64,000 nt of DNA, taken from the NCBI GenBank assembly GCA_024711125.1, contig JANJTM010000034.1, positions 1 through 64,000 on the forward strand. Direction: 5' to 3'. Position 1 is the first letter of the stretch; each line of letters opens with the position of its first letter. Shown one piece after another: positions 1 to 64,000 of this stretch. The position numbers and the translations under genes are program-made. Origin of the DNA: Rhodothermales bacterium. Its GTDB lineage: Bacteria > Bacteroidota > Rhodothermia > Rhodothermales > UBA10348. A model generated the notes under the pieces. That model worked only from the letters and a program-made list of their open reading frames with translations. It ran no database searches and had not been told where the DNA came from.

Positions 1-1753
1 CGTAGTCGACCCATGCCTTCATGCTGGGGTACTGGATCTCGAGCACGCGCCGGTCGCCGTAGGCCAGGTACGTGTTCCACGGGATGACGACGGCCGCATC
101 GGCCCAGGCGGTCGAGCCCACGCCGCCCGGGCGGTCCATGGAGAGCACGTCGGGGATGACCCACGGCACGCTGCCGTCGGGCTTCTGGTCGGCCGCTACG
201 TCCCGCAGCCACTTGGTGTAGAAGCCGGCGACGTCCATGTTGAAGGCCGCCGTGCGGGAGAACACGTGCGCGTCACCGGTCCACCCGAGCCGTTCGTCGC
301 GCTGCGGGCAGTCGGTCGGGACATCCAGGAAGTTGCCTTTCTGTCCCCATAATATGTTGTGCTGCAACTGGTTGACGAGCGGATTCGAGCATTCGAACCG
401 GCCGGTCACATCCATGTCGGAATGGATCACGACCCCGGTGAGGGATTCGGGCGTGAGCTCGCCCGGCCAGCCTTCCACCACGACGAACTGGAACCCCTGG
501 AAGGTGAACTTCGGCTCGTAGACCTCTTCGCCGCCGCCCTTCAGCGTGTACTCCACGCGCTGTTTGGCCCCGCGCAGGTTGGCGGTGTACACGTTGCCGT
601 CCTTGTCGAGCACCTCGATGTGGCGAAGGCGCACGGTGGTGCCCGCGGGCCCGGTCACGCGGAGACGCACGCGCCCGACCATGTTCTGGCCGAAATCCGC
701 GACGAGTTCGCCCGCCGGGGTGCGGAAGATGCGCGTCGGGCGCAGCTCCTCGATGCGGCGCACGGGCGGGCCGGCGGGCGCCACCAGGGCCATGTTCGGA
801 AAGTCGAGGGTCTCGGTCGGGCCCCACGCCGAATCGTCGTACCCGGCCCGGCTCCAGCCGGCCTTCTCGAGCCGGGCGTCGTAGACCTCGCCGTCGTAGA
901 TCTCCGATTCGAGGACCGGGCCCGTGGACGCCTTCCAGTCCGGACCGGTCGTGACGACCTGCGTGCGTCCGTCGGTATACGTGACGACGAGCTGCATGCA
1001 GAAGGCGACGCGGTTTCCGTAGGCGTTGCGCCGCGTCACCCACCCGATCGTTCCCTTGTACCAGCCGTCGCCGAGCGTTGCGCCGACGGCGTTCGGGCCG
1101 GCGACCAGCAGGTTGGTGACGTCGTAAGCCTGGTACTGCACCCGGGTCCGGTACGCGGTCCAGCCGGGTGTGAAGACCTCGTCGCCCACGATGCGGCCGT
1201 TCAATTCCATCTCGTACAGGCCGACTCCCGTCACGAAGACCTTCGCCGAGCGCACGCGGCCGTCGATGCGGAACTCGTGGCGCAGCATGGGAGCGGGGTG
1301 CCGCCGGGCGGGGTCGGGGTGGGCGACGGGCGTGATCCACGCGGCGGCCCAGTCGGAGGGCTTCAGGAGGCCCATGCCGAACGTCGCGGGCTCGGACCAT
1401 TCCGACCGTACCCCGGCGCCGTTCCACGTGCGCACGCGCCAGGCGTACGAAGCGCCGGATTCGAGCGCCGGGCCTGCGTACTCGACGTGGATCGAGGCGT
1501 CCGAGACCACCTTGCCCGTCTGCCAGACCAGCCGGCGGCCACGGCGCAGGTCGTCGGCCGAGCGCGCGACCTGCACCTCGTACGCGGACTGCATGACGCC
1601 GCGCCCCTCTTCCGCCAGCTTCCAAGAGAACCGGGGCCTTTCGACGTCGATCGCGAGGGGCGCCTCGTGGTACTCGGTGCGCAGTCCGTGAGGGGCCGGC
1701 GGGGCCGCGGGGTTCGCCACGGCGAGGGCGAGGACGAATAGGAGCTGGAGCAT
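1..1753 (-). CDS. alpha-L-rhamnosidase, GH78 family (3' end outside window)
   Basis: The frame runs from an ATG at 1753 to the window edge (584 codons seen). It should release terminal alpha-L-rhamnose from glycans or glycosides. The N-terminus is a short hydrophobic leader followed by a beta-sandwich region with the family phrase RPRFSWKL near residue 40. The catalytic (alpha/alpha)6 region carries QRDERLGWTGDA with Asp at residue 486, and then STAWADAAVVIPW and YGDRRVL, all typical of GH78. The C-terminal part of the barrel and the last beta-sandwich lie outside. The weak signal peptide suggests periplasmic location. It is transcribed away from the ACT gene across a 219-bp divergent spacer. 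The family call is strong; the exact substrate cannot be read from sequence. Confidence 0.93.
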   Translation of the reverse strand, partial: MLQLLFVLALAVANPAAPPAPHGLRTEYHEAPLAIDVERPRFSWKLAEEGRGVMQSAYEVQVARSADDLRRGRRLVWQTGKVVSDASIHVEYAGPALESGASYAWRVRTWNGAGVRSEWSEPATFGMGLLKPSDWAAAWITPVAHPDPARRHPAPMLRHEFRIDGRVRSAKVFVTGVGLYEMELNGRIVGDEVFTPGWTAYRTRVQYQAYDVTNLLVAGPNAVGATLGDGWYKGTIGWVTRRNAYGNRVAFCMQLVVTYTDGRTQVVTTGPDWKASTGPVLESEIYDGEVYDARLEKAGWSRAGYDDSAWGPTETLDFPNMALVAPAGPPVRRIEELRPTRIFRTPAGELVADFGQNMVGRVRLRVTGPAGTTVRLRHIEVLDKDGNVYTANLRGAKQRVEYTLKGGGEEVYEPKFTFQGFQFVVVEGWPGELTPESLTGVVIHSDMDVTGRFECSNPLVNQLQHNILWGQKGNFLDVPTDCPQRDERLGWTGDAHVFSRTAAFNMDVAGFYTKWLRDVAADQKPDGSVPWVIPDVLSMDRPGGVGSTAWADAAVVIPWNTYLAYGDRRVLEIQYPSMKAWVDY

Positions 1754-1798
1754 GGCCTTCGGGACCTCCGGAAAGACGACGCCGGGAGCATACGAAGC

Positions 1799-1822
1799 GC
1801 GGGACGAAGGATCACGTCCCGC
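1799..1822. promoter_or_regulatory. inverted repeat in divergent promoter region
   Basis: GCGGGACG and CGTCCCGC form a perfect 8-bp inverted repeat around an 8-nt spacer, 46 bp upstream of the rhamnosidase start. A second perfect repeat, CGGAGA-N3-TCTCCG, lies at 1895-1909, nearer the ACT gene. Either could be an operator in the shared upstream region. No -35/-10 pair stands out, so this is a symmetry observation only. Confidence 0.35.
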
Positions 1823-1972
1823 TGCGGGTTGGACCCGCACGCGAATCGGCATTTCCCCGGGGGAGCGCCGTCGCCGCCGTGCTTAGTTAGCGTTCGGAGA
1901 GGTTCTCCGGCCTTTTCCGTGAGCCGGACGGCATCATCCGCCCGGAATACGGCCACCAACCGAGGGCACCAC

Positions 1973-2386
1973 ATGGCAACCCGAATCCGCCGCGTGCGCT
2001 ACTACCACACGACCGTCCGCGACGAGCCCGGGGAGGCGTACCGGGTGCTGAGCGACCTGGCCGAGCAGGGCGTCGATCTCCTGGCGTTCACCGCCATACC
2101 CGTGGGCCCGACCCTGACCCAGCTCACGCTGTTTCCCGAGCAGGGCGGTCTGCTCGAACATCACGCCACCTACGCCCGCATGCACCTCGACGGGCCGTAC
2201 AGCGCGCTCCTCGTCCAGGGCGTGGACCGCCTTGGAGCCCTTGCCGATGTGCACCGCCAGCTCTACGAGTCCGGCGTGAACGTGTATGCCTCGTCGGCCG
2301 TCGCCGACGGCAACGGAAACTTCGGTTACCTGCTCTACGTGAGGCCCGAACAATTCGAGGCGGCAGCCGAGGCCTTGGGCATCTGA
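1973..2386 (+). CDS. ACT-domain-like amino-acid-binding protein
   Basis: This is a 137-residue protein starting at ATG 1973; the GAGGG a few bases upstream is one of the few Shine-Dalgarno-like sites here. It reads as two ACT-like beta-alpha-beta modules: residues 5-65 (YYHTTVRDEPGEAYRVLSDL) and 75-135 (LLVQGVDRLGALADVHRQL). ACT domains bind amino acids and regulate metabolic enzymes. There is no catalytic or DNA-binding domain. It lies 150 bp upstream of an aminotransferase transcribed in the same direction, so it may sense that enzyme's substrate or product. The open frame extends further upstream but has no plausible protein-like sequence before this ATG. Confidence 0.72.
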   Translation: MATRIRRVRYYHTTVRDEPGEAYRVLSDLAEQGVDLLAFTAIPVGPTLTQLTLFPEQGGLLEHHATYARMHLDGPYSALLVQGVDRLGALADVHRQLYESGVNVYASSAVADGNGNFGYLLYVRPEQFEAAAEALGI

Positions 2387-2536
2387 TCTTCGCCGAGGGG
2401 CTTTCTTTTGGCCTGGCGGAGCGCGATCATCCGCCCGCTACCCGGCAGCCCTCGTCGATCGCAGCCCGACGCTTCGGTCGGAAGGGCGCCCCATGGACGT
2501 CCTGGTCGGGCGTCGAGAATCCGCCTGCCGATCTCC

Positions 2537-3634
2537 GTGAGCCCTTCGAGCGTCACTCCGCGTGTCGCCATGCCCCTCTTCGTACCCGGATCGTCGGCCG
2601 AAGAGATCGCGGTTCGGTATCGGCTCGAGCGGGTCATCAACCTGTCGAGCAACGAGAGCCCGATGGGGGCGTCGCCGAAGGTGCGGGAGGCCGTGACGGC
2701 CATGGCCGACCGGCTGCACCGATATCCGCACGACGGGGCGCCGCGACTTCGACAGGTCCTGGCCCGGCAACTGGGCGTATGGCCCGAGGAAATCCTGGTC
2801 ACCAACGGATCCACCGAGGCGATCCAGATCCTCGTGGACACGTACGCGATTCCGGGCTGCGAAGCGGTGCTCCCGCAGCATTCGTTCGTGGCCTACGCCC
2901 GGGCCTGCCGCGTCGCCGAGGTGGCCGTCGCCTACGCGGCGATGAAGGACCACGCCATCGACCTGGACGCGGTCGCCGCGGCCATCACCCCGATGACCCG
3001 GTTCGTCTTCCTGGCGAACCCGAACAACCCGACGGGCACCGTGCTCGATCGGCACAAGCTGCGCGATTTCCTGCGCAACCTGCGGTCCAACGTGATCGTG
3101 GTCCTCGACGAGGCCTACCGCGAGTACGCGGGGCACGCCGTCGAGGACGGCTTGACGCTCCGCCTGCACCACCCCCGCATGGTGCTGCTGCGCACGTTTT
3201 CGAAGGTGTACGGTCTCGCCTCGCTGCGCATCGGGTACGCCGTCGGCCCGCCGGACCTCATCGGGCACAAGAACTCGATGCGCGACCCGTTCAATACGAA
3301 CGCGCTGGCCCAGGCCGCGGCCGAGGCGGCCGTGCTCGACCAGGAGTTCATGCACCAGGTCGTGGTATGGAACGCGAAGGCGCGGGGTCAATTGCAGCGC
3401 ATGCTGCGATCGATCGGACTGACACCCGTACCCAGCCGCGCCAATTTCGTGCTGGTTCCGATCGCCCGGCCCGCGGGACCCGTAGTCGAGGCCATGGCCC
3501 GGCGCGGCGTGATGGTCGGCTCGGGCACCTCGTCCGGACTTCCGGAGGCGCTGCGCATCAGTGTCGGCCTGGACGACGAGAACCGCTTTGCGGTCAGGAT
3601 GCTCAAGGAAGTACTCGAAGAGATCAAGCCATGA
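2537..3634 (+). CDS. HisC-like class I/II PLP-dependent aminotransferase
   Basis: This is a fold-type I aminotransferase of the histidinol-phosphate/aromatic aminotransferase group. Visible motifs are VPGSSAEEI, LSSNESPMGASP, FLANPNNPTGT, VLDEAYREYA, the PLP-lysine segment RTFSKVYGLASLRIGY (Lys223 from this start) and the C-terminal LRISVG arginine. I chose the GTG at 2537 because HisC proteins have about 10 residues before the VPG motif; ATG 2570 is the alternative. No other his genes are nearby, so histidine synthesis is not implied. Its stop overlaps the start of the GRAS gene (ATGA at 3631), suggesting that it supplies or modifies an amino-acid-derived small molecule handled by that protein. 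Confidence 0.88.
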   Translation: MSPSSVTPRVAMPLFVPGSSAEEIAVRYRLERVINLSSNESPMGASPKVREAVTAMADRLHRYPHDGAPRLRQVLARQLGVWPEEILVTNGSTEAIQILVDTYAIPGCEAVLPQHSFVAYARACRVAEVAVAYAAMKDHAIDLDAVAAAITPMTRFVFLANPNNPTGTVLDRHKLRDFLRNLRSNVIVVLDEAYREYAGHAVEDGLTLRLHHPRMVLLRTFSKVYGLASLRIGYAVGPPDLIGHKNSMRDPFNTNALAQAAAEAAVLDQEFMHQVVVWNAKARGQLQRMLRSIGLTPVPSRANFVLVPIARPAGPVVEAMARRGVMVGSGTSSGLPEALRISVGLDDENRFAVRMLKEVLEEIKP

Positions 3635-4755
3635 ACGAAGTAGCCCTGCAGGCGTTGGGCCAGGCCGCACGCCACCTGTTTGACGGCCGACGCGAGGAGG
3701 CCCTGCACGTTCTCGACGGGCTGGAGGCCCGCATCGATCCGCGTGGACCCGGTTCCGACCGGCTCGCCTCGAAATTCCTCGCGGCGCTGCGTCGACGCGC
3801 GGGCGACGAGCGGGACGGCACCGGCAACCTGTACGCCGGAACGACCGGTCCGGAGCAGATGCTGGAGGCTTTCGACCTGTTGGTGCGGGCCACTCCGCTC
3901 GTACGATTTGGCTACCGCGCGGCCAACGGAGCCATCCTCGACGCGATCCGTGGCGCCGAGCGCGTGCATATCGTGGACATCGGGATCGGAAGGGGCACGC
4001 AGTGGCCCGACTTCCTCGAGCGGCTGGGCAGGGACGGAGGCCGGGTGCCGTCGGTGTGGCTGACGGGCATCGACATCCCGATGCCGGGCGACGATCCGGA
4101 CCGGGCCCTGCGGGAAGCCGGCCAGATGCTGACCGACGTCGCGGGTTCGCACGGCATCCCCTTCACGTTCGAACCCCTGTCCGGCTTCATCGAGGAGTTC
4201 GACATCGTGCCGGCCCGTCCCGGCGAGGTGCTCATCATCAACGCGGTGCTCGCCCTGCACCACGTTCCGGGCCACGACGTGTCGCTCTGGCCCGAGCGCA
4301 GTCGCCAGACGCTCATCGAGCGGTTGCGCAAGGCCCATCCGCGGCTGCTCGTGCTGGTCGAGCCGGACGCCGAGCACAACGACCTCGAGCTGCCCGAGCG
4401 CACGGCCGAAGCCTGGCGCCACTACGGGCTCGTCTTCGATGTCTTCGACCACCTGTTCGACCGCGATCTGCCGGCCCGCGGGACCCTGGAATCGGCCTTT
4501 TTCGGCCGCGAAGTGGAAAACGTGCTCGTAGGGGAGGGGCTCGACCGCATCGAGCGCCACCAGCGCCGGCTGCGCTGGCAGGAGCAGGCCGCCACGGCGG
4601 GCCTCGTTCCGGTGCCGCTCGGAGGGCTGGCCGAAGACCTCGGCGACATCCTCGGCACGCACCCCGGGTTCTCGCTCGCCGAGGAGGACGGCGCCCTCAT
4701 GCTGTGCTGGAAGGGGGTGCCGATCGTGGGCACGCTGGCGTTCCGGACTCCATGA
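3631..4755 (+). CDS. bacterial GRAS-domain protein, predicted SAM-dependent methyltransferase fold
   Basis: This 374-residue protein matches the plant GRAS architecture along its length. It has VHIVDIGIGRGTQWPDFLERL-like sequence near residue 110 (the VHIID motif), then LTGIDIP and AGQMLTDVAGSHGIPF (leucine-rich region II). LIINAVLALHHV, HPRLLVLVEPDAEHND (VEQEANHN-like) and FFGREVENVLVGEG (RE of PFYRE) follow, then RIERHQRRLRWQ (RVER) and a C-terminal LMLCWKGVPIVGT (SAW-like). Plant members are gibberellin-signalling regulators. Bacterial relatives have been interpreted from their Rossmann methyltransferase fold as small-molecule methylases. Both ends are translationally coupled, to the aminotransferase (ATGA 3631) and to the cytochrome (ATGA 4752). 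The family call is high-confidence; the reaction is unknown. Confidence 0.88.
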   Translation: MNEVALQALGQAARHLFDGRREEALHVLDGLEARIDPRGPGSDRLASKFLAALRRRAGDERDGTGNLYAGTTGPEQMLEAFDLLVRATPLVRFGYRAANGAILDAIRGAERVHIVDIGIGRGTQWPDFLERLGRDGGRVPSVWLTGIDIPMPGDDPDRALREAGQMLTDVAGSHGIPFTFEPLSGFIEEFDIVPARPGEVLIINAVLALHHVPGHDVSLWPERSRQTLIERLRKAHPRLLVLVEPDAEHNDLELPERTAEAWRHYGLVFDVFDHLFDRDLPARGTLESAFFGREVENVLVGEGLDRIERHQRRLRWQEQAATAGLVPVPLGGLAEDLGDILGTHPGFSLAEEDGALMLCWKGVPIVGTLAFRTP

Positions 4756-7031
4756 CGGGGAGTCTCCGGCGCGGAATCGCGGCCGTAGCGATCGTCGCGG
4801 CCACCGCCTGTTCCGACCCCGGGCCGTCGTCCTACGTCGGCTCGGCCGCCTGCGCCTCCTGCCACGCGGCCGAAACGGCGGCATGGCAGGGCTCGCACCA
4901 CGACCTGGCGATGCAGGAGGCCGGCGATTCGACGGTCCTGGGCGACTTCTCGGGCGTCGAATTCGCGTATTTCGGTCGGAAGTCCCGCTTTTTCCGCGAC
5001 GGGCAGCGGTTCCTGGTGCGCACCGAGGACGCCGAGGGCCGCGACCGGGACTTCGAGGTCACGCACACCTTCGGCGTGACGCCGCTGCAGCAGTACCTGG
5101 TCCCGTTCCCGGGCGGCCGGATGCAGGCGCTGCCGGTGGCCTGGGACGCCCGTCCGGCCGAGGTCGGCGGTCAGCGCTGGTATCACCTCTACCCGGAGGA
5201 GCCGATCGTCGCGGGCGATCCGTTGCACTGGACCGGGCCGTTCCAGAACTGGAACACGATGTGCGCGGCCTGCCACTCTACGGGGCTGCGCAAGAACTAC
5301 GATGCCGCGACCGACTCCTTCGCGACCACGTGGAAGGAAATCGACGTCGCGTGCGAGGCCTGCCACGGACCGGGCTCCCGGCACGTGGCGTGGGCCGAGG
5401 CTTCCGATTCGACCCGATGGCCGGCGCGCGGCGCGCTGTCGTCGCGGGATCTGGGTCTCGAGGTTGATCTCGACCGGCCGTCTGAGTTCGTAGTGGACGC
5501 CTCCACCGGTTCGGCGCGCCCGCTGCGCTCGCGGCCGGGCGACCCCCGCATCGACGTCTGCGCCGCGTGCCACAGTCGTCGGTCGGAACGCGTGGACGGC
5601 CCCGCGCCCGGCGCGCCGTACCACGACGCCTTCCGCCTGTCCCGCCTCGACGAGGGCCTGTATTTCGCCGACGGGCAGATCGAGGACGAGGTCTACGTCT
5701 ACGGCTCGTTCCTCCAGAGCCGCATGCACGCCGCCGGGGTCGTGTGCGCCGACTGCCACGACACCCATTCGCTGCGGCTGCGGGCGCCGGGCAACGCGGT
5801 CTGCGCACGCTGCCATCTGCCCGACCGGTTCGACGTGCGCGAGCACCACGGGCACGACCCGGGGCAGGCGGGAGGGCTGTGCGTTTCCTGCCATATGCCT
5901 TCGCGCACCTACATGGGGGTCGATCCCCGCCTGGATCACAGTCTGCGCGTACCTCGGCCGGGTCTCGCGGCCCGCATCGGCGCGCCGGACGTCTGTACCG
6001 GCTGTCACCCGGATCGAGGGCCGGAGTGGGCCGTGCAGGCGGTGCGATCGTGGGGCTACGATGCGGAGTCTCCGCACTACGGCGACGTGATCGCCGCCGG
6101 GAGGGCGGGTCTTCCCGGCGCGGAAGCAGGACTCGCGGCCCTGGCCGCCGATTCTACGGCGTCGGACCTCGTGCGCGCGACCGCGTTCGACCTGCTCGGG
6201 CGGTACCCCGGGCGCACCGCGTTCGATGCCCTCCGGGCCGCGGCGGCGGACCCGTCGATACCCGTCAGGCTCGCGGCGGTCGAGGGGCTGCAGTTCGCCG
6301 ATCTTCCGACCCGGGCCTCCGTGCTGCTGGGGGTGCTCGACGACCCGTCGGATGCCGTGCGCAGTGCCGCGGGGCGCCTGCTCGCGGGCCTGGAGGCGTC
6401 GGCGATCGACGCCAAGACCGCCGCCCGGCTGGACCGGGCCATCGAGTCGTACGTCGCGGCCGAGCTCGCCATGGCCGAGCGGCCCGAAGCGCGCCAGAAT
6501 GTCGCGTTGGTGCGGCAGGCGCAGGGTCGGCTGGACGAGGCGGAAGCGGGGTACCGGGACGCGATCCGCCTCGGGCCGTGGTTCACGCCGGGATACGCCA
6601 ACCTGGCCGATCTGCTTCGCTCACGCGGCGACGCAGCGGGTGCTCAGGCCGTGCTGCGGCAGGGCATCGAGCGTGCCGCCGACCCGGCGCCGCTGCACCA
6701 CGCCCTGGGGCTGCTGCTCGCGCGCGGCGGCCGGTTGCCCGAGGCGATCGATGCCCTGCGGGCGGCCGTGACGGCCGCGCCCGGTCGGGTCGACTTCGCC
6801 TACGTACTCGGCGTCGCGCTCAACGAATCCGGAGACGCCAACGGGGCCCTGGACGTGCTGCGCGAGGCCCACGAACGCTTTCCGCGCGACACGAACCTGC
6901 TGCAGGCGCTCGCGACGATCAGCCGGGACGCCGGCCGCCGCGAGGAGGCGATCCGCTGGGCCGAGCGCCTCGCCGATCTGCTCGGCCCGGGCGGCGGCGC
7001 GCAGGCCTTGCTCTACGAACTGCGGAAATAG
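4752..7031 (+). CDS. octahaem c-type cytochrome lipoprotein with TPR tail
   Basis: This is a 759-residue predicted lipoprotein: a hydrophobic leader ends in AATAC with lipid-accepting Cys20. Eight CXXCH haem sites follow (CASCH, CAACH, CEACH, CAACH, CADCH, CARCH, CVSCH, CTGCH), the first at residue 34. After the haem part comes an alpha-helical HEAT-like stretch (about 460-570), then TPR-like repeats (about 570-750; EAEAGYRDAIRLGPWFTPGYANLADL is split over two helices). The cytochrome half resembles the cytochrome c554/multihaem family; the TPR half suggests docking. It overlaps the GRAS stop by ATGA, so it belongs to that operon although its link to GRAS chemistry is unexplained. It may accept or donate electrons in the periplasm or at the outer membrane. 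Confidence 0.88.
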   Translation: MTGSLRRGIAAVAIVAATACSDPGPSSYVGSAACASCHAAETAAWQGSHHDLAMQEAGDSTVLGDFSGVEFAYFGRKSRFFRDGQRFLVRTEDAEGRDRDFEVTHTFGVTPLQQYLVPFPGGRMQALPVAWDARPAEVGGQRWYHLYPEEPIVAGDPLHWTGPFQNWNTMCAACHSTGLRKNYDAATDSFATTWKEIDVACEACHGPGSRHVAWAEASDSTRWPARGALSSRDLGLEVDLDRPSEFVVDASTGSARPLRSRPGDPRIDVCAACHSRRSERVDGPAPGAPYHDAFRLSRLDEGLYFADGQIEDEVYVYGSFLQSRMHAAGVVCADCHDTHSLRLRAPGNAVCARCHLPDRFDVREHHGHDPGQAGGLCVSCHMPSRTYMGVDPRLDHSLRVPRPGLAARIGAPDVCTGCHPDRGPEWAVQAVRSWGYDAESPHYGDVIAAGRAGLPGAEAGLAALAADSTASDLVRATAFDLLGRYPGRTAFDALRAAAADPSIPVRLAAVEGLQFADLPTRASVLLGVLDDPSDAVRSAAGRLLAGLEASAIDAKTAARLDRAIESYVAAELAMAERPEARQNVALVRQAQGRLDEAEAGYRDAIRLGPWFTPGYANLADLLRSRGDAAGAQAVLRQGIERAADPAPLHHALGLLLARGGRLPEAIDALRAAVTAAPGRVDFAYVLGVALNESGDANGALDVLREAHERFPRDTNLLQALATISRDAGRREEAIRWAERLADLLGPGGGAQALLYELRK
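6991..7019 (+). repeat. direct repeat copy 1 at 3' end of cytochrome gene
   Basis: The last codons of the cytochrome gene (GGCGGCGCGCAGGCCTTGCTC then ACGAAC) are repeated at 7226-7256, and TAGGCTACCG follows both copies (7029-7038 and 7271-7280). This looks like a duplicated gene end that left a decayed fragment in the intergenic space. Confidence 0.7.
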
Positions 7032-7158
7032 GCTACCGTCGTTGCCCGGGACGGTCTCGACATGATCGCTGGAGTCGGGTCGCGCCCGGGAGGCCGTCGG
7101 CTGCGTTAGGGCCGCCGAAGAATGGGAGGTGTCCCGACTTTGCCAGCGAACGGCCCCG

Positions 7159-7188
7159 GAAGTGGAATTTGGGGCGATATTCCACTTC
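7159..7188. terminator. 10-bp perfect inverted repeat, terminator-like hairpin
   Basis: GAAGTGGAAT and ATTCCACTTC pair perfectly around a 10-nt loop between the convergent cytochrome gene (ends 7031) and M1 peptidase gene (ends 7275). It could be a bidirectional transcript end or RNA-stabilising hairpin. There is no following T-run, so intrinsic termination is not proven. Confidence 0.45.
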
Positions 7189-7225
7189 GTCGCCTCCCCA
7201 AACGCCGCGACGAGGGCGTTCGGGC

Positions 7226-7280
7226 AGCGGCGGCGCGCAGGCCTTGCTCGACGAACAGCAGCAGCCCCAGTAGGCTACCG
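7226..7280 (+). repeat. direct repeat copy 2, decayed fragment of cytochrome gene end
   Basis: This is the second copy of the cytochrome 3' terminus, with substitutions and an insertion before the shared TAGGCTACCG. Its end overlaps the last bases of the convergent M1 peptidase gene, whose TAG stop lies in 7275-7277. Confidence 0.65.
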
Positions 7281-9305
7281 CCTCCGACCGCCCCGCTGCG
7301 ACGGGCAGACCCCGGGGTCGCCTTCCACGCGCGGCCAGACGTTGTCGCTCACGTTGCGGTCGGGGAAGCGGCAGCCGGGGTCCCAGACGATGCGTTCGAT
7401 GGCCCGGTCCCCGAAGTCGAGGTCGAAATCCAGCGAGCGGCTACCGCCGAACCAGACGTCGACCGGCCAGGTGAGTACCAGGGAGTTTCCGTCCACGCGC
7501 ACCGTGGCTTCGGCCCCGCCGGGTCCGCGAACGGTGGCGGTCGCGTTTCCGGAAGCGGCGCCCATCTCGATGCGCACCACCACGGGCGAGGGCATCTCGC
7601 CGTCCTGCCGCACCGTGAACCGGGCCTTGCCGCCGTCGATGGAGGCCTCGGCGATCGACCCGTCCACGCGTTCGGTGGTCCAGAGCCAGTAGTACCAGAA
7701 CCAGCCGAGGTCGGCGCCGAGCCCACGCTGCATGAAGTGCGCGTAGTCCCACGGTGACGGGTGCTTGAAGGCCCACGCGTGGGTGTAGTCGCTCATCACC
7801 TTTTGCACGGCATCGTCCCCGAAGATTCCGCCCAGCATCGAGAGCATGAGCGGGGCCTTCTGGTACGTCTGGAAACCGTACAGGGGGCCGCCGAAATTGG
7901 CGTTCCACATCATCGGCGGCTCCCACTCGTCGCCCGAAATCATGCCGTACATGAGCCCCTGGCCGTCCAGCACGGCGGGCTCGCCGCGCGAATCGGCGCC
8001 CGAGAGGATGTTCATGTACGTGTTGAAGCCCTCGTCCATCCACCCGTACCAGGTCTCGTTCGTTCCGACCATCATGGGCCACCACTGGTGCGCCGTTTCA
8101 TGGTCGGCCGCGCCCTGGTTCGAGTTGATGACCATCGGGTACTCCATGCCGGCGCTCGGACCGTCCTGGAGCGTGAGCTGCGGGAACGGGTAGGGGGCCC
8201 AGAGGGCGGAATAGAACTCCAGCGCGTGCCGCGTGCGTGTACCGGCTTCGGCGAAGAAGGGCGCCCGCTCGGGCAGGTACACCATGTGGATCGGGACCGG
8301 TCCCTTGGTCGGAATCGTCGCCCGGGTCGCGCGCCACAGGAAGTCCCGCGAGGTTGCCCACGCGAAATCGTTGACCTTGTCGGCCTTGAAGTGCCACGTC
8401 AGGCTGGTGCCGGGGGCGGTCTTGGGTTCACCCTCGCCCACGATCATGATCTCTTCGTCGCTGGCGGTCACCCGGGCGAGGCGCTCGCGGGCGGTCGCCG
8501 TGAGCACTTCGTCCGGGTTCTGCAGGACGCCCGTTCCGCTCACGATCCAGCCTCCGGGCACGTCGATCTTCACGTCGAAGCGCCCGAAGTTGTTGTAGAA
8601 CTCGGAAGGGCCGAGGTAGGGATTCGTGTCCCATCCGCGCAGGTCGTCGAGCTTGGCGAGCCGCGGAAACCACTGGGTGGGCTGGAAGAGCCGGTCCTCC
8701 CAGCGCTGCGTCATGCGGTGGCCCTGTCCGTTGGGGCCGCCGGGCAGCTTGGTATGCCAGTCGATCTCGAGCGTGGCCGTCGAGTTCGGCGGGATCGGCG
8801 CGTCGAGTGACAGCGTCGCGACGGTCGACTGCAGCCCGCTCACGCCGAACCACGGGGTCGGGGGCTGGTCGAATCGCCGCACGGGCGGCCGCGCGAAGAG
8901 GTCCACCTCGCGCCCGTCGAGCGCCATGCGCGTCACGACCATGCCCTCGGTCTCCTCGGCCGGGACCGAGAATCCGCGCGGCACGTCGTCCCGGAAGATG
9001 TTGTGGTCGAGGCGCAGCACGATCCGGTCGAGCGGGCTGGGGCTGTTGTTGCGGATCGTGATGCGTTCCGACCCCGAAATCACCTGCGTCGCGGGGTTGA
9101 GGCTGGCCTCGATCTCGAAGTCGGTCTCGAGCTGCCAGTAGTTCGGTCCCGGTGTACCCGTTGCGTCGCGCGTCCCGGCGTCGAACGCCCGCTGGATCGC
9201 GTTCGTCATCGGAATCGTGCGACGAATGCCCCGTTCGGGGGCGTCCTGGGCGGCCGCGGCGGGTGTGAGCAGCAGGGCGAAGAGGAAAACGGGCAGGAAG
9301 CGCAT
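7275..9305 (-). CDS. M1 family zinc metallopeptidase, exported
   Basis: This 676-residue protein starts at an ATG that opens a clear signal peptide (MRFLPVFLFALLLTPAAAAQ). The substrate-anchoring motif is present as GMEYP, and the zinc site is HETAHQWW at residues 402-409, with the third ligand Glu in WMDEGFNTY. That is the HEXXH-X18-E pattern of gluzincin aminopeptidases. A C-terminal beta domain follows. It should trim peptides from the N-terminus in the periplasm or on the surface. Two further M1 genes and two transporters follow on the same strand, consistent with peptide scavenging. Confidence 0.93.
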   Translation of the reverse strand: MRFLPVFLFALLLTPAAAAQDAPERGIRRTIPMTNAIQRAFDAGTRDATGTPGPNYWQLETDFEIEASLNPATQVISGSERITIRNNSPSPLDRIVLRLDHNIFRDDVPRGFSVPAEETEGMVVTRMALDGREVDLFARPPVRRFDQPPTPWFGVSGLQSTVATLSLDAPIPPNSTATLEIDWHTKLPGGPNGQGHRMTQRWEDRLFQPTQWFPRLAKLDDLRGWDTNPYLGPSEFYNNFGRFDVKIDVPGGWIVSGTGVLQNPDEVLTATARERLARVTASDEEIMIVGEGEPKTAPGTSLTWHFKADKVNDFAWATSRDFLWRATRATIPTKGPVPIHMVYLPERAPFFAEAGTRTRHALEFYSALWAPYPFPQLTLQDGPSAGMEYPMVINSNQGAADHETAHQWWPMMVGTNETWYGWMDEGFNTYMNILSGADSRGEPAVLDGQGLMYGMISGDEWEPPMMWNANFGGPLYGFQTYQKAPLMLSMLGGIFGDDAVQKVMSDYTHAWAFKHPSPWDYAHFMQRGLGADLGWFWYYWLWTTERVDGSIAEASIDGGKARFTVRQDGEMPSPVVVRIEMGAASGNATATVRGPGGAEATVRVDGNSLVLTWPVDVWFGGSRSLDFDLDFGDRAIERIVWDPGCRFPDRNVSDNVWPRVEGDPGVCPSQRGGRRR

Positions 9306-9392
9306 GGCGGTGCGGGTCGGGTTCGGCGGAAACGACCGACGGTACGGAACCCAGGGACGCGGGGATTCACGAAAGTGTGACAATCGCGGGGC

Positions 9393-11027
9393 TCAGCGGC
9401 GCTCGAACGTCCACTCGGCCAGCAGCACCGTGCGGGGGTCGATCTCGACGCGGTCGGGCGGGCCCTCGAGATTGATCGTGAGCGAGCGGCGGCCCGTTCC
9501 GTCGAGCCGCAGGGTGTGGATCGTGGGCACTTCCGACCCGTTCTCGTAAACCCCGATCTCGACGGGCAGGTCGAAGGAGTAGCCGTCCTTCTGCACCTGC
9601 TCGAGGTCGACGATGAGCTTCGAGTCGCCCTCGAAGCGCCACGATCCGTCGAGCACGGGGTGTCCGCCCTGGCGCAGCCACTGGTCGAAGAAGGCGCCGA
9701 GCGTGTCCCCCGAGGCGGTCTCCATGTGCCGCACGAGGTCCTCGGTGAGCGCGAAGTCGTTGAAGTGCTCGGTGTAGTACGCGCGGATGCCCGCCTGGAA
9801 GGCCTTGTCCCCGATGCGGTTGCGCAGCATGTGCATGAACCAGGCGCCCTTCTGGTACGTATGGCTCGAGGTCACCTTCGACATGTCGGCCAGGTTGGCG
9901 TGGATGACCGTGTAGTCCGGGTTGTCCTGGTGGAAGCGCCAGATCGTGCGGCGTGCGCCCTTGAGCCCGTCCACGAAATCACCCCGTCCGTAAGCGTACT
10001 CGCGGAAGAGCAGCGTGAAGTACGTCGTGATGCCCTCGCTCAGCCAGACGTGGTCCCAGTTGGCCTCGGTAACCGAGCATCCGAACCACTGGTGGGCGAT
10101 CTCGTGGATGATGACGTTGCGCCAGCGCGTGTTGCCGTCCCCGACGACCGAGTTCTCGGCATAGAAGATGGCCGAGGAGGCCTCCATGCCGCCGCCCACG
10201 CTGTTCGCCTGGATGTTCGCGAGCTTCTCGTACGCGAACGGCCCGACGTAGTCCTCGAAGAACTCGAGCGAGCGCTTGGTGGGGCCGTCGAGGTCCAGGA
10301 ATCCGGCCTCACGGTCCTCGGGGAAGACCCAGACCTGGATTTCCTTTCCGCGGAAATCGCCCACGCGGGCCATCGCCATTTCGGCGACGCCCAGGCAGTA
10401 GAGCCACGGCGAGGTGGGCACGGACTGCTTCCAATGGGTGCGCCGGCGATTCCCCCCGAGGTCGGTTTCTTCCAGGCGCAGCCCGTTCGAAACGACCTGG
10501 TACTTCGACGGGGCGTCGATGATGAACTCGTGCGTGGCCTTGTCGCCGATGTGGTCGACGGTCGGAAGCCAATGGTGCGTCCGGTTGGGCCAGTTGTCGC
10601 TGAAAAAAGTGCGCTTGCCGTGCCGGTTCTCGCGGATGAAGAGGCCGTTGTCGGGGATGCCGGTGTAATCGACGAGGATCTGGACCGTGCTGCCGGCATG
10701 GCTTCCGGGCGGAAGGGCAAACGTCAGGGCGTCGTTCTCGTGCACGAACCGTGTCGGGGTGCCGTTGGCGAGGACCTGGCGCACGTGCATGCCGCGTCCG
10801 CCGCGCTCGTCGGTCGGGCTGACGAGATCTAGCCGCATCTCGCTCACGCCGTCCTGGACCACGCGCACGATGACGACGGCGTGTCCGGAGATCTCGTTCG
10901 ACTGGTCGCCGAGTTCGAGCTGGAAGCGGTAGTGCTGCACGTCGATCCCTTTCTGGACGGGATATGGGTCGGCGGCGACAGGCAGGACGAGCAGCGCGGC
11001 GAGAAGCAGGGCGATCGGTCGGGTCAT
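9393..11027 (-). CDS. M1 family aminopeptidase, exported
   Basis: This is a 544-residue M1 peptidase with signal peptide MTRPIALLLAALLVLPVAA. It has GGGMEASS (GxMEN-type exopeptidase motif) and HEIAHQWFG at residues 308-316, with the third zinc ligand in WLSEGITTY. The catalytic region is typical of the leukotriene-A4-hydrolase/aminopeptidase N clan. Length fits the compact bacterial forms that lack a long C-terminal helical domain. It lies 87 bp from the preceding M1 gene on the same strand but is clearly diverged from it, so the pair is not a recent tandem duplicate. Confidence 0.93.
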   Translation of the reverse strand: MTRPIALLLAALLVLPVAADPYPVQKGIDVQHYRFQLELGDQSNEISGHAVVIVRVVQDGVSEMRLDLVSPTDERGGRGMHVRQVLANGTPTRFVHENDALTFALPPGSHAGSTVQILVDYTGIPDNGLFIRENRHGKRTFFSDNWPNRTHHWLPTVDHIGDKATHEFIIDAPSKYQVVSNGLRLEETDLGGNRRRTHWKQSVPTSPWLYCLGVAEMAMARVGDFRGKEIQVWVFPEDREAGFLDLDGPTKRSLEFFEDYVGPFAYEKLANIQANSVGGGMEASSAIFYAENSVVGDGNTRWRNVIIHEIAHQWFGCSVTEANWDHVWLSEGITTYFTLLFREYAYGRGDFVDGLKGARRTIWRFHQDNPDYTVIHANLADMSKVTSSHTYQKGAWFMHMLRNRIGDKAFQAGIRAYYTEHFNDFALTEDLVRHMETASGDTLGAFFDQWLRQGGHPVLDGSWRFEGDSKLIVDLEQVQKDGYSFDLPVEIGVYENGSEVPTIHTLRLDGTGRRSLTINLEGPPDRVEIDPRTVLLAEWTFERR

Positions 11028-11088
11028 GGGCTTGCGAGTGTTCGTTTGTTGCGGAGTTGTTCCGGTCGGCGGCGCGTGACACGAGTCG

Positions 11089-12531
11089 TCATTCGAGCCC
11101 CAAAGCCACCGCGGCGAAGAGGAAAACGGCCGAGAGGGCAATCATCCACCCGAAGAGCGGGAGGATGAAGCGCAGCCACTTCTCGTACGGGATGCCGGCC
11201 AGCCCGAGCATCGCCATGAGCAGGCCCGAGGTCGGCACGAGGAGGTTCGCGAAGCCGTTTCCGCACGTGTACGCGAAGATCGCGACCTGGCGCGTCAGGC
11301 CCAGTACGTCGGCGAGCGGAGCCATGATCGGCATCGTGACGGCCGCCTGGCCCGACGCCGAAGGAATGAAGAACGCGAGCCCGGTCTGGAAGGTGAGCAT
11401 GCCCGCGGCGGCGATCCACGACGGAAGGTGCTGCAGGCCCGACGCGGCGGCATACACGACGGTGTCGAGGATCTGCCCGTCGTCCAGCACCACCTGCACG
11501 GCCCGCGCGAACCCGATGGCGAGCCCGCCTACGACCATGTCCTCCATGCCGCGGGCGGCGGCCCGGGCGGCTTCGCCGAGCGGAAGGCCCGACACCACGA
11601 TCGCGACGATGCCCATGAGCAGGAATCCTCCGCCCATTTCGGCCATCCACCAGCCCTTGGCCTGCACGGCGTAGAGGATGTAGACGAAGATGGCGAGGCA
11701 CGACCAGAGGATCGTGGCGTGCCGGCGGTCGAAGGCGGGCACGTCGGCCGAGAGCGCCTCGATCTCGAACGTATCGTCCGGCATGACCGACAGCGACCGG
11801 TCCCGCTTCACCCGGGCGCCGTAGCGCAGGATGTAGAGCAACATGAGCGCCACCGCCGATGCGAAGAAGAGCAGGCGGAAGCCCAGCAGCGAGTTGATTT
11901 CGAGTTCTGCGATCGACTGGGCGATGTTGGTGCTGAACGGGTTGGTCGTGGCGGCCGCGAACCCGACGGCGCTCGCCGTGAAGACCAGCGAGAGCCCGAA
12001 CACGCGGTCGTACCCCAACTCCTTCGACACGATGAGGAAGAGCGGAACGAGCGGAATGAACTCCTCGCCCATGCCGAGCGTCGAGCCGCCGATCGCGATA
12101 GCGGTCATGAGCACGACCGTAAGCGCCGGTCCCGAGCCCCGGAACCGGGTGAGCAGCCGCTGCAGGCCCGCCACGATCGTGCCCGTTCGCTGCAGGATCC
12201 CGAAGACTCCACCCAGCACGAACACGAAGAAGATGATGTCGGCCGCGGCTTCCATTCCGCGCGGCACCGCGCTCAGGAAACCGACCAGGCTGACCGGGCT
12301 GGCCGCACCTTCGCTCGCTTCGCCTTCGATCGCGCCCCGGACCGAGTAGTGTTTCGGGACCTCGGCGTAGCTGCCGGGCACGATCACGTTCCGCTCGATC
12401 GGGCCGACCTGGAGGGTCTGCCGTTCGTATCGCCCCGACGGCACGATCCATGTCAGCAGGCTCGAGAACAGGATCACGCCCAACAGCATCACGAAGACGT
12501 GGGGGATCCGGAAACGATCGAGGGAGGGCAT
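11089..12531 (-). CDS. YfcC/DcuC-type membrane carrier
   Basis: This 480-residue protein has about 11-12 membrane segments. Features typical of the YfcC/C4-dicarboxylate or basic amino-acid carrier family are the start IPHVFVMLLGVILFSSLLTW, then TLGMGEEFIPLVPL, AATTNPFSTNIAQ and a late GLAFFIPSASGQAAVTMPI hairpin-like segment. The substrate cannot be read directly; amino acids or small peptides fit its place between peptidase and NSS-transporter genes. ATG 12531 is preferred over an in-frame upstream ATG because family members begin near this point. Confidence 0.88.
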   Translation of the reverse strand: MPSLDRFRIPHVFVMLLGVILFSSLLTWIVPSGRYERQTLQVGPIERNVIVPGSYAEVPKHYSVRGAIEGEASEGAASPVSLVGFLSAVPRGMEAAADIIFFVFVLGGVFGILQRTGTIVAGLQRLLTRFRGSGPALTVVLMTAIAIGGSTLGMGEEFIPLVPLFLIVSKELGYDRVFGLSLVFTASAVGFAAATTNPFSTNIAQSIAELEINSLLGFRLLFFASAVALMLLYILRYGARVKRDRSLSVMPDDTFEIEALSADVPAFDRRHATILWSCLAIFVYILYAVQAKGWWMAEMGGGFLLMGIVAIVVSGLPLGEAARAAARGMEDMVVGGLAIGFARAVQVVLDDGQILDTVVYAAASGLQHLPSWIAAAGMLTFQTGLAFFIPSASGQAAVTMPIMAPLADVLGLTRQVAIFAYTCGNGFANLLVPTSGLLMAMLGLAGIPYEKWLRFILPLFGWMIALSAVFLFAAVALGLE

Positions 12532-12552
12532 GGCGGTCTGTGGCAACGGCGG

Positions 12553-14049
12553 TCAGCGGCGCTCGACCGAGCGCGCGATGCGGCGATTCGCGGCGAAGAG
12601 CAGGCCGAGCACGACGGCCCACTGCAGCACGATGGTGGCCAGGCTCTCGGTCGCGAACGGATCCCACCACCGGTCGGTCACGGCGAGCGAGAGCCACCAC
12701 GCGAGCAGGGCCACGGCGGCGACGGGGATGGCATACTTCACCACGTAGATCCAGCCGCGGGTCACGGTCCAGTCGCCTTCCCGTCCGACCAGGTGTTCGG
12801 CGCGCAGCTTCTCGACGCCGTTCGTGATGACCAGGATCGCCACGAAGAGACCCGAGATCATGAGCGCCACGCCCCAGACGAAGTCCTGGTTCGAGAGGAT
12901 GCCGAGGTGCAGCGCCGACGGAATGCCGAGCAGGTAGCTGATTCCGACCACCACACCGATCGCTTTCGGACGGCTCATGCCGGTGTCGATCACGACGCGC
13001 GCCGGCAGTTCGAGTTGGGCCACCAGCGACGAGAAGCCTGCGAACGTCAGCCCGAGGAAAAACAGGATGGCCAGGGGGCTGCCGAAGGCCATTTTCGCGA
13101 AGAGCTGCGGCATCCAGATGAACGTGAGGCCGGTCGAGGCCGGTCCGCTGTTCCGCATGATTTCCAGGACCTGGGCCCGGCTCATGCCCATCTCGGTCTG
13201 CAGGATGCCGAAAACCGTGGCGAAAACCATGATCCCGGCGAGCAGCGAGACCGTGTTGTTACCCACTGCCGTGGCGACGGCATTCCGCACGATGCCCTGC
13301 TTCGTGCTCATGTAGGCGGCGTACGTCAGGAACAGGCCCCAGCCCGCCCCGGTGTCCCACGCGTTCTGCGTCAGCGCCTCGATCCAGATGCGCGGCTTCG
13401 CGAGCTGGCCCCACTCGGGGCGGAAGTAGTACGCGATGCCTTCCCATGCGCCGGGCAGCAGCAGGGCGCGCACGACGGCGATCAGCACGATGACGAGCAG
13501 GGTCGGAACGAGCACCTTGTTCACCCGCTCGATCGAGGAGACGCCCTTCCAGATGGCGAGGGCGCCGAGCCCCATGGCGATGGCGTGGAAGAGCAGGGGC
13601 CATCCGCCCGCCTGGTAGGCGTCCCAGGCGGCCATGGCCTCGTCCGTGGACTGCGGAAGGGGCACGAAGATCGAGCGCCCGAGGTAGTAGATGCACCAGC
13701 CGACGACGACCGAGTAGAAGAACGTGATCGCGGTCGCGACGAAGGCGACGAAAGCGCCCATCCACGCGAACCGCTCGCCGCCCTCCCGTACGAACGTCGC
13801 CACGACGCCCATGCGGTGCTTGCGCCCCCACGCGTATTCGATCATGATGAGCGGAATCGACCACGCGAAGAGGAAAACCACCCACGCGACGAGGAACGCT
13901 CCCGCGCCCTCTTCGCCGCCGTTCTGGGCGACGATGCGCGGAAAACGCCAGATGTTGCCCGTGCCGACGGCGATGCCGAGCACGCTGAGCAGGAAGCCGA
14001 GCGTGGAAGTGAAGCGGGGTCCGGTGTTCTCGGTCAGGGTGGAGGTCAT
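12553..14049 (-). CDS. sodium-dependent amino-acid symporter, NSS/SNF family
   Basis: This 498-residue LeuT-fold protein has the N-terminal hallmark SVLGIAVGTGNIWRFPR (unwound TM1 with sodium and substrate contacts), followed by about ten further membrane segments and the intracellular EMGMSRAQVLEI region. It should import neutral amino acids with Na+. It lies only 21 bp upstream of the YfcC-type gene on the same strand, so the two probably share a transcript. Its position next to three exported aminopeptidases suggests uptake of the amino acids they release. Confidence 0.93.
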   Translation of the reverse strand: MTSTLTENTGPRFTSTLGFLLSVLGIAVGTGNIWRFPRIVAQNGGEEGAGAFLVAWVVFLFAWSIPLIMIEYAWGRKHRMGVVATFVREGGERFAWMGAFVAFVATAITFFYSVVVGWCIYYLGRSIFVPLPQSTDEAMAAWDAYQAGGWPLLFHAIAMGLGALAIWKGVSSIERVNKVLVPTLLVIVLIAVVRALLLPGAWEGIAYYFRPEWGQLAKPRIWIEALTQNAWDTGAGWGLFLTYAAYMSTKQGIVRNAVATAVGNNTVSLLAGIMVFATVFGILQTEMGMSRAQVLEIMRNSGPASTGLTFIWMPQLFAKMAFGSPLAILFFLGLTFAGFSSLVAQLELPARVVIDTGMSRPKAIGVVVGISYLLGIPSALHLGILSNQDFVWGVALMISGLFVAILVITNGVEKLRAEHLVGREGDWTVTRGWIYVVKYAIPVAAVALLAWWLSLAVTDRWWDPFATESLATIVLQWAVVLGLLFAANRRIARSVERR

Positions 14050-14136
14050 GGTCGGCTCGCGTGGGGGTGCGGGCCGAAGGTACACGACCGCGTCGAAATG
14101 GGCGAGTCGGGGGCGAACCCCGGAGGCCGCGGACGG

Positions 14137-15771
14137 TCAGTTCACGCGTCTCGACTCGACGTAGAACCCGCGATCGACCGTCAGCGAGGTCCCGGCCGAG
14201 CCTCCGACCGCCGTCGTCTGCCACCGCTCCGTGGGATGAAGCCGCATGGGCGGCGCAGAGCCCAGCGACACGTCGACCGGCATCGTGAACCCGTGCACCA
14301 CGTTCTGCCAGCGGTAGGAGAGCACCCCGTCGCCCAGCCGCCACTCGAGCACCGGCACCCTCGTCGTGCGCAGGTACTGGTCGAACACGAGGTTGAGATC
14401 CAGCCCGGATTCCCGCGCGATGTAGGACTCGACGTCGGCCCCCGGAACGATGCGGTGGCGGAATTCCGCATTCAAGCCCCGCAGGATGCGCCGCCAGGCC
14501 TCGTCGTTGCCCACGAGCCGGCGGATCGTGTGCAGCATGTTGCCGCCCTTGTCGTAGATGTCGGCGCCGCTCGTGTTCACGCCGTAGGGGCCGATCACCG
14601 GTCGGCGGTTGCGGATGTTCCGGCGTGTTCCGACCACGTAATCCTCACCGAACTCCTTCGACCCCGTCAGGCACTCGGTGAGCAGGTTCTCGCTGTAATT
14701 CGCGAAGCTCTCGTGCACCCAGTTGTCGGCGATGTCGCTGGCGGTGATGTTGTTGCCCCACCACTCGTGGGCGCTCTCGTGCACGACGATGAAGTCCCAC
14801 TTGAGCCCGTGCCCACTTCCCGAGAGGTCCCGCCCGCGGTACCCGTTGGCGTAGCCGTTGCCGTACGTGACGCCCGACTGGTGTTCCATGCCGAGGTAGG
14901 GCACCTCGATGAGCTGGTATCCGTCCTCGTAGAAGGGATAAGGGCCGAACCAGCGTTCGAAGCACTCCATCGTCATCCGCGCCTGGGTCCATTGCGCGCG
15001 CGCCTTCTCCAGGTTCTCTTCGAGCGGCCAGAAGTTCATCGTCAGCGGGCCGTTCTCCCCCGCATAGGTCTCGGTCCAGTGGGCATAGCTGCCGGCGTTC
15101 ACCTCGACCGAGTAGTTGTTGATGGGGCTCGTCACGACCCACTCGAAGGTGGTCGTTCCGTTTCCGTTGGCCGTGCGCGACCGCAGCCGGCCGTTCGACA
15201 CCGCGACCATCGGGTCGGGTACGGTGATCGCCGTGCGCTGGCTGTCGGGTTCTTCCGACTGCAAGTCCTTGTTGGGCCACCAGATACTGGCGCCGAGGCC
15301 CTGGTTCGAGGTCGCGACCCACGGGCGGCCTGCGGAGTCCTCTTCCCACTGCCATCCGCCGTCCCAGGGCGGGTTCACGGCGACGCGGGGTTTGCCGCCG
15401 AAGTGTGCGACGACGGTCTGCAGGCTGCCTACGGTCTGCGGCGGCATCTCCACGAACCAGGCGTTGCCGTCCTGTCGCACCGGCAGGTTCCGACCGGCGT
15501 GCGTGACGCGGTCCAGGCGCATGGGCGGCTGCAGGTCGAGCTGCATCTCACCGGACGGAGCCACGACCCGGTAGGAAATACCGACCGTGCCCTCGAGCGC
15601 GCTGTCGGCCGGCGAGACCCGTACGGCGAGGTCATAAAACGTGACGTCCCACCAGGCGCGGCCCGGGCCGTTGGAGCCGCGCAGGGTGTCCTGGCGGGTG
15701 AATTCGGGGCGCTGCGCCACGGCAGAACCCGAGAGCGCGAGGAGAACGAGGAGCAGGAGGCCGCGAGTCAT
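14137..15771 (-). CDS. M1 family zinc metallopeptidase, exported
   Basis: This is the third M1 enzyme of the block, 544 residues with signal peptide MTRGLLLLVLLALSGSAVAQ. The LGMEHQSG segment is the GxMEN equivalent; the zinc site is HESAHEWWGN at residues 331-340, followed by NWVHESFANY supplying the third ligand. Sequence between motifs differs from the other two M1 genes, so it probably has another specificity. It lies 87 bp upstream of the NSS transporter gene on the same strand. Confidence 0.93.
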   Translation of the reverse strand: MTRGLLLLVLLALSGSAVAQRPEFTRQDTLRGSNGPGRAWWDVTFYDLAVRVSPADSALEGTVGISYRVVAPSGEMQLDLQPPMRLDRVTHAGRNLPVRQDGNAWFVEMPPQTVGSLQTVVAHFGGKPRVAVNPPWDGGWQWEEDSAGRPWVATSNQGLGASIWWPNKDLQSEEPDSQRTAITVPDPMVAVSNGRLRSRTANGNGTTTFEWVVTSPINNYSVEVNAGSYAHWTETYAGENGPLTMNFWPLEENLEKARAQWTQARMTMECFERWFGPYPFYEDGYQLIEVPYLGMEHQSGVTYGNGYANGYRGRDLSGSGHGLKWDFIVVHESAHEWWGNNITASDIADNWVHESFANYSENLLTECLTGSKEFGEDYVVGTRRNIRNRRPVIGPYGVNTSGADIYDKGGNMLHTIRRLVGNDEAWRRILRGLNAEFRHRIVPGADVESYIARESGLDLNLVFDQYLRTTRVPVLEWRLGDGVLSYRWQNVVHGFTMPVDVSLGSAPPMRLHPTERWQTTAVGGSAGTSLTVDRGFYVESRRVN

Positions 15772-15919
15772 CGTCGATGCGGTTTGGGAAGGCGTGCGTG
15801 GGGCGGAATATCGGCCAAACGCAGGCAATCGTCTCGACGCCCGCGGGCAAATCGCGTCGGGTGGGCGACGACCGCGACCGGCCCCCCGCTTCCGCTTCCG
15901 TTCCCGCTCCCGCTTCCGC

Positions 15920-16561
15920 TCAGGCGATCGCCAAACGGAGGGCCACGAAGTGGCAGCCCGTGCCCGCGAGCACGCAGAGGTGCCACACCAGGTGGAAGTA
16001 GCGCTTGCGGTCCAGCGCGTAGAATGCCACGCCGCCGGTGTAGGCGATTCCGCCCGCAGCGATCCACGCAAGGACGTCCGGCGTCAGTTCCGACCACATC
16101 GGGCGGATGGCGACCACCACGAGCCATCCCATCAGCAGGTACAGCCAGACCGGCGCGTGATCGCGACGCAGCCGGGGGTGGACCTTGAACAGGATGCCGA
16201 GCAGCGCGAGGGTCCAGACGGCGGCAAGGAGGGACCAGCCCCAGGGCCCGCGCAGGGGGCCGAGCATGAACGGGGTATAGCTGCCCGCGATGAGCACGAA
16301 AATGCCGATGTGGTCGAGGTGCCGCAGGATCCGCTTGGCGCGGCCGTGGCCCAGCGCGTGGTAGGTCGACGAGGCGCCGTAGAGAAAAAGCGCCGACAGC
16401 GCGAAAACCACGACGCCCACCACGACCAGGGGCGACGAGGATTCCGTGAGACTCGCCAGCAGGAGCGGCAGCGCGGCGACGGCACCCACGGCGCCGAGGC
16501 CGTGGCTGACGCTGTTGGCGATTTCTTCGCCCCGGTTTTGCGGGCGCTTCGGCGTGGTCAT
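15920..16561 (-). CDS. trhA: TrhA/haemolysin III family membrane protein (PAQR fold)
   Basis: This 213-residue protein has seven predicted membrane segments. Family signatures are SSTYHALGH near residue 65, RHLDHIGIFVLIAGSYTPF, and the C-terminal HLVWHLCVLAGTGCHF, which supply the conserved His, Asp and His metal-site residues of the PAQR/haemolysin III fold. Proteins of this family affect membrane fluidity in bacteria; the older name haemolysin is misleading. The start at 16561 gives the usual length. A repeat-rich intergenic region lies upstream. Confidence 0.93.
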   Translation of the reverse strand: MTTPKRPQNRGEEIANSVSHGLGAVGAVAALPLLLASLTESSSPLVVVGVVVFALSALFLYGASSTYHALGHGRAKRILRHLDHIGIFVLIAGSYTPFMLGPLRGPWGWSLLAAVWTLALLGILFKVHPRLRRDHAPVWLYLLMGWLVVVAIRPMWSELTPDVLAWIAAGGIAYTGGVAFYALDRKRYFHLVWHLCVLAGTGCHFVALRLAIA

Positions 16562-16737
16562 GTCGGGAAAACCGATTCGGGCAGTGCCGCGTGTGTCGCT
16601 TGATGTGCCGGCGTGGCGGGCTACCGTAACGTCGCCGGCGTAATGAGACGCACCGTGGCGACGTTCGTTCGGGCGGTGCGGGCGTACAGCCGGCGCCCTC
16701 GACGTTCCGCCCGGCAGGGTCAGCCCCACATTCTGGA
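16562..16737. other. intergenic spacer upstream of trhA
   Basis: This is the non-coding part between trhA and the repeat element; the whole gap to the kinase pseudogene spans 16562-17141. I see no convincing promoter, RNA gene or small reading frame. The part after the element (16913-17141) is also featureless apart from an imperfect GGGTT/AACCC symmetry near 17058-17074. Confidence 0.5.
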
Positions 16738-16912
16738 AAAAAAAAGCCGAAAGTCGACATATTCGCCCTGTTTTGAGGCCAAAAACATCGAAAGACGGCC
16801 GAAAGTCGACATATTCCCCCGGTTTTTGGGCCGAAAACATCGACAAAGGGGCCAAGATTCCAATTGCGCGCCCTTCCGCGCCCTTCCGCACCCTTCCGCG
16901 CCCTTCCGCGCC
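16738..16912 (+). repeat. palindromic intergenic element A with 52-bp and 10-bp tandem repeats
   Basis: Two 52-bp direct copies (16746-16797 and 16798-16849) both begin GCCGAAAGTCGACATATTC. Each contains an imperfect hairpin pairing TCGACATATTC with GCCGAAAACATCGA-type sequence. They are followed by CCAATTGCGCG (16860-16870) and four 10-bp units of CCCTTCCGCG, one with a terminal A (16871-16910). The same parts recur in element B at 42117-42345, showing a dispersed family. It resembles a REP/BIME-like or mobile palindromic repeat and encodes no protein. Confidence 0.8.
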
Positions 16913-17141
16913 CCGGGAGGAGTGAAATGGGCCACCGTTCCGGTCCACGGAGATGCATGGCCGCCCTCGGTGCCGCAGGCGCCCGTGCCCGAGAGCTGGT
17001 CCATTGGTTGGCCGCCCGGGCCGAGCCTGGTGGCACGCCGTACCCATGGCCCGCCGCGGGTTGATGCATAACCCGCATCGCGAACGTCCGGCAGCAGTCG
17101 GTCAACTTCGCATCCCTGATTTCAAGTCGCGCTCCCGCCCC

Positions 17142-18330
17142 ATGACCGGCATCACCCTCGCCCAGTATCGCATCGACGCCGAGCTCGGCCGCGGCGGCAT
17201 GGGCGCGGCATGGAGGACCGACAATGTCCTCCTGTACACCTCGAATACCGACTCCTCCCTGTGGAGCGTGGGCATCGACGGCGGCCAGACCGAGGGCGAG
17301 ATCATGGTGCGGCCGTTCGACCCCGGATCGCGTCGATTCACGGGCGACGAGACCCCGGCCGGGCTGGGCGAACAATCGTGCCGATCGGTTGCGGTGAGCG
17401 GGGAGGGCACGGCCGTCATCGGGGCGGAAGCAGCCCGCAGCGACGAAGCCTGTTCTGGCTCTCGGCAGACGGCGCGGTCCTCGAGGCGCTCGCCGACCCG
17501 CCCGTATCGATCGACGAGTCGTCCGCACCCCGGTCGGCCGAACGGATGTCGATTTCTCCCGACGCCTGTTGGCTCGCCACCGTCGTGCGAACGACGAGCG
17601 GAAGCGATGTATACCTGCAGGACCTCAAGGGAGGCGCGCCTCGCCGCTTGACCCTGACCGAGCGCGCCTTCCACCCGACCTTTTCGCCCGACGGGCGGTG
17701 GATCTACTATGCGGAGCAAACCGACTCCGTCCTGGTGATCATGCGCAAGCGAGCGGATCAGTCGGGCGGCGCAGAGTTCACCGGGGTGTCCGGACCGTGG
17801 CCGGACGTGTCTGCCGACGGATCGCGACTGCTCGCGATGAGCGAATGGTGGGAGCCGGGGCGCGTCTTCGATCTCGAGGCATCCGCCATGCCGTCCGCCG
17901 GAATGCCGATTCCGGGCACGCAGGACGATCGTGAAGGGGCAATTTCGCCGGATGGCCGATTCCTCGCGACCGATGGACCCGAGGCATCATGGTGCGCGAA
18001 GTCGGTGGCACCGCCGTATTCCAGGTGGCGCTCGGCCTGCCCTCGCAGTCCCGTCCCAGGTGGTCGCGCGACGGTCGCCATCTCTACTTCGCATCCCGGG
18101 TTTCTCTGTTTCGGATACCCGTCACCCTGTCGCCGATATTCGACTACGGTCAGCCTGAACGGGTCGCGGACGACCTGGGTGGTCTATTCCGGTTCGATCT
18201 GCATCCGGGCGGCGAGCGCATACTGGTTTGGGGGCAGCTGCCAGGCTCGGGGAACGACGCCCCATCCCTGCGCATCGTATTCAACTGGTTCACGCGGCTT
18301 CGGGCGATAGCTCCTGTCGGTCGCGGCTAG
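17142..18330 (+). pseudogene. serine/threonine kinase-TolB gene with deleted kinase domain and frameshifts
   Basis: It opens exactly like the intact kinases (MTGITLAQYRIDAELG then RGGMG) but jumps after the glycine loop straight into beta-propeller sequence (LLYTSNTDSSLWSVGIDGG). The remaining kinase domain is missing. Propeller-type text then shifts frame twice: around 17440-17460 (into a frame reading LFWLSADGAVLEAL) and around 17975-17990 (into VREVGGTAVFQVAL). The end is at 18330. Blades with FSPDGRWIYYAE and WSRDGRHLYFAS remain recognisable. It is a decayed paralogue of the next gene and should give no kinase activity. Confidence 0.85.
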
Positions 18331-18389
18331 AGGAGGCCCGGGGGGTCTGGGGGGGCGCAACGCGGAGCCGCCCGCTCCCTGTTGAGGGA

Positions 18390-18420
18390 TTGTGAAGATC
18401 GGCGTCAGGCGCCTACCTTG
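18390..18420 (+). promoter_or_regulatory. candidate promoter for kinase gene at 18456
   Basis: TTGTGA (18390-18395) and TACCTT (18414-18419) are 18 nt apart. The TACCTTG element lies 42 bp before the ATG. The paralogous kinase at 48002 has TACCTTG at exactly the same distance (47960-47966). Confidence 0.4.
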
Positions 18421-18455
18421 ACTATGCTACCCCCCACTGTTCGGTGACCCCCCGG

Positions 18456-21119
18456 ATGACCGGACTATTGCTCGCCCAGTACCGCATCGACGCCGAACTC
18501 GGAAGGGGCGGCATGGGCATCGTGTACCGCGCGACGGACACGAAGCTGAACCGCACGGTCGCGGTCAAGGTGCTGCCGCCGGCTGCCTTGGCCAGCGAGG
18601 ACGACCGCGCCCGGTTCTTCCGCGAGGCCCAGGCCGCCGCGCAGCTCCACCACCCCAACATCGCGACGGTGTTCGGAATCGACGAGGCGGCGCCGCTGAC
18701 GGCCGACGGCCGACCCGTCGAGGGGCAGTCGGAAAGGCGCCCCTTCATCGCGATGGAGTTCATCGAGGGGGAAACGCTGCAGGCCCGCATCGTCCACGGG
18801 CCCATGAAACTGGCCGATGTAGTCGCCGTCGGTCGCCAGGTCGCCGACGCGCTCAAGGCCGCCCATGCGAAGGAGATCGTCCACCGCGACATCAAGAGCG
18901 CCAACGTGATGCTGACGAAGGATGGCATCGCGAAGGTGCTCGACTTCGGCCTCGCCAAGACGAACCAGTCGACGATGCTGACCCGCATGGGCTCGACGCT
19001 CGGCACCGTCGCGTACATGAGCCCAGAGCAGGCGCGGGGCCAGGAGGTGGACGGTCGCAGCGACCTGTACTCGCTCGGGACGATGCTCTACGAGATGGTC
19101 ACGGGGCGGCTTCCGTTCGCCGGGGACTACGAGCAGGCGGTGGTGTACGGCATCCTCAACGAGGACCCCGAACCCGTAACGGCGCTGCGCACCGGTGTGC
19201 CCCTCGAACTGGAAGCCGTCGTCATGAAGCTTCTGCGCAAGGAGGCGCGGCTGCGGTACCAGTCGGCGGCCGACCTGATCGCCGACCTGGAGTCGGTCCG
19301 GTTGGGCTCCGGCACGGGGCAGAGCGCTGCGTCTCTTCCGCCCACAAGATCGGGCCCGGCCAGGATCGACGCCGCCGGTGTCGCCCGCTGGCGACGCTAT
19401 GCGCTCTGGTTCGGATTCGTCGGTTTGTTGCTCGGTTCCCTCTTTACGGCGGCCGTGCTCACGCGAAGCGCGCGGTCTGACGTACCCGCATTGGTCGATG
19501 TGAGCCTCGACGTACCCGGCATGGAGGCGCTCCTGCAGACCTACGTGCGGCTGTCTGACGTCGCTTTTGCACTTTCGCCCGACGGGCGCCTGCTGGCGTA
19601 CCAGGGTCTGGAATCGGAGTCGGGCCTGTTGCTGCGCGACCTGACCAGCGACCGCCCGGTGGTGAAACTGGCGAGCCTCGGGGTATGGCCGGTCTTTTCG
19701 CCCGATTCGCGACAGGTTGCGTGGACGTCTGAGGGATCGCTGATGGTGGGCCCGGCCGGCGGGGGCGTCGCCCGCGTGATCTCGACCGAAACGCCCGATA
19801 TCGTGGGCATTTCGTGGGCCGACGACGGAAGGATCTACTTGGCGGCCGATTACGGTGTCGGGATTACGCGCCTCTCGCCTGAAGATGGGGTGCAGGAGAT
19901 GCTTACTGCACCCGATTCGAGCCGTGGCGAGATCGGGCATGTCTGCCCCTCGTTGCTTCCGGACGGGGAGACGCTGCTCTACCAGGTGTACGGCACGGCC
20001 GGGTGGGAGCTTGCGATGTCGAATCTGGAGTCGGGGCGCAAAGTCATCCTGGGCCCCGGCATCTGCCCCCGCTTCGCCGAGCCCGACCAGGTGTTCTACA
20101 ACCAGGGCTACCGCCTGCTGGTCGCACGGCTGGATCTGGGGAAGGGACTCCTGGAACCCGCACGTACCGTCACGACCGAATTGATGGCCAACCTGCAGGC
20201 ATTTACCGCCTACTATGCCGTTTCGCGGCGTGGCGATGTCGTGGTCGTCGAAGATTCCGACGGAGAGGGCAGCGGGATCTGGTACACCCGGTGGGACGGA
20301 ACGAGGGAGGAGTATCGGCCCGACGTATTCGACGTGGAGCAGTTTTCCGTCTCGCCCGACGGCCGCACCATCGCGATCGCAGCACCCTATCCGGCCGCCG
20401 ATCCGGATATCTACCTGTTTGATCGGGAAACCAGGGACACCCGCCGCATCGCGTCCAGTCTGACCTACGACGCCTTCCCGGTGTGGGCGCCCGACGGGGC
20501 GCTGTTGTTCAGTTCGGAGCGCCGCGGTCAATCGGATATCTACCGCGTGCCGCCCGGCAGCGACCAGGAACAGTTGTTGAGCGGCGAGAAGGTCCAGCAA
20601 TACGTCGGATCGGTCTCCAGGGACGGCATCTGGGTCGGCTTCGAAACGCCTGTACCCGGTCGATCCACCGACCTCTTCTACGTGGCCATGGACGGCTCGA
20701 CCGAGCCGATGCCCCTGGTGTCGTCCTCGGCCGCCGAGCGGGATGTTCGGTTCTCGCCTCGGGAGGATCTGGTCGCGTATCTGTCGGATGAGACGGGAAC
20801 GTCCGAGGTCTACGTGGTCGATTTCCCGCCGAGGAGCCCGCGCGAGCGCATCACGGTGGGCGGAGGGGACTCCCCCCGTTGGTCGGCAGACGGCCGATCG
20901 CTGTTTTTTGTGAGCGGAAGTACACTGTACCGGGTGGCCGTAGGCCCGTCCGGGAGGCGAACCGGCGAACCTGTCAAGGTCCTGGATGGGATCTGGGGCG
21001 ATTTCGAACTCGTGCCCGACAACAGCGGGGTCCTGAGCATCACCGTGGAGGGCCGACGCACCATCCGCTACATTCAGCGGGCTGCCGACCGATCCGAAGC
21101 ACCCGAACCCGGCTCCTGA
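18456..21119 (+). CDS. membrane serine/threonine protein kinase with TolB-like propeller
   Basis: This 887-residue protein has an N-terminal Hanks-type kinase: glycine loop GRGGMG (16-21), VAVK with Lys38, HRDIKSANVM with Asp145, DFG at 163-165 and MSPEQARG. One membrane helix lies at about 316-336 (ALWFGFVGLLLGSLFTAAV). The remainder is a TolB/WD40-like beta-propeller with repeated LSPDGR/WAPDG blades, expected outside the membrane. It probably senses an extracytoplasmic signal and phosphorylates cytoplasmic targets. ATG 18456 aligns with paralogous starts; an in-frame GTG lies 12 bp earlier. There is no SD. The TM segment is nearly identical to that of the 48002 kinase. Confidence 0.95.
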   Translation: MTGLLLAQYRIDAELGRGGMGIVYRATDTKLNRTVAVKVLPPAALASEDDRARFFREAQAAAQLHHPNIATVFGIDEAAPLTADGRPVEGQSERRPFIAMEFIEGETLQARIVHGPMKLADVVAVGRQVADALKAAHAKEIVHRDIKSANVMLTKDGIAKVLDFGLAKTNQSTMLTRMGSTLGTVAYMSPEQARGQEVDGRSDLYSLGTMLYEMVTGRLPFAGDYEQAVVYGILNEDPEPVTALRTGVPLELEAVVMKLLRKEARLRYQSAADLIADLESVRLGSGTGQSAASLPPTRSGPARIDAAGVARWRRYALWFGFVGLLLGSLFTAAVLTRSARSDVPALVDVSLDVPGMEALLQTYVRLSDVAFALSPDGRLLAYQGLESESGLLLRDLTSDRPVVKLASLGVWPVFSPDSRQVAWTSEGSLMVGPAGGGVARVISTETPDIVGISWADDGRIYLAADYGVGITRLSPEDGVQEMLTAPDSSRGEIGHVCPSLLPDGETLLYQVYGTAGWELAMSNLESGRKVILGPGICPRFAEPDQVFYNQGYRLLVARLDLGKGLLEPARTVTTELMANLQAFTAYYAVSRRGDVVVVEDSDGEGSGIWYTRWDGTREEYRPDVFDVEQFSVSPDGRTIAIAAPYPAADPDIYLFDRETRDTRRIASSLTYDAFPVWAPDGALLFSSERRGQSDIYRVPPGSDQEQLLSGEKVQQYVGSVSRDGIWVGFETPVPGRSTDLFYVAMDGSTEPMPLVSSSAAERDVRFSPREDLVAYLSDETGTSEVYVVDFPPRSPRERITVGGGDSPRWSADGRSLFFVSGSTLYRVAVGPSGRRTGEPVKVLDGIWGDFELVPDNSGVLSITVEGRRTIRYIQRAADRSEAPEPGS

Positions 21120-21140
21120 CCCGTCAACACCAGTTCATCG

Positions 21141-22763
21141 ATGATTGGAAACACGCTCTCGCAGTACCGCATCGATGCCGGTCTGCGCTTCAGTGCGGCA
21201 GGTCTGCTTGCCTTGACCCTCGTCGCCTGCTCACCGCAGAAAGCCGACCCGCTCCCCGAAGCCGACTACCACAACCTCGACGTCGCGCGTGCGCAAGCCC
21301 ACATGGCGTCGGGCGCCCTGACCGCGGTTTCGCTCACGCAATACTACCTCGACCGCATCGCCGCGCTCGACGATGCCGGGCCGACGCTGAACGCCGTCAT
21401 CGAGACGAATCCCGAGGCGCTGGCGATTGCCGCCGCTCTCGACGCCGAGCGAGAGAAGAACGGCCCGCGGGGCCCGCTGCACGGCATTCCGGTCCTGCTC
21501 AAGGCCAATATCGACACGCGCGACTCGATGGCGACGACCGCCGGATCCCTTGCGCTGGCCGGGCACCTGCCCATGAAGGACGCCTTTCTCGTGGCGCGGC
21601 TTCGAGAGGCGGGGGCCGTGATCCTGGGCCTCGCCAATCTCAGCGAATGGGCCAATTACAGGGGATCGAGTTCGATCAGCGGATGGAGCAGCCTGGGTGG
21701 GCAGAACCTGAATCCGTACGTCCTCGATCGCACACCGTGCGGTTCGTCGAGCGGATCGGCCTCGGCGGTCGCGGCCGACCTCGCCCTTCTCAGCGTCGGC
21801 ACCGAAACGAACGGGTCGATCATGTGCCCGGCGTCGTTCAACGGTGTCGTGGGCGTGAAACCGACCCTCGGCCTGGTCAGCCGGGACGGAATCATCCCGA
21901 TCGCGCACAGCCAGGACACGGCGGGCCCGATGGCGCGTACGGTGGCCGATGCCGCCGTGCTGTTGCAGGCGATGGCCGTGCGGGATCCGGCCGACGCGGC
22001 GTCGGAGCGCTTTCCGGTCTCCATTCCCGACTACGTCGCTGCGCTGGAGCTTCCCGATCTGGCTGGAGTCAGGATCGGCGTGGTAAGGGAATACGCGGGC
22101 GCGGGCACCGTCGAAGCGATCGAGGAGGCGTACTCCGACGCGGTGGACGCGCTGCGCGCTTCCGGAGCCACGATCGTGGATTCGGTGAGTTTCCAGGTCA
22201 GCGGTCTCAGGCAGGGGCCGGTGCTGTCCTATGAATTCAAGCACGGCATCAACGCGTACCTGCAGGCGCACGGATCGCCCAACGGGATGCGCTCGTTGGC
22301 CGATCTCATCGCGTTCAACGAAGCGCACGCCGACGAGGTGATGCCGCTGTTCGGTCAGGAGATCTTCCTGCAGGCCGAGGCCCGTGGTTCGCTGACCGAT
22401 CCCGAGTACCTGGAAGCGCTGGAGACGAACACGCGACGGACGCGTGGCGCCCTCGACTCGGTCCTGACCGCACACGACCTGGATGCGCTGATCGGCCCGT
22501 CGAACGGGCCCGCCTCGAAGATCGTCGGCGAAGACGACTCGCCGTGGGTAGGTGTCGGCTGGGGGATTTCGGCGATCAGCGGCTATCCCGACATGACCTT
22601 GCCGATGACCCTGGTCAACGATCTTCCGGTCGGAATCTCGATTCTCGGTGCGCCCTGGAGCGAGGCCACGCTGCTGCGCATCGCGAACCGGATCGAGCGG
22701 GCGAGGGGCACGTTTCCGCCCCCGAAATTCCTCGCCGCCGCCGACTCGACTTCGAACAAGTAG
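21141..22763 (+). CDS. amidase-signature lipoprotein with kinase-derived N-terminus
   Basis: This 540-residue amidase-signature enzyme has the Ser-cisSer-Lys triad: Lys121 in PVLLKANIDT, the serine-rich CGSSSGSASAV loop, and GTETNGSIMCPASF. It hydrolyses amide bonds, substrate unknown. The first 13 residues (MIGNTLSQYRIDA) are not amidase-like; they match kinase N-termini of this window (for example MIGTTVRQYHVLE at 61199 and LAQYRIDAELG). They run directly into a lipoprotein leader (AAGLLALTLVAC, Cys30). This is best explained by recombination that put a kinase start in front of the amidase leader. It sits between two intact kinase genes. Confidence 0.92.
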   Translation: MIGNTLSQYRIDAGLRFSAAGLLALTLVACSPQKADPLPEADYHNLDVARAQAHMASGALTAVSLTQYYLDRIAALDDAGPTLNAVIETNPEALAIAAALDAEREKNGPRGPLHGIPVLLKANIDTRDSMATTAGSLALAGHLPMKDAFLVARLREAGAVILGLANLSEWANYRGSSSISGWSSLGGQNLNPYVLDRTPCGSSSGSASAVAADLALLSVGTETNGSIMCPASFNGVVGVKPTLGLVSRDGIIPIAHSQDTAGPMARTVADAAVLLQAMAVRDPADAASERFPVSIPDYVAALELPDLAGVRIGVVREYAGAGTVEAIEEAYSDAVDALRASGATIVDSVSFQVSGLRQGPVLSYEFKHGINAYLQAHGSPNGMRSLADLIAFNEAHADEVMPLFGQEIFLQAEARGSLTDPEYLEALETNTRRTRGALDSVLTAHDLDALIGPSNGPASKIVGEDDSPWVGVGWGISAISGYPDMTLPMTLVNDLPVGISILGAPWSEATLLRIANRIERARGTFPPPKFLAAADSTSNK

Positions 22764-22769
22764 CGCTCC

Positions 22770-25436
22770 ATGACCGGTCTCATCCTCGCCCAGTACCGCA
22801 TCGACGCCGAGCTCGGAAGAGGGGGCATGGGCATCGTGTACCGTGCGACGGACACGAAGCTCAATCGCACCGTTGCCGTAAAGGTGCTCCCCCCGGCCGC
22901 GCTGGGCAGTGAGGACGACCGAGCCCGCTTCTTCAGGGAGGCCCAGGCGGCGGCGCAGCTCCACCATCCCAACATCGCGACGGTTTTCGGGATCGACGAG
23001 GCGGTCCCGCACGGAGAGGGCAAGGAGCCGCAGGACGGCGCCGAACGTCGTCCTTTCATCGCGATGGAGTTCATCGAGGGGGAAACGCTCCATGACCGGA
23101 TCCGCAAGGGCCCCCTGCGGTTGCCCGAAGCGGTAAGTATCGCGGTGCAGGTCGCCGAAGCGCTCAAGGCGGCCCACGCGAAGAACATCGTGCACCGGGA
23201 CGTCAAGAGCGCCAACGTGATGCTGACGCCCGACGGCGTGGCGAAGGTGCTCGACTTCGGCCTGGCGAAAACCAACCAGTCGACCATGCTGACCCGGATG
23301 GGCTCGACTCTGGGTACGGTCGCCTACATGAGCCCCGAGCAGGCCCGAGGGCAGGAGGTGGACGGTCGCAGCGACCTGTACTCGCTCGGCACGATGCTCT
23401 ACGAGATGGTTGCGGGCCGACTGCCGTTCGCGGGGGACTACGAGCAGGCGATCGTGTACGGGATCCTGAACGAGCCTCCGGAGCCGCTGACGGCGCTGCG
23501 CACGGGGGTTCCGATGGAACTGGAGCGCATCGTGGGCAAGCTGCTCACGAAGGAAGCCGACTACCGGTACCAGGGAGCGGCCGACCTGATCGCCGACCTG
23601 AAGAGCCTGGATGTGTCGGGTAGCGGCTTCAGCCGGCGCACGATGGCAACCATTTCCGGCACGCAGGTCGCGGCAGCCCCGAAGGCCGTGCTCCCGAGTT
23701 GGGTTGTGGCCGGCGTCGTGACTGCGGCGCTGGTGATCGGGGCGCTGGGGGCGTGGTTCGTGATGCCGGACTCCGAAAGCGAGCCGGTCCCCGTTCGACG
23801 GATGCAGGCTTCTCTCGCACCGGCGACCCAGCTCTATCCCCGCCTGTCGATCTCGGCCGATGGCTCGACGATTGCCTATCTGTCGCTCGAGGACGACGGC
23901 ATTCACATGCGGGTGCGCAGGCTGGATGAGGAGGAAGGCAGGGACGTGGCGCAGCTTGATCGCATTTCGGCTCCGGCGCTCTCGTTGGACGGCCGGTGGA
24001 TCGCGTTTTCGGATATCTCGGGTCTCAACCGCGTTTCCACGTCGGGCGGGTCTCCGGAGGTACTGATGGAAGCCGAGAGTTTTCTGATTCCGCGCTGGGT
24101 CGATGACGGTACGCTGATCAGTTCCACGGGACTCAAGGGGATCTTCACGCTGGCACTGGACGGCACGGAGACCCTGGTCGACGTCGGCATGCCCGAGGGA
24201 GGGACTGCGCTTCAGCCTATCATGATACCCGGCACACGGGTGATCCTGTACACGCGCTGGGGGGCCGGAACGGCCCAGTCCGAGGTGTGGGCGTACGATC
24301 TCGATTCGAAGGAAACGGCGCTGGTGGCGCAGCGCGCCGTCTGGCCGCGCTACCACCCGAGCGGGTACGTGCTGTTCTATCGCGGAGCGGACGTGCACGC
24401 GGCGCGATTCGACCCGGCGACCCTGACGACGGGGCCCTCGTTCGTACTGCAGCCGGACGTATCGAATGTCGCCGACGGCGCCATCGTGCTTTACGACATT
24501 TCGGCTACCGATCTGATGGTCTACTATCCCGGAGGCACGTTCGGCAGCGGCGGCCGCAACCTGGTCGTTCAGCGTGCGGCCGGAGGCAGGTCCCAGGTGC
24601 CGGTCGAATCGAGGGACTGGTGGGACCCCCGGTTTTCGCCGGAAGGCCGCTCGGTGCTCGCGCACGCGACCGGGAGTGCCGGCAACACGGAGATGTGGCT
24701 GATCGATCTCGAACGCGGCGCGGCGCGTCCCCTGACCAACAGCCCGGGCGAGGACGAGACCCCGGTCTGGGCGCCGGACGGCCAGTCCTTCTACTACTCG
24801 ACCGACGGAAGCGGCTTCGAGGCGCTCGTCCGCCGATCCATCACCGGGATCGGCCCGGTGGATACCCTCTGGAAGCAGACCGTGCACCTGCACGTGGAGT
24901 CGGTGTCGCCGGACGGACGATACGTGGTCACGACGCTCGGCGGGGCTTCCCAGGACATGATGCTCGTGGATACCCGGGCGCCCGGAGGCGTCACGCCGCT
25001 GTTTCCGACCCCCGCCAATGAGACGTCGGGCCGGATCTCGCCGGACGGGAAGTGGCTGGCGTATGCCTCGGACGAGGCGGGACGCTACGAGGTCTACCTG
25101 GCCACATTCCCCGGGGCCGAAGTGATCACGCGCGTTTCCACGGAGGGCGGCGAAGCGCCGGTCTGGTCCCGCGACGGTCGAACCCTGTACTACCTGAAGA
25201 ACGACGACATCCAGCAGGTGGACATGAGCAATCCCCGCTCGCCCGGCGCCCCCGCACTGTTCCAGGCGGCCGGCAGTGCCTTTTTCCGGCAATCGCCGCA
25301 CACGACGTACGATGTGTACGGTGACCAGGCGATTTTCAGCGACGCTCCCGAGGGTGCCCAGAGCGTGCGCCACGTGCAGGTGATCACCGGGCTCACCTCG
25401 TTGCTTCGTTCGCTTGACCCTTCCAGCCCGAAATGA
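22770..25436 (+). CDS. membrane serine/threonine protein kinase with TolB-like propeller
   Basis: This is an 888-residue paralogue of the 18456 kinase. The kinase domain (1-270) is nearly the same, with QYRIDAELGRGGMG, VAVKVL, HRDVKSANVM, DFGLAKT and SPEQARGQEVDGRSD. A membrane helix lies at about 310-332 (SWVVAGVVTAALVIGALGAW). The propeller half is strongly diverged and contains repeated LSLDGRW, FSPEGR, WAPDGQ and ISPDGKW blades. The conserved kinase with variable sensor suggests different ligands feeding a common output. It starts 6 bp after the amidase stop and ends in an ATGA overlap with the PhyH gene. Confidence 0.95.
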   Translation: MTGLILAQYRIDAELGRGGMGIVYRATDTKLNRTVAVKVLPPAALGSEDDRARFFREAQAAAQLHHPNIATVFGIDEAVPHGEGKEPQDGAERRPFIAMEFIEGETLHDRIRKGPLRLPEAVSIAVQVAEALKAAHAKNIVHRDVKSANVMLTPDGVAKVLDFGLAKTNQSTMLTRMGSTLGTVAYMSPEQARGQEVDGRSDLYSLGTMLYEMVAGRLPFAGDYEQAIVYGILNEPPEPLTALRTGVPMELERIVGKLLTKEADYRYQGAADLIADLKSLDVSGSGFSRRTMATISGTQVAAAPKAVLPSWVVAGVVTAALVIGALGAWFVMPDSESEPVPVRRMQASLAPATQLYPRLSISADGSTIAYLSLEDDGIHMRVRRLDEEEGRDVAQLDRISAPALSLDGRWIAFSDISGLNRVSTSGGSPEVLMEAESFLIPRWVDDGTLISSTGLKGIFTLALDGTETLVDVGMPEGGTALQPIMIPGTRVILYTRWGAGTAQSEVWAYDLDSKETALVAQRAVWPRYHPSGYVLFYRGADVHAARFDPATLTTGPSFVLQPDVSNVADGAIVLYDISATDLMVYYPGGTFGSGGRNLVVQRAAGGRSQVPVESRDWWDPRFSPEGRSVLAHATGSAGNTEMWLIDLERGAARPLTNSPGEDETPVWAPDGQSFYYSTDGSGFEALVRRSITGIGPVDTLWKQTVHLHVESVSPDGRYVVTTLGGASQDMMLVDTRAPGGVTPLFPTPANETSGRISPDGKWLAYASDEAGRYEVYLATFPGAEVITRVSTEGGEAPVWSRDGRTLYYLKNDDIQQVDMSNPRSPGAPALFQAAGSAFFRQSPHTTYDVYGDQAIFSDAPEGAQSVRHVQVITGLTSLLRSLDPSSPK

Positions 25437-26233
25437 GCTCGCTCGACCAGCCGTATCCCCTTGCATCCGACCAGGTCGCGTTTTACCGCGAGCATGCCTG
25501 GATCAAGCTCCCGGGCGTGCTCACGCCGGCAGAGATCGCCCATTTCGACGCCGTGATCACGTCGGACGTACACCGGCTGAACCGGGAAACGCGGCCGATG
25601 GAGGAGCGGGACACGTACGCGAGGGCCTTCCTGCAGGTCATGAACCTGTGGCGGTCTTCCGTGGAGGCACGTCGGCTCGTCTTCTCGAAACGCCTGGCCG
25701 GCATCGCGGCGGCACTCCTGGAGGTCCGTGGCGTGCGGCTCTACCACGACCAGGCGCTCTACAAGGAGGCGGGCGGAGGGCACACGCCGTGGCACGCCGA
25801 CCAGTACTACTGGCCGCTGGCTTCCGACCGCACGATCACGGCGTGGATCCCGCTGCAGGAGACCCCGCTGGAGATGGGCCCGCTCGAGTTCTCGGCAGGG
25901 AGCCACCGCCTGACGGACGGCCGCAACCTGGCGATTTCGGACGAAAGCGAAGCCGCGATCGATCGCGTACTGCGCGAGGGGCCGTATCCGCACGTCGTGG
26001 AGCCGTTCGGCGTCGGCGAGGTCAGTTTCCACGCCGGGTGGCTGTACCACCGGGCGGGGCCGAACACCACGGGGCGACCGCGCAAGGTCATGACCATGAT
26101 CTACATGGACGCCGAAATGCGGCTGAAGGCGCCCGAAAACGCCAATCAGCAGCTAGATTGGGACACGTGGTGCCCGGGCGCGCGCATCGGAGAGATCGTC
26201 GATACGCCGCTCAACCCGGTCCTCTATCCCTGA
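25433..26233 (+). CDS. phytanoyl-CoA dioxygenase (PhyH) family protein
   Basis: This 266-residue Fe(II)/2-oxoglutarate dioxygenase-fold protein has iron ligands visible as His121 and Asp123 in TPWHADQYYWP and His206 in LYHRAGPNTTG. The downstream RPRKVMTMIYMD arginine probably binds 2-oxoglutarate. Members hydroxylate diverse small molecules, and hydroxylation of a methyl group can lead to oxidative demethylation. It overlaps the kinase stop (ATGA) and precedes corrinoid methyl-transfer genes by 36 bp, so a role in methylated-compound metabolism is plausible but inferred. Confidence 0.88.
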   Translation: MSSLDQPYPLASDQVAFYREHAWIKLPGVLTPAEIAHFDAVITSDVHRLNRETRPMEERDTYARAFLQVMNLWRSSVEARRLVFSKRLAGIAAALLEVRGVRLYHDQALYKEAGGGHTPWHADQYYWPLASDRTITAWIPLQETPLEMGPLEFSAGSHRLTDGRNLAISDESEAAIDRVLREGPYPHVVEPFGVGEVSFHAGWLYHRAGPNTTGRPRKVMTMIYMDAEMRLKAPENANQQLDWDTWCPGARIGEIVDTPLNPVLYP

Positions 26234-26269
26234 AGGGCCGCGAGGCGCCGCGCCAGACCGCCGGCCGCC

Positions 26270-27280
26270 ATGACGAAGAAGCAGAAGCTGGACCACGTGC
26301 TCCGGCACGGACCGCTCCCGGGCGAGACCCTCTTCCTGCCCATCCTGATGCACTTCGCCGCGCGTCACGGCGGGGTTTCGTATGCGGAATTCTGCGCCGA
26401 CCACCACGCCCGCGTGGCGGCGAACCTCGCGTGTCTCGAGCGCTTCGACCTCGACTGCGTGACGCTGATGAGCGATCCGTACGCGGAGACCAGCGCGTTC
26501 GGGGCCCGTATCGAATACCTGCCCGAGGCCGTTCCGCGCTGCCGGGACGTGCTCGTCCGGGACGCCTCGGACATCGACGCGCTGCCGATGCCGGACGTGT
26601 TCCGCTCGGAACGCTGCCTCGACCGGCTGCGCGGCGCCGAGCGCTTCCAGCGCGAACTGCGGGGCACGGTGCCCGTGATCGGGTGGGTGGAAGGCCCGCT
26701 CGCCGAGGCCTGCGATCTGGCCGACATGACGGGCATGTTCACCCTGCTGATGATGGATCCGGACGCCTCGCACCGGCTGCTGGACCACGTACTGGAGTTC
26801 GGAAAGGCCTTCGCGGCCGCCCAGATCGAGGCCGGGTGCGACATCATCGGCATCGGGGACGCGGCCTGCTCGCAGGTGGACGAGGAGACCTACCGGACCT
26901 TCGTGCGCGATCGGCATGTCGAGCTGATCGAGCACATCCACTCCCGGGGCGGAATCGTCAAGTTCCACGTCTGCGGCAATACGACGCACCTCTTGCCCTC
27001 GTTCGCGGGGCTGGGCTTCGACCTCATCGACCTCGACTGGCCGGTCGGGATCGAAGATGCCCGCGCGGCGCTGGGCCCCGACGTGCTCGTCACGGGCAAC
27101 ATCGACCCCGTGGAGGTGCTCGAACGGCCGGCCGACGGGGTCTACGACGCGTGCCGGGCGCTCGTCGACGGGCACCGAGCGGAGCGGTATGCGCTCGCCG
27201 GCGGCTGCGAGATCGGCGTGAACACGCCTCCGGACAACCTGCTGGCCATGCTGCGGGCCGCGCGATCGCACGCGGCGTAG
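26270..27280 (+). CDS. uroporphyrinogen-decarboxylase-like (MtaA/MtbA-type) corrinoid methyltransferase
   Basis: This 336-residue UroD-superfamily protein has a zinc-type site: FHVCGNTTHLL and the later GGCEIGVNTPPDN give the His-X-Cys...Cys pattern of MtaA/MtbA and of UroD-type O-demethylase methyltransferases. Haem synthesis is unlikely because the zinc motif marks methyl-transfer enzymes and the next genes are a corrinoid protein and a MetH-activation homologue. It could demethylate a substrate onto the corrinoid or take the methyl group off it. No coenzyme-M genes or MtrH-type partner are visible here. The substrate is unknown. Confidence 0.85.
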   Translation: MTKKQKLDHVLRHGPLPGETLFLPILMHFAARHGGVSYAEFCADHHARVAANLACLERFDLDCVTLMSDPYAETSAFGARIEYLPEAVPRCRDVLVRDASDIDALPMPDVFRSERCLDRLRGAERFQRELRGTVPVIGWVEGPLAEACDLADMTGMFTLLMMDPDASHRLLDHVLEFGKAFAAAQIEAGCDIIGIGDAACSQVDEETYRTFVRDRHVELIEHIHSRGGIVKFHVCGNTTHLLPSFAGLGFDLIDLDWPVGIEDARAALGPDVLVTGNIDPVEVLERPADGVYDACRALVDGHRAERYALAGGCEIGVNTPPDNLLAMLRAARSHAA

Positions 27281-27307
27281 ATTGCCCCAACCGACCGCTT
27301 CGTCGCC

Positions 27308-27979
27308 ATGGACGACCTCATCGCCCGCATTTCCCACTGCATCGAGTTCGGTAAGATCGACCGCGCCTCCCCGTATCCGCCCGACATGAAGGGCGAGGAC
27401 GGCGCCGACGAGCTGACGCGCGAGGCGCTGGATGCCGGCATCGCGCCCGATCGGTTGCTGAACGAGGCGTTCGTGCCCGGCATGGAACGCGTGGGGCGCA
27501 AGTTCTCGGAGCGCCGCATCTTCGTTCCGCAGATGCTCATGTCGGCCAAGGCAATGGACGCGGCGATGCGGCATCTGAAGCCGTATTTCCAGTCGGGCGC
27601 CGTGCGTCGCAAGGGCACGTTCGTGATCGGAACCGTCGCCGGAGACCTGCACGACATCGGCAAGAACCTCGTCGCCATGATGGTCGAGGGCTCGGGGTGG
27701 GAGGTCGTGGATCTGGGCGTCGACGTGGCGCCGTCGCGATTCGTGGAAGCCGTGCGCGCGCACCCGGAGTGCAGGGCGGTCGGGCTCTCGGCCATGCTCA
27801 CGACCACCATGACGGGCATGGCCGCGGTCGTCGAGGCGCTGCGCGCCGAGGTGCCCGGCTGCCGCGTGCTCGTGGGGGGCGCCCCCGTGAACGAGGAATT
27901 CCGCGCGATGATAGGCGCCGATTTCACCTCGCGTGATCCGCAGGGCGCCGTCGCCTACCTCGAATCGATCGCCGCATGA
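27308..27979 (+). CDS. corrinoid (cobalamin-binding) methyl-carrier protein
   Basis: This 223-residue protein of the MtbC/MetH cobalamin-module type has a helical cap at about 35-95 (LLNEAFVPGMERVGRKFSE). A Rossmann B12-binding domain follows with GDLHDIGKN, in which His115 would be the lower axial ligand. SAMLTTTM and VLVGGAPVNEEF are further family blocks. It should carry methyl groups as methylcob(III)amide between partner enzymes. It lies 27 bp after the UroD-like gene and overlaps the activator-like gene by ATGA. Confidence 0.94.
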   Translation: MDDLIARISHCIEFGKIDRASPYPPDMKGEDGADELTREALDAGIAPDRLLNEAFVPGMERVGRKFSERRIFVPQMLMSAKAMDAAMRHLKPYFQSGAVRRKGTFVIGTVAGDLHDIGKNLVAMMVEGSGWEVVDLGVDVAPSRFVEAVRAHPECRAVGLSAMLTTTMTGMAAVVEALRAEVPGCRVLVGGAPVNEEFRAMIGADFTSRDPQGAVAYLESIAA

Positions 27980-28701
27980 CGACGGTCGAAACCTGGAACG
28001 GACGCACGATCCTCGGATACGCGTTCGATCTCGCCGATCTCGCGCTCGAGCCCGGCCACCTGGAGCGCGTGATGCGCCACGACCCGGCCGAGCCCGCGGG
28101 GCCGTTCTCGGAACTGGCCCGCGAGGTGCTGGACGAGGCGGCCGCCCGATGCCGGATCCGGGGGGCGCTGACGATCGAGGAGGGACCGGTCTTCGACGAC
28201 GGGGCGCGTACGCTCTCGATCGGCGGGGACACGTTCGACGTGCACCGGATCGTGCACGGGCAGATCCGCAAGGCCAAGCGCATCGCGTTCTTCGTGTGCA
28301 CGGCCGGACCGATCGGGGAGTGGGCACGGGAGCTCGCCGCGGCGGGGGACTCTCTGCGCGCGTACGTCGCCGACGTGGCCGGGACCGAGATCGTCGAGTT
28401 CGCGGTCGACCGCATGCACCACGATCTCGGCCGGCGCATGGCCGAAGAGGGGCTGCACGTGACGAACCGGTTCAGCCCGGGCTACTGCAACTGGTCGGTG
28501 GCCGAGCAGCCGATGCTCTTCCGCCGGTTTCCCGAGGGAAGCTGCGGAATCCGGCTGTCGCCGTCGTGCCTGATGCGGCCCACGAAATCGGTGAGCGGCA
28601 TCATCGGGATCGGCGCCCGGGTGAAGCTCGCCCCATACCTCTGCACGGTGTGTTCCGACGAGATGTGCGTCTACCGGGACAAGCGACTGCTCGAGGCCTG
28701 A
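27976..28701 (+). CDS. MetH activation-domain-like protein, corrinoid reactivation candidate
   Basis: This 241-residue stand-alone protein resembles the SAM-binding activation domain of cobalamin-dependent methionine synthase. RFSPGYCNWSV is the diagnostic motif, and LSPSCLMRPTKSVSGIIGIG matches its second conserved block. A cysteine-rich end (LCTVCSDEMC) is additional and may bind metal. The likely role is reductive methylation of inactive cob(II)alamin on the neighbouring corrinoid protein. Its stop and the next start overlap as TGATG, suggesting translational coupling to the GH127 gene. Confidence 0.86.
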   Translation: MTTVETWNGRTILGYAFDLADLALEPGHLERVMRHDPAEPAGPFSELAREVLDEAAARCRIRGALTIEEGPVFDDGARTLSIGGDTFDVHRIVHGQIRKAKRIAFFVCTAGPIGEWARELAAAGDSLRAYVADVAGTEIVEFAVDRMHHDLGRRMAEEGLHVTNRFSPGYCNWSVAEQPMLFRRFPEGSCGIRLSPSCLMRPTKSVSGIIGIGARVKLAPYLCTVCSDEMCVYRDKRLLEA

Positions 28702-30635
28702 TGGCGCATTGTAGTTCCGTTATTGCACGGGGGCCACGGCTGAAACCGTTGGGTTTCGGCGCCGTGAAGCCGCTCGGCTGGTTGCAGGAGCGCCTGGTCT
28801 TCGACCTGGAGGAAGGAATTCCCGGGCATCTGGAGCGCCTCGTGCCCGAAGTGATGACGAGCGACGACCTGTACGGGCGCGACCGCCGATCCGGGGCCAC
28901 CCGCGACGCGGGCACGGACGTTTCGCCGTTCGCGGTCTCCTGGTGGAACAGCGAGTCGCAATCGAATCTGTGGGACGGCATCGTGCGGGCTGCCGTCCTG
29001 ACGGGGCTCGGCGATGCGATGGAGCGCGCACGCCGCTGGGTCGACGGCAAACTCGCCACGCAGGACGAGGACGGCTACCTCGGCATCCACGCGCCCGATT
29101 TGCGGCATCGCCCGGACGAGGAGGACGGCGACCTGTGGGCAAAAACCACGCTGCTGCGGGCGCTGCTGGCCTGGGCCGAAGGCACGGGCGACGGGCGGGC
29201 GCTCGCCGCCGCCCGGCGCGCCGTGGACCGCACGATGCGGGCGTGGCCCGCCGGGGCCTCGCACCCGTTCCGCGCGCCGGGGGTCGGGCACTCGCTGCTC
29301 TTCACCGACGTGCTCGAAACGCTCGAACGGCTGACCGGGGAGCGTGCGTACCTCGACTACGCGGCCTGGCTCGTCGCCGAGTTCGACCGGGACCGGGACG
29401 AGGATACCAGCCCGTCCCGGCTGCTCGACGCCCGTAGACCCTTCGAGGGTCACGGTGTGCACGCGTACGAGGGCCTGCGGCCCGTCGTCGCGGCGTACCG
29501 GGCCACCGGGGCGACCCGGTACGAACGGGCGGTGGCGGCGTGGGTGGCGAAAACCGAATACGCGACGGCGCCCAGCGGCGGCCCCTCGGGCGACGAATGG
29601 GTCGCCGGCCGCGCCGCCGACGCCGCCGACGTCGGGTACGAGGTCTGTTCGATACACGAGGCGCTCGATTCGTACCGCTCGCTGCTCGCGCTTACCGGGG
29701 ATCCGGCGTTCGCCGACCGGATCGAGTGGCTGCTCTTCAATGCCGCGCAGGGCGCCCGGTACCCGGATGGGCGGTCGATCGCCTACTGCAAGACCGACGA
29801 CTCGCTCTCGATGACGGGCCCGCTGCGGCCCGGTGGCGGAATCGGTGCGGGCATCGACCCGGCGCACGCCGGCGCGGGGCCCGAAACGGGCGCGCCCGTG
29901 CCCCCGCAGCGCCGGTTCAAGTACTCGCCCGTACACCAGGACGTGGCGGTGTGCTGCGCGCCGAACGCCGGGCGCATCCACCCCTATTTCGTCGAAGCGA
30001 TGTGGCTGGGGCGCCCGGACGGGCTCCAGGCAGCGCTCTACGGCCCCTGCGCGGTCCGCGCTACGGTCGACGGTGTGGCCGTGACCATCCGGCAGGAAAC
30101 CCGCTACCCGTTCGAGCCCGTCGTCCGCCTCCTCGTGGAGCCGTCGGCGCCGGTGGCCTTCACCCTGGGGCTGCGCCGCCCGTCGTGGGCCACCTGGATG
30201 CGGGTCGATGGCGTGCTCGTCGAGGGCCATCCGGAGCTCCGCCGCACCTGGCGAGCGGGCGACCACGTGCGGATCGAGTTCGGGGCGGACGTGCGCCGCG
30301 TCCCGGCCGGGGAGGGTCGCGCCCATCTCGCGTGGGGCCCCTTGGCCTTCGCCCTGCCGCTCCGCGGCCGGTCGCGCGTCGTGCGGCGTTGGGACGACGG
30401 TTTCGTCGATCGGAAGGTCTTCCCGGCCGGCCCGGACGGCTCGTCCCTCGCCCTGCCCACGGACGCGGTCTTTACCCTGCGCCGCGGTCGATGGTCTCGA
30501 CGCTCGCCGTGGCGCACGCTGCGCCTCGAGGGTGCCCTGCGCGACCTCGAAACCGGCGCGGACGTGCCGGTGCGGCTCGTTCCGCTCGGGGCGACCGTCC
30601 TGCGCCGGCTCACCTTCCGGACGACGAGGGGCTGA
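28701..30635 (+). CDS. GH127-like beta-L-arabinofuranosidase family (DUF1680) protein
   Basis: This 644-residue (alpha/alpha)6-barrel glycosidase family protein has no signal peptide. The zinc/cysteine site is visible as YEVCSIHEAL (Glu and Cys) and VCCAPNAGR (Cys pair), matching the Glu-Cys3 zinc site with cysteine nucleophile described for GH127. LWDGIVRAAVLTG and the C-terminal beta-sandwich fit the family. It should act on a furanoside or related glycan in the cytoplasm. Coupling to the corrinoid genes suggests that a methylated sugar is processed, which is inference. Its last 26 bp overlap the convergent GH13 gene. Confidence 0.85.
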   Translation: MAHCSSVIARGPRLKPLGFGAVKPLGWLQERLVFDLEEGIPGHLERLVPEVMTSDDLYGRDRRSGATRDAGTDVSPFAVSWWNSESQSNLWDGIVRAAVLTGLGDAMERARRWVDGKLATQDEDGYLGIHAPDLRHRPDEEDGDLWAKTTLLRALLAWAEGTGDGRALAAARRAVDRTMRAWPAGASHPFRAPGVGHSLLFTDVLETLERLTGERAYLDYAAWLVAEFDRDRDEDTSPSRLLDARRPFEGHGVHAYEGLRPVVAAYRATGATRYERAVAAWVAKTEYATAPSGGPSGDEWVAGRAADAADVGYEVCSIHEALDSYRSLLALTGDPAFADRIEWLLFNAAQGARYPDGRSIAYCKTDDSLSMTGPLRPGGGIGAGIDPAHAGAGPETGAPVPPQRRFKYSPVHQDVAVCCAPNAGRIHPYFVEAMWLGRPDGLQAALYGPCAVRATVDGVAVTIRQETRYPFEPVVRLLVEPSAPVAFTLGLRRPSWATWMRVDGVLVEGHPELRRTWRAGDHVRIEFGADVRRVPAGEGRAHLAWGPLAFALPLRGRSRVVRRWDDGFVDRKVFPAGPDGSSLALPTDAVFTLRRGRWSRRSPWRTLRLEGALRDLETGADVPVRLVPLGATVLRRLTFRTTRG

Positions 30636-32205
30636 TCATCACCGCGTACCCCTTCGGCCCGAGCCCCCACGGGTCGTCGTTCGATGCCGACTGCACGTCG
30701 ATAGCGCGGTAGCCGAGTATTCCGAGCGACCTCGGGTCGATCGAAATCGTCGAGTCCGAGAGGTTGGCTACCACGACCGTACGGCCGCCGTCAGCCTCGC
30801 GGGCATACGCTAGCACTTGCTGTGACGGCCCCGGGAGCGTGACGAACGAGCCCCGGCGCCATTCCGACCGCTCCTTGCGCCAGGCGATGAGGCGCCGGTA
30901 CAGGTGCCAGGTCGACGACGAATCGGCCTGCGCGCGGTCCAGTGCGAGCGTGTCCGACAGCCCCGTCGTGTAGATCGAGTTCTTCCACCACGGCCCGTCG
31001 CCGCGATACCAGGTCGCGTTGGAATCGGCCGGCGCGGTCCACGGGAAGGCCTCGCGGATCGGGATGTCGTTGGCATCCGTGCCCCACGAGCCCTGCACGC
31101 CCGGGAGCCCGAGTTCCTGGCCGTAGTAGATCGACGGCAGGCCCGGCAGCGTCAGGAGCAGTACGGCCCCCATGCGCACGAGGCGGTCGTCCGAGGCCAC
31201 TTCGCTGGCCCAACGGGAGGTGTCGTGGTTTTCGAGGAACGTCACCTGGGTCTTGCCGGCGGGCGTGCGTCGCAGGGTTTCGCTCACCACGCGGGCGAGG
31301 CGGGTGGCCGCGGAATCGGGCGCTGCGCCCGACAGCAGGTCGGTGAGCGTGAACCGTATGCCGAACGCGAACGCGGCGTCGGCCCCGGACCGCTCCATCA
31401 TGTCCTCGCCGAAGGAGGCCCAGTCGGCCTGCTCGCCCACGACGAACAGGCCCGGCCGCACGCCGCGGGCGCCGTCGAGGGCCGGTCGCCACAGGCGCGC
31501 GTAGAGGTCGGTGAACACGCCCCGGTTGTCGAGATCGTCCATGATATGGTCGATCCGGTAGCCGTCGACGCCGTCCGAGAGGTCCCCGTCGCCGTTCGGA
31601 TCGACCCACCGGGCGAAGTACCCGGCCGTCCAGGCGCGCACGGTGTCGGCGTTGAGGTCGAGGTGCACGATGGCGCCGCGTTGGTCCGGCCAGTAGGGAA
31701 GCGTCGGCTCGGCGGTGTCGATGCCGTAGAAGCCCAGCACGTTCTCGTGGGCGCTGTCGGTCCAGGCCACGAAATCGGCTGCGGGTGAGCCCGGGTTGCG
31801 CCACGCATCGTCGAGCCACGGGTGCCCGGTCGTCGCGTACTGGGTCTCCATGTCCATCAGGACCTTGAGCCCGGCGGCGTGGGCCGCGCGCACGAACGCC
31901 GCCCAGTCGTCCATCGTGCCGTACTCAGGGTCGATGGCCTCGTAGTCGGTCGGGAAGTAGTTGTGGTAGAACGGCGATTCCACGACCGGCAACAGCAGCA
32001 GGGTCGTGACCCCCAGCTCCTGCAGGTACGGAATCCGGTCGGAAAGGCCCCGCAGGTCGCCGTGCAGGTCCCCGTCCGAATCCTGGAAGCTGCGGACGAA
32101 GACGTGGTAGACGACCTCGTCGCGCCAGTCGGGCGGAGTGGGGGCCGGGGACGGTGCGCCGCACGCGGCGAGCGCGAAAACGAGCGGCAGGAAGAGCGTG
32201 CGCAT
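30610..32205 (-). CDS. GH13 alpha-amylase-family lipoprotein
   Basis: This 531-residue protein has the lipoprotein leader MRTLFLPLVFALAAC. The (beta/alpha)8 barrel begins at VVYHVFVRSFQDSDGD. Conserved regions are present: GLKVLMDME, DGYRIDHIMDD (Asp nucleophile), LFVVGEQ (acid/base Glu) and FLENHDTSRW (third Asp), so it should be active on alpha-glucans or maltooligosaccharides in the periplasm or on the surface. The start is set by the lipobox; an upstream in-frame extension is not protein-like. It overlaps GH127 tail to tail. Confidence 0.94.
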   Translation of the reverse strand: MRTLFLPLVFALAACGAPSPAPTPPDWRDEVVYHVFVRSFQDSDGDLHGDLRGLSDRIPYLQELGVTTLLLLPVVESPFYHNYFPTDYEAIDPEYGTMDDWAAFVRAAHAAGLKVLMDMETQYATTGHPWLDDAWRNPGSPAADFVAWTDSAHENVLGFYGIDTAEPTLPYWPDQRGAIVHLDLNADTVRAWTAGYFARWVDPNGDGDLSDGVDGYRIDHIMDDLDNRGVFTDLYARLWRPALDGARGVRPGLFVVGEQADWASFGEDMMERSGADAAFAFGIRFTLTDLLSGAAPDSAATRLARVVSETLRRTPAGKTQVTFLENHDTSRWASEVASDDRLVRMGAVLLLTLPGLPSIYYGQELGLPGVQGSWGTDANDIPIREAFPWTAPADSNATWYRGDGPWWKNSIYTTGLSDTLALDRAQADSSSTWHLYRRLIAWRKERSEWRRGSFVTLPGPSQQVLAYAREADGGRTVVVANLSDSTISIDPRSLGILGYRAIDVQSASNDDPWGLGPKGYAVMISPSSSGR

Positions 32206-32280
32206 GACAGGTTCGATGTCGCGGTATCCGATGGTACGAAGGGCAGGCGATGACCGCTGCCGGGTTCCGCCGGACAAGCA

Positions 32281-32305
32281 CGGGACCGTGGTGCAACCGG
32301 TCCCG
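32281..32305. terminator. stem-loop between vapC and GH13 genes
   Basis: CGGGACCG and CGGTCCCG pair perfectly around 9 nt, 10 bp beyond the vapC stop (32315, minus strand). It lacks a T-run, so it may be a Rho-type or processing signal rather than an intrinsic terminator. Confidence 0.35.
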
Positions 32306-32314
32306 CGGGCCTCC

Positions 32315-32674
32315 CTAGGCCGAGAGGCCGAGGTCCGAGGCCGCCGCGGCGAGCCGTCGATCCCGGGTGAGCAGGCGGGCCGGGGCCGACAGCGCGGCGG
32401 AGGCGAGGAGGTGCACGTCGATCCATCCTATTCCCAAGCCGTAGAGTCGATGTGCCTCGAGGAAGCGGAAGGCCTCGGCTTCGGTCGCGACCACGGCCTG
32501 CGGAAGGCTATCGAGCAGATCAAGGACGGCGCGCCTGGCCATGACTCGACCGCAGGCGATTTCGCCCACGACCAACGGGTGCATGAGGACATCCCCGTTC
32601 TCGAGCAGCTTCTGAAGCCTGAAATCCCCTCGCGCGAGGAAATCGATCCAGACGGAGGTGTCAACGAGGATCAT
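32315..32674 (-). CDS. vapC: PIN-domain toxin VapC
   Basis: This 119-residue PIN-domain ribonuclease has the acidic residues typical of VapC: Asp5 in ILVDTSVWID, Glu in VVGEIACG, Asp in GWIDVHLLAS and Asp in LLTRDRRL. It would cleave RNA, in many relatives specific tRNAs, unless bound by its antitoxin. It overlaps vapB by 14 bp, the usual arrangement. Confidence 0.93.
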   Translation of the reverse strand: MILVDTSVWIDFLARGDFRLQKLLENGDVLMHPLVVGEIACGRVMARRAVLDLLDSLPQAVVATEAEAFRFLEAHRLYGLGIGWIDVHLLASAALSAPARLLTRDRRLAAAASDLGLSA

Positions 32675-32867
32675 CCGTCGGCCCTCTTCGACGCGGCACG
32701 TACTCGAGTTGGGGCTCGGATGCGCCGAGGCGCGCGAGCCTACGAGCGCTCTCGCGCTGGACCAGTGCCCGCAGGGCTTCCCTGAGCAACTCGGTGCGGC
32801 CGGTGATTCCGCTGAGAATCTGCGCCTGCGCGAGCAGGTCGTCGTCCAGGATCACGGTCGTTCGCAT
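32661..32867 (-). CDS. vapB: VapB-type antitoxin
   Basis: This is a 68-residue protein beginning MRTTVILDDDLLAQAQ, a ribbon-helix-helix-like strand followed by helix (GRTELLREALRALVQ) characteristic of VapB. The C-terminal tail (LEYVPRR) would wrap the toxin. The start at 32867 is chosen over two upstream in-frame ATGs because family members start at this strand. Expression is probably autoregulated; an AT-rich stretch with TATGAT and TATACA on the minus strand lies at 32905-32919. Confidence 0.88.
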   Translation of the reverse strand: MRTTVILDDDLLAQAQILSGITGRTELLREALRALVQRESARRLARLGASEPQLEYVPRRRGPTDDPR

Positions 32868-32904
32868 GGCGGATGGGCGCTGGAGCATGCGCATCAATTG
32901 TGTC

Positions 32905-32919
32905 ATCATAGGATGTATA
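32905..32919 (-). promoter_or_regulatory. candidate vapBC promoter region
   Basis: On the minus strand TATACA (32919-32914) and TATGAT (32910-32905) are overlapping -10 candidates 38-47 bp upstream of vapB in an unusually AT-rich patch. No good -35 box is seen. Confidence 0.3.
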
Positions 32920-33044
32920 AGGATGGTGATTGTTCCACACTCCTACAGAGGAGGATGGACGCTTTCGTGTAACGGACCTCGCGTCGGGCCGTGTTGCGAA
33001 TCACGAAACGGACGTCGATCATGTCGAAAACCAGGGGGCTTCCT

Positions 33045-35216
33045 ATGCCAGGAGCCGTGTCAGACGCCCATCCGACCGTCCACCAGATCCTCCGTCGAGC
33101 CCTTCTGATGCTGGCCATTGCCGCGGCGGCGGCCGGGTGCGCCCGCGAGCGCCCCCACGGCATCGATCCGGCGGCCTACGCGACGTGGTCCGAGTACTAC
33201 GGCGACCCCGGGCGCAGCCATTTCTCGACGCTGGCGCAGATCGACACGTCCAACGTGGCTCGGCTCGCCGTCGCGTGGGAATACGCCAGCGGGGGCCTGC
33301 TCGACGGCGCCGGCACGCAGATCCAGCACAACCCGCTGGTCGTCGATACGGTGCTCTACGGCGTCAACGCGAGCCTCGCGCTCTTCGCGGTGGACGCGCG
33401 CACCGGGCGCGCCCTCTGGACCGTCGAGCCGACCGGCCCCGCCCGCCACGGGCGGTCGCGTGGGCTCCTGCGCTGGGTCGCTCCCGACGGCGCGGCGTCT
33501 CGCATCTATTTCGCGGCCGGGTCCTTCCTGTACGCCGTCGATCCGGAGGTGGGGCGGCTCGATCCGGCGTTCGGCGATTCCGGCAGGGTGGACCTGCGCC
33601 AGGGCCTCGGTCGCGACCCGGAGCGACTGCTGGTTTCCATGAACACCCCGGGGGCGGTGTTCGAGGATCGGCTCATCGTCGGTTCGGCGCTGGACGAGGG
33701 ACCGGGCGCCGCCCCGGGGACCATCCGGGCCTATCATGCACGGACGGGCGAACTGCTCTGGTCCTTCCGCACGATCCCGCTGCCCGGCGAGCCGGGGCAC
33801 GAAACGTGGCCGGCCGACGCGTGGACGTATACCGGCGGAGCCAACTCGTGGGCGGGCATGTCGCTCGACCCGTCGCGCGGCCTCGTGTTCGTTCCGACGG
33901 GATCGGCGGCGTTCGACTACTACGGCGGCGACCGGGCCGGGGACAACCTGTATGCTAATTCGCTCCTCGCGCTCGACGCCCGCACGGGCCGGCTCGTGTG
34001 GCATCACCAGTTCGTCCGGCACGACATCTGGGACCGGGACCTTCCGGCCCCTCCGAACCTCGTCATGATCGAGCGGAACGGCCGCCGCATCCCCGCCGTC
34101 GCGCAGATCACCAAGGACGCGCACGTGTGGGTCTTCGACCGCGAAACCGGCGAGCCGCTCTTTCCGATCGGGGAGTTCGTCGTGCCGCCGTCGACGCTGC
34201 TCGGGGAGCGGGCGGCGCCGAAACAGCGTTTTCCGACACTTCCCGAGCCGTTTTCGCGCCAGGTGCTGACGGCCGACGACCTCTACAGACCGGAATTCCC
34301 GGCGTACGACAGGCCGGACTCGCCGACGGTCGGCGAGCGGTTCGCGGGCATCACCTCGGCGGGACAGTTCGTTCCGCTCGACACGGCGGGGGTCGTGATC
34401 TTCCCCGGGCTCGATGGAGGCGGGGAGTGGGGCGGCGCGGCCGTCGATCCGCAGCGCGGCCTGCTCTACGTGAACGCGAGCGAGATGGCGTGGGTCTTGC
34501 GGCTCGGTCGCATCGGCGCGGACGCCGATCCGGCGGCGACGCTCTTCGCCCTCTCGTGCGCGCGCTGCCACGGCGGCTCGTCACCGTTCTCGGCGGCGGC
34601 TCCGTCGCTCGCCGGGGTCGCGGAGCGGCTGTCATCCGACTCCATGGCATCGGTCATACGGTACGGGCGGAACGCCATGCCGGCCCACCCCGAACTGGGC
34701 GACGGCGAACTCGCGTCGCTGGTCGCCTTCGTGCGCGGCGACCCGGCCGTGGCCGACACGACCCGGCCGAAATCGGCCCGTCCGACGCTTCCGTACGGGA
34801 TCACGGGGTTCGAGCGGTTCCTGGACGCGGCGTCCAAGCCGGTCGTGAAACCGCCGTGGGGCACGCTCACCTCGATCGACCTGAACACCGGCGAGCATCG
34901 CTGGCAGGTTCCGCTCGGGGACGACGACGACATCGACGACCCGCGGTGGCCGGTGACCGGCACCGAGAACTACGGGGGACCGGTCGTCACGGCCGGCGGG
35001 CTCGTGTTCATCGCGGCGACCCGCGACGAGAAGATCCGGGCGTTTCACGAGCGTACGGGGGAGCTGCTCTGGGAAGCGCCGCTGCCGGCCGGCGGGTACG
35101 CGACGCCTGCCACCTACCAGGTCGACGGGCGCCAGTACGTGGTGATCGCGTGCGGAGGCGGCAAGATGGGCACACCGTCCGGCGACCGGTACGTGGCGTT
35201 CGCGCTGCCGGAATAG
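33045..35216 (+). CDS. PQQ-dependent dehydrogenase lipoprotein with inserted cytochrome c domain
   Basis: This is a roughly 723-residue quinoprotein dehydrogenase with an eight-bladed propeller: blades start at WSEYYGDPGRSHFS and repeat phrases such as LFAVDARTGRALW, HARTGELLW and IDLNTGEHRW. A class I cytochrome c segment (LSCARCHGG, haem at about residue 504, with MPAHPEL as the Met-ligand region) is inserted near the end. Substrates of this family are sugars or alcohols; glucose-type is likely but unproven. The leader AIAAAAAGC is lipoprotein-like. I prefer ATG 33045, which has AGGGGG six bases upstream; ATG 33021 is possible. Confidence 0.9.
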   Translation: MPGAVSDAHPTVHQILRRALLMLAIAAAAAGCARERPHGIDPAAYATWSEYYGDPGRSHFSTLAQIDTSNVARLAVAWEYASGGLLDGAGTQIQHNPLVVDTVLYGVNASLALFAVDARTGRALWTVEPTGPARHGRSRGLLRWVAPDGAASRIYFAAGSFLYAVDPEVGRLDPAFGDSGRVDLRQGLGRDPERLLVSMNTPGAVFEDRLIVGSALDEGPGAAPGTIRAYHARTGELLWSFRTIPLPGEPGHETWPADAWTYTGGANSWAGMSLDPSRGLVFVPTGSAAFDYYGGDRAGDNLYANSLLALDARTGRLVWHHQFVRHDIWDRDLPAPPNLVMIERNGRRIPAVAQITKDAHVWVFDRETGEPLFPIGEFVVPPSTLLGERAAPKQRFPTLPEPFSRQVLTADDLYRPEFPAYDRPDSPTVGERFAGITSAGQFVPLDTAGVVIFPGLDGGGEWGGAAVDPQRGLLYVNASEMAWVLRLGRIGADADPAATLFALSCARCHGGSSPFSAAAPSLAGVAERLSSDSMASVIRYGRNAMPAHPELGDGELASLVAFVRGDPAVADTTRPKSARPTLPYGITGFERFLDAASKPVVKPPWGTLTSIDLNTGEHRWQVPLGDDDDIDDPRWPVTGTENYGGPVVTAGGLVFIAATRDEKIRAFHERTGELLWEAPLPAGGYATPATYQVDGRQYVVIACGGGKMGTPSGDRYVAFALPE

Positions 35217-35311
35217 CCGGATGGGTCGCGAGCGGCGGGCGCGGTTTGCTATCGACGGATCGGGTGCGTTTCTTCGCCGCCCCTGCCTTCCCCCGATCGC
35301 CCTCGCCCAGC

Positions 35312-37978
35312 ATGACCGGCCTCCACCTCGCGCAATACCGCATCGACGCCGAACTCGGTCGCGGCGGCATGGGCATCGTGTACCGCGCCACGGACACGAA
35401 GCTGAACCGGACGGTCGCGCTCAAGGTGCTGCCGGCGGCCGCGCTGGCGAGCGACGAGGACCGGGCTCGGTTTTTCCGCGAGGCGCAGGCGGCCGCGCAG
35501 CTCAACCACCCCAACGTCTGCCACGTCTACCAGGTGGACGAGGCGGTTCCGATCGACGCGGACGGATCCCCGGCTCCGGGACAGGACGGAAAGCGCCCCT
35601 TCATCGCGATGGAGTTCATCGAGGGGGAGACGCTCCAGGATCGTATCCGCAAGGGGCCGTTGAAGTTGGCCGAGGCGGTGCGATACGCCGCGCAGGTCGC
35701 CGAAGCGCTCAAAGCCGCGCACGCCAAGAACATCGTGCACCGGGACATCAAGAGCGCCAACGTGATGCTGACGCCGGACGGTGTGGCCAAGGTGCTCGAT
35801 TTCGGCCTCGCCAAGACGAACCAGTCGACCATGCTGACCCGGATGGGGTCGACGCTCGGAACGGTCGCCTACATGAGCCCCGAGCAGGCACGCGGCCAGG
35901 AGGTGGACGGTCGGAGCGACCTCTACAGCCTCGGCACCGTGATGTACGAGATGATCGCGGGCCGCCTTCCCTTCGCCGCGGACTACGAGCAGGCCGTCGT
36001 CTACGGCATCCTGAACGAGTCGCCCGAGCCGCTGACCTCGCTGCGCACCGGCGTCCCGGTGGGACTCGAGTGGATCGTGGACAAGCTGCTCGCCAAGGAA
36101 CCGCGCCACCGGTACCAGACGGCGGCCGACCTCGTGGCCGACCTGGAGACGGTCGACCTGGGCGGAAGCGGGCTGTCGCGGCGCACGATGAAGGCGGCCG
36201 GCACGACGGTCTCGCCAACCGTCGGTGCTGTGCTCCCGAATGGGGGTGGGTCCCGGGCCTCGGTACCCAGGTGGGTCTGGGCAGCATGTGCTGCGACGCT
36301 CGTCGTCGGGACGATTGCCGGTGTCCTTTTCGGGGGGCGAGCGGGCGACCCGGCTCCCAGGCACCCCATGGTGGCGTCGATCCTGCTGACGGATCAGTCC
36401 CGTGTGAGCCACCCTTCGATCGCGCCCGACGCGCGGTATGTCGCGTTCACCACGAACGGTTCGACACTCCAACTCTACGATGCGGGATCGGGGGCCGTCC
36501 GGGAACTGGTGCGGAACACGTTCCCCCGGCTTTCGCGGTTCTCCCCCGACGGGCGCTGGCTCGTCTTCGAGGAGAATACCGGGTTGTCGATCGTCCAGAT
36601 TCCCGATGGAGCGCCCGCACGTCTCACCGATGCCGGAGCGACGCCGTCGTGGATGGACGACGAGTGGATCGCCTTCAACCAGGGCGACGGCATCTACAGG
36701 GTCAGCCGGGTAAGCCAACGCGTGGAACCGCTGTGGGAGCCGGCCGAGACCGATACCTTTCGCCTGGATCACCCCTTCGTACTACCCGGCGCGCAGGAAG
36801 CCCTGGTATCGATCGTGGGCACTTCGGGTTCGTCGATCGGGTTGCTCGATCTGGGCGATGGGGACGTGCGGCTTCTCGCCCGGCAGGCGATCGCCCCGTC
36901 GTACGTCGCGTCGGGCCACCTGTTGTTCACCGAGCAGCCGGGGGCGGTCAACCACAACGGAAGGCTTTTCGCGCAGCCGTTCGATCCGGAGAGCGGCGAG
37001 ACCCGGGGCCCGGCGGTGCCCGTGCTCTCGAACCGCGGATTCTGGGAAGTGGGGGTCAGCGACAACGGAGATCTCGTCACGAGCGCCGGGATCGCGGCCG
37101 GACTGACGAGCGCCCAGGACCAGTTGCGCTGGCTTGACCCGGAGACCGGGGCCACCACGATGATCGACCGGGTGCTTCCGGACGTCGACGCCCTGGGTCT
37201 TTCACCGGATGGGGAAACCCTGTGGTACCGGACGGGACAGGACGGCCAGGTCTTCGTCGGGCCGCTGGATCCAAACGGGGGCTCGCCGCTCGAAATCGCA
37301 CGGGGCGCATTCGGTGGCGCCCTTCTCAGCGCCGATTCCCTCTATTTCCACCGGGGCTCCATTTCGACCAGGCTCGAAACCTACGTCCGCAGCGTGGGCG
37401 GGTCCGAAGCCGAACGCCGCGTCTCGTTCCTGGGCAGGCCGTTCGAGGGAATCTGGGATCTCGCTGCCGACGGCAGGACCGCCGTGGTGCTATCGGGTGA
37501 CACCTGGGAAGGGGACAGCGAAATGTTCCTGGTGACGCTCGACGACCGCTCGAGGAGCCGGCTCCCGATCGAGCCCCGCGCAGAGAGCGTGGCGATCTCC
37601 CCCGACCGGCGGTGGCTGTCGTATCGCATCTCCACGGACGGCAGCCGGCACTTCATCGCGGGCACCGACGGTTCCGGACCTTGGGAGGTCGCATCGCAAC
37701 TCCAGGGCTCCGTCTGGCTCAACGACAGCCGCTCGCTCCTGATGCGGGACGCGACGGGACTCTATGTCGTCGAACTAGCCACGGAGCGGGGCGTGCGTCC
37801 CACGGGACCTCCGAGACTGGTGTATTCGGGCACCTCCGAGATGTGGTACGTGGTAAATCGGGCGACCGGGCAAGTGCTCCTGGCCGATCGCGTTTCGGCC
37901 GATCGCGGCATGGAATCGCGGCTGGACCTGATCATCGCGTGGGGCGAACGGCTCAAGCAGGAGGCGCCGGTACGATGA
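35312..37978 (+). CDS. membrane serine/threonine protein kinase with TolB-like propeller
   Basis: This 888-residue kinase receptor has kinase motifs QYRIDAELGRGGMG, VALKVLP, HRDIKSANVM, DFGLAKTNQS and SPEQARGQEVDG. A membrane helix lies at about 321-340 (WVWAACAATLVVGTIAGVLF). The extracytoplasmic propeller has only part of its blades in the canonical FSPDGRW form. It is nearly identical to the kinases at 18456 and 22770 in the catalytic half and different in the sensor half. It follows the PQQ dehydrogenase by 95 bp and overlaps the next lipoprotein gene at ATGATG (37975-37980). Confidence 0.95.
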   Translation: MTGLHLAQYRIDAELGRGGMGIVYRATDTKLNRTVALKVLPAAALASDEDRARFFREAQAAAQLNHPNVCHVYQVDEAVPIDADGSPAPGQDGKRPFIAMEFIEGETLQDRIRKGPLKLAEAVRYAAQVAEALKAAHAKNIVHRDIKSANVMLTPDGVAKVLDFGLAKTNQSTMLTRMGSTLGTVAYMSPEQARGQEVDGRSDLYSLGTVMYEMIAGRLPFAADYEQAVVYGILNESPEPLTSLRTGVPVGLEWIVDKLLAKEPRHRYQTAADLVADLETVDLGGSGLSRRTMKAAGTTVSPTVGAVLPNGGGSRASVPRWVWAACAATLVVGTIAGVLFGGRAGDPAPRHPMVASILLTDQSRVSHPSIAPDARYVAFTTNGSTLQLYDAGSGAVRELVRNTFPRLSRFSPDGRWLVFEENTGLSIVQIPDGAPARLTDAGATPSWMDDEWIAFNQGDGIYRVSRVSQRVEPLWEPAETDTFRLDHPFVLPGAQEALVSIVGTSGSSIGLLDLGDGDVRLLARQAIAPSYVASGHLLFTEQPGAVNHNGRLFAQPFDPESGETRGPAVPVLSNRGFWEVGVSDNGDLVTSAGIAAGLTSAQDQLRWLDPETGATTMIDRVLPDVDALGLSPDGETLWYRTGQDGQVFVGPLDPNGGSPLEIARGAFGGALLSADSLYFHRGSISTRLETYVRSVGGSEAERRVSFLGRPFEGIWDLAADGRTAVVLSGDTWEGDSEMFLVTLDDRSRSRLPIEPRAESVAISPDRRWLSYRISTDGSRHFIAGTDGSGPWEVASQLQGSVWLNDSRSLLMRDATGLYVVELATERGVRPTGPPRLVYSGTSEMWYVVNRATGQVLLADRVSADRGMESRLDLIIAWGERLKQEAPVR

Positions 37979-38874
37979 TGCGCCTGCTCCCGCTGCTGGT
38001 GCTCGTCGCCGCCTGCTCGCCGACACCGAAGCTGGCCGCGCCGCCGCCGGGGCCCCAGGCGCAATTCCCGTCGCCCATGGCCGAGCAGGTCCGGCGGCAC
38101 GAGCGGGTTCCGGACGCCGTGCACCCCGGGCGCGTCGACACGATCCGTGCCGTTCTGCCGAAACCGGTCGAAGTGTTCGTGCCGGAGGCGCTTGGCGCCA
38201 GCGCCGAGGTCGACGTGCTTGTGCACTTCCACGGGGCGGGATACGTGGTGCGTCACGCTGCGGCCGAGCCGGGCAGGGAAGTGGTCGCGGTTGCGGTCCA
38301 CCTGGGTGCCGGCTCCTCCGTCTACGAACGTCCGTTCAGCGGCACGAACGCGTTCGCCGCCCTCGTCGATTCGGTACAGGCGATCGTGGCGCCCTCGCGC
38401 ATCCGCCGGATCGTCCTGTCGTCGTGGAGCGCGGGGTACGGCTCGGTGCGGGCGATCCTCCGGGCTCATCCGGGCGACATCGCCGGGGTGATCCTGCTCG
38501 ACGGGCTGCACACCGACTATATGCCCGAGGGCACCCGGCTGGCCGACGGCGGTGCGCTCAACGAGGCGAAGATGATTCCTTTCCGCGTCTTCGCCGAGCG
38601 GGCCGTTCGGGGCGAGACCCGGATGTTCGTCACGCATTCCGAGATCTTCCCGGGGACGTATGCCAGCACGACCGAAACGGCCGAATACCTCGCCTCGGCG
38701 CTCGGCCTGAAACGGTCTCCGGCCCTCGCCTGGGGGCCGGTGGGCATGCAGGCGATCAGCGAGACGCGGGCCGGTCGCCTGGTGATCCTCGGTTTCGCCG
38801 GCAATTCGGCGCCCGACCACGTCGACCACCTGCACGCGCTGGGTCCGTTCCTGAATCTCCTCCTCGCGAATTGA
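37975..38874 (+). CDS. lipoprotein with alpha/beta-hydrolase fold
   Basis: This 299-residue predicted lipoprotein (MMRLLPLLVLVAAC) has an alpha/beta-hydrolase core: VLVHFHGAGYVV as the oxyanion strand, LSSWSAGYGSVRAIL as the nucleophile elbow (S-W-S-A-G), and a late DHVDHLHAL supplying the His. It could be a periplasmic esterase or peptidase-like enzyme; the substrate is unknown. The start overlaps the kinase stop; a second ATG at 37978 is equally usable. The coupling suggests shared expression with the kinase. Confidence 0.8.
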   Translation: MMRLLPLLVLVAACSPTPKLAAPPPGPQAQFPSPMAEQVRRHERVPDAVHPGRVDTIRAVLPKPVEVFVPEALGASAEVDVLVHFHGAGYVVRHAAAEPGREVVAVAVHLGAGSSVYERPFSGTNAFAALVDSVQAIVAPSRIRRIVLSSWSAGYGSVRAILRAHPGDIAGVILLDGLHTDYMPEGTRLADGGALNEAKMIPFRVFAERAVRGETRMFVTHSEIFPGTYASTTETAEYLASALGLKRSPALAWGPVGMQAISETRAGRLVILGFAGNSAPDHVDHLHALGPFLNLLLAN

Positions 38875-38883
38875 GCGCGCGGG

Positions 38884-38913
38884 TTGCCGGCCGTGCGGCG
38901 CTGGCGTTACTTG
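38884..38913 (+). promoter_or_regulatory. candidate promoter for serine hydrolase gene
   Basis: TTGCCG (38884-38889) and TTACTT (38907-38912) are separated by 17 nt, 26 bp before ATG 38939. It is the only plausible sigma70-like pair in the short spacer. Confidence 0.35.
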
Positions 38914-38938
38914 CGGCCTGAGCAACCAGACCCCTCCC

Positions 38939-40210
38939 ATGAAAGGTCGCTACCTGTCGCTGGCCGTGCTCTTCTGGCTGGCCGTTCTGCCCCTCCGCGC
39001 GCAGGAACTCCCGTCCGGATTTCCGGAGGACGTGGGCATCTCCTCGGAACGACTGGAGCGCCTCACCCGCGTCTTCCAGGGATACGTGGACGAGGGGCGC
39101 CTGCCGGGCGCCGTGGTGTACGTGGCCCGGGGCGAACAGGTCGCCTACCTCGGCACCTTCGGCCACCTCGACCGGGAGCGGGGCGTGCCGATGCCGGCGG
39201 ACGCGCTCTTCCGCATAGCGTCCCAGTCCAAGGCCGTCATTTCGATCGGAATCCTGATCCTGCAGGAGCAGGGCAAGCTGCTGATCGGCGACCCGGTCTC
39301 GAACTACCTGCCCGAGTGGGCGCAGACGACCGTGGCGGTCCCGAAGGAAGGGGGTGGTTACGACGTCGTGCCGGCCCGGCGCGGCATCAGGATCCGCGAC
39401 CTCCTGACGCATACGGCGGGCGTGGGCTACGGATACGGGCCGGCCGCCGAACGATGGAAGGAAGCCGGCATCCAGGGGTGGTATTTCGCGCATCGCGAGG
39501 AGCCCATCCGCGAGACGGTCCGGCGGATGGCCGCGCTTCCGATGGAGCGGCAGCCGGGCGAAGCCTACGTCTACGGGTACAGCACCGACATCCTGGGCGC
39601 GGTCATCGAGGCCGCCGACGGCAGGCCGCTCGACGTCTTCCTGCGGGAGGAGCTGTTCGAACCGCTGGGCATGCACGACACCGCCTTCTACGTCGATCCG
39701 TCGAAGGCCGGCCGGCTCGCCACCGTCTATTCCTCGCGCGGAAACGGGCTCGAGCGGGCGCCCGACGGGGCAGGGATGGAGACCCAGGGCCAGTACGTCG
39801 AAGGCCCCCGCGCATCGTTCTCGGGCGGAGCGGGCCTCGTGTCGACCGCGCGCGACTACGGGCGCTTCCTGCAGATGATCGTGAACGGAGGCGAACTGTT
39901 CGGTACGCGCATCCTGTCCCCGACGACCGTCGACCTCCTGTCCCGAAACCACGTGCAGCACATCGCCGACTACGGCGTGGCGGGTGGCACCGGGTTCGGG
40001 CTCGCGTTCGGAACGCTGGAGAACGAGGGGCGATTCGGCCAACCGGGGTACGCCGGCTCGCTCACGTGGGGGGGCGCCTACCACACCAATTACTGGATCG
40101 ACCCGGTGCAGGACCTGGTCGTGGTCTACATGACGCAGGTCATCCCTGCACAGGGGCTCGACGACCACGGGAAGCTGCGCACGCTCGTTTACCAGGCCAT
40201 CGTGGAGTGA
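38939..40210 (+). CDS. exported serine hydrolase, beta-lactamase class C/esterase type
   Basis: This is a 423-residue penicillin-binding-protein-fold hydrolase. The signal peptide is about 1-21 (ending LRAQ), and the nucleophile motif SxxK is Ser95-Gln-Ser-Lys98 in FRIASQSKAV. VYGYSTDILG holds the Tyr motif, and a HTAGVGYGYG segment follows the first half. Such proteins are carboxylesterases, D-aminopeptidases or beta-lactamase-like enzymes; resistance activity cannot be claimed. It is followed by the SDR/UxuA pair with only a few bases between. Confidence 0.93.
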   Translation: MKGRYLSLAVLFWLAVLPLRAQELPSGFPEDVGISSERLERLTRVFQGYVDEGRLPGAVVYVARGEQVAYLGTFGHLDRERGVPMPADALFRIASQSKAVISIGILILQEQGKLLIGDPVSNYLPEWAQTTVAVPKEGGGYDVVPARRGIRIRDLLTHTAGVGYGYGPAAERWKEAGIQGWYFAHREEPIRETVRRMAALPMERQPGEAYVYGYSTDILGAVIEAADGRPLDVFLREELFEPLGMHDTAFYVDPSKAGRLATVYSSRGNGLERAPDGAGMETQGQYVEGPRASFSGGAGLVSTARDYGRFLQMIVNGGELFGTRILSPTTVDLLSRNHVQHIADYGVAGGTGFGLAFGTLENEGRFGQPGYAGSLTWGGAYHTNYWIDPVQDLVVVYMTQVIPAQGLDDHGKLRTLVYQAIVE

Positions 40211-40214
40211 CGTG

Positions 40215-41027
40215 ATGGGTCCGTTTTCGCTCGAAGGACGCACCGCGCTGCTGACCGGCGGCTACGGGGTGCTCGGCACGGCGATGGCCGAGGCGCTGGC
40301 CCGCGCGGGCGCCCGCGTGGCGCTGCTGGGCCGTAGGGACGCCGAAGGCCGCGCCGCCGCCGAGGCGATGCGCGCCAAGGGGTTCGAGGCCGTGAACCTC
40401 GTCGCCGACGTACTCGACCGTGCCTCGCTCGAGGCCGCGCGCGACCGGCTGGAGGCCGACTGGGGCGCCCCGGACATCCTGGTGAATGCCGCGGGCGGAA
40501 ATCGTCCCGGGGCCGTCGTTCCGCCGACCGGGTCGTTCTTTGACGTCGACGAGGCCGAAATGCGCCGGGTGGTCGAACTCAATTTCGACGGCACCCTCAT
40601 TCCGACCCTGGTTTTCGGGGCCTCCATGGCCGCTCGCGGCGCCGGATGCGTCGTGAACATTTCGTCGGTCTCGGCCGTGCGCCCGCTCACACGCGTAGTC
40701 GGCTATTCGGCCGCCAAGACCGCGATCGACAGCTTCACGAAGTGGCTGGCCGTCGAGCTGGCCGTGAAGCACGGCGAGGGCATCCGCGTGAATGCGATAC
40801 GGCCGGGCTTCTTCCTCGCCGAGCAGAACCGCACGCTCCTCACCAATCCCGACGGCTCGCTCACCGAGCGCGGACGCCTCATCGTCGAGCACACCCCGAT
40901 GCGCCGCTTCGGCCGGGCGGAAGAACTCGGCGGCGCGCTCGTCTGGCTCTGCAGCGACGCGGCCTCCTTCGTCACCGGAACCGTCGTCGAGGTGGACGGC
41001 GGGTTCGGAGCGTTCGCGGGGGTGTGA
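40215..41027 (+). CDS. short-chain dehydrogenase, probable D-mannonate oxidoreductase
   Basis: This 270-residue classical SDR has the Rossmann loop TGGYGVLGTA (12-21), NAAGGN, the catalytic Ser in NISSVSAV and YxxxK as GYSAAKTA. The C-terminal block SFVTGTVVEVDGGFGAF is usual. Because it sits 2 bp upstream of uxuA, it most likely reduces fructuronate to mannonate or catalyses the reverse reaction. It replaces the long-chain UxuB found in enterobacteria. GTG 40212 just upstream is an alternative start. Confidence 0.88.
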   Translation: MGPFSLEGRTALLTGGYGVLGTAMAEALARAGARVALLGRRDAEGRAAAEAMRAKGFEAVNLVADVLDRASLEAARDRLEADWGAPDILVNAAGGNRPGAVVPPTGSFFDVDEAEMRRVVELNFDGTLIPTLVFGASMAARGAGCVVNISSVSAVRPLTRVVGYSAAKTAIDSFTKWLAVELAVKHGEGIRVNAIRPGFFLAEQNRTLLTNPDGSLTERGRLIVEHTPMRRFGRAEELGGALVWLCSDAASFVTGTVVEVDGGFGAFAGV

Positions 41028-41029
41028 CC

Positions 41030-42076
41030 ATGGACCTCATTCTCCGCTGGTACGGCCCCGACGACCCCGTCGTCCCGGCCCACATCCGCCAGATCCCGTA
41101 CGTGCGCGGCGTCGCGACGGCGCTCCACGGGGTCGCCCCCGGCCTCGTGTGGACCCGCGAGGCCATCGTGAAGCGGAAGGAGCGGCTGGCCGCCGACGGT
41201 CTGGCCTGGACCGTCACCGAGTCGATCCCGGTACACGAAGACATCAAGATCGGCGCGCCGGGCCGCGACCGCGCGATCGAGGCGTGGGCCAGGACGGCCG
41301 AGAACCTGGGCGCCGCCGGCGTGCGCACGGTCTGCTACAACTTCATGCCGGTCTTCGACTGGATGCGCACGAACCTCGCCGTCACGGCGTCCGACGGCTC
41401 CACGTCGTCGGAATACCGCCACGAGGACCTGCTTCGCATCGATCTCTCGAAGGGCATGGAGGCCCTTCCGGCCTGGGCCGAGGCCTATTCCGCAGCCCGT
41501 ATGGCCGAACTCGTCGCCGCCTACGCCGACGTGGACGCGGAGCGGCTATGGGACAACCTCGCGTATTTCCTCGAGCGCGTCGTGCCCGTCGCCGCGGCGG
41601 CCGGCGTGAACCTGGCGATCCACCCGGATGACCCGCCGTGGCCGATCTTCGGCTTTCCGCGCATCGTGACGGGGGAGGAGTCGTTCGCGCGCGTCCTGTC
41701 GCTCGTCGACCATCCCGCGAACGGCCTGACTTTCTGCACGGGCTCGCTCGGCGCGACGCCCGACAACGACCTCGTCGCGATGGCGCGCCGCTTCGCGCCG
41801 ACCGGGCGCATCCATTTCGGCCACTTCCGCAACGTGAAGTGGACGGGCGACCGCTCGTTCGTCGAGGTCGCCCACCCGCGGGCGTTCGGGAGCGTCGATC
41901 TCGTCGCGGTGATCCGGGCCCTCGTCGAAGGCGGCTTCGACGGCCCGGTCCGGCCCGACCACGGCCGCATGATCTGGGGCGAGACCGGCATCCCCGGCTA
42001 CGGCTTGCACGACCGGGCGCTGGGCGCGATGTACATCGCCGGGGCGTGGGAGGCGGCGGGGGGACGGGTCGGCTGA
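41030..42076 (+). CDS. uxuA: mannonate dehydratase
   Basis: This 348-residue TIM-barrel enzyme dehydrates D-mannonate to 2-keto-3-deoxygluconate in glucuronate breakdown. Family segments are LILRWYGPDDPV at the start, CYNFMPVFDWMRT, NLAIHPDDPPWPIFGFPRI, FCTGSLGA, IHFGHFRNVKW and RPDHGRMIWGE near the end; His, Cys and Asp residues in these bind the metal. It is paired with the SDR. KDG kinase and aldolase are not in the window. Confidence 0.96.
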   Translation: MDLILRWYGPDDPVVPAHIRQIPYVRGVATALHGVAPGLVWTREAIVKRKERLAADGLAWTVTESIPVHEDIKIGAPGRDRAIEAWARTAENLGAAGVRTVCYNFMPVFDWMRTNLAVTASDGSTSSEYRHEDLLRIDLSKGMEALPAWAEAYSAARMAELVAAYADVDAERLWDNLAYFLERVVPVAAAAGVNLAIHPDDPPWPIFGFPRIVTGEESFARVLSLVDHPANGLTFCTGSLGATPDNDLVAMARRFAPTGRIHFGHFRNVKWTGDRSFVEVAHPRAFGSVDLVAVIRALVEGGFDGPVRPDHGRMIWGETGIPGYGLHDRALGAMYIAGAWEAAGGRVG

Positions 42077-42116
42077 TCCGGGGGGAAGCGCGGACGCCGA
42101 TGGGCTGCGCAGAGGC

Positions 42117-42345
42117 GGCGAAATTGGCGCCCAGGGGCGTCCGGCTGGCCTGCGAACGGGCGCACGACGGCGCGGAAGGCTGCGAAACGGCGCGAAATTG
42201 GACTTTTGGCCCGGTTTCCCACGTATTGACCCCCAAAATGGGCCGAATATGTCGGATATCGGCCCTTTTTCGATGTATTTGCCCGAAAATGAGGGCGAAT
42301 ACATCGACAAGTGCCCCCTTTTTCCAATTTCGCGCCCGTCCACCG
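42117..42345. repeat. palindromic intergenic element B (same family as element A)
   Basis: The 383-bp gap after uxuA holds nested inverted repeats. The outer pair is GGCGCGAAATTGGA (42189-42202) with TCCAATTTCGCGCC (42323-42336), perfect over 14 bp. Inner pairs are GGGCCGA/TCGGCCC (42240-42246 with 42259-42265) and TCGATGTATTTGCCC/GGGCGAATACATCGA (42270-42284 with 42293-42307), 14 of 15. Left of the outer arm, degenerate 10-bp units on the minus strand match the array of element A. No other feature is seen between 42077 and 42459. Confidence 0.82.
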
Positions 42346-42459
42346 GCTCCCGGGCCTGCCTCGCCGGTGGCCGGGTGCGTCTGGAAGAGGTCCGGCGGAC
42401 GAGGGTGCTGTCGGGCAAGCGGGCCGGGCGTACTTTCGATCGACCGTTCCGCAAACCCC

Positions 42460-42966
42460 ATGAGATTCCTGCGTCTACTCGCGATGGGTTGCCTGCTCGC
42501 GACCTCGGGCCCGTCGAGCGCCCAGGATTGGGCCGGGCTGCGCCGTTTCGAGGAGGAAAACCGCATGATCGGACCCCCCGCCGCCGACGAAGCCCGCGTT
42601 GTGTTCATGGGCGACTCCATCACCGAGGGATGGGGCGAGCTGATGCCGGAGTTCTTCGCCGGCAGGTCGTACGTCAACCGCGGAATCAGCGGCCAGACCA
42701 CCCCGCAGATGCTAGTGCGATTCCGCGCGGACGTGATAGCGCTGCAGCCGAAGGTCGTCGTGATCCTGGCCGGCACGAACGACCTGCTGCGCGCGTATGC
42801 CGATGCGCAGGGGCTGGTCTACCTGGACTACTTCGGCGCCATGGTGGACGATCGGAACGGGCTTCCTGCAGCGCTGTCCCCCGACGGAGTGCATCCGAAC
42901 AGGGCGGGATACGAGGTCATGGCGCCCTTGGCGGAAGAAGCGATCCGAGCGGTGATGGGTCGGTAG
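42460..42966 (+). CDS. SGNH/GDSL hydrolase lipase-like, internally shortened
   Basis: This is a 168-residue exported protein (leader to about residue 22). It keeps SGNH block I (VVFMGDSITEGWG), block II/III (NRGISGQTT, VVILAGTND) and block V (SPDGVHPNRAGY), so the nominal Ser, Gly, Asn, Asp and His are present. Full-length relatives have roughly 50 more residues between GTND and the block reading LRAYADAQGLVYLDY. Here these are fused directly as GTNDLLRAYAD, an in-frame internal deletion. It may be inactive or unstable despite intact motifs. It lies directly after element B. Confidence 0.85.
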   Translation: MRFLRLLAMGCLLATSGPSSAQDWAGLRRFEEENRMIGPPAADEARVVFMGDSITEGWGELMPEFFAGRSYVNRGISGQTTPQMLVRFRADVIALQPKVVVILAGTNDLLRAYADAQGLVYLDYFGAMVDDRNGLPAALSPDGVHPNRAGYEVMAPLAEEAIRAVMGR

Positions 42967-43127
42967 CCGGTCCGGTCGCCGCTGCATGTGAAGCGCTTGC
43001 GAAGGTGCGGCAAATGGCGGACCTTGCCGTGCCCCCGTGGTGTCCGGCAGCCGACCTCCCGGGTGCCGTCGCCCTCCGCCGATCACGCGCCCCATCGGGC
43101 GCGCCCAGAATTCCGCCCGGAACGATC

Positions 43128-46100
43128 ATGCCCTCGGTCTTTGGCCGTCTTGCGGCCCTTGCGGCCCTTGCGGCCCTTACGCTGGTTTTCGCAGGCCCGG
43201 CCTCCGCGCAGCCGGATCTTCGTGCCCAACTGCCCCGACTCGGTTCCGGCGAAGCCCCGGCACTGCGTTTCGAACGGCTCGGGCTGACCGACGGCCTCGC
43301 CCAGGGGTCGGTCTACCGCATGATCCAGGACCGCAACGGGTTCCTGTGGTTCGGCACGCAGGGTGGCCTGCACAAGTTCGACGGGCAGTCCTTCACCGTG
43401 TACACGCCCACCGCGTTCGATACGACCTCGATCGGCGAGGATTGGACCTGGAACGTGACCGAGGGAGCCGACGGTACCATCTGGGCGGCCGGCCAGGCGG
43501 GATCGGTGAGTCGGCTCGATCCGGTGACCGGGAAATTCCAGGTATTCCGCCCCGACCCGGAGGATTCCACGAAGCTCCAGGGAGGGTCGGCTTTCGACGT
43601 GCTGGAGGGTCGGGACGGAACGTTGTGGGTGGCAAAGGGAACGGGGCTGGCGCGGATGGATACGTCGCGGCCGGGTGTGTTCACGAATCTGCTGCATGAG
43701 CACGGGAATGCGTCGACGTTTCCGGGCGGTGTCCTCTTCCTGCACGAGGCGCCGGACGGAATCATCTGGGCGGGCACGAACAACGGGCTCGTCCGCATCG
43801 ATCCGGCGACGAACGCGTGGGAGCAGTACGAGGGCATGGGGGACCAGCACGGCGGCCAGCGTAGTCCGAACACCTTTCTCGAGCTGCGCTCCGATCCCGA
43901 GGATTCCGGGATCCTCTGGATCGCCACGGGGCAGGGGCTGGTCCGATTCGATACCCGCACGAAGGTGTCGGAACGGTTCCTCGCGTTCCCGGACGACGCG
44001 CCGGGTCTCGCCCGAAATGCCCACTACTCGATCGCGTTCGACCCGTCGGAGCCGGGTATCGTCTGGGTCGCCTCCCAGGCGGCCGGCCTGCTGCGTTTCG
44101 ACGCCCTGACACGGACCTTCACGCCGTACCAGTACGATCCCGGCGATCCCAACTCGTTGCCGTCCAACCAGGTGGAGACCGTGTTCACCGACCGGAGCGG
44201 CATGATGTGGGTCGGGACCAACGGGGGCGGTCTCGCGAAATTCAATCCGGGTTCCGTTCGCATAGCCCACATTGCGCACGATGCGAGCGACCCGAACGCC
44301 GTCGCCATGGGCGGCACGCTGTGGGGCATGGTGTCCGATGCGCGGGGATGGCTCTGGCAGGCCCAGACGGACGCGCTCGGTCGTCCCGTGGTCGCGGTCC
44401 ACGATCCGGAAACCGGCCGCACGCGCTACCTGCGGGCAGAGCAGGGGCCGACGTCCATTCTTCCCGGAGGTGTGAACCAGCTGTACGAGAGCGTGGACGG
44501 GAGCACCGTCTGGGTAGGCAGCGTCGGCGTTTCGGCGTGCGACCCCATGACGCTGCGGTGCCGGCAGTATCCTCCTTCGCGCGAGGATTCGACGAAGCTC
44601 GGGCCCGGGAATGTGCATGCCATGTACCAGTCTCCCCGGGATCCGGGTACGCTGTGGGTGGGCAGCGTCGGTACCGGGCTCCAGAAGCTGGATATCGCCA
44701 CGGGACGGGTCACCCGGCTCCCGACGGGCCCGGCCGAGGAGGGCAAGGGTTCTCCGTGGATCGCCCACATCACCGAGGACGACCAGGGCATTTTCTGGCT
44801 GGGCACCTGGGATCGCAGCCTCGAGCGGTTCGATCCGGCGACGGGCGCATTCAAGGCCTTCACGTACGACCCGAAGGACACGACCACGGTCGCGTTCGAG
44901 CAGATCGAAGCCGTGCTGCAGCGACCGGGCGAAACGGGCGTGCTCTGGCTGGCAACCCAGGCCGGCATCGACCGGTTCGACATCGCGACCGGCAAGGCCC
45001 GGCATTTCGGCGTGCGCGAGGGGCTGGGCGATCCCAAGACCTACGGCATGCTGCTCGACGACGAGGGCAAGCTCTGGGTTTCGACCAACAAGGGCATCTC
45101 CTCGTTCGACCCGGAGACCGAGACCTTCCGGAACTACGGGCTCGACGACGGCCTGCGCGCGCTCGAATTCCAGCAGAACGGGTTCGCGAAGGGCCGCGAC
45201 GGCATGCTGTATTTCGCGGATGTGGCGGGCATCACGGCGTTCCATCCTTCGCTCCTGTCCACCAATCCGGCTGCACCGCAGATTGCGTTCACGGCGCTTC
45301 GCGTGGGGGGCCACGTGGTGGAGCCCAGGTCGGGCGGAATCCTCGAGACGCCCATCGCCCGCGCCGAGGTGATCACGCTTCCGTTCTCGCAGAACGAGTT
45401 CTCGATCGATTTCGTGGCGCTGCACTTCTCGGACCCGGCGCGAAACCAGTACGCATGGCGTCTCGAGGGCCTGAGCGACGACTGGGTGGACGCCGGAACG
45501 CAGCGCACGGCCACCTACGCGAACCTCGCTCCCGGAGAGTACACGCTGCGCGTGCGGGCGGCCAATCCCGACGGCGTCTGGAACGAGGAGGGAATCTCGC
45601 TGCGTGTCGTGGTGCTTCCGCCCTGGTACCGGACGTGGTGGGCCTACCTGTTGTTTGCCGCCATGGCGGCAGCCGTGGTGTTCGCAATCGACCGGTTCCA
45701 GCGCTACCGCCTCGTGAGGGCCGAACGCGAGCGTGCCGCCATCCAGGAGGCCCAGCTGCGAGCAGAAACGGCCGAAGCCGAAGCGAAGGCGCTCGCGGCC
45801 GAGAACGAGCGCAAGAAGAACATCGAGCGCCTCTCCGAAATCGGGAAGGAAATCACGGCTTCGCTGGACTTCGAGACCATTTTCGGAAGGCTGTACGAGC
45901 ACGTGAACGAACTCACGGCCGCGCCCATCTTCGGGGTGGGCATCTGGCACCCGGACCGGCAGGAGATCGAGTACCGCATGGCGATCGAGGACGGCAAGCG
46001 GTACCAGCCCTACGTTCGCGATGCCCGCGACAAGAACCAGTTCCCGGTGTGGTGCATCGACCACCGCGAGCCGGTGTTCATCAACGACGTCGAGGTCGAA

Positions 46101-47138
46101 TACTCGCGGTACATCGAGCGGTACGCGCACGAATCCGGCAAGCTGGAAGACGGAACGGTCGCCCGGCAACCGAGGTCGCTCATCTACCTTCCGCTCACGA
46201 GCCAGGACCGGGTCCTGGGCGTCATCACCGTGCAGTGTTTCGACCGGAACGCGTACACGGCCGATGACCTGAACATCCTGCGCACCATGGCGGCCTACGC
46301 GTCGGTGGCGCTGGACAACGCGAACGCCTACCGGAAGCTCGACGGAACGGTGGCCGAGTTGCGGCAGACCCAGCAGCAGCTCGTGCAGCAGGAGAAGATG
46401 GCATCGCTCGGCCAGTTGACGGCCGGCATCGCGCACGAGATCAAGAACCCGCTCAACTTCGTCAACAACTTCGCCGACGTGAACGCCGAGCTGGCGGGCG
46501 AATTGCGGGAACTGGTGACGGCGAACGCGTCGCTCGACGCGGTGCGGGGCGAACTCGACGAGTTGGCTTCGAGCCTGCAGATGAACGCGAAGCAGATCTC
46601 CAAGCACGGGAAGCGGGCCGATTCGATCATCAAGGGCATGATGCAACACGCCCGCACGGGCGACTCCGAACGATTCCCCGTCGCGGTGAACGACTTCGTC
46701 GAGGAGTACCTGATGCTCGGATGGCACGGCTACCGGGCGCAGCACCCGGAGGTGAGCGTTTCGATCGAGCGCAGGTACGACGAGAAGGTCGGAAACGCGA
46801 CCGTGGTGCCGCAGGACATGGGGCGCGTGATCCTCAACCTGGTCGCGAACGCGCTCGATGTGCTCCGGCCGCGCAAGGACGGGGTGCTGACGGTCGAGAC
46901 GCAGCAGGAGGGAGGATTCGTGACGATCCGGGTGTCAGACAACGGTCCGGGCGTGCCGTCGCACATCAAGTCGAAGATCTTCGAGCCCTTCTTCACGACG
47001 AAGCCGAGCGGGGAGGGCACGGGCCTCGGCCTCTCGCTCTCGCACGAGATCGTCACGCAGGGGCACGGCGGCACGATGCGTGTCGAGGACAGCCCGGGCG
47101 GGGGGGCGACGTTCGTGATTTCCATTCCGGCGGCGTGA
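43128..47138 (+). CDS. sensor histidine kinase with two-component propeller, Y_Y_Y and GAF domains
   Basis: This 1336-residue protein has a signal peptide; its core has a 9-bp tandem repeat encoding [10 protein letters not shown]. Two seven-bladed Reg_prop-type propellers follow (about 45-755; repeated [10 protein letters not shown]-like units), then a Y_Y_Y domain (about 765-830) and a membrane helix at 837-857. Next come a coiled coil with [12 protein letters not shown], a GAF domain (about 890-1070) and HisKA with [11 protein letters not shown] (His1103). The HATPase ends in [19 protein letters not shown]. There is no receiver or AraC output domain, unlike many one-piece relatives, so a separate response regulator is needed. 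Periplasmic polysaccharide sensing is usual for this architecture. Confidence 0.95.
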
Positions 47139-47271
47139 GGCCTCGGCCCCGGGACACCAGCGCGGGGCAGCGCGTGGCGCCGGTGCGGTGAGCGTCGTGT
47201 CGCGGCGCCGTTACATCGGCGCGGCCAAACTCCTCTACCGGGAAACCCAGCCCCGAACCGCAGGTATGCGA

Positions 47272-47293
47272 AATGGTAGCACAATGGTACCAT
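47272..47293. promoter_or_regulatory. candidate operator of FitAB-like toxin-antitoxin genes
   Basis: AATGGTA occurs twice, 11 bp apart (47272-47278, 47283-47289), and the second overlaps the perfect palindrome ATGGTACCAT (47284-47293), 7 bp before the antitoxin ATG. One-helical-turn spacing suits a ribbon-helix-helix autoregulator. Confidence 0.55.
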
Positions 47294-47299
47294 GCCGTC

Positions 47300-47539
47300 A
47301 TGGCGACGCTAACGATCAAGCAGGTTCCGCCCGCACTCGTCGAGCGGCTCAAGGAAAGGGCCGAGATCAACGGACGTTCGATGAACAGGGAGGTCATCGC
47401 GTGCCTCGAGGCGGTCGTGATGCCGAGGGAGAAGAGCGCCGAAGAGCGCATAGCCGAGGCCAAAACCCTGTGGGAAAGCCTTCGAGTGAAGGACCTGGGC
47501 CCCTATGATCCGGCATGGAAGCGGGAGGGCCGGCCATGA
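47300..47539 (+). CDS. FitA-like ribbon-helix-helix antitoxin
   Basis: This 79-residue protein has an Arc/FitA-type strand-helix-helix at residues 1-38 (MATLTIKQVPPALVERL then GRSMNREVIACLEA). An acidic, helical tail would contact the toxin. I start at ATG 47300, where the ribbon strand begins; an upstream in-frame ATG at 47273 falls inside the putative operator. It probably represses its own operon and neutralises the PIN toxin, whose ATG overlaps its stop (ATGA at 47536). Confidence 0.87.
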   Translation: MATLTIKQVPPALVERLKERAEINGRSMNREVIACLEAVVMPREKSAEERIAEAKTLWESLRVKDLGPYDPAWKREGRP

Positions 47540-47952
47540 TCGTCGTGGACACGGACGTCTGCGCCTATTTCTGGCTTCGCCACGACACCGAACGGACCCG
47601 TCTGGCCGACGAGGTCGGCAGGCGCGACGGGCTGTGGGCGGTACCGCCGATCTGGGTTTCGGAGTTCCGGAACGTGCTCGCGTCGTCCATCCGGTTCCGC
47701 GGAATGCCTCTGGATGAGGCGCAGCGCGTGGCAAGCGCCGCTGAAGCCGATCTCCTGGGCCGCATCGTTCCGGTCTACACGCCGTACGTGCTCCAGTTGG
47801 TCGAGCGGTCCGGCTGCACGGCTTACGATTGCGAATTCGTAGCTGCCGCCCAGGCGCTCGGAACGCGGCTCGTGACCGGCGATCGGGCCCTCGCGGCCGC
47901 GTTTCCCGAAACGGCGGTGACCATGGAGGATTTCGTGGGTGAAGCGGGATAG
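47536..47952 (+). CDS. PIN-domain toxin, FitB/VapC-like
   Basis: This 138-residue PIN-domain protein has acidic residues Asp5 (IVVDTDVCAYF), Glu in WVSEFRNVLA, Asp in AYDCEFVAAA and Asp in VTGDRALAAAF. It is a predicted RNase toxin, paired with the RHH antitoxin. It differs from the VapC at 32315 in sequence and in partner type. Its end lies 50 bp from the downstream kinase start, and the kinase promoter-like TACCTTG begins 8 bp after its stop. Confidence 0.92.
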   Translation: MIVVDTDVCAYFWLRHDTERTRLADEVGRRDGLWAVPPIWVSEFRNVLASSIRFRGMPLDEAQRVASAAEADLLGRIVPVYTPYVLQLVERSGCTAYDCEFVAAAQALGTRLVTGDRALAAAFPETAVTMEDFVGEAG

Positions 47953-48001
47953 GTCGCAGTACCTTGCCTGCGCTGCCCCCGAGAATTCCGGTTCCGTCCG
48001 T

Positions 48002-50758
48002 ATGGCCCTGGCCTCGCTCTCCCATTACCGCATCGAGGCCGAACTCGGCCGCGGCGGCATGGGCATCGTGTACCGCGCCTTCGACACGGAGCTCGATCGC
48101 GTCGTCGCGCTGAAAGTCCTTCCGCCCCATGCGCTTGCGAGCGCGGATGACCGCGCGCGGTTCCAGCGGGAAGCGAAGGCGGCGGCGCGGCTGCACCACC
48201 CGCATATCGCCTCGGTCTTCGCGATCGGGGAGGCGCCCCTCGTGCCGGAAGGCGCCGAGTCGCCGGGGGCGGCCTCGTCGACGACCGCCGACGTCCGCCC
48301 GTTCATCGCGATGGAATTCGTCGACGGTGAATCGCTGGCTTCCCGCATCGCACGCGGGCCACTGAAGCTCGAGGAGGCCGTCCGTCTTGCGGCCCAGATC
48401 GCGCAGGCGCTGGGTGCGGCGCACGAGGCGGGCATCGTGCACCGTGACGTGAAGAGCGGCAACGTGATGCTGACGGCGAAGGGGGAAGCGAAGGTGCTCG
48501 ATTTCGGCCTGGCGCAGACGGCGGCCTCGACGAAGCTGACGCGACTGGGCTCCACGCTCGGCACGGTCGCCTACATGAGTCCCGAGCAGGCGCGGGGAGA
48601 GGAGGTGGACGGCCGCAGCGACCTCTGGTCGGTCGGCGTGGCGCTCTACGAGATGATCGCCGGGCGGCTCCCCTTCGTCGCCGACTACGAGCAGGCGACG
48701 CTGTACGGGATCCTGAACCAGGACCCCGAACCGCTGACGGCCGTGCGCACCGGGGTGCCGATGGAACTCGAGGGCATCGTCGGCAAGCTCCTGCGCAAGG
48801 AGGCCCGACTCCGGTACCAGACGGCCGCCGACCTCCTGGCCGACCTCGAAACGGTCGCGGGGACCCTCAAGTCGGGGTCCTCGGCCGCCCGCTCCTCCGT
48901 CCATTCGGCCATTCGCGCGTCGGCCGCCGGGCTCGACGCGACGCCTGCACAGGCCCCGGCGCCCGACGTGCCCTCCCGCCAGGACCTGGTGCGCACCGGT
49001 ACCGCCCGCTGGCGACGCTACGCCCTGTGGTTCGGGTTTGTCGGCCTGCTGTCCGGATCGCTCGCGACGGCGACCCTGCTTCGGACGGGTCGATCAACAG
49101 GCGCCGGCCCGACGGGCGACGTGGTGCGATCGACCATCCTGCTTCCGCCCGACATGCCGCTTCAGCTCGTCGGCGATGCCCTGGGCTCGCAGATCAACGC
49201 CCTCGACCTCTCTGCGGACGGTTCGATGCTCGTGTATTCCGCCCGAACGGGAGCCGACACCCGGCTGGTACTGCGCGACATGAGGACCGCGACCTTCCGG
49301 CGGCTGGAGGAGACGACAGGCGCCCGAAATCCCTCGTTCTCGCCCGACGGCCGCTCGATCGCGTACATCTCCGGCAACGGGGTCTACCGGGTGTCCGTCG
49401 ATGGAGGGCGACCGGAATTCGTGACCGAGAATTCGGACGGCGGCGGGATGCGCTGGGGCCGGGACGGAATGATCTACGTCGTCGACCTCCAGGGAAAACG
49501 CGTGGTCCGCGTGACGCCCGAGGGCGAGCGGGAGGACCTGATACCGGATGGTTCCTGCGGCTGCGCGATGCCCTCCCTGGCGCCCGGCAGGTTCGGACCG
49601 GTGGTCTCGGGTCGGGACCAGGAGTGGGTGGGACGGATCGTCGACGGACGCATCGACACCACGACGATCCGCGGAAACCACGCCACGTTCCACGAGGCCG
49701 GATTCGTACTCTATGCGCGTACCGGGGTGCTGATGGCCTCCCGGTGGGATCCGTCAACCGGCGCGATCGGCACCGAAGACCTCCCGGTCGTCGACAGCCT
49801 TCGCACCGGGACGGTCATGCGGTCGGGTCACTACGCGGTTTCGTCGGGCGGAACGCTGGTTTACGCCAGGGGGGCGCCGCCCGGGATCGTGAATCTCGTG
49901 ATCCGGGAGGCGGACGGCTCCGAGACGCCGATCCCCCTTCCGCCCGGCGTATACGGGCCGGTGGACCTGTCGCCGGACGAGCGCCGCCTGTTGGTGACCA
50001 GCTACGATGCTGGCGGTAAACTGGTCATCGCGGATCTCGTCTCGGGGAGCCGGCAGTTCGTGGCGCCGGACGCCGAGGCACGGAGCGCGATCTGGGCATC
50101 GGACGCGGAATCGATCGTGTACTCCCGGCGCGTGGGCGATCGATGGGAAATCGTTCGCGTCCGCACGACGGGGTCGGGCGAACCGGAGCGGATCGCGGAG
50201 GCGGATGTCCTGGTGCGTCCAAGCGCCATGTCAAGTGATGGTCGCTGGCTGGCGTACGAACGACAGCGACAATCCGGCCTGGTCGTGAGAAACCTGTCCG
50301 ACGGGTCCGAAACCGTGATCTCGGAACCGGGAATCAGCTACTTCGCAGCCGATTTCACGCCGGACGGCCGGTTCGTGGCCTACACGAAGATCGGAGCACA
50401 GGGATCGATGGTCGCCGTCGCCCCGGTTCCGCCGACGGGCGAGGAGTGGATCGTATCGGCCGGGGATGGCGAGGAGCCCGAGTGGCTTCCCGACCGGGAC
50501 GGCTTCGTATTCCGCAGGTCGACGCAGTGGTTCGTCGTGGACGTGAACCCGGGCGGCGGGAGGCCGGCCTTTTCCGAGCCGCGCCTGCTCTTTTCGGGTC
50601 CCTGGGTGAACATCGCGGGGATGGAATACCGGATGATGTCCGGCAGTCGGGCCGTGCTTCAGCGCCCCGTGAACGTCACGGAGACGACCTCTCGCATCGA
50701 GGTCATCAGTGATTTCTTCGTCGAACTGGATCGACTGCTGGGCGATCTCCGGAACTAG
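48002..50758 (+). CDS. membrane serine/threonine protein kinase with TolB-like propeller
   Basis: This 918-residue kinase is somewhat diverged from the other three (HYRIEAELGRGGMG, VALKVLPPHAL, HRDVKSGNVM, DFGLAQTAAS) but keeps all catalytic residues. It has a longer Pro/Ala-rich linker before the membrane helix at about 341-361 (ALWFGFVGLLSGSLATAT). That helix, with its WRRY flank, is almost the same as in the 18456 kinase. The propeller is diverged. The start aligns with paralogues; an upstream in-frame ATG overlaps the PIN gene. It ends 8 bp before the convergent MauG gene. Confidence 0.95.
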   Translation: MALASLSHYRIEAELGRGGMGIVYRAFDTELDRVVALKVLPPHALASADDRARFQREAKAAARLHHPHIASVFAIGEAPLVPEGAESPGAASSTTADVRPFIAMEFVDGESLASRIARGPLKLEEAVRLAAQIAQALGAAHEAGIVHRDVKSGNVMLTAKGEAKVLDFGLAQTAASTKLTRLGSTLGTVAYMSPEQARGEEVDGRSDLWSVGVALYEMIAGRLPFVADYEQATLYGILNQDPEPLTAVRTGVPMELEGIVGKLLRKEARLRYQTAADLLADLETVAGTLKSGSSAARSSVHSAIRASAAGLDATPAQAPAPDVPSRQDLVRTGTARWRRYALWFGFVGLLSGSLATATLLRTGRSTGAGPTGDVVRSTILLPPDMPLQLVGDALGSQINALDLSADGSMLVYSARTGADTRLVLRDMRTATFRRLEETTGARNPSFSPDGRSIAYISGNGVYRVSVDGGRPEFVTENSDGGGMRWGRDGMIYVVDLQGKRVVRVTPEGEREDLIPDGSCGCAMPSLAPGRFGPVVSGRDQEWVGRIVDGRIDTTTIRGNHATFHEAGFVLYARTGVLMASRWDPSTGAIGTEDLPVVDSLRTGTVMRSGHYAVSSGGTLVYARGAPPGIVNLVIREADGSETPIPLPPGVYGPVDLSPDERRLLVTSYDAGGKLVIADLVSGSRQFVAPDAEARSAIWASDAESIVYSRRVGDRWEIVRVRTTGSGEPERIAEADVLVRPSAMSSDGRWLAYERQRQSGLVVRNLSDGSETVISEPGISYFAADFTPDGRFVAYTKIGAQGSMVAVAPVPPTGEEWIVSAGDGEEPEWLPDRDGFVFRRSTQWFVVDVNPGGGRPAFSEPRLLFSGPWVNIAGMEYRMMSGSRAVLQRPVNVTETTSRIEVISDFFVELDRLLGDLRN

Positions 50759-50766
50759 CCCAAGGC

Positions 50767-52125
50767 TCAGCAACCCAGGTCGGCCCGGGCCTGGGCATCA
50801 TTCGCCGGTACGCATCCACCCGCCGGGAGCGACGTCGGCTGATACCGCAGGAGGTCCGGGTCGCGCAGGGCGTGCTCGAGGAAGGCGGTCAACGCCGAAA
50901 CCTCGTCGGCGGTGAGGTGGAGCGGCTTGAACCGCGGTTCCAGTCGACCCGACGGCAGCGGTACCGCGGGGATCCCGTCATTGTAGTATTCGACCACTTC
51001 GCGAATCGTTCGGAAAGATCCCCCGTGGCCGTAGAACGGCGAGTCCGAGAGGTTGTACAGCTGCGGCACCTTGTACTTGAATTCGTCCTGCTCGGCGCCG
51101 TTGAAGCCGCCGCGGCCGCGCGATGGCGGCAAGGGCCTCACGGACTCGGAAATCGGCATGTCGGGCATGCCGATCGCGTAGAACGCCATCGAGTTGAGCG
51201 CCGGCCCCGAGTGGCACTCCTCGCACTTCGCCTTGCCGAAGAAGAGAATCGCACCCTGCTTCTCCTGGATGGTCATTGCACCCGTCTCGCCGCGCAGCCA
51301 CCGCTGGAACGGGGCGCGGTTGGCCACCAGGGTCCGCTCGTACGCGGCGATCGCGAGGCCCGTCTTCTCGAGCGAAATCGGTTCGCCCGGGTAGGCCGCG
51401 TCCCACAGGGCCTGGTAGGCGGCGTGGGACGCGATCGGCCACCGGGTCATGTCGTCCGAACGATGTTCGGTCAGCGCGGCGATCGCCTGGGATTCCACGC
51501 CCTCGTAGCCCAGCAGGTTGATGCCCTCGAGCGTGCCGGGAATCCATCGGCCCGACGTGGGCGCGTTCGGGCCCTTGGCACCCATGCGTCCGTCCCACAT
51601 CATGGCCTGCTGGTACGCGACGTGCAGCACGCTCGGCGAGCGGACCGGTTGTACGTCCACGTCGTCGACCGGGAACGCGGGATCGGCGAGTCTCGCTTCG
51701 CCCCGCGTGCCCCAGCCGCTTCCGCCTTCCCCGATGGCCTGGATGCGGCCGGCCTGGAAGCCGGCCCGGGCGTGGTGACAGGTCGCGCAGGAGAACGTTC
51801 CCGTACGCTCCGGGTGCCTGGGGCGCGTCGAGAGGCTCGGATCGTGGAACAGCACCCGCCCGAGGGCCACCTTGGCCGCCGTGACCGGATTCTTCGGATC
51901 CTGCGGAATGGATGCCCAGTCCCCGTCGTCCGGCAACTGGAAGTTGTCCACGAAACGCTGGCCGTCAAGCGTCAGGATCGCGGTGAGCGAATCGTCCAGC
52001 GCGGCTTCGTCCACGAGGTCGCCCGGGCCGGAGACGCCGCCGCCGCATCCCGAGACGACGGCAGCGAGGACCACGACGCCCGCGGCGAGCAGGCCCCCGA
52101 AGTCAGCGCGGAGTGTTCGGATCAT
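50767..52125 (-). CDS. MauG/cytochrome c peroxidase family dihaem lipoprotein
   Basis: This 452-residue predicted lipoprotein (VVSGCGGG lipobox) has two haem sites: FSCATCHHARAGF and KCEECHSGPALN. Family blocks include ALGRVLFHDPSLS, PSVLHVAYQQAMMWDGR, KVPQLYNLSDSPFYGHGG and the terminal FLEHALRDPDL. Such enzymes reduce peroxide using cytochrome electrons or oxidise protein side chains (MauG). Its start overlaps the Fn3 lipoprotein gene by 23 bp, implying a joint transcript. Confidence 0.93.
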   Translation of the reverse strand: MIRTLRADFGGLLAAGVVVLAAVVSGCGGGVSGPGDLVDEAALDDSLTAILTLDGQRFVDNFQLPDDGDWASIPQDPKNPVTAAKVALGRVLFHDPSLSTRPRHPERTGTFSCATCHHARAGFQAGRIQAIGEGGSGWGTRGEARLADPAFPVDDVDVQPVRSPSVLHVAYQQAMMWDGRMGAKGPNAPTSGRWIPGTLEGINLLGYEGVESQAIAALTEHRSDDMTRWPIASHAAYQALWDAAYPGEPISLEKTGLAIAAYERTLVANRAPFQRWLRGETGAMTIQEKQGAILFFGKAKCEECHSGPALNSMAFYAIGMPDMPISESVRPLPPSRGRGGFNGAEQDEFKYKVPQLYNLSDSPFYGHGGSFRTIREVVEYYNDGIPAVPLPSGRLEPRFKPLHLTADEVSALTAFLEHALRDPDLLRYQPTSLPAGGCVPANDAQARADLGC

Positions 52126-52852
52126 CGGGGTTATTGATGACGACGAAGCGCCAGACCGGCGACCAGGCGGAGACCCCCGCGTGGTTTCGCGACCGGATGC
52201 GCCAGAAGTACTCGTATCCCTTGACCAGCCGGTCGAGATGCTGCGTCGGACCGGGTATGCCGCGCATGTCGGCGTCCCGGCGCACGAAGATGTCCTCCTG
52301 GGCTACCTGCAGATCGTAGGAGAGGGCGCCTTCGACGGGGGTCCACTCGACGTCGAGCTGCTCGGGTAGGCCGATCGTATCGTGGGGAGGCCACACCGGG
52401 TACGGGACGGCGGCTACATGCACTTCGCGTGCCGGAACGAAGGTCCACTCGGCCGACCAGTCGCTCGTGCCGGCCTCATTCCGTGCGCGCACCCGCCAGC
52501 AGTATTCCCGGCCGACCTCGAGGCCGGTTACCACGTACGTCGGCAACTGCAGGTCCGAGACGACGGTCACCAGGTCGGTGAACGACGCGTTCCGCGCGAT
52601 GACCACTTCGTAGATCGTACCGGGCGCCTCGGCGGTCCAGCGCAGTTCGACGGCGTTCTCGACGTCGCCTGAACCGTTGACGGGCGCGACCAACCGCGGA
52701 ACGCCGGGTGCGAGCGTCGGATCATCGTCGACGGGAGATTGGCTGTCGCACGCCGCCATCAGTACAGCGGCCGAGAGCACCAGGATAGCGGCGGCTCCGC
52801 GGGCTCGGGCGACGGCGCGGAGCGGGACGGGCAAACGGAGGACGGGATCCAT
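52103..52852 (-). CDS. fibronectin type III repeat lipoprotein
   Basis: This 249-residue predicted lipoprotein (AAVLMAACDSQ) has two Fn3-like beta domains. The first includes ELRWTAEAPGTIYEVVIARN and WRVRARNEAGTSDWS; the second includes VEWTPVEGALSYDLQVAQ and WRIRSRNHAGVSAWS. It has no catalytic motif; it is probably a binding or scaffold protein at the cell surface. It overlaps and precedes the MauG-like gene, so it may present that enzyme's substrate or anchor it. The ATG at 52852 is chosen for the lipoprotein leader. Confidence 0.88.
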   Translation of the reverse strand: MDPVLRLPVPLRAVARARGAAAILVLSAAVLMAACDSQSPVDDDPTLAPGVPRLVAPVNGSGDVENAVELRWTAEAPGTIYEVVIARNASFTDLVTVVSDLQLPTYVVTGLEVGREYCWRVRARNEAGTSDWSAEWTFVPAREVHVAAVPYPVWPPHDTIGLPEQLDVEWTPVEGALSYDLQVAQEDIFVRRDADMRGIPGPTQHLDRLVKGYEYFWRIRSRNHAGVSAWSPVWRFVVINNPDDPNTPR

Positions 52853-52935
52853 GGCGGGGTTCGGAAACAGGTCACGCAGCAACCTGACACCTGGGCGCAC
52901 GGATCCAAGATACTTCGCTTTTGCCCTTTGATTTT

Positions 52936-52951
52936 CCTACACTTATGTAGG
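52936..52951. promoter_or_regulatory. inverted repeat upstream of Fn3/MauG genes
   Basis: CCTACA-CTTA-TGTAGG is a perfect 6-bp palindrome with a 4-nt centre, in an AT-rich patch 84 bp upstream of the Fn3 gene and 27 bp past the receiver-GcvH stop. It could be an operator or a short hairpin. Confidence 0.4.
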
Positions 52952-52978
52952 GTTATCCCCTATACGACAAGCCACCTT

Positions 52979-53746
52979 TTACCGTGCCGGCGTGAGGCGA
53001 CCCAGGTCGTCGGGCGCATCGAGCGGCTGCATCCGCGCGATCCAACCGTCCCCGTACGGATCGTCAACGAGAAGGGAGGCACGTTCCGCAAGAAGTGCAT
53101 TCGTCTCGAGCACCTGCCCGGCGATCGGGGTCCACGAGACGTAGGGCCATCCGTTGTCGCCGACGACCCGCACCAGCACATCGCCCTGGACCAGCGGGAA
53201 CGCCACCGTGGGCAGGTCCACCGAGGTGATCATCCCGGTCGTGCGGCCGAAGACGTCGGAGACGCCCACCAGCGCCGTGCCGTCCGCCCGCATCCGGACC
53301 CAGCTCTGCACGCCGAGGTAGCCCGAAACCCCTGCTCCGGGCGGATGGGGTACCCGGACTTCGGGCGGGAGAGCCAGGAATTTCGCCGCCCGGTGTACGA
53401 GGCTGCGTGCCTCCTCGAACGTGAACGGCTTCGACAGGAATCCGAATGCACCGCCCTGGAGCGACTCCACGATGTTTTCGCTGGTCGCATAGCCGCTCAT
53501 CAGCACGAACGTGCGCCCGGGGCCCGCGGCGCGCTGAAGCAGCTCCAATCCGGACAGGCCCGGCAGCTTCAGGTCCACGACCACCAGGCCCGGACGTCCG
53601 GTCTCGAGCAACTCGAGTCCGATTTCGGCGTCCGGAGCGGTCGTCACCTCGAAGCCGCCGGACGAGAGGACGCGCCGCAGGGCCTCGACGATCACCGGTT
53701 CGTCGTCGATGACCAGTACCGCGGGCCTGTCAGTTGCGGGCGTCAT
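52979..53746 (-). CDS. response regulator: receiver domain fused to GcvH-like domain
   Basis: This 255-residue protein has an N-terminal receiver (8-125) with acidic pocket VIDDEP, phospho-Asp58 in VVVDLKLPG and Lys in FLSKPFTF. From about 140 it resembles glycine-cleavage H protein: SWVRMRADGTALVGVSDVFGR, DLPTVAFPLVQGD, SWTPIAGQVLETN and VDDPYGDGWIARM align in order. The region that should hold the lipoyl-lysine loop reads VRVVGDNGWPYVS, with no lysine. It has no DNA-binding domain, so output is probably by protein contact. It is coupled to the histidine kinase by an ATGA overlap at 53743-53746. Confidence 0.88.
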   Translation of the reverse strand: MTPATDRPAVLVIDDEPVIVEALRRVLSSGGFEVTTAPDAEIGLELLETGRPGLVVVDLKLPGLSGLELLQRAAGPGRTFVLMSGYATSENIVESLQGGAFGFLSKPFTFEEARSLVHRAAKFLALPPEVRVPHPPGAGVSGYLGVQSWVRMRADGTALVGVSDVFGRTTGMITSVDLPTVAFPLVQGDVLVRVVGDNGWPYVSWTPIAGQVLETNALLAERASLLVDDPYGDGWIARMQPLDAPDDLGRLTPAR

Positions 53747-55287
53747 TCGGACGGTTGCACGGTGGGTGCGGGCGGGCGTGGGGTCGTGCCGGACGGCTCG
53801 GAAACCGGAAGCGTGATGACGAATTCGGTTCCGACCCCTTCCTGGCTATGGACGTGGATCGAGCCGTGATGGCTCTCGACGATGCCCCAGACGATGGCGA
53901 GCCCGAGGCCGTTCCCCTTCTGGCCCTTCGTCGTATAGAACGGCTCGAAGATCTTGGTCAGCCGGTCGCCGGGCATGCCGCACCCGGTGTCGGCGACGGA
54001 TAACACGACCCGCTCGGGGGTGGGCGAGTCGCCTTCCGGCCGGGTCCGGATCGTGACCGTTCCGCCCTCCCTGGGCATGGCGTCGGCGGCGTTCACCAGG
54101 AGATTCACCAGCACCTGCTGCAGCTGGTTGCCGTCTGCCATCAGGGCGGGAAGGTCCTCCCGCAGGTCCATCACGAGGCGGATCCGGTGCAGCGCAAACT
54201 GGTTGCGCACGATCGAGCCCGAGCGGTAAATGATCTCGCTGAGGTGGACCTGCTTCTTCTCGGGCACCGACTGTCGCGAGAAGTCGAGCAGGCTCTTGAC
54301 GATCTCGCGGCACCGCTTGGTCTCGCGCACGACCACGTCGAGGTCGTCCTTGAGCTCGGGATACTCGTCGGCCCGCGCGGCGAGGAAGCTCGCATACGTC
54401 AGGACGCCCGTCAGCGGATTGTTGATCTCGTGCGCCACGCCGGCCGCCAGGCGGCCGACCGAGGCGAGTTTGTCCGACTGGACGAGCTGGCGCTGCGCCT
54501 CGGCGAGCTTCTCGGTCATGCCGTTGAACGACTGCGCCAGCCGTCCCAGTTCGTCGTCGTTCGTGACGGGAACGCGGTGCTTCATATCGCCGCCCGCCAC
54601 CTGTTGGGTGGCCGCGACGAGGACCGAGACCCTGCGAAGGACATACCGTTCGACGAAGTACCAGAGGATGAGGCTGATGGTCAGCACGGCCGCGATCATG
54701 AGCAGGATCAACTGCAGTCCGCTGGCCTTCTGCTGCCGATCCAGCGCGTCCAACGGCACCGTGATGTCCAGGACGCCGAGGACGGTCTGATCCGAGTCGT
54801 GGGCATGGCACTCGCTCTGCCAGCAGGAGGGCTCGTTGTAGATCGGGTTGATGATGCCCAGCATCCGGTTCCCGTCGGGGCCGTCAAAAACCCGGGTGCG
54901 GTCCCGGATGGACAGGCTCTCGAGGGGCCGGTCTGCTGCATGGCACGCGTAACATGCCTCGGTATTCATGTCGACCAGCGTTCCGACATCCGCCGAATCG
55001 GTCGACAGGATGATCTCGCCCTCCTTGTTGAAAATGCGGACCTTGTCGATGGACTCCTGCGCGCCTATCGTCGAGATGATCTGGTGGATCGACTCGCGTT
55101 GGTTCAGCAGCATGTCGTAGCGCGTGCTGCTGCGCACGGTCTCCGAGAGCTGCTGCGCGAAACTCTCGGCGTCTGCCAGCGCCAGGCGCGAATAGGACCG
55201 CAGGACGAGAATCGCGGCCAGTCCGGTCACTACGGCGGCCGATACGCCGACGGTGACCATCAGGCGGTAGCTGAGGCGCGATCTCAC
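53743..55287 (-). CDS. membrane histidine kinase with c-type haem motifs in periplasmic sensor
   Basis: This 514-residue kinase has a GTG start with TM1 at about 10-30. The periplasmic domain (about 31-190) has CYACH at 112-116 and CWQSECH (CX4CH) at 155-161. TM2 is about 192-215, then HAMP, then a HisKA with GVAHEINNPLTG (His286). The HATPase contains NAADAMPREGG and IFEPFYTTKGQKGNGLGL. Covalent haem at CXXCH is likely; CX4CH is less common and may bind haem or metal. This suggests redox or gas sensing on the periplasmic side. It lies between electron-transfer genes and its probable cognate regulator. Confidence 0.92.
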   Translation of the reverse strand: MRSRLSYRLMVTVGVSAAVVTGLAAILVLRSYSRLALADAESFAQQLSETVRSSTRYDMLLNQRESIHQIISTIGAQESIDKVRIFNKEGEIILSTDSADVGTLVDMNTEACYACHAADRPLESLSIRDRTRVFDGPDGNRMLGIINPIYNEPSCWQSECHAHDSDQTVLGVLDITVPLDALDRQQKASGLQLILLMIAAVLTISLILWYFVERYVLRRVSVLVAATQQVAGGDMKHRVPVTNDDELGRLAQSFNGMTEKLAEAQRQLVQSDKLASVGRLAAGVAHEINNPLTGVLTYASFLAARADEYPELKDDLDVVVRETKRCREIVKSLLDFSRQSVPEKKQVHLSEIIYRSGSIVRNQFALHRIRLVMDLREDLPALMADGNQLQQVLVNLLVNAADAMPREGGTVTIRTRPEGDSPTPERVVLSVADTGCGMPGDRLTKIFEPFYTTKGQKGNGLGLAIVWGIVESHHGSIHVHSQEGVGTEFVITLPVSEPSGTTPRPPAPTVQPSE

Positions 55288-55333
55288 GTGCGTACGCCGC
55301 GGCGTGACGAGTGTCCCGGGTCCGTTCTCGGAG

Positions 55334-55459
55334 TCATGTGCGCTTTTCGGTCGCGTTCATGTACCGAACGAAAAACACGAACAGGATCAGGAAACAGATC
55401 AGCAGGATGTACTCCAGCCCTTTCGTCTCGAAGATGTTGACGTAGGTGAATGACTCCAT
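55334..55459 (-). CDS. 41-residue single-pass membrane peptide
   Basis: This is a small gene between the HybB-like and kinase genes, reading MESFTYVNIFETKG, then a hydrophobic helix (LEYILLICFLILFVFFVRYM) and the basic tail NATEKRT. It starts 36 bp after the upstream gene and stops 46 bp before the next. The composition is convincingly protein-like: one transmembrane segment, no cysteine pair, no haem motif. It could be an accessory subunit of the quinone complex, like small CcoQ-type peptides in oxidases. I do not assign it to a named family. Confidence 0.75.
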   Translation of the reverse strand: MESFTYVNIFETKGLEYILLICFLILFVFFVRYMNATEKRT

Positions 55460-55495
55460 GGCGGTGTGGGAACGGCCGAATGCGGGGATGCCGTG

Positions 55496-56746
55496 TCAGG
55501 CGGTTTCTACGAGCCTGGCCGCCGGAACGCCGTCCGCGGTGTGCGCGCGCGCAGCCCTCGGCCGTGGGTAGAAGTTCATGCGGGTGACGAACCAGCGGAA
55601 AACCCAGACCTCGACGAGGACGACGGTCAGGCTGACCACGATTTCCATCCACGTGGGATAATACCGGTTGACCGACTCCCAGTTGAACGCGATCAGCGAT
55701 ACGTTCAGGCGATTGATGAGCACCCCGAGCAGCGACAGCCAGGCTGCCGTCTGGACGATGCCCAGGCTGCGGTGCCTGTAGCCGAGGGCGAACAGCAGGC
55801 ACGGCAGCAGCGTCAGGCCGAACACTTCGACGAGGTACCAGAGCCCCCAACCGGTTCCGAGCAGGTCCCAATGCCCCTCGTGGAGGAAGAGCAGGAGCTT
55901 GAAGAAATAGTAGGCGAAGGACGCGATCGCGGCACCCTTGGCGAGCCCGAACAGGATTGCTCTCGACTGCGCTTCCGGTATCCCGATGTGCTCCTTGAGG
56001 TACCGACCGCTGAGCGTGCCCTCGACGATCACCAGCGAGATGCCCGCGAAGATGCTCGATACGAAGAACAGGATGGGGATGAACTCGGAGAACCACAGCG
56101 GGTGGATCTTGGGCTTCGCCATGAGGAACAGCGCGCCCAGTCCGGACTGGTGCAGGAACGAAAGCGTGATACCGAACACCACCAGCCCGAGGGTCATCGC
56201 ATACAGGACCCGGTAGGCCTTCTTCGCGTCCAGCCACTCGGCCACGACCGGCGATACCTCGAGGAACTGCGCGATGATGTAGAGCAGGAAATGCCAGGCG
56301 ACGAGAAAGAGGACCGAGTTGTATCCGAAGTCGTTGCCGATGATGGGGTTGAGGATGTTCCAGGGCCGCCCCAGTTCGAGGATGAGCGCCCCGGCGTAAA
56401 AGACGTACGCGAGGAACCCGTTGAGCACCGTCACGCGGATGATCGGCTTGTACTTCTCGAGCCGCATCACGTAGACCGTGAAGCACAGGGCATACGCACC
56501 GCCCGCGAAAGCCACGCCGGTGATCACGTTGAAGCCCTTCCACACGCCCCAGGCATAGTCCTGGTTGAGGTTCGTCACCGACCCGAGCCCGTAGATGAAC
56601 CGGTATACCAGGATGACCATACCGACCACGATGATCGGGATCGAGATCATGTTGAACGGCGTCCAGAACGGCGGCCGCGGCTTCATCTCGTTCCAGATGA
56701 AGCGGAAGGTGCCCTGTACCGGGGGGGAGGTGTGCGTAGCCGACAT
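55496..56746 (-). CDS. HybB/NrfD/PsrC-family quinone-interacting membrane subunit
   Basis: This 416-residue protein has about ten membrane helices. The family arrangement is visible: FIYGLGSVTNLNQDYAWG in the first loop, the LILELGRPW segment, HQSGLGALFLMAKPKIHPLW and a late NRLNVSLIAFNW. The GLG, HQSGLG and KIHPLW blocks are typical of HybB-like proteins. It should bind menaquinol/menaquinone and pass electrons to or from the HybA-like ferredoxin, whose gene ends one base upstream. No catalytic molybdenum or NiFe subunit is encoded nearby. Confidence 0.93.
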   Translation of the reverse strand: MSATHTSPPVQGTFRFIWNEMKPRPPFWTPFNMISIPIIVVGMVILVYRFIYGLGSVTNLNQDYAWGVWKGFNVITGVAFAGGAYALCFTVYVMRLEKYKPIIRVTVLNGFLAYVFYAGALILELGRPWNILNPIIGNDFGYNSVLFLVAWHFLLYIIAQFLEVSPVVAEWLDAKKAYRVLYAMTLGLVVFGITLSFLHQSGLGALFLMAKPKIHPLWFSEFIPILFFVSSIFAGISLVIVEGTLSGRYLKEHIGIPEAQSRAILFGLAKGAAIASFAYYFFKLLLFLHEGHWDLLGTGWGLWYLVEVFGLTLLPCLLFALGYRHRSLGIVQTAAWLSLLGVLINRLNVSLIAFNWESVNRYYPTWMEIVVSLTVVLVEVWVFRWFVTRMNFYPRPRAARAHTADGVPAARLVETA

Positions 56747-56747
56747 C

Positions 56748-57650
56748 TCAGTGGGCCGCTTGGTGATCGGTGGTTTCGGCCACGACCTTCGGGTCGGGTC
56801 CCGTGCCGGAACCGTCCCGATCGGTGAGCTGGCTCAGGCCGTACAGGAGCGCGGGCAGGCCGAAGAAGACGACCGGCACGGCGTACAGGAAGTCCCTGGT
56901 GTATTCCGGGTAAGGCGTCGTGCCGAGGTCGGTACGGAACCCGATCTGTTCGAACGGAACCGCCGACAGGTACAGCCACCCGGTTCCGCCCGCTTCGAAC
57001 TCCCCGTAGATCTTGTGGACGTATTTGTCGGGGTTGGTGTAGATGCGCTTGCGCGCGATCTCCATCAGTTCCCGCTTGGTGCCGAACGTGAGCGCGTCGG
57101 TCGGGCACGACGTGACACAGGCCGGACGCTGCCCCTCCTGCAGCCGCTCCCAGCACAGGTTGCACTTCTGGATGCGCGGATTCCAGTGGTCGTATTCGCA
57201 TTTCGGAATGTCGAACGGACACGAGATCATGCAGTAGCGGCACCCCATGCACTTGTCCGACTGCCAGATTACCGGGCCCGTCTCGGTCTTCTTCATGGCG
57301 TTCGTCAGGCAGGCGGCAGCGCAGGCAGGCTGCCAGCAATGCATGCACTGCTTCTTGACGAACACCTCCCCGGCGTCGGTATCGAACCGGTTGACGACGG
57401 TCCACGCCGTCTCGCTCGTGGTACGTACGGCCTCGAGCGCGCCGTCGGTTTTCGGGTCGGGCACGGGCATGTTGTGCGCCATCGCGCACGCGACCTCGCA
57501 GGAGCGGCACCCGATGCATCGGGTGGTATCGACGAGCACGCCGATGAACTCCTCCGGCTTGTGCTCCTGGGTATCCGCGGCGGCCGAGCGTGCGCCCGCG
57601 GCGGTAGCGCAGGCCACGCCGGCCGTCTTGAGGAAGTTTCTGCGATCCAT
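56748..57650 (-). CDS. HybA-like Tat-exported ferredoxin with four [4Fe-4S] sites
   Basis: This 300-residue protein has a Tat signal (MDRRNFLKTAG). Sixteen cysteines in four groups suit four [4Fe-4S] clusters: CIGCRSCEVAC; CMHCWQPACAAAC; CMGCRYCMISCPFDIPKC; CNLCWERLQEGQRPACVTSCP. A C-terminal membrane helix (FLYAVPVVFFGLPALLYGL) anchors it, as in HybA. It should wire the pentahaem cytochrome to the HybB-like subunit on the periplasmic face. Its gene starts 8 bp after the cytochrome gene. Confidence 0.95.
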   Translation of the reverse strand: MDRRNFLKTAGVACATAAGARSAAADTQEHKPEEFIGVLVDTTRCIGCRSCEVACAMAHNMPVPDPKTDGALEAVRTTSETAWTVVNRFDTDAGEVFVKKQCMHCWQPACAAACLTNAMKKTETGPVIWQSDKCMGCRYCMISCPFDIPKCEYDHWNPRIQKCNLCWERLQEGQRPACVTSCPTDALTFGTKRELMEIARKRIYTNPDKYVHKIYGEFEAGGTGWLYLSAVPFEQIGFRTDLGTTPYPEYTRDFLYAVPVVFFGLPALLYGLSQLTDRDGSGTGPDPKVVAETTDHQAAH

Positions 57651-57658
57651 GGTTCAGG

Positions 57659-58186
57659 TCAGTTCGTGCCGCCCCGCGCCGTCGCAGGGGCGTCATGGCA
57701 GAACAGGCAACCGTCGGCGGCGTCGGCCCCCGTTTCCTGCTCGTGGCAGGTCCAGCAGGTCTCGTGCACGACCACCTTGGTGCTCATGAGCTGGTCGTGG
57801 GCGCCGTCGGCGACTTTCGGGTGGCACTCCACGCAGGCAAGCGGGGCCAGTCGCTCTTCGCCCCCGCGTTCGTGGCACAACGCGCAATCCACGCGCAGTC
57901 CCTCGAAGTAGGTCTCGTGGGGCGTGATCAGACGGCCGGCGTTCGTCTCGTGGTGACAGTCGACGCACGCGATGGCCAGCTCCTCGAAGTGCTGGTAGTG
58001 CGAGAACCGGGCTTCGCCCCAACCGGGCCACGCACCCGGATCGCCGGGACGCACGGACGTGGAATCGACCGTGGCTTCGCTCGGCAGGGCCGGGTCCTGG
58101 CCCGGGACCCACACCGCGACGGCAGCGACGGCCGCAAGCCCGAGCAGCCCCACGATCAGTCCGGAGACCCGGGACGGCGCGTTCAT
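57659..58186 (-). CDS. membrane-anchored pentahaem cytochrome c
   Basis: This 175-residue protein has an uncleaved N-terminal helix (VSGLIVGLLGLAAVAAVAVW). Five CXXCH motifs follow: CVDCH, CALCH, CVECH, CWTCH and CLFCH. Extra histidines in FSHYQHFEELA and TPHETYFEGLR are available as distal ligands, as in class III cytochromes. The start at 58186 overlaps the stop of the membrane receiver-GcvH gene (ATGA). It likely exchanges electrons between the HybAB-like complex and soluble partners. Confidence 0.93.
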   Translation of the reverse strand: MNAPSRVSGLIVGLLGLAAVAAVAVWVPGQDPALPSEATVDSTSVRPGDPGAWPGWGEARFSHYQHFEELAIACVDCHHETNAGRLITPHETYFEGLRVDCALCHERGGEERLAPLACVECHPKVADGAHDQLMSTKVVVHETCWTCHEQETGADAADGCLFCHDAPATARGGTN

Positions 58187-59319
58187 GCCGGCTGGAGCGT
58201 CTTCTGGATGGCTTCCCATGTCGATTCCTCGTCGTTCTTGCGCTCTCCGAGCGGTCCCTCGCGGTCCGCCGCTGCCGCGCGTGCCGCCTCGTACCGTGCA
58301 ATCTGCTGGTCGTACCACGATTCGGCGTCGGCCCCGATGCGCAGACCGCCGAGTTCGGTGGCCAACCGTGCCGGCTCGATCCAGCACACCCAGCCCGACT
58401 CGAAGGGACGCAGGTTGACCAGCTCGGGGTGGTGGTGCAACTCGGCGTTGACGGCCACAACCTTACCGCTCACCGGGGACGGCACGGCCAGCCGCCTGCC
58501 GTTCCGTACGATCGCGAAGAGGGGGTCACCCTTGAGTACCGTGAAGGCGGTATCGGGCACCTCGACCGAATCGACCTCTCCGAAGAGCTTCTGGATGAAG
58601 TCGTCCACGCCCACCTGGCACAGTCCGTTCGGATGCACGCCGACCCAGGCGTGTCCTTCGCCGATGAACAGGCCCGACGGAACGTTGAACTCGCGCGGGG
58701 ACGCCGATGCGCGCCGCGAGGGCGTCACGATGCGCACGTGGGGACGCTGCGCACGCTCCAGCCGATCCTGGCGGCGGATGAGCGATTTACCCACGAAGGC
58801 CACCAGTTCTTCGGCCGTGAACGGCTTCTGCACGTAGTCGGTCGCGCCGTACTTCATGCAGTCGACCGCCGTCTCTATCGTCGCGAATCCCGTGATCACG
58901 ATGATGTCGATGTCGGGGCGCAGGTGCTTGACGCCCTTCACGACGTCCAGGCCGTCCATCACCGGCATCTTGAGGTCGGTGAAAACGAAATCGTAGTCGT
59001 GTTTCTTGACGAGGCCGAGCGCCTCGGGACCCGACTCGACCGTGTCGATCGCGTACCCCTCGAGAACGAGGATCTTGCGGAAGCTGTCGAGGATGATCGC
59101 TTCGTCGTCCACGGCGAGGATCCGGGCTTTCGGTTCGGCGGGCTCGGCGCGCTTCAGCGTGGGCGCCTCGTCGGAGACGTCGAGACGGAGGCCGATATCG
59201 AGGGCTTCGGCCCTCTCGCGTCGCAGCCTGGCCTCATGCCGCTGCCTGAGAATCAAGCGAATGCCAACGTCCACCACCAGGAAGGCGATGACCGTTACGA
59301 TTACCATCAGGATGACCAT
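58183..59319 (-). CDS. membrane-anchored response regulator: receiver plus GcvH-like domain
   Basis: This 378-residue first gene of the redox operon has an N-terminal helix at 1-24 (MVILMVIVTVIAFLVVDVGI) and an Arg-rich linker. The receiver lies at about 65-185 (AVDDE, phospho-Asp115 in FVFTDLKMP, Lys in YVQKPFT). A GcvH-like domain spans about 235-335: HAWVGVHPNGLCQVGVDDFIQ, SVEVPDTAFTVLKGD, PSPVSGKVVAVNAEL and ESGWVCWIEP. The lipoyl-lysine position is replaced (IVRNGRRLAV). A charged C-terminal helix follows. A membrane-tethered regulator without a DNA-binding domain points to local control of the complex. ATG 59319 is chosen for the anchor. Confidence 0.9.
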   Translation of the reverse strand: MVILMVIVTVIAFLVVDVGIRLILRQRHEARLRRERAEALDIGLRLDVSDEAPTLKRAEPAEPKARILAVDDEAIILDSFRKILVLEGYAIDTVESGPEALGLVKKHDYDFVFTDLKMPVMDGLDVVKGVKHLRPDIDIIVITGFATIETAVDCMKYGATDYVQKPFTAEELVAFVGKSLIRRQDRLERAQRPHVRIVTPSRRASASPREFNVPSGLFIGEGHAWVGVHPNGLCQVGVDDFIQKLFGEVDSVEVPDTAFTVLKGDPLFAIVRNGRRLAVPSPVSGKVVAVNAELHHHPELVNLRPFESGWVCWIEPARLATELGGLRIGADAESWYDQQIARYEAARAAAADREGPLGERKNDEESTWEAIQKTLQPA

Positions 59320-59693
59320 GGCGCTTGCCCTTCCGTATGGTGGGGCGGTCTCGCGGCCGCCGGAGTTGACTCTGCGTGTGCGGACCTCTCGGGCACCGGT
59401 ACGGGCCTCTGGAGTCCTAAAAAAACGTACGCTCCCAGCGAAACGGTTCGTGTGAGCAGACTCCTGCAGGGCCTGTCGGTGGCGCCGTTCATCGGCTGCG
59501 GGAGGTCTTCGGTCCCACGCGTAGGGCGGTTTCGCGTCCGGCCATGCACCGATTCGCCGGGACTCCCTGGGGAAATCCACTACGGCCCGGACGGAGGACG
59601 AGCCACGGGCGCGGGCACGGGCGTACTACCGATTGCGCCGCATCGGCTTTTCCCGTTCCTTGATCGGTGTCGCCGAACCTTTTGGACCACGTC
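59320..59693. other. divergent intergenic region
   Basis: These 374 bp separate the minus-strand redox operon from the plus-strand aminotransferase gene and should contain both promoters. A run of seven A (59421-59427 area) gives T7 on the minus strand about 105 bp before the operon start. I see no convincing -35/-10 pair, inverted repeat or small gene. Confidence 0.4.
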
Positions 59694-60995
59694 ATGCAGG
59701 ACCTTTCCCGACGCGGCTTTCTCGGCCGCACGATCGCGGCGGCCGCCGTTCCGGTTCTTTCGCTCGCGCCGCGTTCCCGGCCGCAAGCACCGCTTGGCAG
59801 GGCCACGGCCCTTCCCGGTGGCCCCGGCGAACGCTGGGTGGAGCGCGCCCGGGCCGAGATTCCCGCCGCCACCAACTACGGGTATTTCCAGACGGCCGGC
59901 ATAGGACCGAGCCCGACCCCGGTCCTGGACGTGGTGTCTGCCGTGCTGCACCGCCAGAACCGGGGCCCCGCGGCGCCGGAGGTCGCATCGGTCATCTCGC
60001 CGATCGAACCTGACCTTCGGGCGCACCTCGCGCGGGCGTTCGGCGCACGCGAAAACGAGGTGGCGCTCACGCACTCGACCTCCGAAGGCCTCAACATCGT
60101 GTCGTGGGCCTTCAACTGGAAGGAGGGGGACGAGGTGGTCGTCACCAACCAGGAGCACCCCTCCAACGTCATCCCGTGGTACACCCTGCGCGACCGCTTC
60201 GGCGTGCGCACGAGGGTCGTCGATTTTTCGGCCGGAACCGACCTGGTCGGGCAGATCCGCGCGGCGCTGAATGCCCGCACGCGGCTCGTTTCGATTCCGC
60301 ACGTCTCGCGGAACAACGGCCGGCGCGTCACGGCCGACGAATCGGCGGCATTGGCCGACATGCTGCGGAAGGCGGGCGTGTACTACCACCTCGACGGCGC
60401 GCAGGGCCCGGGCTGCGTGCCCTTCGATTTTGCGGCGCTCGGCTGCGATGCCTACTCGACGTGCGGACACAAGTGGCTGCTCGGTCCGAAGGGCACCGGC
60501 GCCTTCTTCGTAAGGGAGGCCATGCTCGAGCGCACCCTGATGTCGTGGACGGGCGCCCACTCCCACGCCACGATGGACTACGAGGGCGGCTACACGCTGC
60601 TTCCATCGGCCGCCCGTTTCGAGTTCGGAACGCGCGCCCACGCCGATTTCGCGGGTTTCGACGCGGCGGTCTCCTGGATGGAAGCGATCGGATTCGACCG
60701 CATCCACGGGCGGATCGACGCGCTCGTCGAGTACGCCATCGAAAAGGCACGGTCCCTGCGCCGGTTCGGGATTGCCTCGCCCGTCGAGGCCGGGGCGCGT
60801 TCGGGCGTGTTCGTGCTCCGGCTTCCCGAGGACGCGGATGCCGGTGCGCTGTATCACCGCCTGGCAGGCGAGAAGGACATCCTCGCTTCGCCGGTGCGGG
60901 AGGCGCGGGACCTCCGGATCGCCATCCACTTCTTCAACACGACCGACGAGATCGACGAGGCCTTCGATGCGATCGAGCAGTTCACGCGCGGCTGA
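59694..60995 (+). CDS. Tat-exported class V aminotransferase family protein
   Basis: This 433-residue PLP enzyme has a Tat leader (QDLSRRGFLGRTIAAAAVP). Class V motifs are THSTSEGLNIV, TNQEHPSNVIPW, YYHLDGAQGPG and the PLP-lysine block STCGHKWLLGPKGTGAFFV. Similar proteins act as cysteine desulfurase/isopenicillin-N-epimerase-like enzymes. Tat export implies folding with PLP before secretion. ATG 59694 directly precedes the twin-arginine leader. No neighbour suggests a pathway. Confidence 0.9.
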   Translation: MQDLSRRGFLGRTIAAAAVPVLSLAPRSRPQAPLGRATALPGGPGERWVERARAEIPAATNYGYFQTAGIGPSPTPVLDVVSAVLHRQNRGPAAPEVASVISPIEPDLRAHLARAFGARENEVALTHSTSEGLNIVSWAFNWKEGDEVVVTNQEHPSNVIPWYTLRDRFGVRTRVVDFSAGTDLVGQIRAALNARTRLVSIPHVSRNNGRRVTADESAALADMLRKAGVYYHLDGAQGPGCVPFDFAALGCDAYSTCGHKWLLGPKGTGAFFVREAMLERTLMSWTGAHSHATMDYEGGYTLLPSAARFEFGTRAHADFAGFDAAVSWMEAIGFDRIHGRIDALVEYAIEKARSLRRFGIASPVEAGARSGVFVLRLPEDADAGALYHRLAGEKDILASPVREARDLRIAIHFFNTTDEIDEAFDAIEQFTRG

Positions 60996-61074
60996 GGCGC
61001 GGGCGAGCCACGTCGTTCCTGGGGAATCACGTTCATCACCCGGATCGACACCGGCAAGTCCGTGCAGTGGTTCA

Positions 61075-61095
61075 GGACGGGGCGCCGGCCCGTCC
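61075..61095. terminator. hairpin after aminotransferase gene
   Basis: GGACGGG and CCCGTCC form a 7-bp stem with a 7-nt loop, followed by the AT-rich GTAATTAT, 80 bp past the stop. It is a weak intrinsic-terminator candidate because there is no long T-run. Confidence 0.4.
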
Positions 61096-61124
61096 GTAAT
61101 TATCGCGGCTCTGTCCGTTACGCC

Positions 61125-61153
61125 TTGACGCCGCGCACCCGGTGGCGTATTAA
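61125..61153 (+). promoter_or_regulatory. sigma70-like promoter for kinase-TPR gene
   Basis: TTGACG (61125-61130) and TATTAA (61148-61153) are spaced exactly 17 nt, 45 bp upstream of ATG 61199. This is the best -35/-10 match noticed in the window. Confidence 0.55.
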
Positions 61154-61198
61154 CCCGCTCCGAATTCCGGCGACCGGGTTCCACAGTTCGCTACCCCC

Positions 61199-64000
61199 AT
61201 GATCGGAACGACCGTCCGGCAGTACCACGTCCTCGAGCAACTCGGACAGGGCGGAATGGGCGTGGTCTACCGCGCCCACGACACGCGTCTCGAGCGCGAC
61301 GTCGCGCTCAAGTTCCTTCCGGCCCAGTTCTCGCACGACGAGCAGGCCAAGGCCCGGTTCATGCGCGAGGCCCGGGCGGCCTCGGGCCTCGACCATCCGA
61401 ACATCTGCACGATCCACGAGATCGGCGAGGCCGACGACGGCCGGCTCTTCCTCGCGATGCCCCTCTACGACGGGCAGACGATGAAGGACCGGCTGGAGGC
61501 CGGTCCGCTGGACGTGCCGACGGCGCTGGGCATCGCGTACCAGGTCGCGGGCGGCCTCGAGCGGTCGCACGAGGCGGGCATCGTGCACCGGGACGTGAAG
61601 CCCGCCAACGTGATGATCACGAGCCGGGGCCGCGCCGTGGTGCTCGATTTCGGCGTCGCCAAGCTCGAAGCGTCGAGCGACCTGACGAAGATGGGTTCGA
61701 CGGTCGGAACCACGGCCTACATGAGCCCCGAGCAGGCGAGGGGAGACGCGGTCGACGCCCGGAGCGACGTGTGGTCGCTCGGCGTGGTGCTCTACGAGAT
61801 GGTCGCGGGCCGGCGCCCGTTCACGGGCAGCTATGAACAGGCGATCGTCTACGCGATCATCAACCAGGATCCGGACGACCTCGATTCGGTGGCTTCCCGG
61901 CTGCCGGACGGCGCCGGCGACCTGCTGAAGTCGATGCTCGCCAAGGATCCGGACCGGCGCCCGGCCTCCATGGCCGAGGTCGTGACCGCGCTGGCGCCCT
62001 TCGCCGGCGCGTCTGCGGCTACCGCCGAGCGCACGTCGTCGGGCCGCACGGCGCCGTCGCGTGCGACCGCTCCGGCGCGCGCGCCCGGCGATGCGGCCGC
62101 CCGGCCGTCGTCACGACCCCGATGGCTCATCCCGGTCGGCGGCGCCCTCGTCACGGCCGTCGTCATGGCCGCGATCTGGTTCATGGTCCCGCGGGGCGCC
62201 GGCGAGGAGGACGGACTTCCGCCCGACCTCGTGGCCGTCATGCCGTTCGCGGTGAACGGGGACGAGTCGCTCGCCTACCTGCGCGAGGGGCTGGTCAACC
62301 TGATCGGGACGCGGCTCGACGGGGCCGGTCCGCTGACCGTCGTCGATCCGAACGCCGTCATCGGCAGCTCGGAGTCTTTCGGTGCGGAGGCCATCACGCC
62401 AGACGAGGCGCGTGGGGTCGCGGAATCGCTCGGCGCGGGCAGTTTCGTGCTGGGTTCGATCACCACGCTGGCCGGCCAGATCCAGCTGGCAGCCGATTTC
62501 TACGGGCCGGACGACACGGTGCGGGTCCGGGTCACGGTCGACGGGGAGGACCACCTTCCGAAGGGCGTCGACGAGGTCGCGCTCCAGCTCGTGAAGTCGC
62601 GCCTCAAGGCCGGGACGGAAGCGCTGTCCACGGCGGCCGCGGGCAATACGGTGTCGTACGAGGCCCTCAAGGCCTACCTGAAGGGCGAGGAGTATTTCCG
62701 CACGCTGGACTACGACAAGGCCCACGACGCCTTCAAGGAGGCCATTGCGGCCGATTCCACCTTTGCCCTGGCGTGGTATCGCCTTGCCCGGGCCGTGCGC
62801 TGGGGCGGAGGAGACTACACGACGTCGGCGCTCTTCAGGGCGCGGCGGGAGGCACTCGACCACGCTCTGGCCGGTCGCAGCGAGCTGCCGGAGCGGTTCC
62901 AGATGCTGATCGAGGCGGCCGATGCCTTCGAGAAGGGGGACGTGAATCGGGCCCGGGAACTGTACCAGCGCCGTCTCGAGCGTGATCCGAACGATGTCGA
63001 GGCGCTGTCGGAATACGCCGACCTGACGTACGCCTACAACCCGCTGGTCGGAAAGTCGTCGCAGGAGGCCGTGCCCGTCTTTGAACGGCTGCTGGCCATC
63101 GACGCGGACAACGGCACGGCCCTCTGGAACCTGGCCATGCTCGCGGGACAGAGGGACGACCTCGCGGCGTTCGATTCGATCATGGGGCGGTTGCTCGACA
63201 ACCCGCGAGCACAGAACGGCAATTCGGACTTCGCCCGGCAATTCCGGGTGCTCGCGGCTCACGGTGTCGATTCGTTGGACGCGGCCCTGGGTCGCGTGTC
63301 GAACGTGGAGAACCACGTCACCCTCGCGAATCTCCTGGCGGGCTTTACGCACCGGTACGACGTCGCCCGCGCCATCGGGGAGCGCCTCGCAAAGGGCGAC
63401 TACACCGAGCAGACCCGCCGTAACGGACGCTGGATCCAGTCGGTACTGGCGAGCGTGGAGGGCCGCCCGAAGGCCTCCGACGCCCTGGCAGAGGACGATC
63501 CCGGCCGCGATTTCGGCCGGTTGCTCGTCGACCGGGTCATGCGCGACGCGGTACCGCAGTTCGCGGCCCCCCGGGAGCGGCTCGAGAAGCTCAAGGCGAT
63601 GACCGAGGCCTGGGATACGACCACCCAGCATCTCGACCCGCACAGCGTCATCGAGGGGCACTACGGGGAGATCCGGGCCTACCTGTTGGGCATCCTGGCG
63701 GTGCGGCTCGGCGACGACGCGGGGCTGGCGCGGCAGATCGCCTACCTGAGGTCCCGGTCCGGCGCGACGAGCCCAGGCGAGCCGCCGTACGTCTTCGCGC
63801 GCACGCTCGAGGGGCTCAAGGACTGGCGGAACGGGCAGCTCGACGCGGCGCTCGCCTCGTTCGACAACGCGCAGATGTACGTCAACGACGTATGCGCCTC
63901 GTGCTCTAACGCCCACTCGCAGACGCTCAACCGCTTCGTACGGGCCGAAATCCTGTTCGAGCAGGGGCGCCACGAGGACGCGCTCGGCTGGTACGGCTCG
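61199..64000 (+). CDS. serine/threonine protein kinase with TPR-rich extracytoplasmic part (3' end outside window)
   Basis: 934 codons are visible. The N-terminal Hanks kinase has GQGGMGVVYRAHD, VALKFLP, HRDVKPANVM, DFGVAKLE and MSPEQARGDAVDARSD. An Ala/Pro/Ser-rich linker leads to a membrane helix at about 309-331 (WLIPVGGALVTAVVMAAIWF). A TolB-N/FlgO-like region begins VAVMPFAVNGDESLAYLREG, then many TPR-like helices from about 480 onward (YLKGEEYFRTLDYDKAHDAF). It belongs to a different kinase subfamily from the propeller kinases (MIGTTVRQYHVLEQLG start), but that start matches the odd N-terminus of the amidase at 21141. Confidence 0.94.
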   Translation, partial: MIGTTVRQYHVLEQLGQGGMGVVYRAHDTRLERDVALKFLPAQFSHDEQAKARFMREARAASGLDHPNICTIHEIGEADDGRLFLAMPLYDGQTMKDRLEAGPLDVPTALGIAYQVAGGLERSHEAGIVHRDVKPANVMITSRGRAVVLDFGVAKLEASSDLTKMGSTVGTTAYMSPEQARGDAVDARSDVWSLGVVLYEMVAGRRPFTGSYEQAIVYAIINQDPDDLDSVASRLPDGAGDLLKSMLAKDPDRRPASMAEVVTALAPFAGASAATAERTSSGRTAPSRATAPARAPGDAAARPSSRPRWLIPVGGALVTAVVMAAIWFMVPRGAGEEDGLPPDLVAVMPFAVNGDESLAYLREGLVNLIGTRLDGAGPLTVVDPNAVIGSSESFGAEAITPDEARGVAESLGAGSFVLGSITTLAGQIQLAADFYGPDDTVRVRVTVDGEDHLPKGVDEVALQLVKSRLKAGTEALSTAAAGNTVSYEALKAYLKGEEYFRTLDYDKAHDAFKEAIAADSTFALAWYRLARAVRWGGGDYTTSALFRARREALDHALAGRSELPERFQMLIEAADAFEKGDVNRARELYQRRLERDPNDVEALSEYADLTYAYNPLVGKSSQEAVPVFERLLAIDADNGTALWNLAMLAGQRDDLAAFDSIMGRLLDNPRAQNGNSDFARQFRVLAAHGVDSLDAALGRVSNVENHVTLANLLAGFTHRYDVARAIGERLAKGDYTEQTRRNGRWIQSVLASVEGRPKASDALAEDDPGRDFGRLLVDRVMRDAVPQFAAPRERLEKLKAMTEAWDTTTQHLDPHSVIEGHYGEIRAYLLGILAVRLGDDAGLARQIAYLRSRSGATSPGEPPYVFARTLEGLKDWRNGQLDAALASFDNAQMYVNDVCASCSNAHSQTLNRFVRAEILFEQGRHEDALGWYGS

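Follow-up and report, generated by a model that had tools for sequence, protein, structure and literature searches.

Introduction

GRAS proteins control the gibberellin response, root patterning, and symbiosis of plants. The family is held to have moved from soil bacteria into the algal ancestor from which land plants descend (PMC9942845), and another article cites an origin from a bacterial methylase (PMC6232258). According to a review, one subgroup of bacterial GRAS proteins is monophyletic with the plant proteins and has motifs in common with them (PMC12448838). The protein analyzed here, encoded in a 64,000-nucleotide stretch of DNA from a Rhodothermales bacterium (hereafter the window), is a further bacterial GRAS protein; bacterial members, the methyltransferase ancestry of the family, and the plant-related bacterial subgroup have all been published previously. 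To our knowledge, no activity has been assigned to any bacterial GRAS protein. In a 2012 article, Zhang et al. reportedly proposed gibberellin-like ligands for the family.

Among methyltransferases outside the GRAS family, EgtD is a histidine N-methyltransferase and SgvM a keto-leucine C-methyltransferase, the substrate of each being an amino acid or the corresponding keto acid. SgvM, MppJ, and MrsA work together with aminotransferases. C-methylation of keto acids by these three enzymes has been described (PMC10502145).

Identification of the GRAS protein

The open reading frame at 3631-4755 had been assigned to the GRAS family in the original prediction; the frame lies at exactly these coordinates, and a Pfam profile search bore the assignment out: PF03514 (GRAS) matched with an E-value of 2e-70 and 238 bits (cut-off 27), covering residues 7-368 and profile positions 3-370 of 374. 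No methyltransferase family scored better. The Pfam scan returned GRAS, one chance-level family, and nothing more, which rules out membership in another methyltransferase family; such families gave no match in Pfam at E<=1 or in NCBIfam at E<=0.01. A single-sequence search of the PDB found solely plant GRAS proteins, led by DELLA1 (2e-38), SCL7 (1e-32), and RGA (6e-31) and followed by SCL3, SCR, SHR, NSP2, and NSP1. The genome itself (3.8 Mb, 99% complete) has one GRAS gene, the single match of a genome-wide profile search, and 14 control genomes gave no match. Judged by its relatives and its gene content, the genome is probably that of a high-GC member of the Bacteroidota. Both the GRAS match and the motif set are far above chance. 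Contamination with plant DNA was ruled out by the GC content, which is unremarkable in the GRAS gene relative to its surroundings and even across the region (0.68-0.71), by bacterial genes that overlap it on both sides, and by a Myxococcota homolog (L002) with an identical gene overlap.

Table 1. Positions of genes and putative functional motifs at the GRAS locus of the window
Feature	Coordinates	Strand	Basis or details
Small ACT-like protein, upstream of the aminotransferase	1973..2386	+	ACT 24.2 bits, just under the cut-off of 27
HisC-like PLP-dependent aminotransferase, 354 aa, translationally coupled to GRAS	2570..3634	+	TIGR01141, Aminotran_1_2
GRAS-domain protein, putative SAM-dependent small-molecule methyltransferase	3631..4755	+	374 aa; PF03514, plant GRAS PDB chains, SAM residues
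Motif I / VHIID equivalent, aa 111-125, RVHIVDIGIGRGTQW	3961..4005	+	Glycines G118, G120, G122
End of beta-2, aa 146-150, GIDIP	4066..4080	+	Acidic D148
Beta-4 motif, aa 204-211, NAVLALHH	4240..4263	+	N204, H210, H211
Multihaem cytochrome c / HEAT / TPR lipoprotein-like gene	4752..7031	+	8 CXXCH motifs, Pfam; ATGA 4752-4755 overlaps the GRAS stop

Motifs and residues of the putative SAM-binding site

Motifs were compared in an alignment of 42 bacterial GRAS proteins with five plant GRAS proteins of solved structure. A nearly complete plant-type motif set in order (VHIID, leucine-rich II, PFYRE, RVER, and SAW) had been predicted, and the column-by-column alignment to the five plant proteins agrees: the VHIID-equivalent segment lies at residues 112-125 (VHIVDIGIGRGTQW) and is followed by N204...LHH (residues 209-211), VEPDAEH...RTAEAWRHYGLVFD (residues 243-270), FFGREVENV...DRIERH (residues 290-310), and LCWKGVPIVGTLAF (residues 358-371).

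The VHIID-equivalent segment is an intact SAM-binding motif I of the form D-x-G-x-G-x-G, which has been lost in the plant proteins compared; its three glycines are invariant in all 42 bacterial proteins and occur together in none of the five plant proteins. Position 148 is occupied by D in the window branch, by an acidic residue, D or E, in the remaining bacterial sequences displayed, and by G, P, or V in the five plant proteins; D148 would be expected to hold the SAM ribose. Both signs of a class I SAM-dependent methyltransferase, the GxGxG of motif I and the acidic residue ending beta-2, are therefore present in the window protein, and the loss of SAM-binding residues that characterizes plant-type regulators is absent from it. 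N204, H210, and H211 are candidate catalytic or substrate residues. H211 is found in 41 of the 42 bacterial proteins and corresponds to T, K, H, S, or G in plants (replaced in four of five); E244 is kept by every bacterial and plant protein aligned. As judged from the alignment, bacterial GRAS proteins carry the residues needed by a SAM-dependent methyltransferase and the compared plant proteins do not, which supports the published view of a methyltransferase ancestry.

The likeness to plant GRAS proteins (DELLA/RGA, SCR, SHR, SCL3, and SCL7) is one of whole-domain homology extending over every motif block, with E-values down to 2e-38. The window protein differs from them in retaining GxGxG, D148, and H211, which the plant proteins have lost wholly or mostly, in having no N-terminal regulatory region, and in being encoded in an enzyme operon.

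The aminotransferase partner

The stop codon of the aminotransferase gene and the start codon of the GRAS gene overlap in an ATGA at 3631-3634, as read directly from the DNA. The aminotransferase matched Aminotran_1_2 (E-value 3e-54) and passed the HisC equivalog cut-off of TIGR01141 (290.8 bits against 276.55), and its catalytic residues Lys212, Asp180, Tyr183, and Arg220 are present. With 4r2n, a phenylalanine aminotransferase, and 3ffh, a HisC, matched in the PDB at an E-value of about 1e-53, it shares the family and the PLP residues; it differs from them in being additional to the HisC that the genome already has, and in having Gly317 in place of an arginine of the C-terminal active-site segment. 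The same arginine, which we take to be the second substrate-binding arginine of E. coli HisC, is missing from 10 of the 13 partner aminotransferases, the window's among them, and is retained by the HisC and phenylalanine aminotransferase references.

The same genome has a second HisC, L080, which shows 52-59% identity to HisC proteins from nine relatives within the family; for the window copy, the identity to these proteins is about 30%. L080 is the ordinary HisC; the window partner was ruled out as the histidine HisC of the genome and is, on these identities, not the orthologue of the HisC of its lineage. In five further genomes (G612, G799, G833, G856, and G865), a separate HisC gene is found next to hisD or close to it and not at the GRAS locus; in G212, hisD was not detected, yet the GRAS partner aminotransferase is kept.

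The neighborhoods of 38 GRAS regions (37 fetched, one repeating L002) were surveyed with genes called by a codon-usage script and neighbors grouped. An aminotransferase of the HisC group adjoins GRAS in 12 of them, from two phyla, always on the same strand and at a distance of -19 to +188 bp. The aminotransferase gene comes first in the window and in L002, where the two genes likewise overlap by four bases, and the GRAS gene comes first in L044 and in nine regions of the window's phylum; in a thirteenth region, L045, the aminotransferase lies downstream of GRAS with four genes between. On the tree, this distribution needs at least three changes. The partners fall into at least two well-supported separate clades, which means either repeated recruitment or wide divergence. 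No report of a GRAS-aminotransferase neighborhood was found in the literature searched, outside which lies the 2012 article of Zhang, Iyer, and Aravind; as far as that literature goes, the recurrent partner has not been described before.

Phylogenetic position and distribution

The unrooted tree comprised the 42 bacterial and five plant GRAS proteins, the former from two phyla and two plasmids, so that any statement of nearness to plants is relative to this sample. The window protein, L002, and L044 formed a group with the plant proteins to the exclusion of the 39 other bacterial sequences (support 100/99), and the same split was obtained without five long branches (99/97). Inside this group, support was low (65/34), and the plants may be sister to L044 or to the three bacterial proteins together. 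QW after motif I and TG before the end of beta-2, preceded by L or I, are found in the window branch and in most plant proteins; the QW and LTG signatures are absent from the other bacterial sequences displayed. Within this sample, the window branch is, as the tree places it, the bacterial branch nearest plants, which explains why the plant-type motif set is nearly complete. The grouping and the common marks agree with the published plant-related bacterial subgroup. Other bacterial GRAS proteins, from Myxococcota, the window's phylum, and Skermanella plasmids, belong to the same family, have invariant SAM residues, and in several cases have an aminotransferase neighbor; they are, except for L002 (63% identity) and L044 (43%), more distant from the window protein (about 25-37%) and stand on the other side of the 100/99 split.

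The original description of bacterial GRAS proteins as rare holds for the window's own order, in which the other 113 genomes searched had none (1/114 overall), but not elsewhere, where the distribution is patchy: GRAS was found in 3/394 genomes of the phylum sample, in 19/150 of one family of that phylum, and in 17/379 of the Myxococcota sample. This patchy spread, together with a nearest relative (L002) in a Myxococcota assembly, points to horizontal transfer, and these data indicate that the GRAS-aminotransferase pair was probably acquired in this way.

Structural model

An AlphaFold2 model of the window GRAS protein, built from two sequences, is weak (pLDDT 59, pTM 0.45). Foldseek with this model ranked 12 plant GRAS chains first, at an rmsd above 11. 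The best non-GRAS matches were EgtD, with a Z of 10.0 (147 residues superposed at 3.5 A), and SgvM, with a Z of 8.8 (150 residues at 3.6 A); since the model is poor, and a Z near 8 can reflect a common arrangement, we treat both as hints. The remaining fold matches lie close together in score and were not relied on. EgtD resembles the window protein as the best non-GRAS fold match and in its amino-acid substrate, but the window protein is of a different sequence family, with no Pfam match to that of EgtD. SgvM, MppJ, and MrsA likewise belong to a different methyltransferase sequence family in Pfam, and the likeness to them is one of proposed logic, namely the methylation of a keto acid made or re-aminated by an aminotransferase.

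Proposed function

We propose that the window GRAS protein is an active SAM-dependent small-molecule methyltransferase that works together with a dedicated aminotransferase of HisC type, the two being encoded as a unit, and acts on an amino acid or keto acid, the pair having been acquired horizontally and belonging to the branch nearest plant GRAS proteins; we put the probability of this reading at about 0.62. The reaction of bacterial GRAS proteins, which the original prediction had called undetermined, is narrowed, but not fixed, by the coupled aminotransferase. We infer catalysis, a substrate common to both enzymes, and a type of methylation as follows. The aminotransferase would convert an amino acid (or a similar amino compound) into its keto form or back again, and one of these two would receive a methyl group from SAM through the GRAS enzyme. 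The closest logic would be the keto-acid methylation of SgvM, MppJ, and MrsA, with amino-acid N-methylation of the EgtD type as the runner-up. In the plant regulators, the fold has been kept and the SAM site lost. Against a paired enzyme speak the many bacterial GRAS genes that have no adjoining aminotransferase and the TIGR01141 score of the partner.

Because most Myxococcota GRAS genes share an operon with genes for a SpoIIE-type PP2C phosphatase, a DUF6272/SiaB-like (slr1658-like) protein, an slr1659-like protein, and a 179-residue protein, the chief rival is a SAM- or ligand-binding regulator that has lost catalysis, senses a small molecule such as SAM, SAH, or an amino-acid product, and controls partner proteins. 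The Myxococcota operon looks like a partner-switching-type module, regulatory in appearance, and the plant relatives are themselves regulators. Nevertheless, a regulator seems unlikely at the window locus, where such regulatory genes are absent and the coupled partner is an enzyme, and the conservation of the SAM-binding residues and H211 across bacteria is what catalysis would predict. The two settings are tied together by L045, which has both the phosphatase operon and the aminotransferase.

Two other explanations leave the aminotransferase a smaller part or none. The GRAS protein could be a SABATH-like carboxylic acid O-methyltransferase, comparable to salicylate and gibberellin methyltransferases, with the role of the aminotransferase limited to an earlier step that provides a precursor. 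A SABATH enzyme, xanthosine methyltransferase, occurs among the non-GRAS structures matched by the weak model (Z 8.2), and the gibberellin-like ligands reportedly suggested for GRAS proteins in the earlier proposal would fit, yet no terpenoid genes were recognized adjoining the pair and the recurring partner is an aminotransferase, which makes this explanation improbable. Least probable is that the aminotransferase is an extra HisC placed next to GRAS by chance or shared transfer, with no functional link. Its score above the HisC equivalog cut-off and the occurrence of the pair in only about three independent branches would suit such a coincidence; however, the pair is found in both orders, always on the same strand, and in two phyla, the rough chance of finding it in three of ten lineages being about 4e-7 for genomes assumed to carry 4000 genes each, with six of the HisC type, and, in addition, the genomes have another HisC and most partners have lost the active-site arginine of the HisC references.

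Returning to the paired methyltransferase, it is conceivable, although the odds are against it, that the GRAS-aminotransferase pair represents a metabolic module ancestral to the plant GRAS regulators, the methyltransferase half of which would have entered the algal ancestor, lost SAM binding, and kept the binding of ligands or partners. If so, no living enzyme form would stand closer to DELLA and SCARECROW than the window branch. From the pairing with an aminotransferase in separate branches, including the one nearest plants, the class of substrate can be guessed in concrete, testable terms, and the role of the ancestral GRAS enzyme thereby becomes a question for the bench.

Other genes at the locus and in related regions

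The multihaem cytochrome c-like gene downstream of GRAS is probably co-translated with it, but the neighborhood comparison found it not to be conserved with the GRAS-aminotransferase pair. Proteins with at least two CXXCH motifs flank the pair in the window (4752-7031) and in L002 (7678-8940 and 713-5809) and in none of the other regions; as these proteins differ between the two, their presence may be due to chance. The ACT-like gene is missing beside the pair in L002, and its link to the pair is uncertain. Two neighboring M1-type peptidase genes lie on the minus strand of the window at 7275-11027, and no Rfam families were found in the window. In L002, repeated DNA directly 3' of the GRAS gene (7130-7540) has translated frames composed of RDRSTVVG-like units.

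The operon order GRAS, 179-residue protein, SpoIIE PP2C, DUF6272/SiaB-like protein, and slr1659-like protein was observed in L045, L047-L054, L057, and L058 (e.g., L052, 7233-10801). The 179-residue protein encoded directly 3' of GRAS (L045, 6404-6940, and homologues) is 48-70% identical across operon members and gave no Pfam or credible PDB match. Two of these clusters contain a second, divergent GRAS gene (L048, 11807-13321; L049, 11694-13298), with a C-terminal extension of ~150 residues that appears TerB-like by eye.

In seven regions with GRAS and no aminotransferase (L061, L062, L065, L066, L068, L070, and L071), a phosphotriesterase-like protein is encoded directly downstream in all; it is possibly another GRAS partner, but the genomes are closely related and the arrangement may therefore reflect simple descent. 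On two Skermanella plasmids, GRAS genes (L096, 7617-8735; L097, 3476-4594) lie beside genes for a PAS-domain protein and a response regulator, and GRAS can therefore be plasmid-borne.
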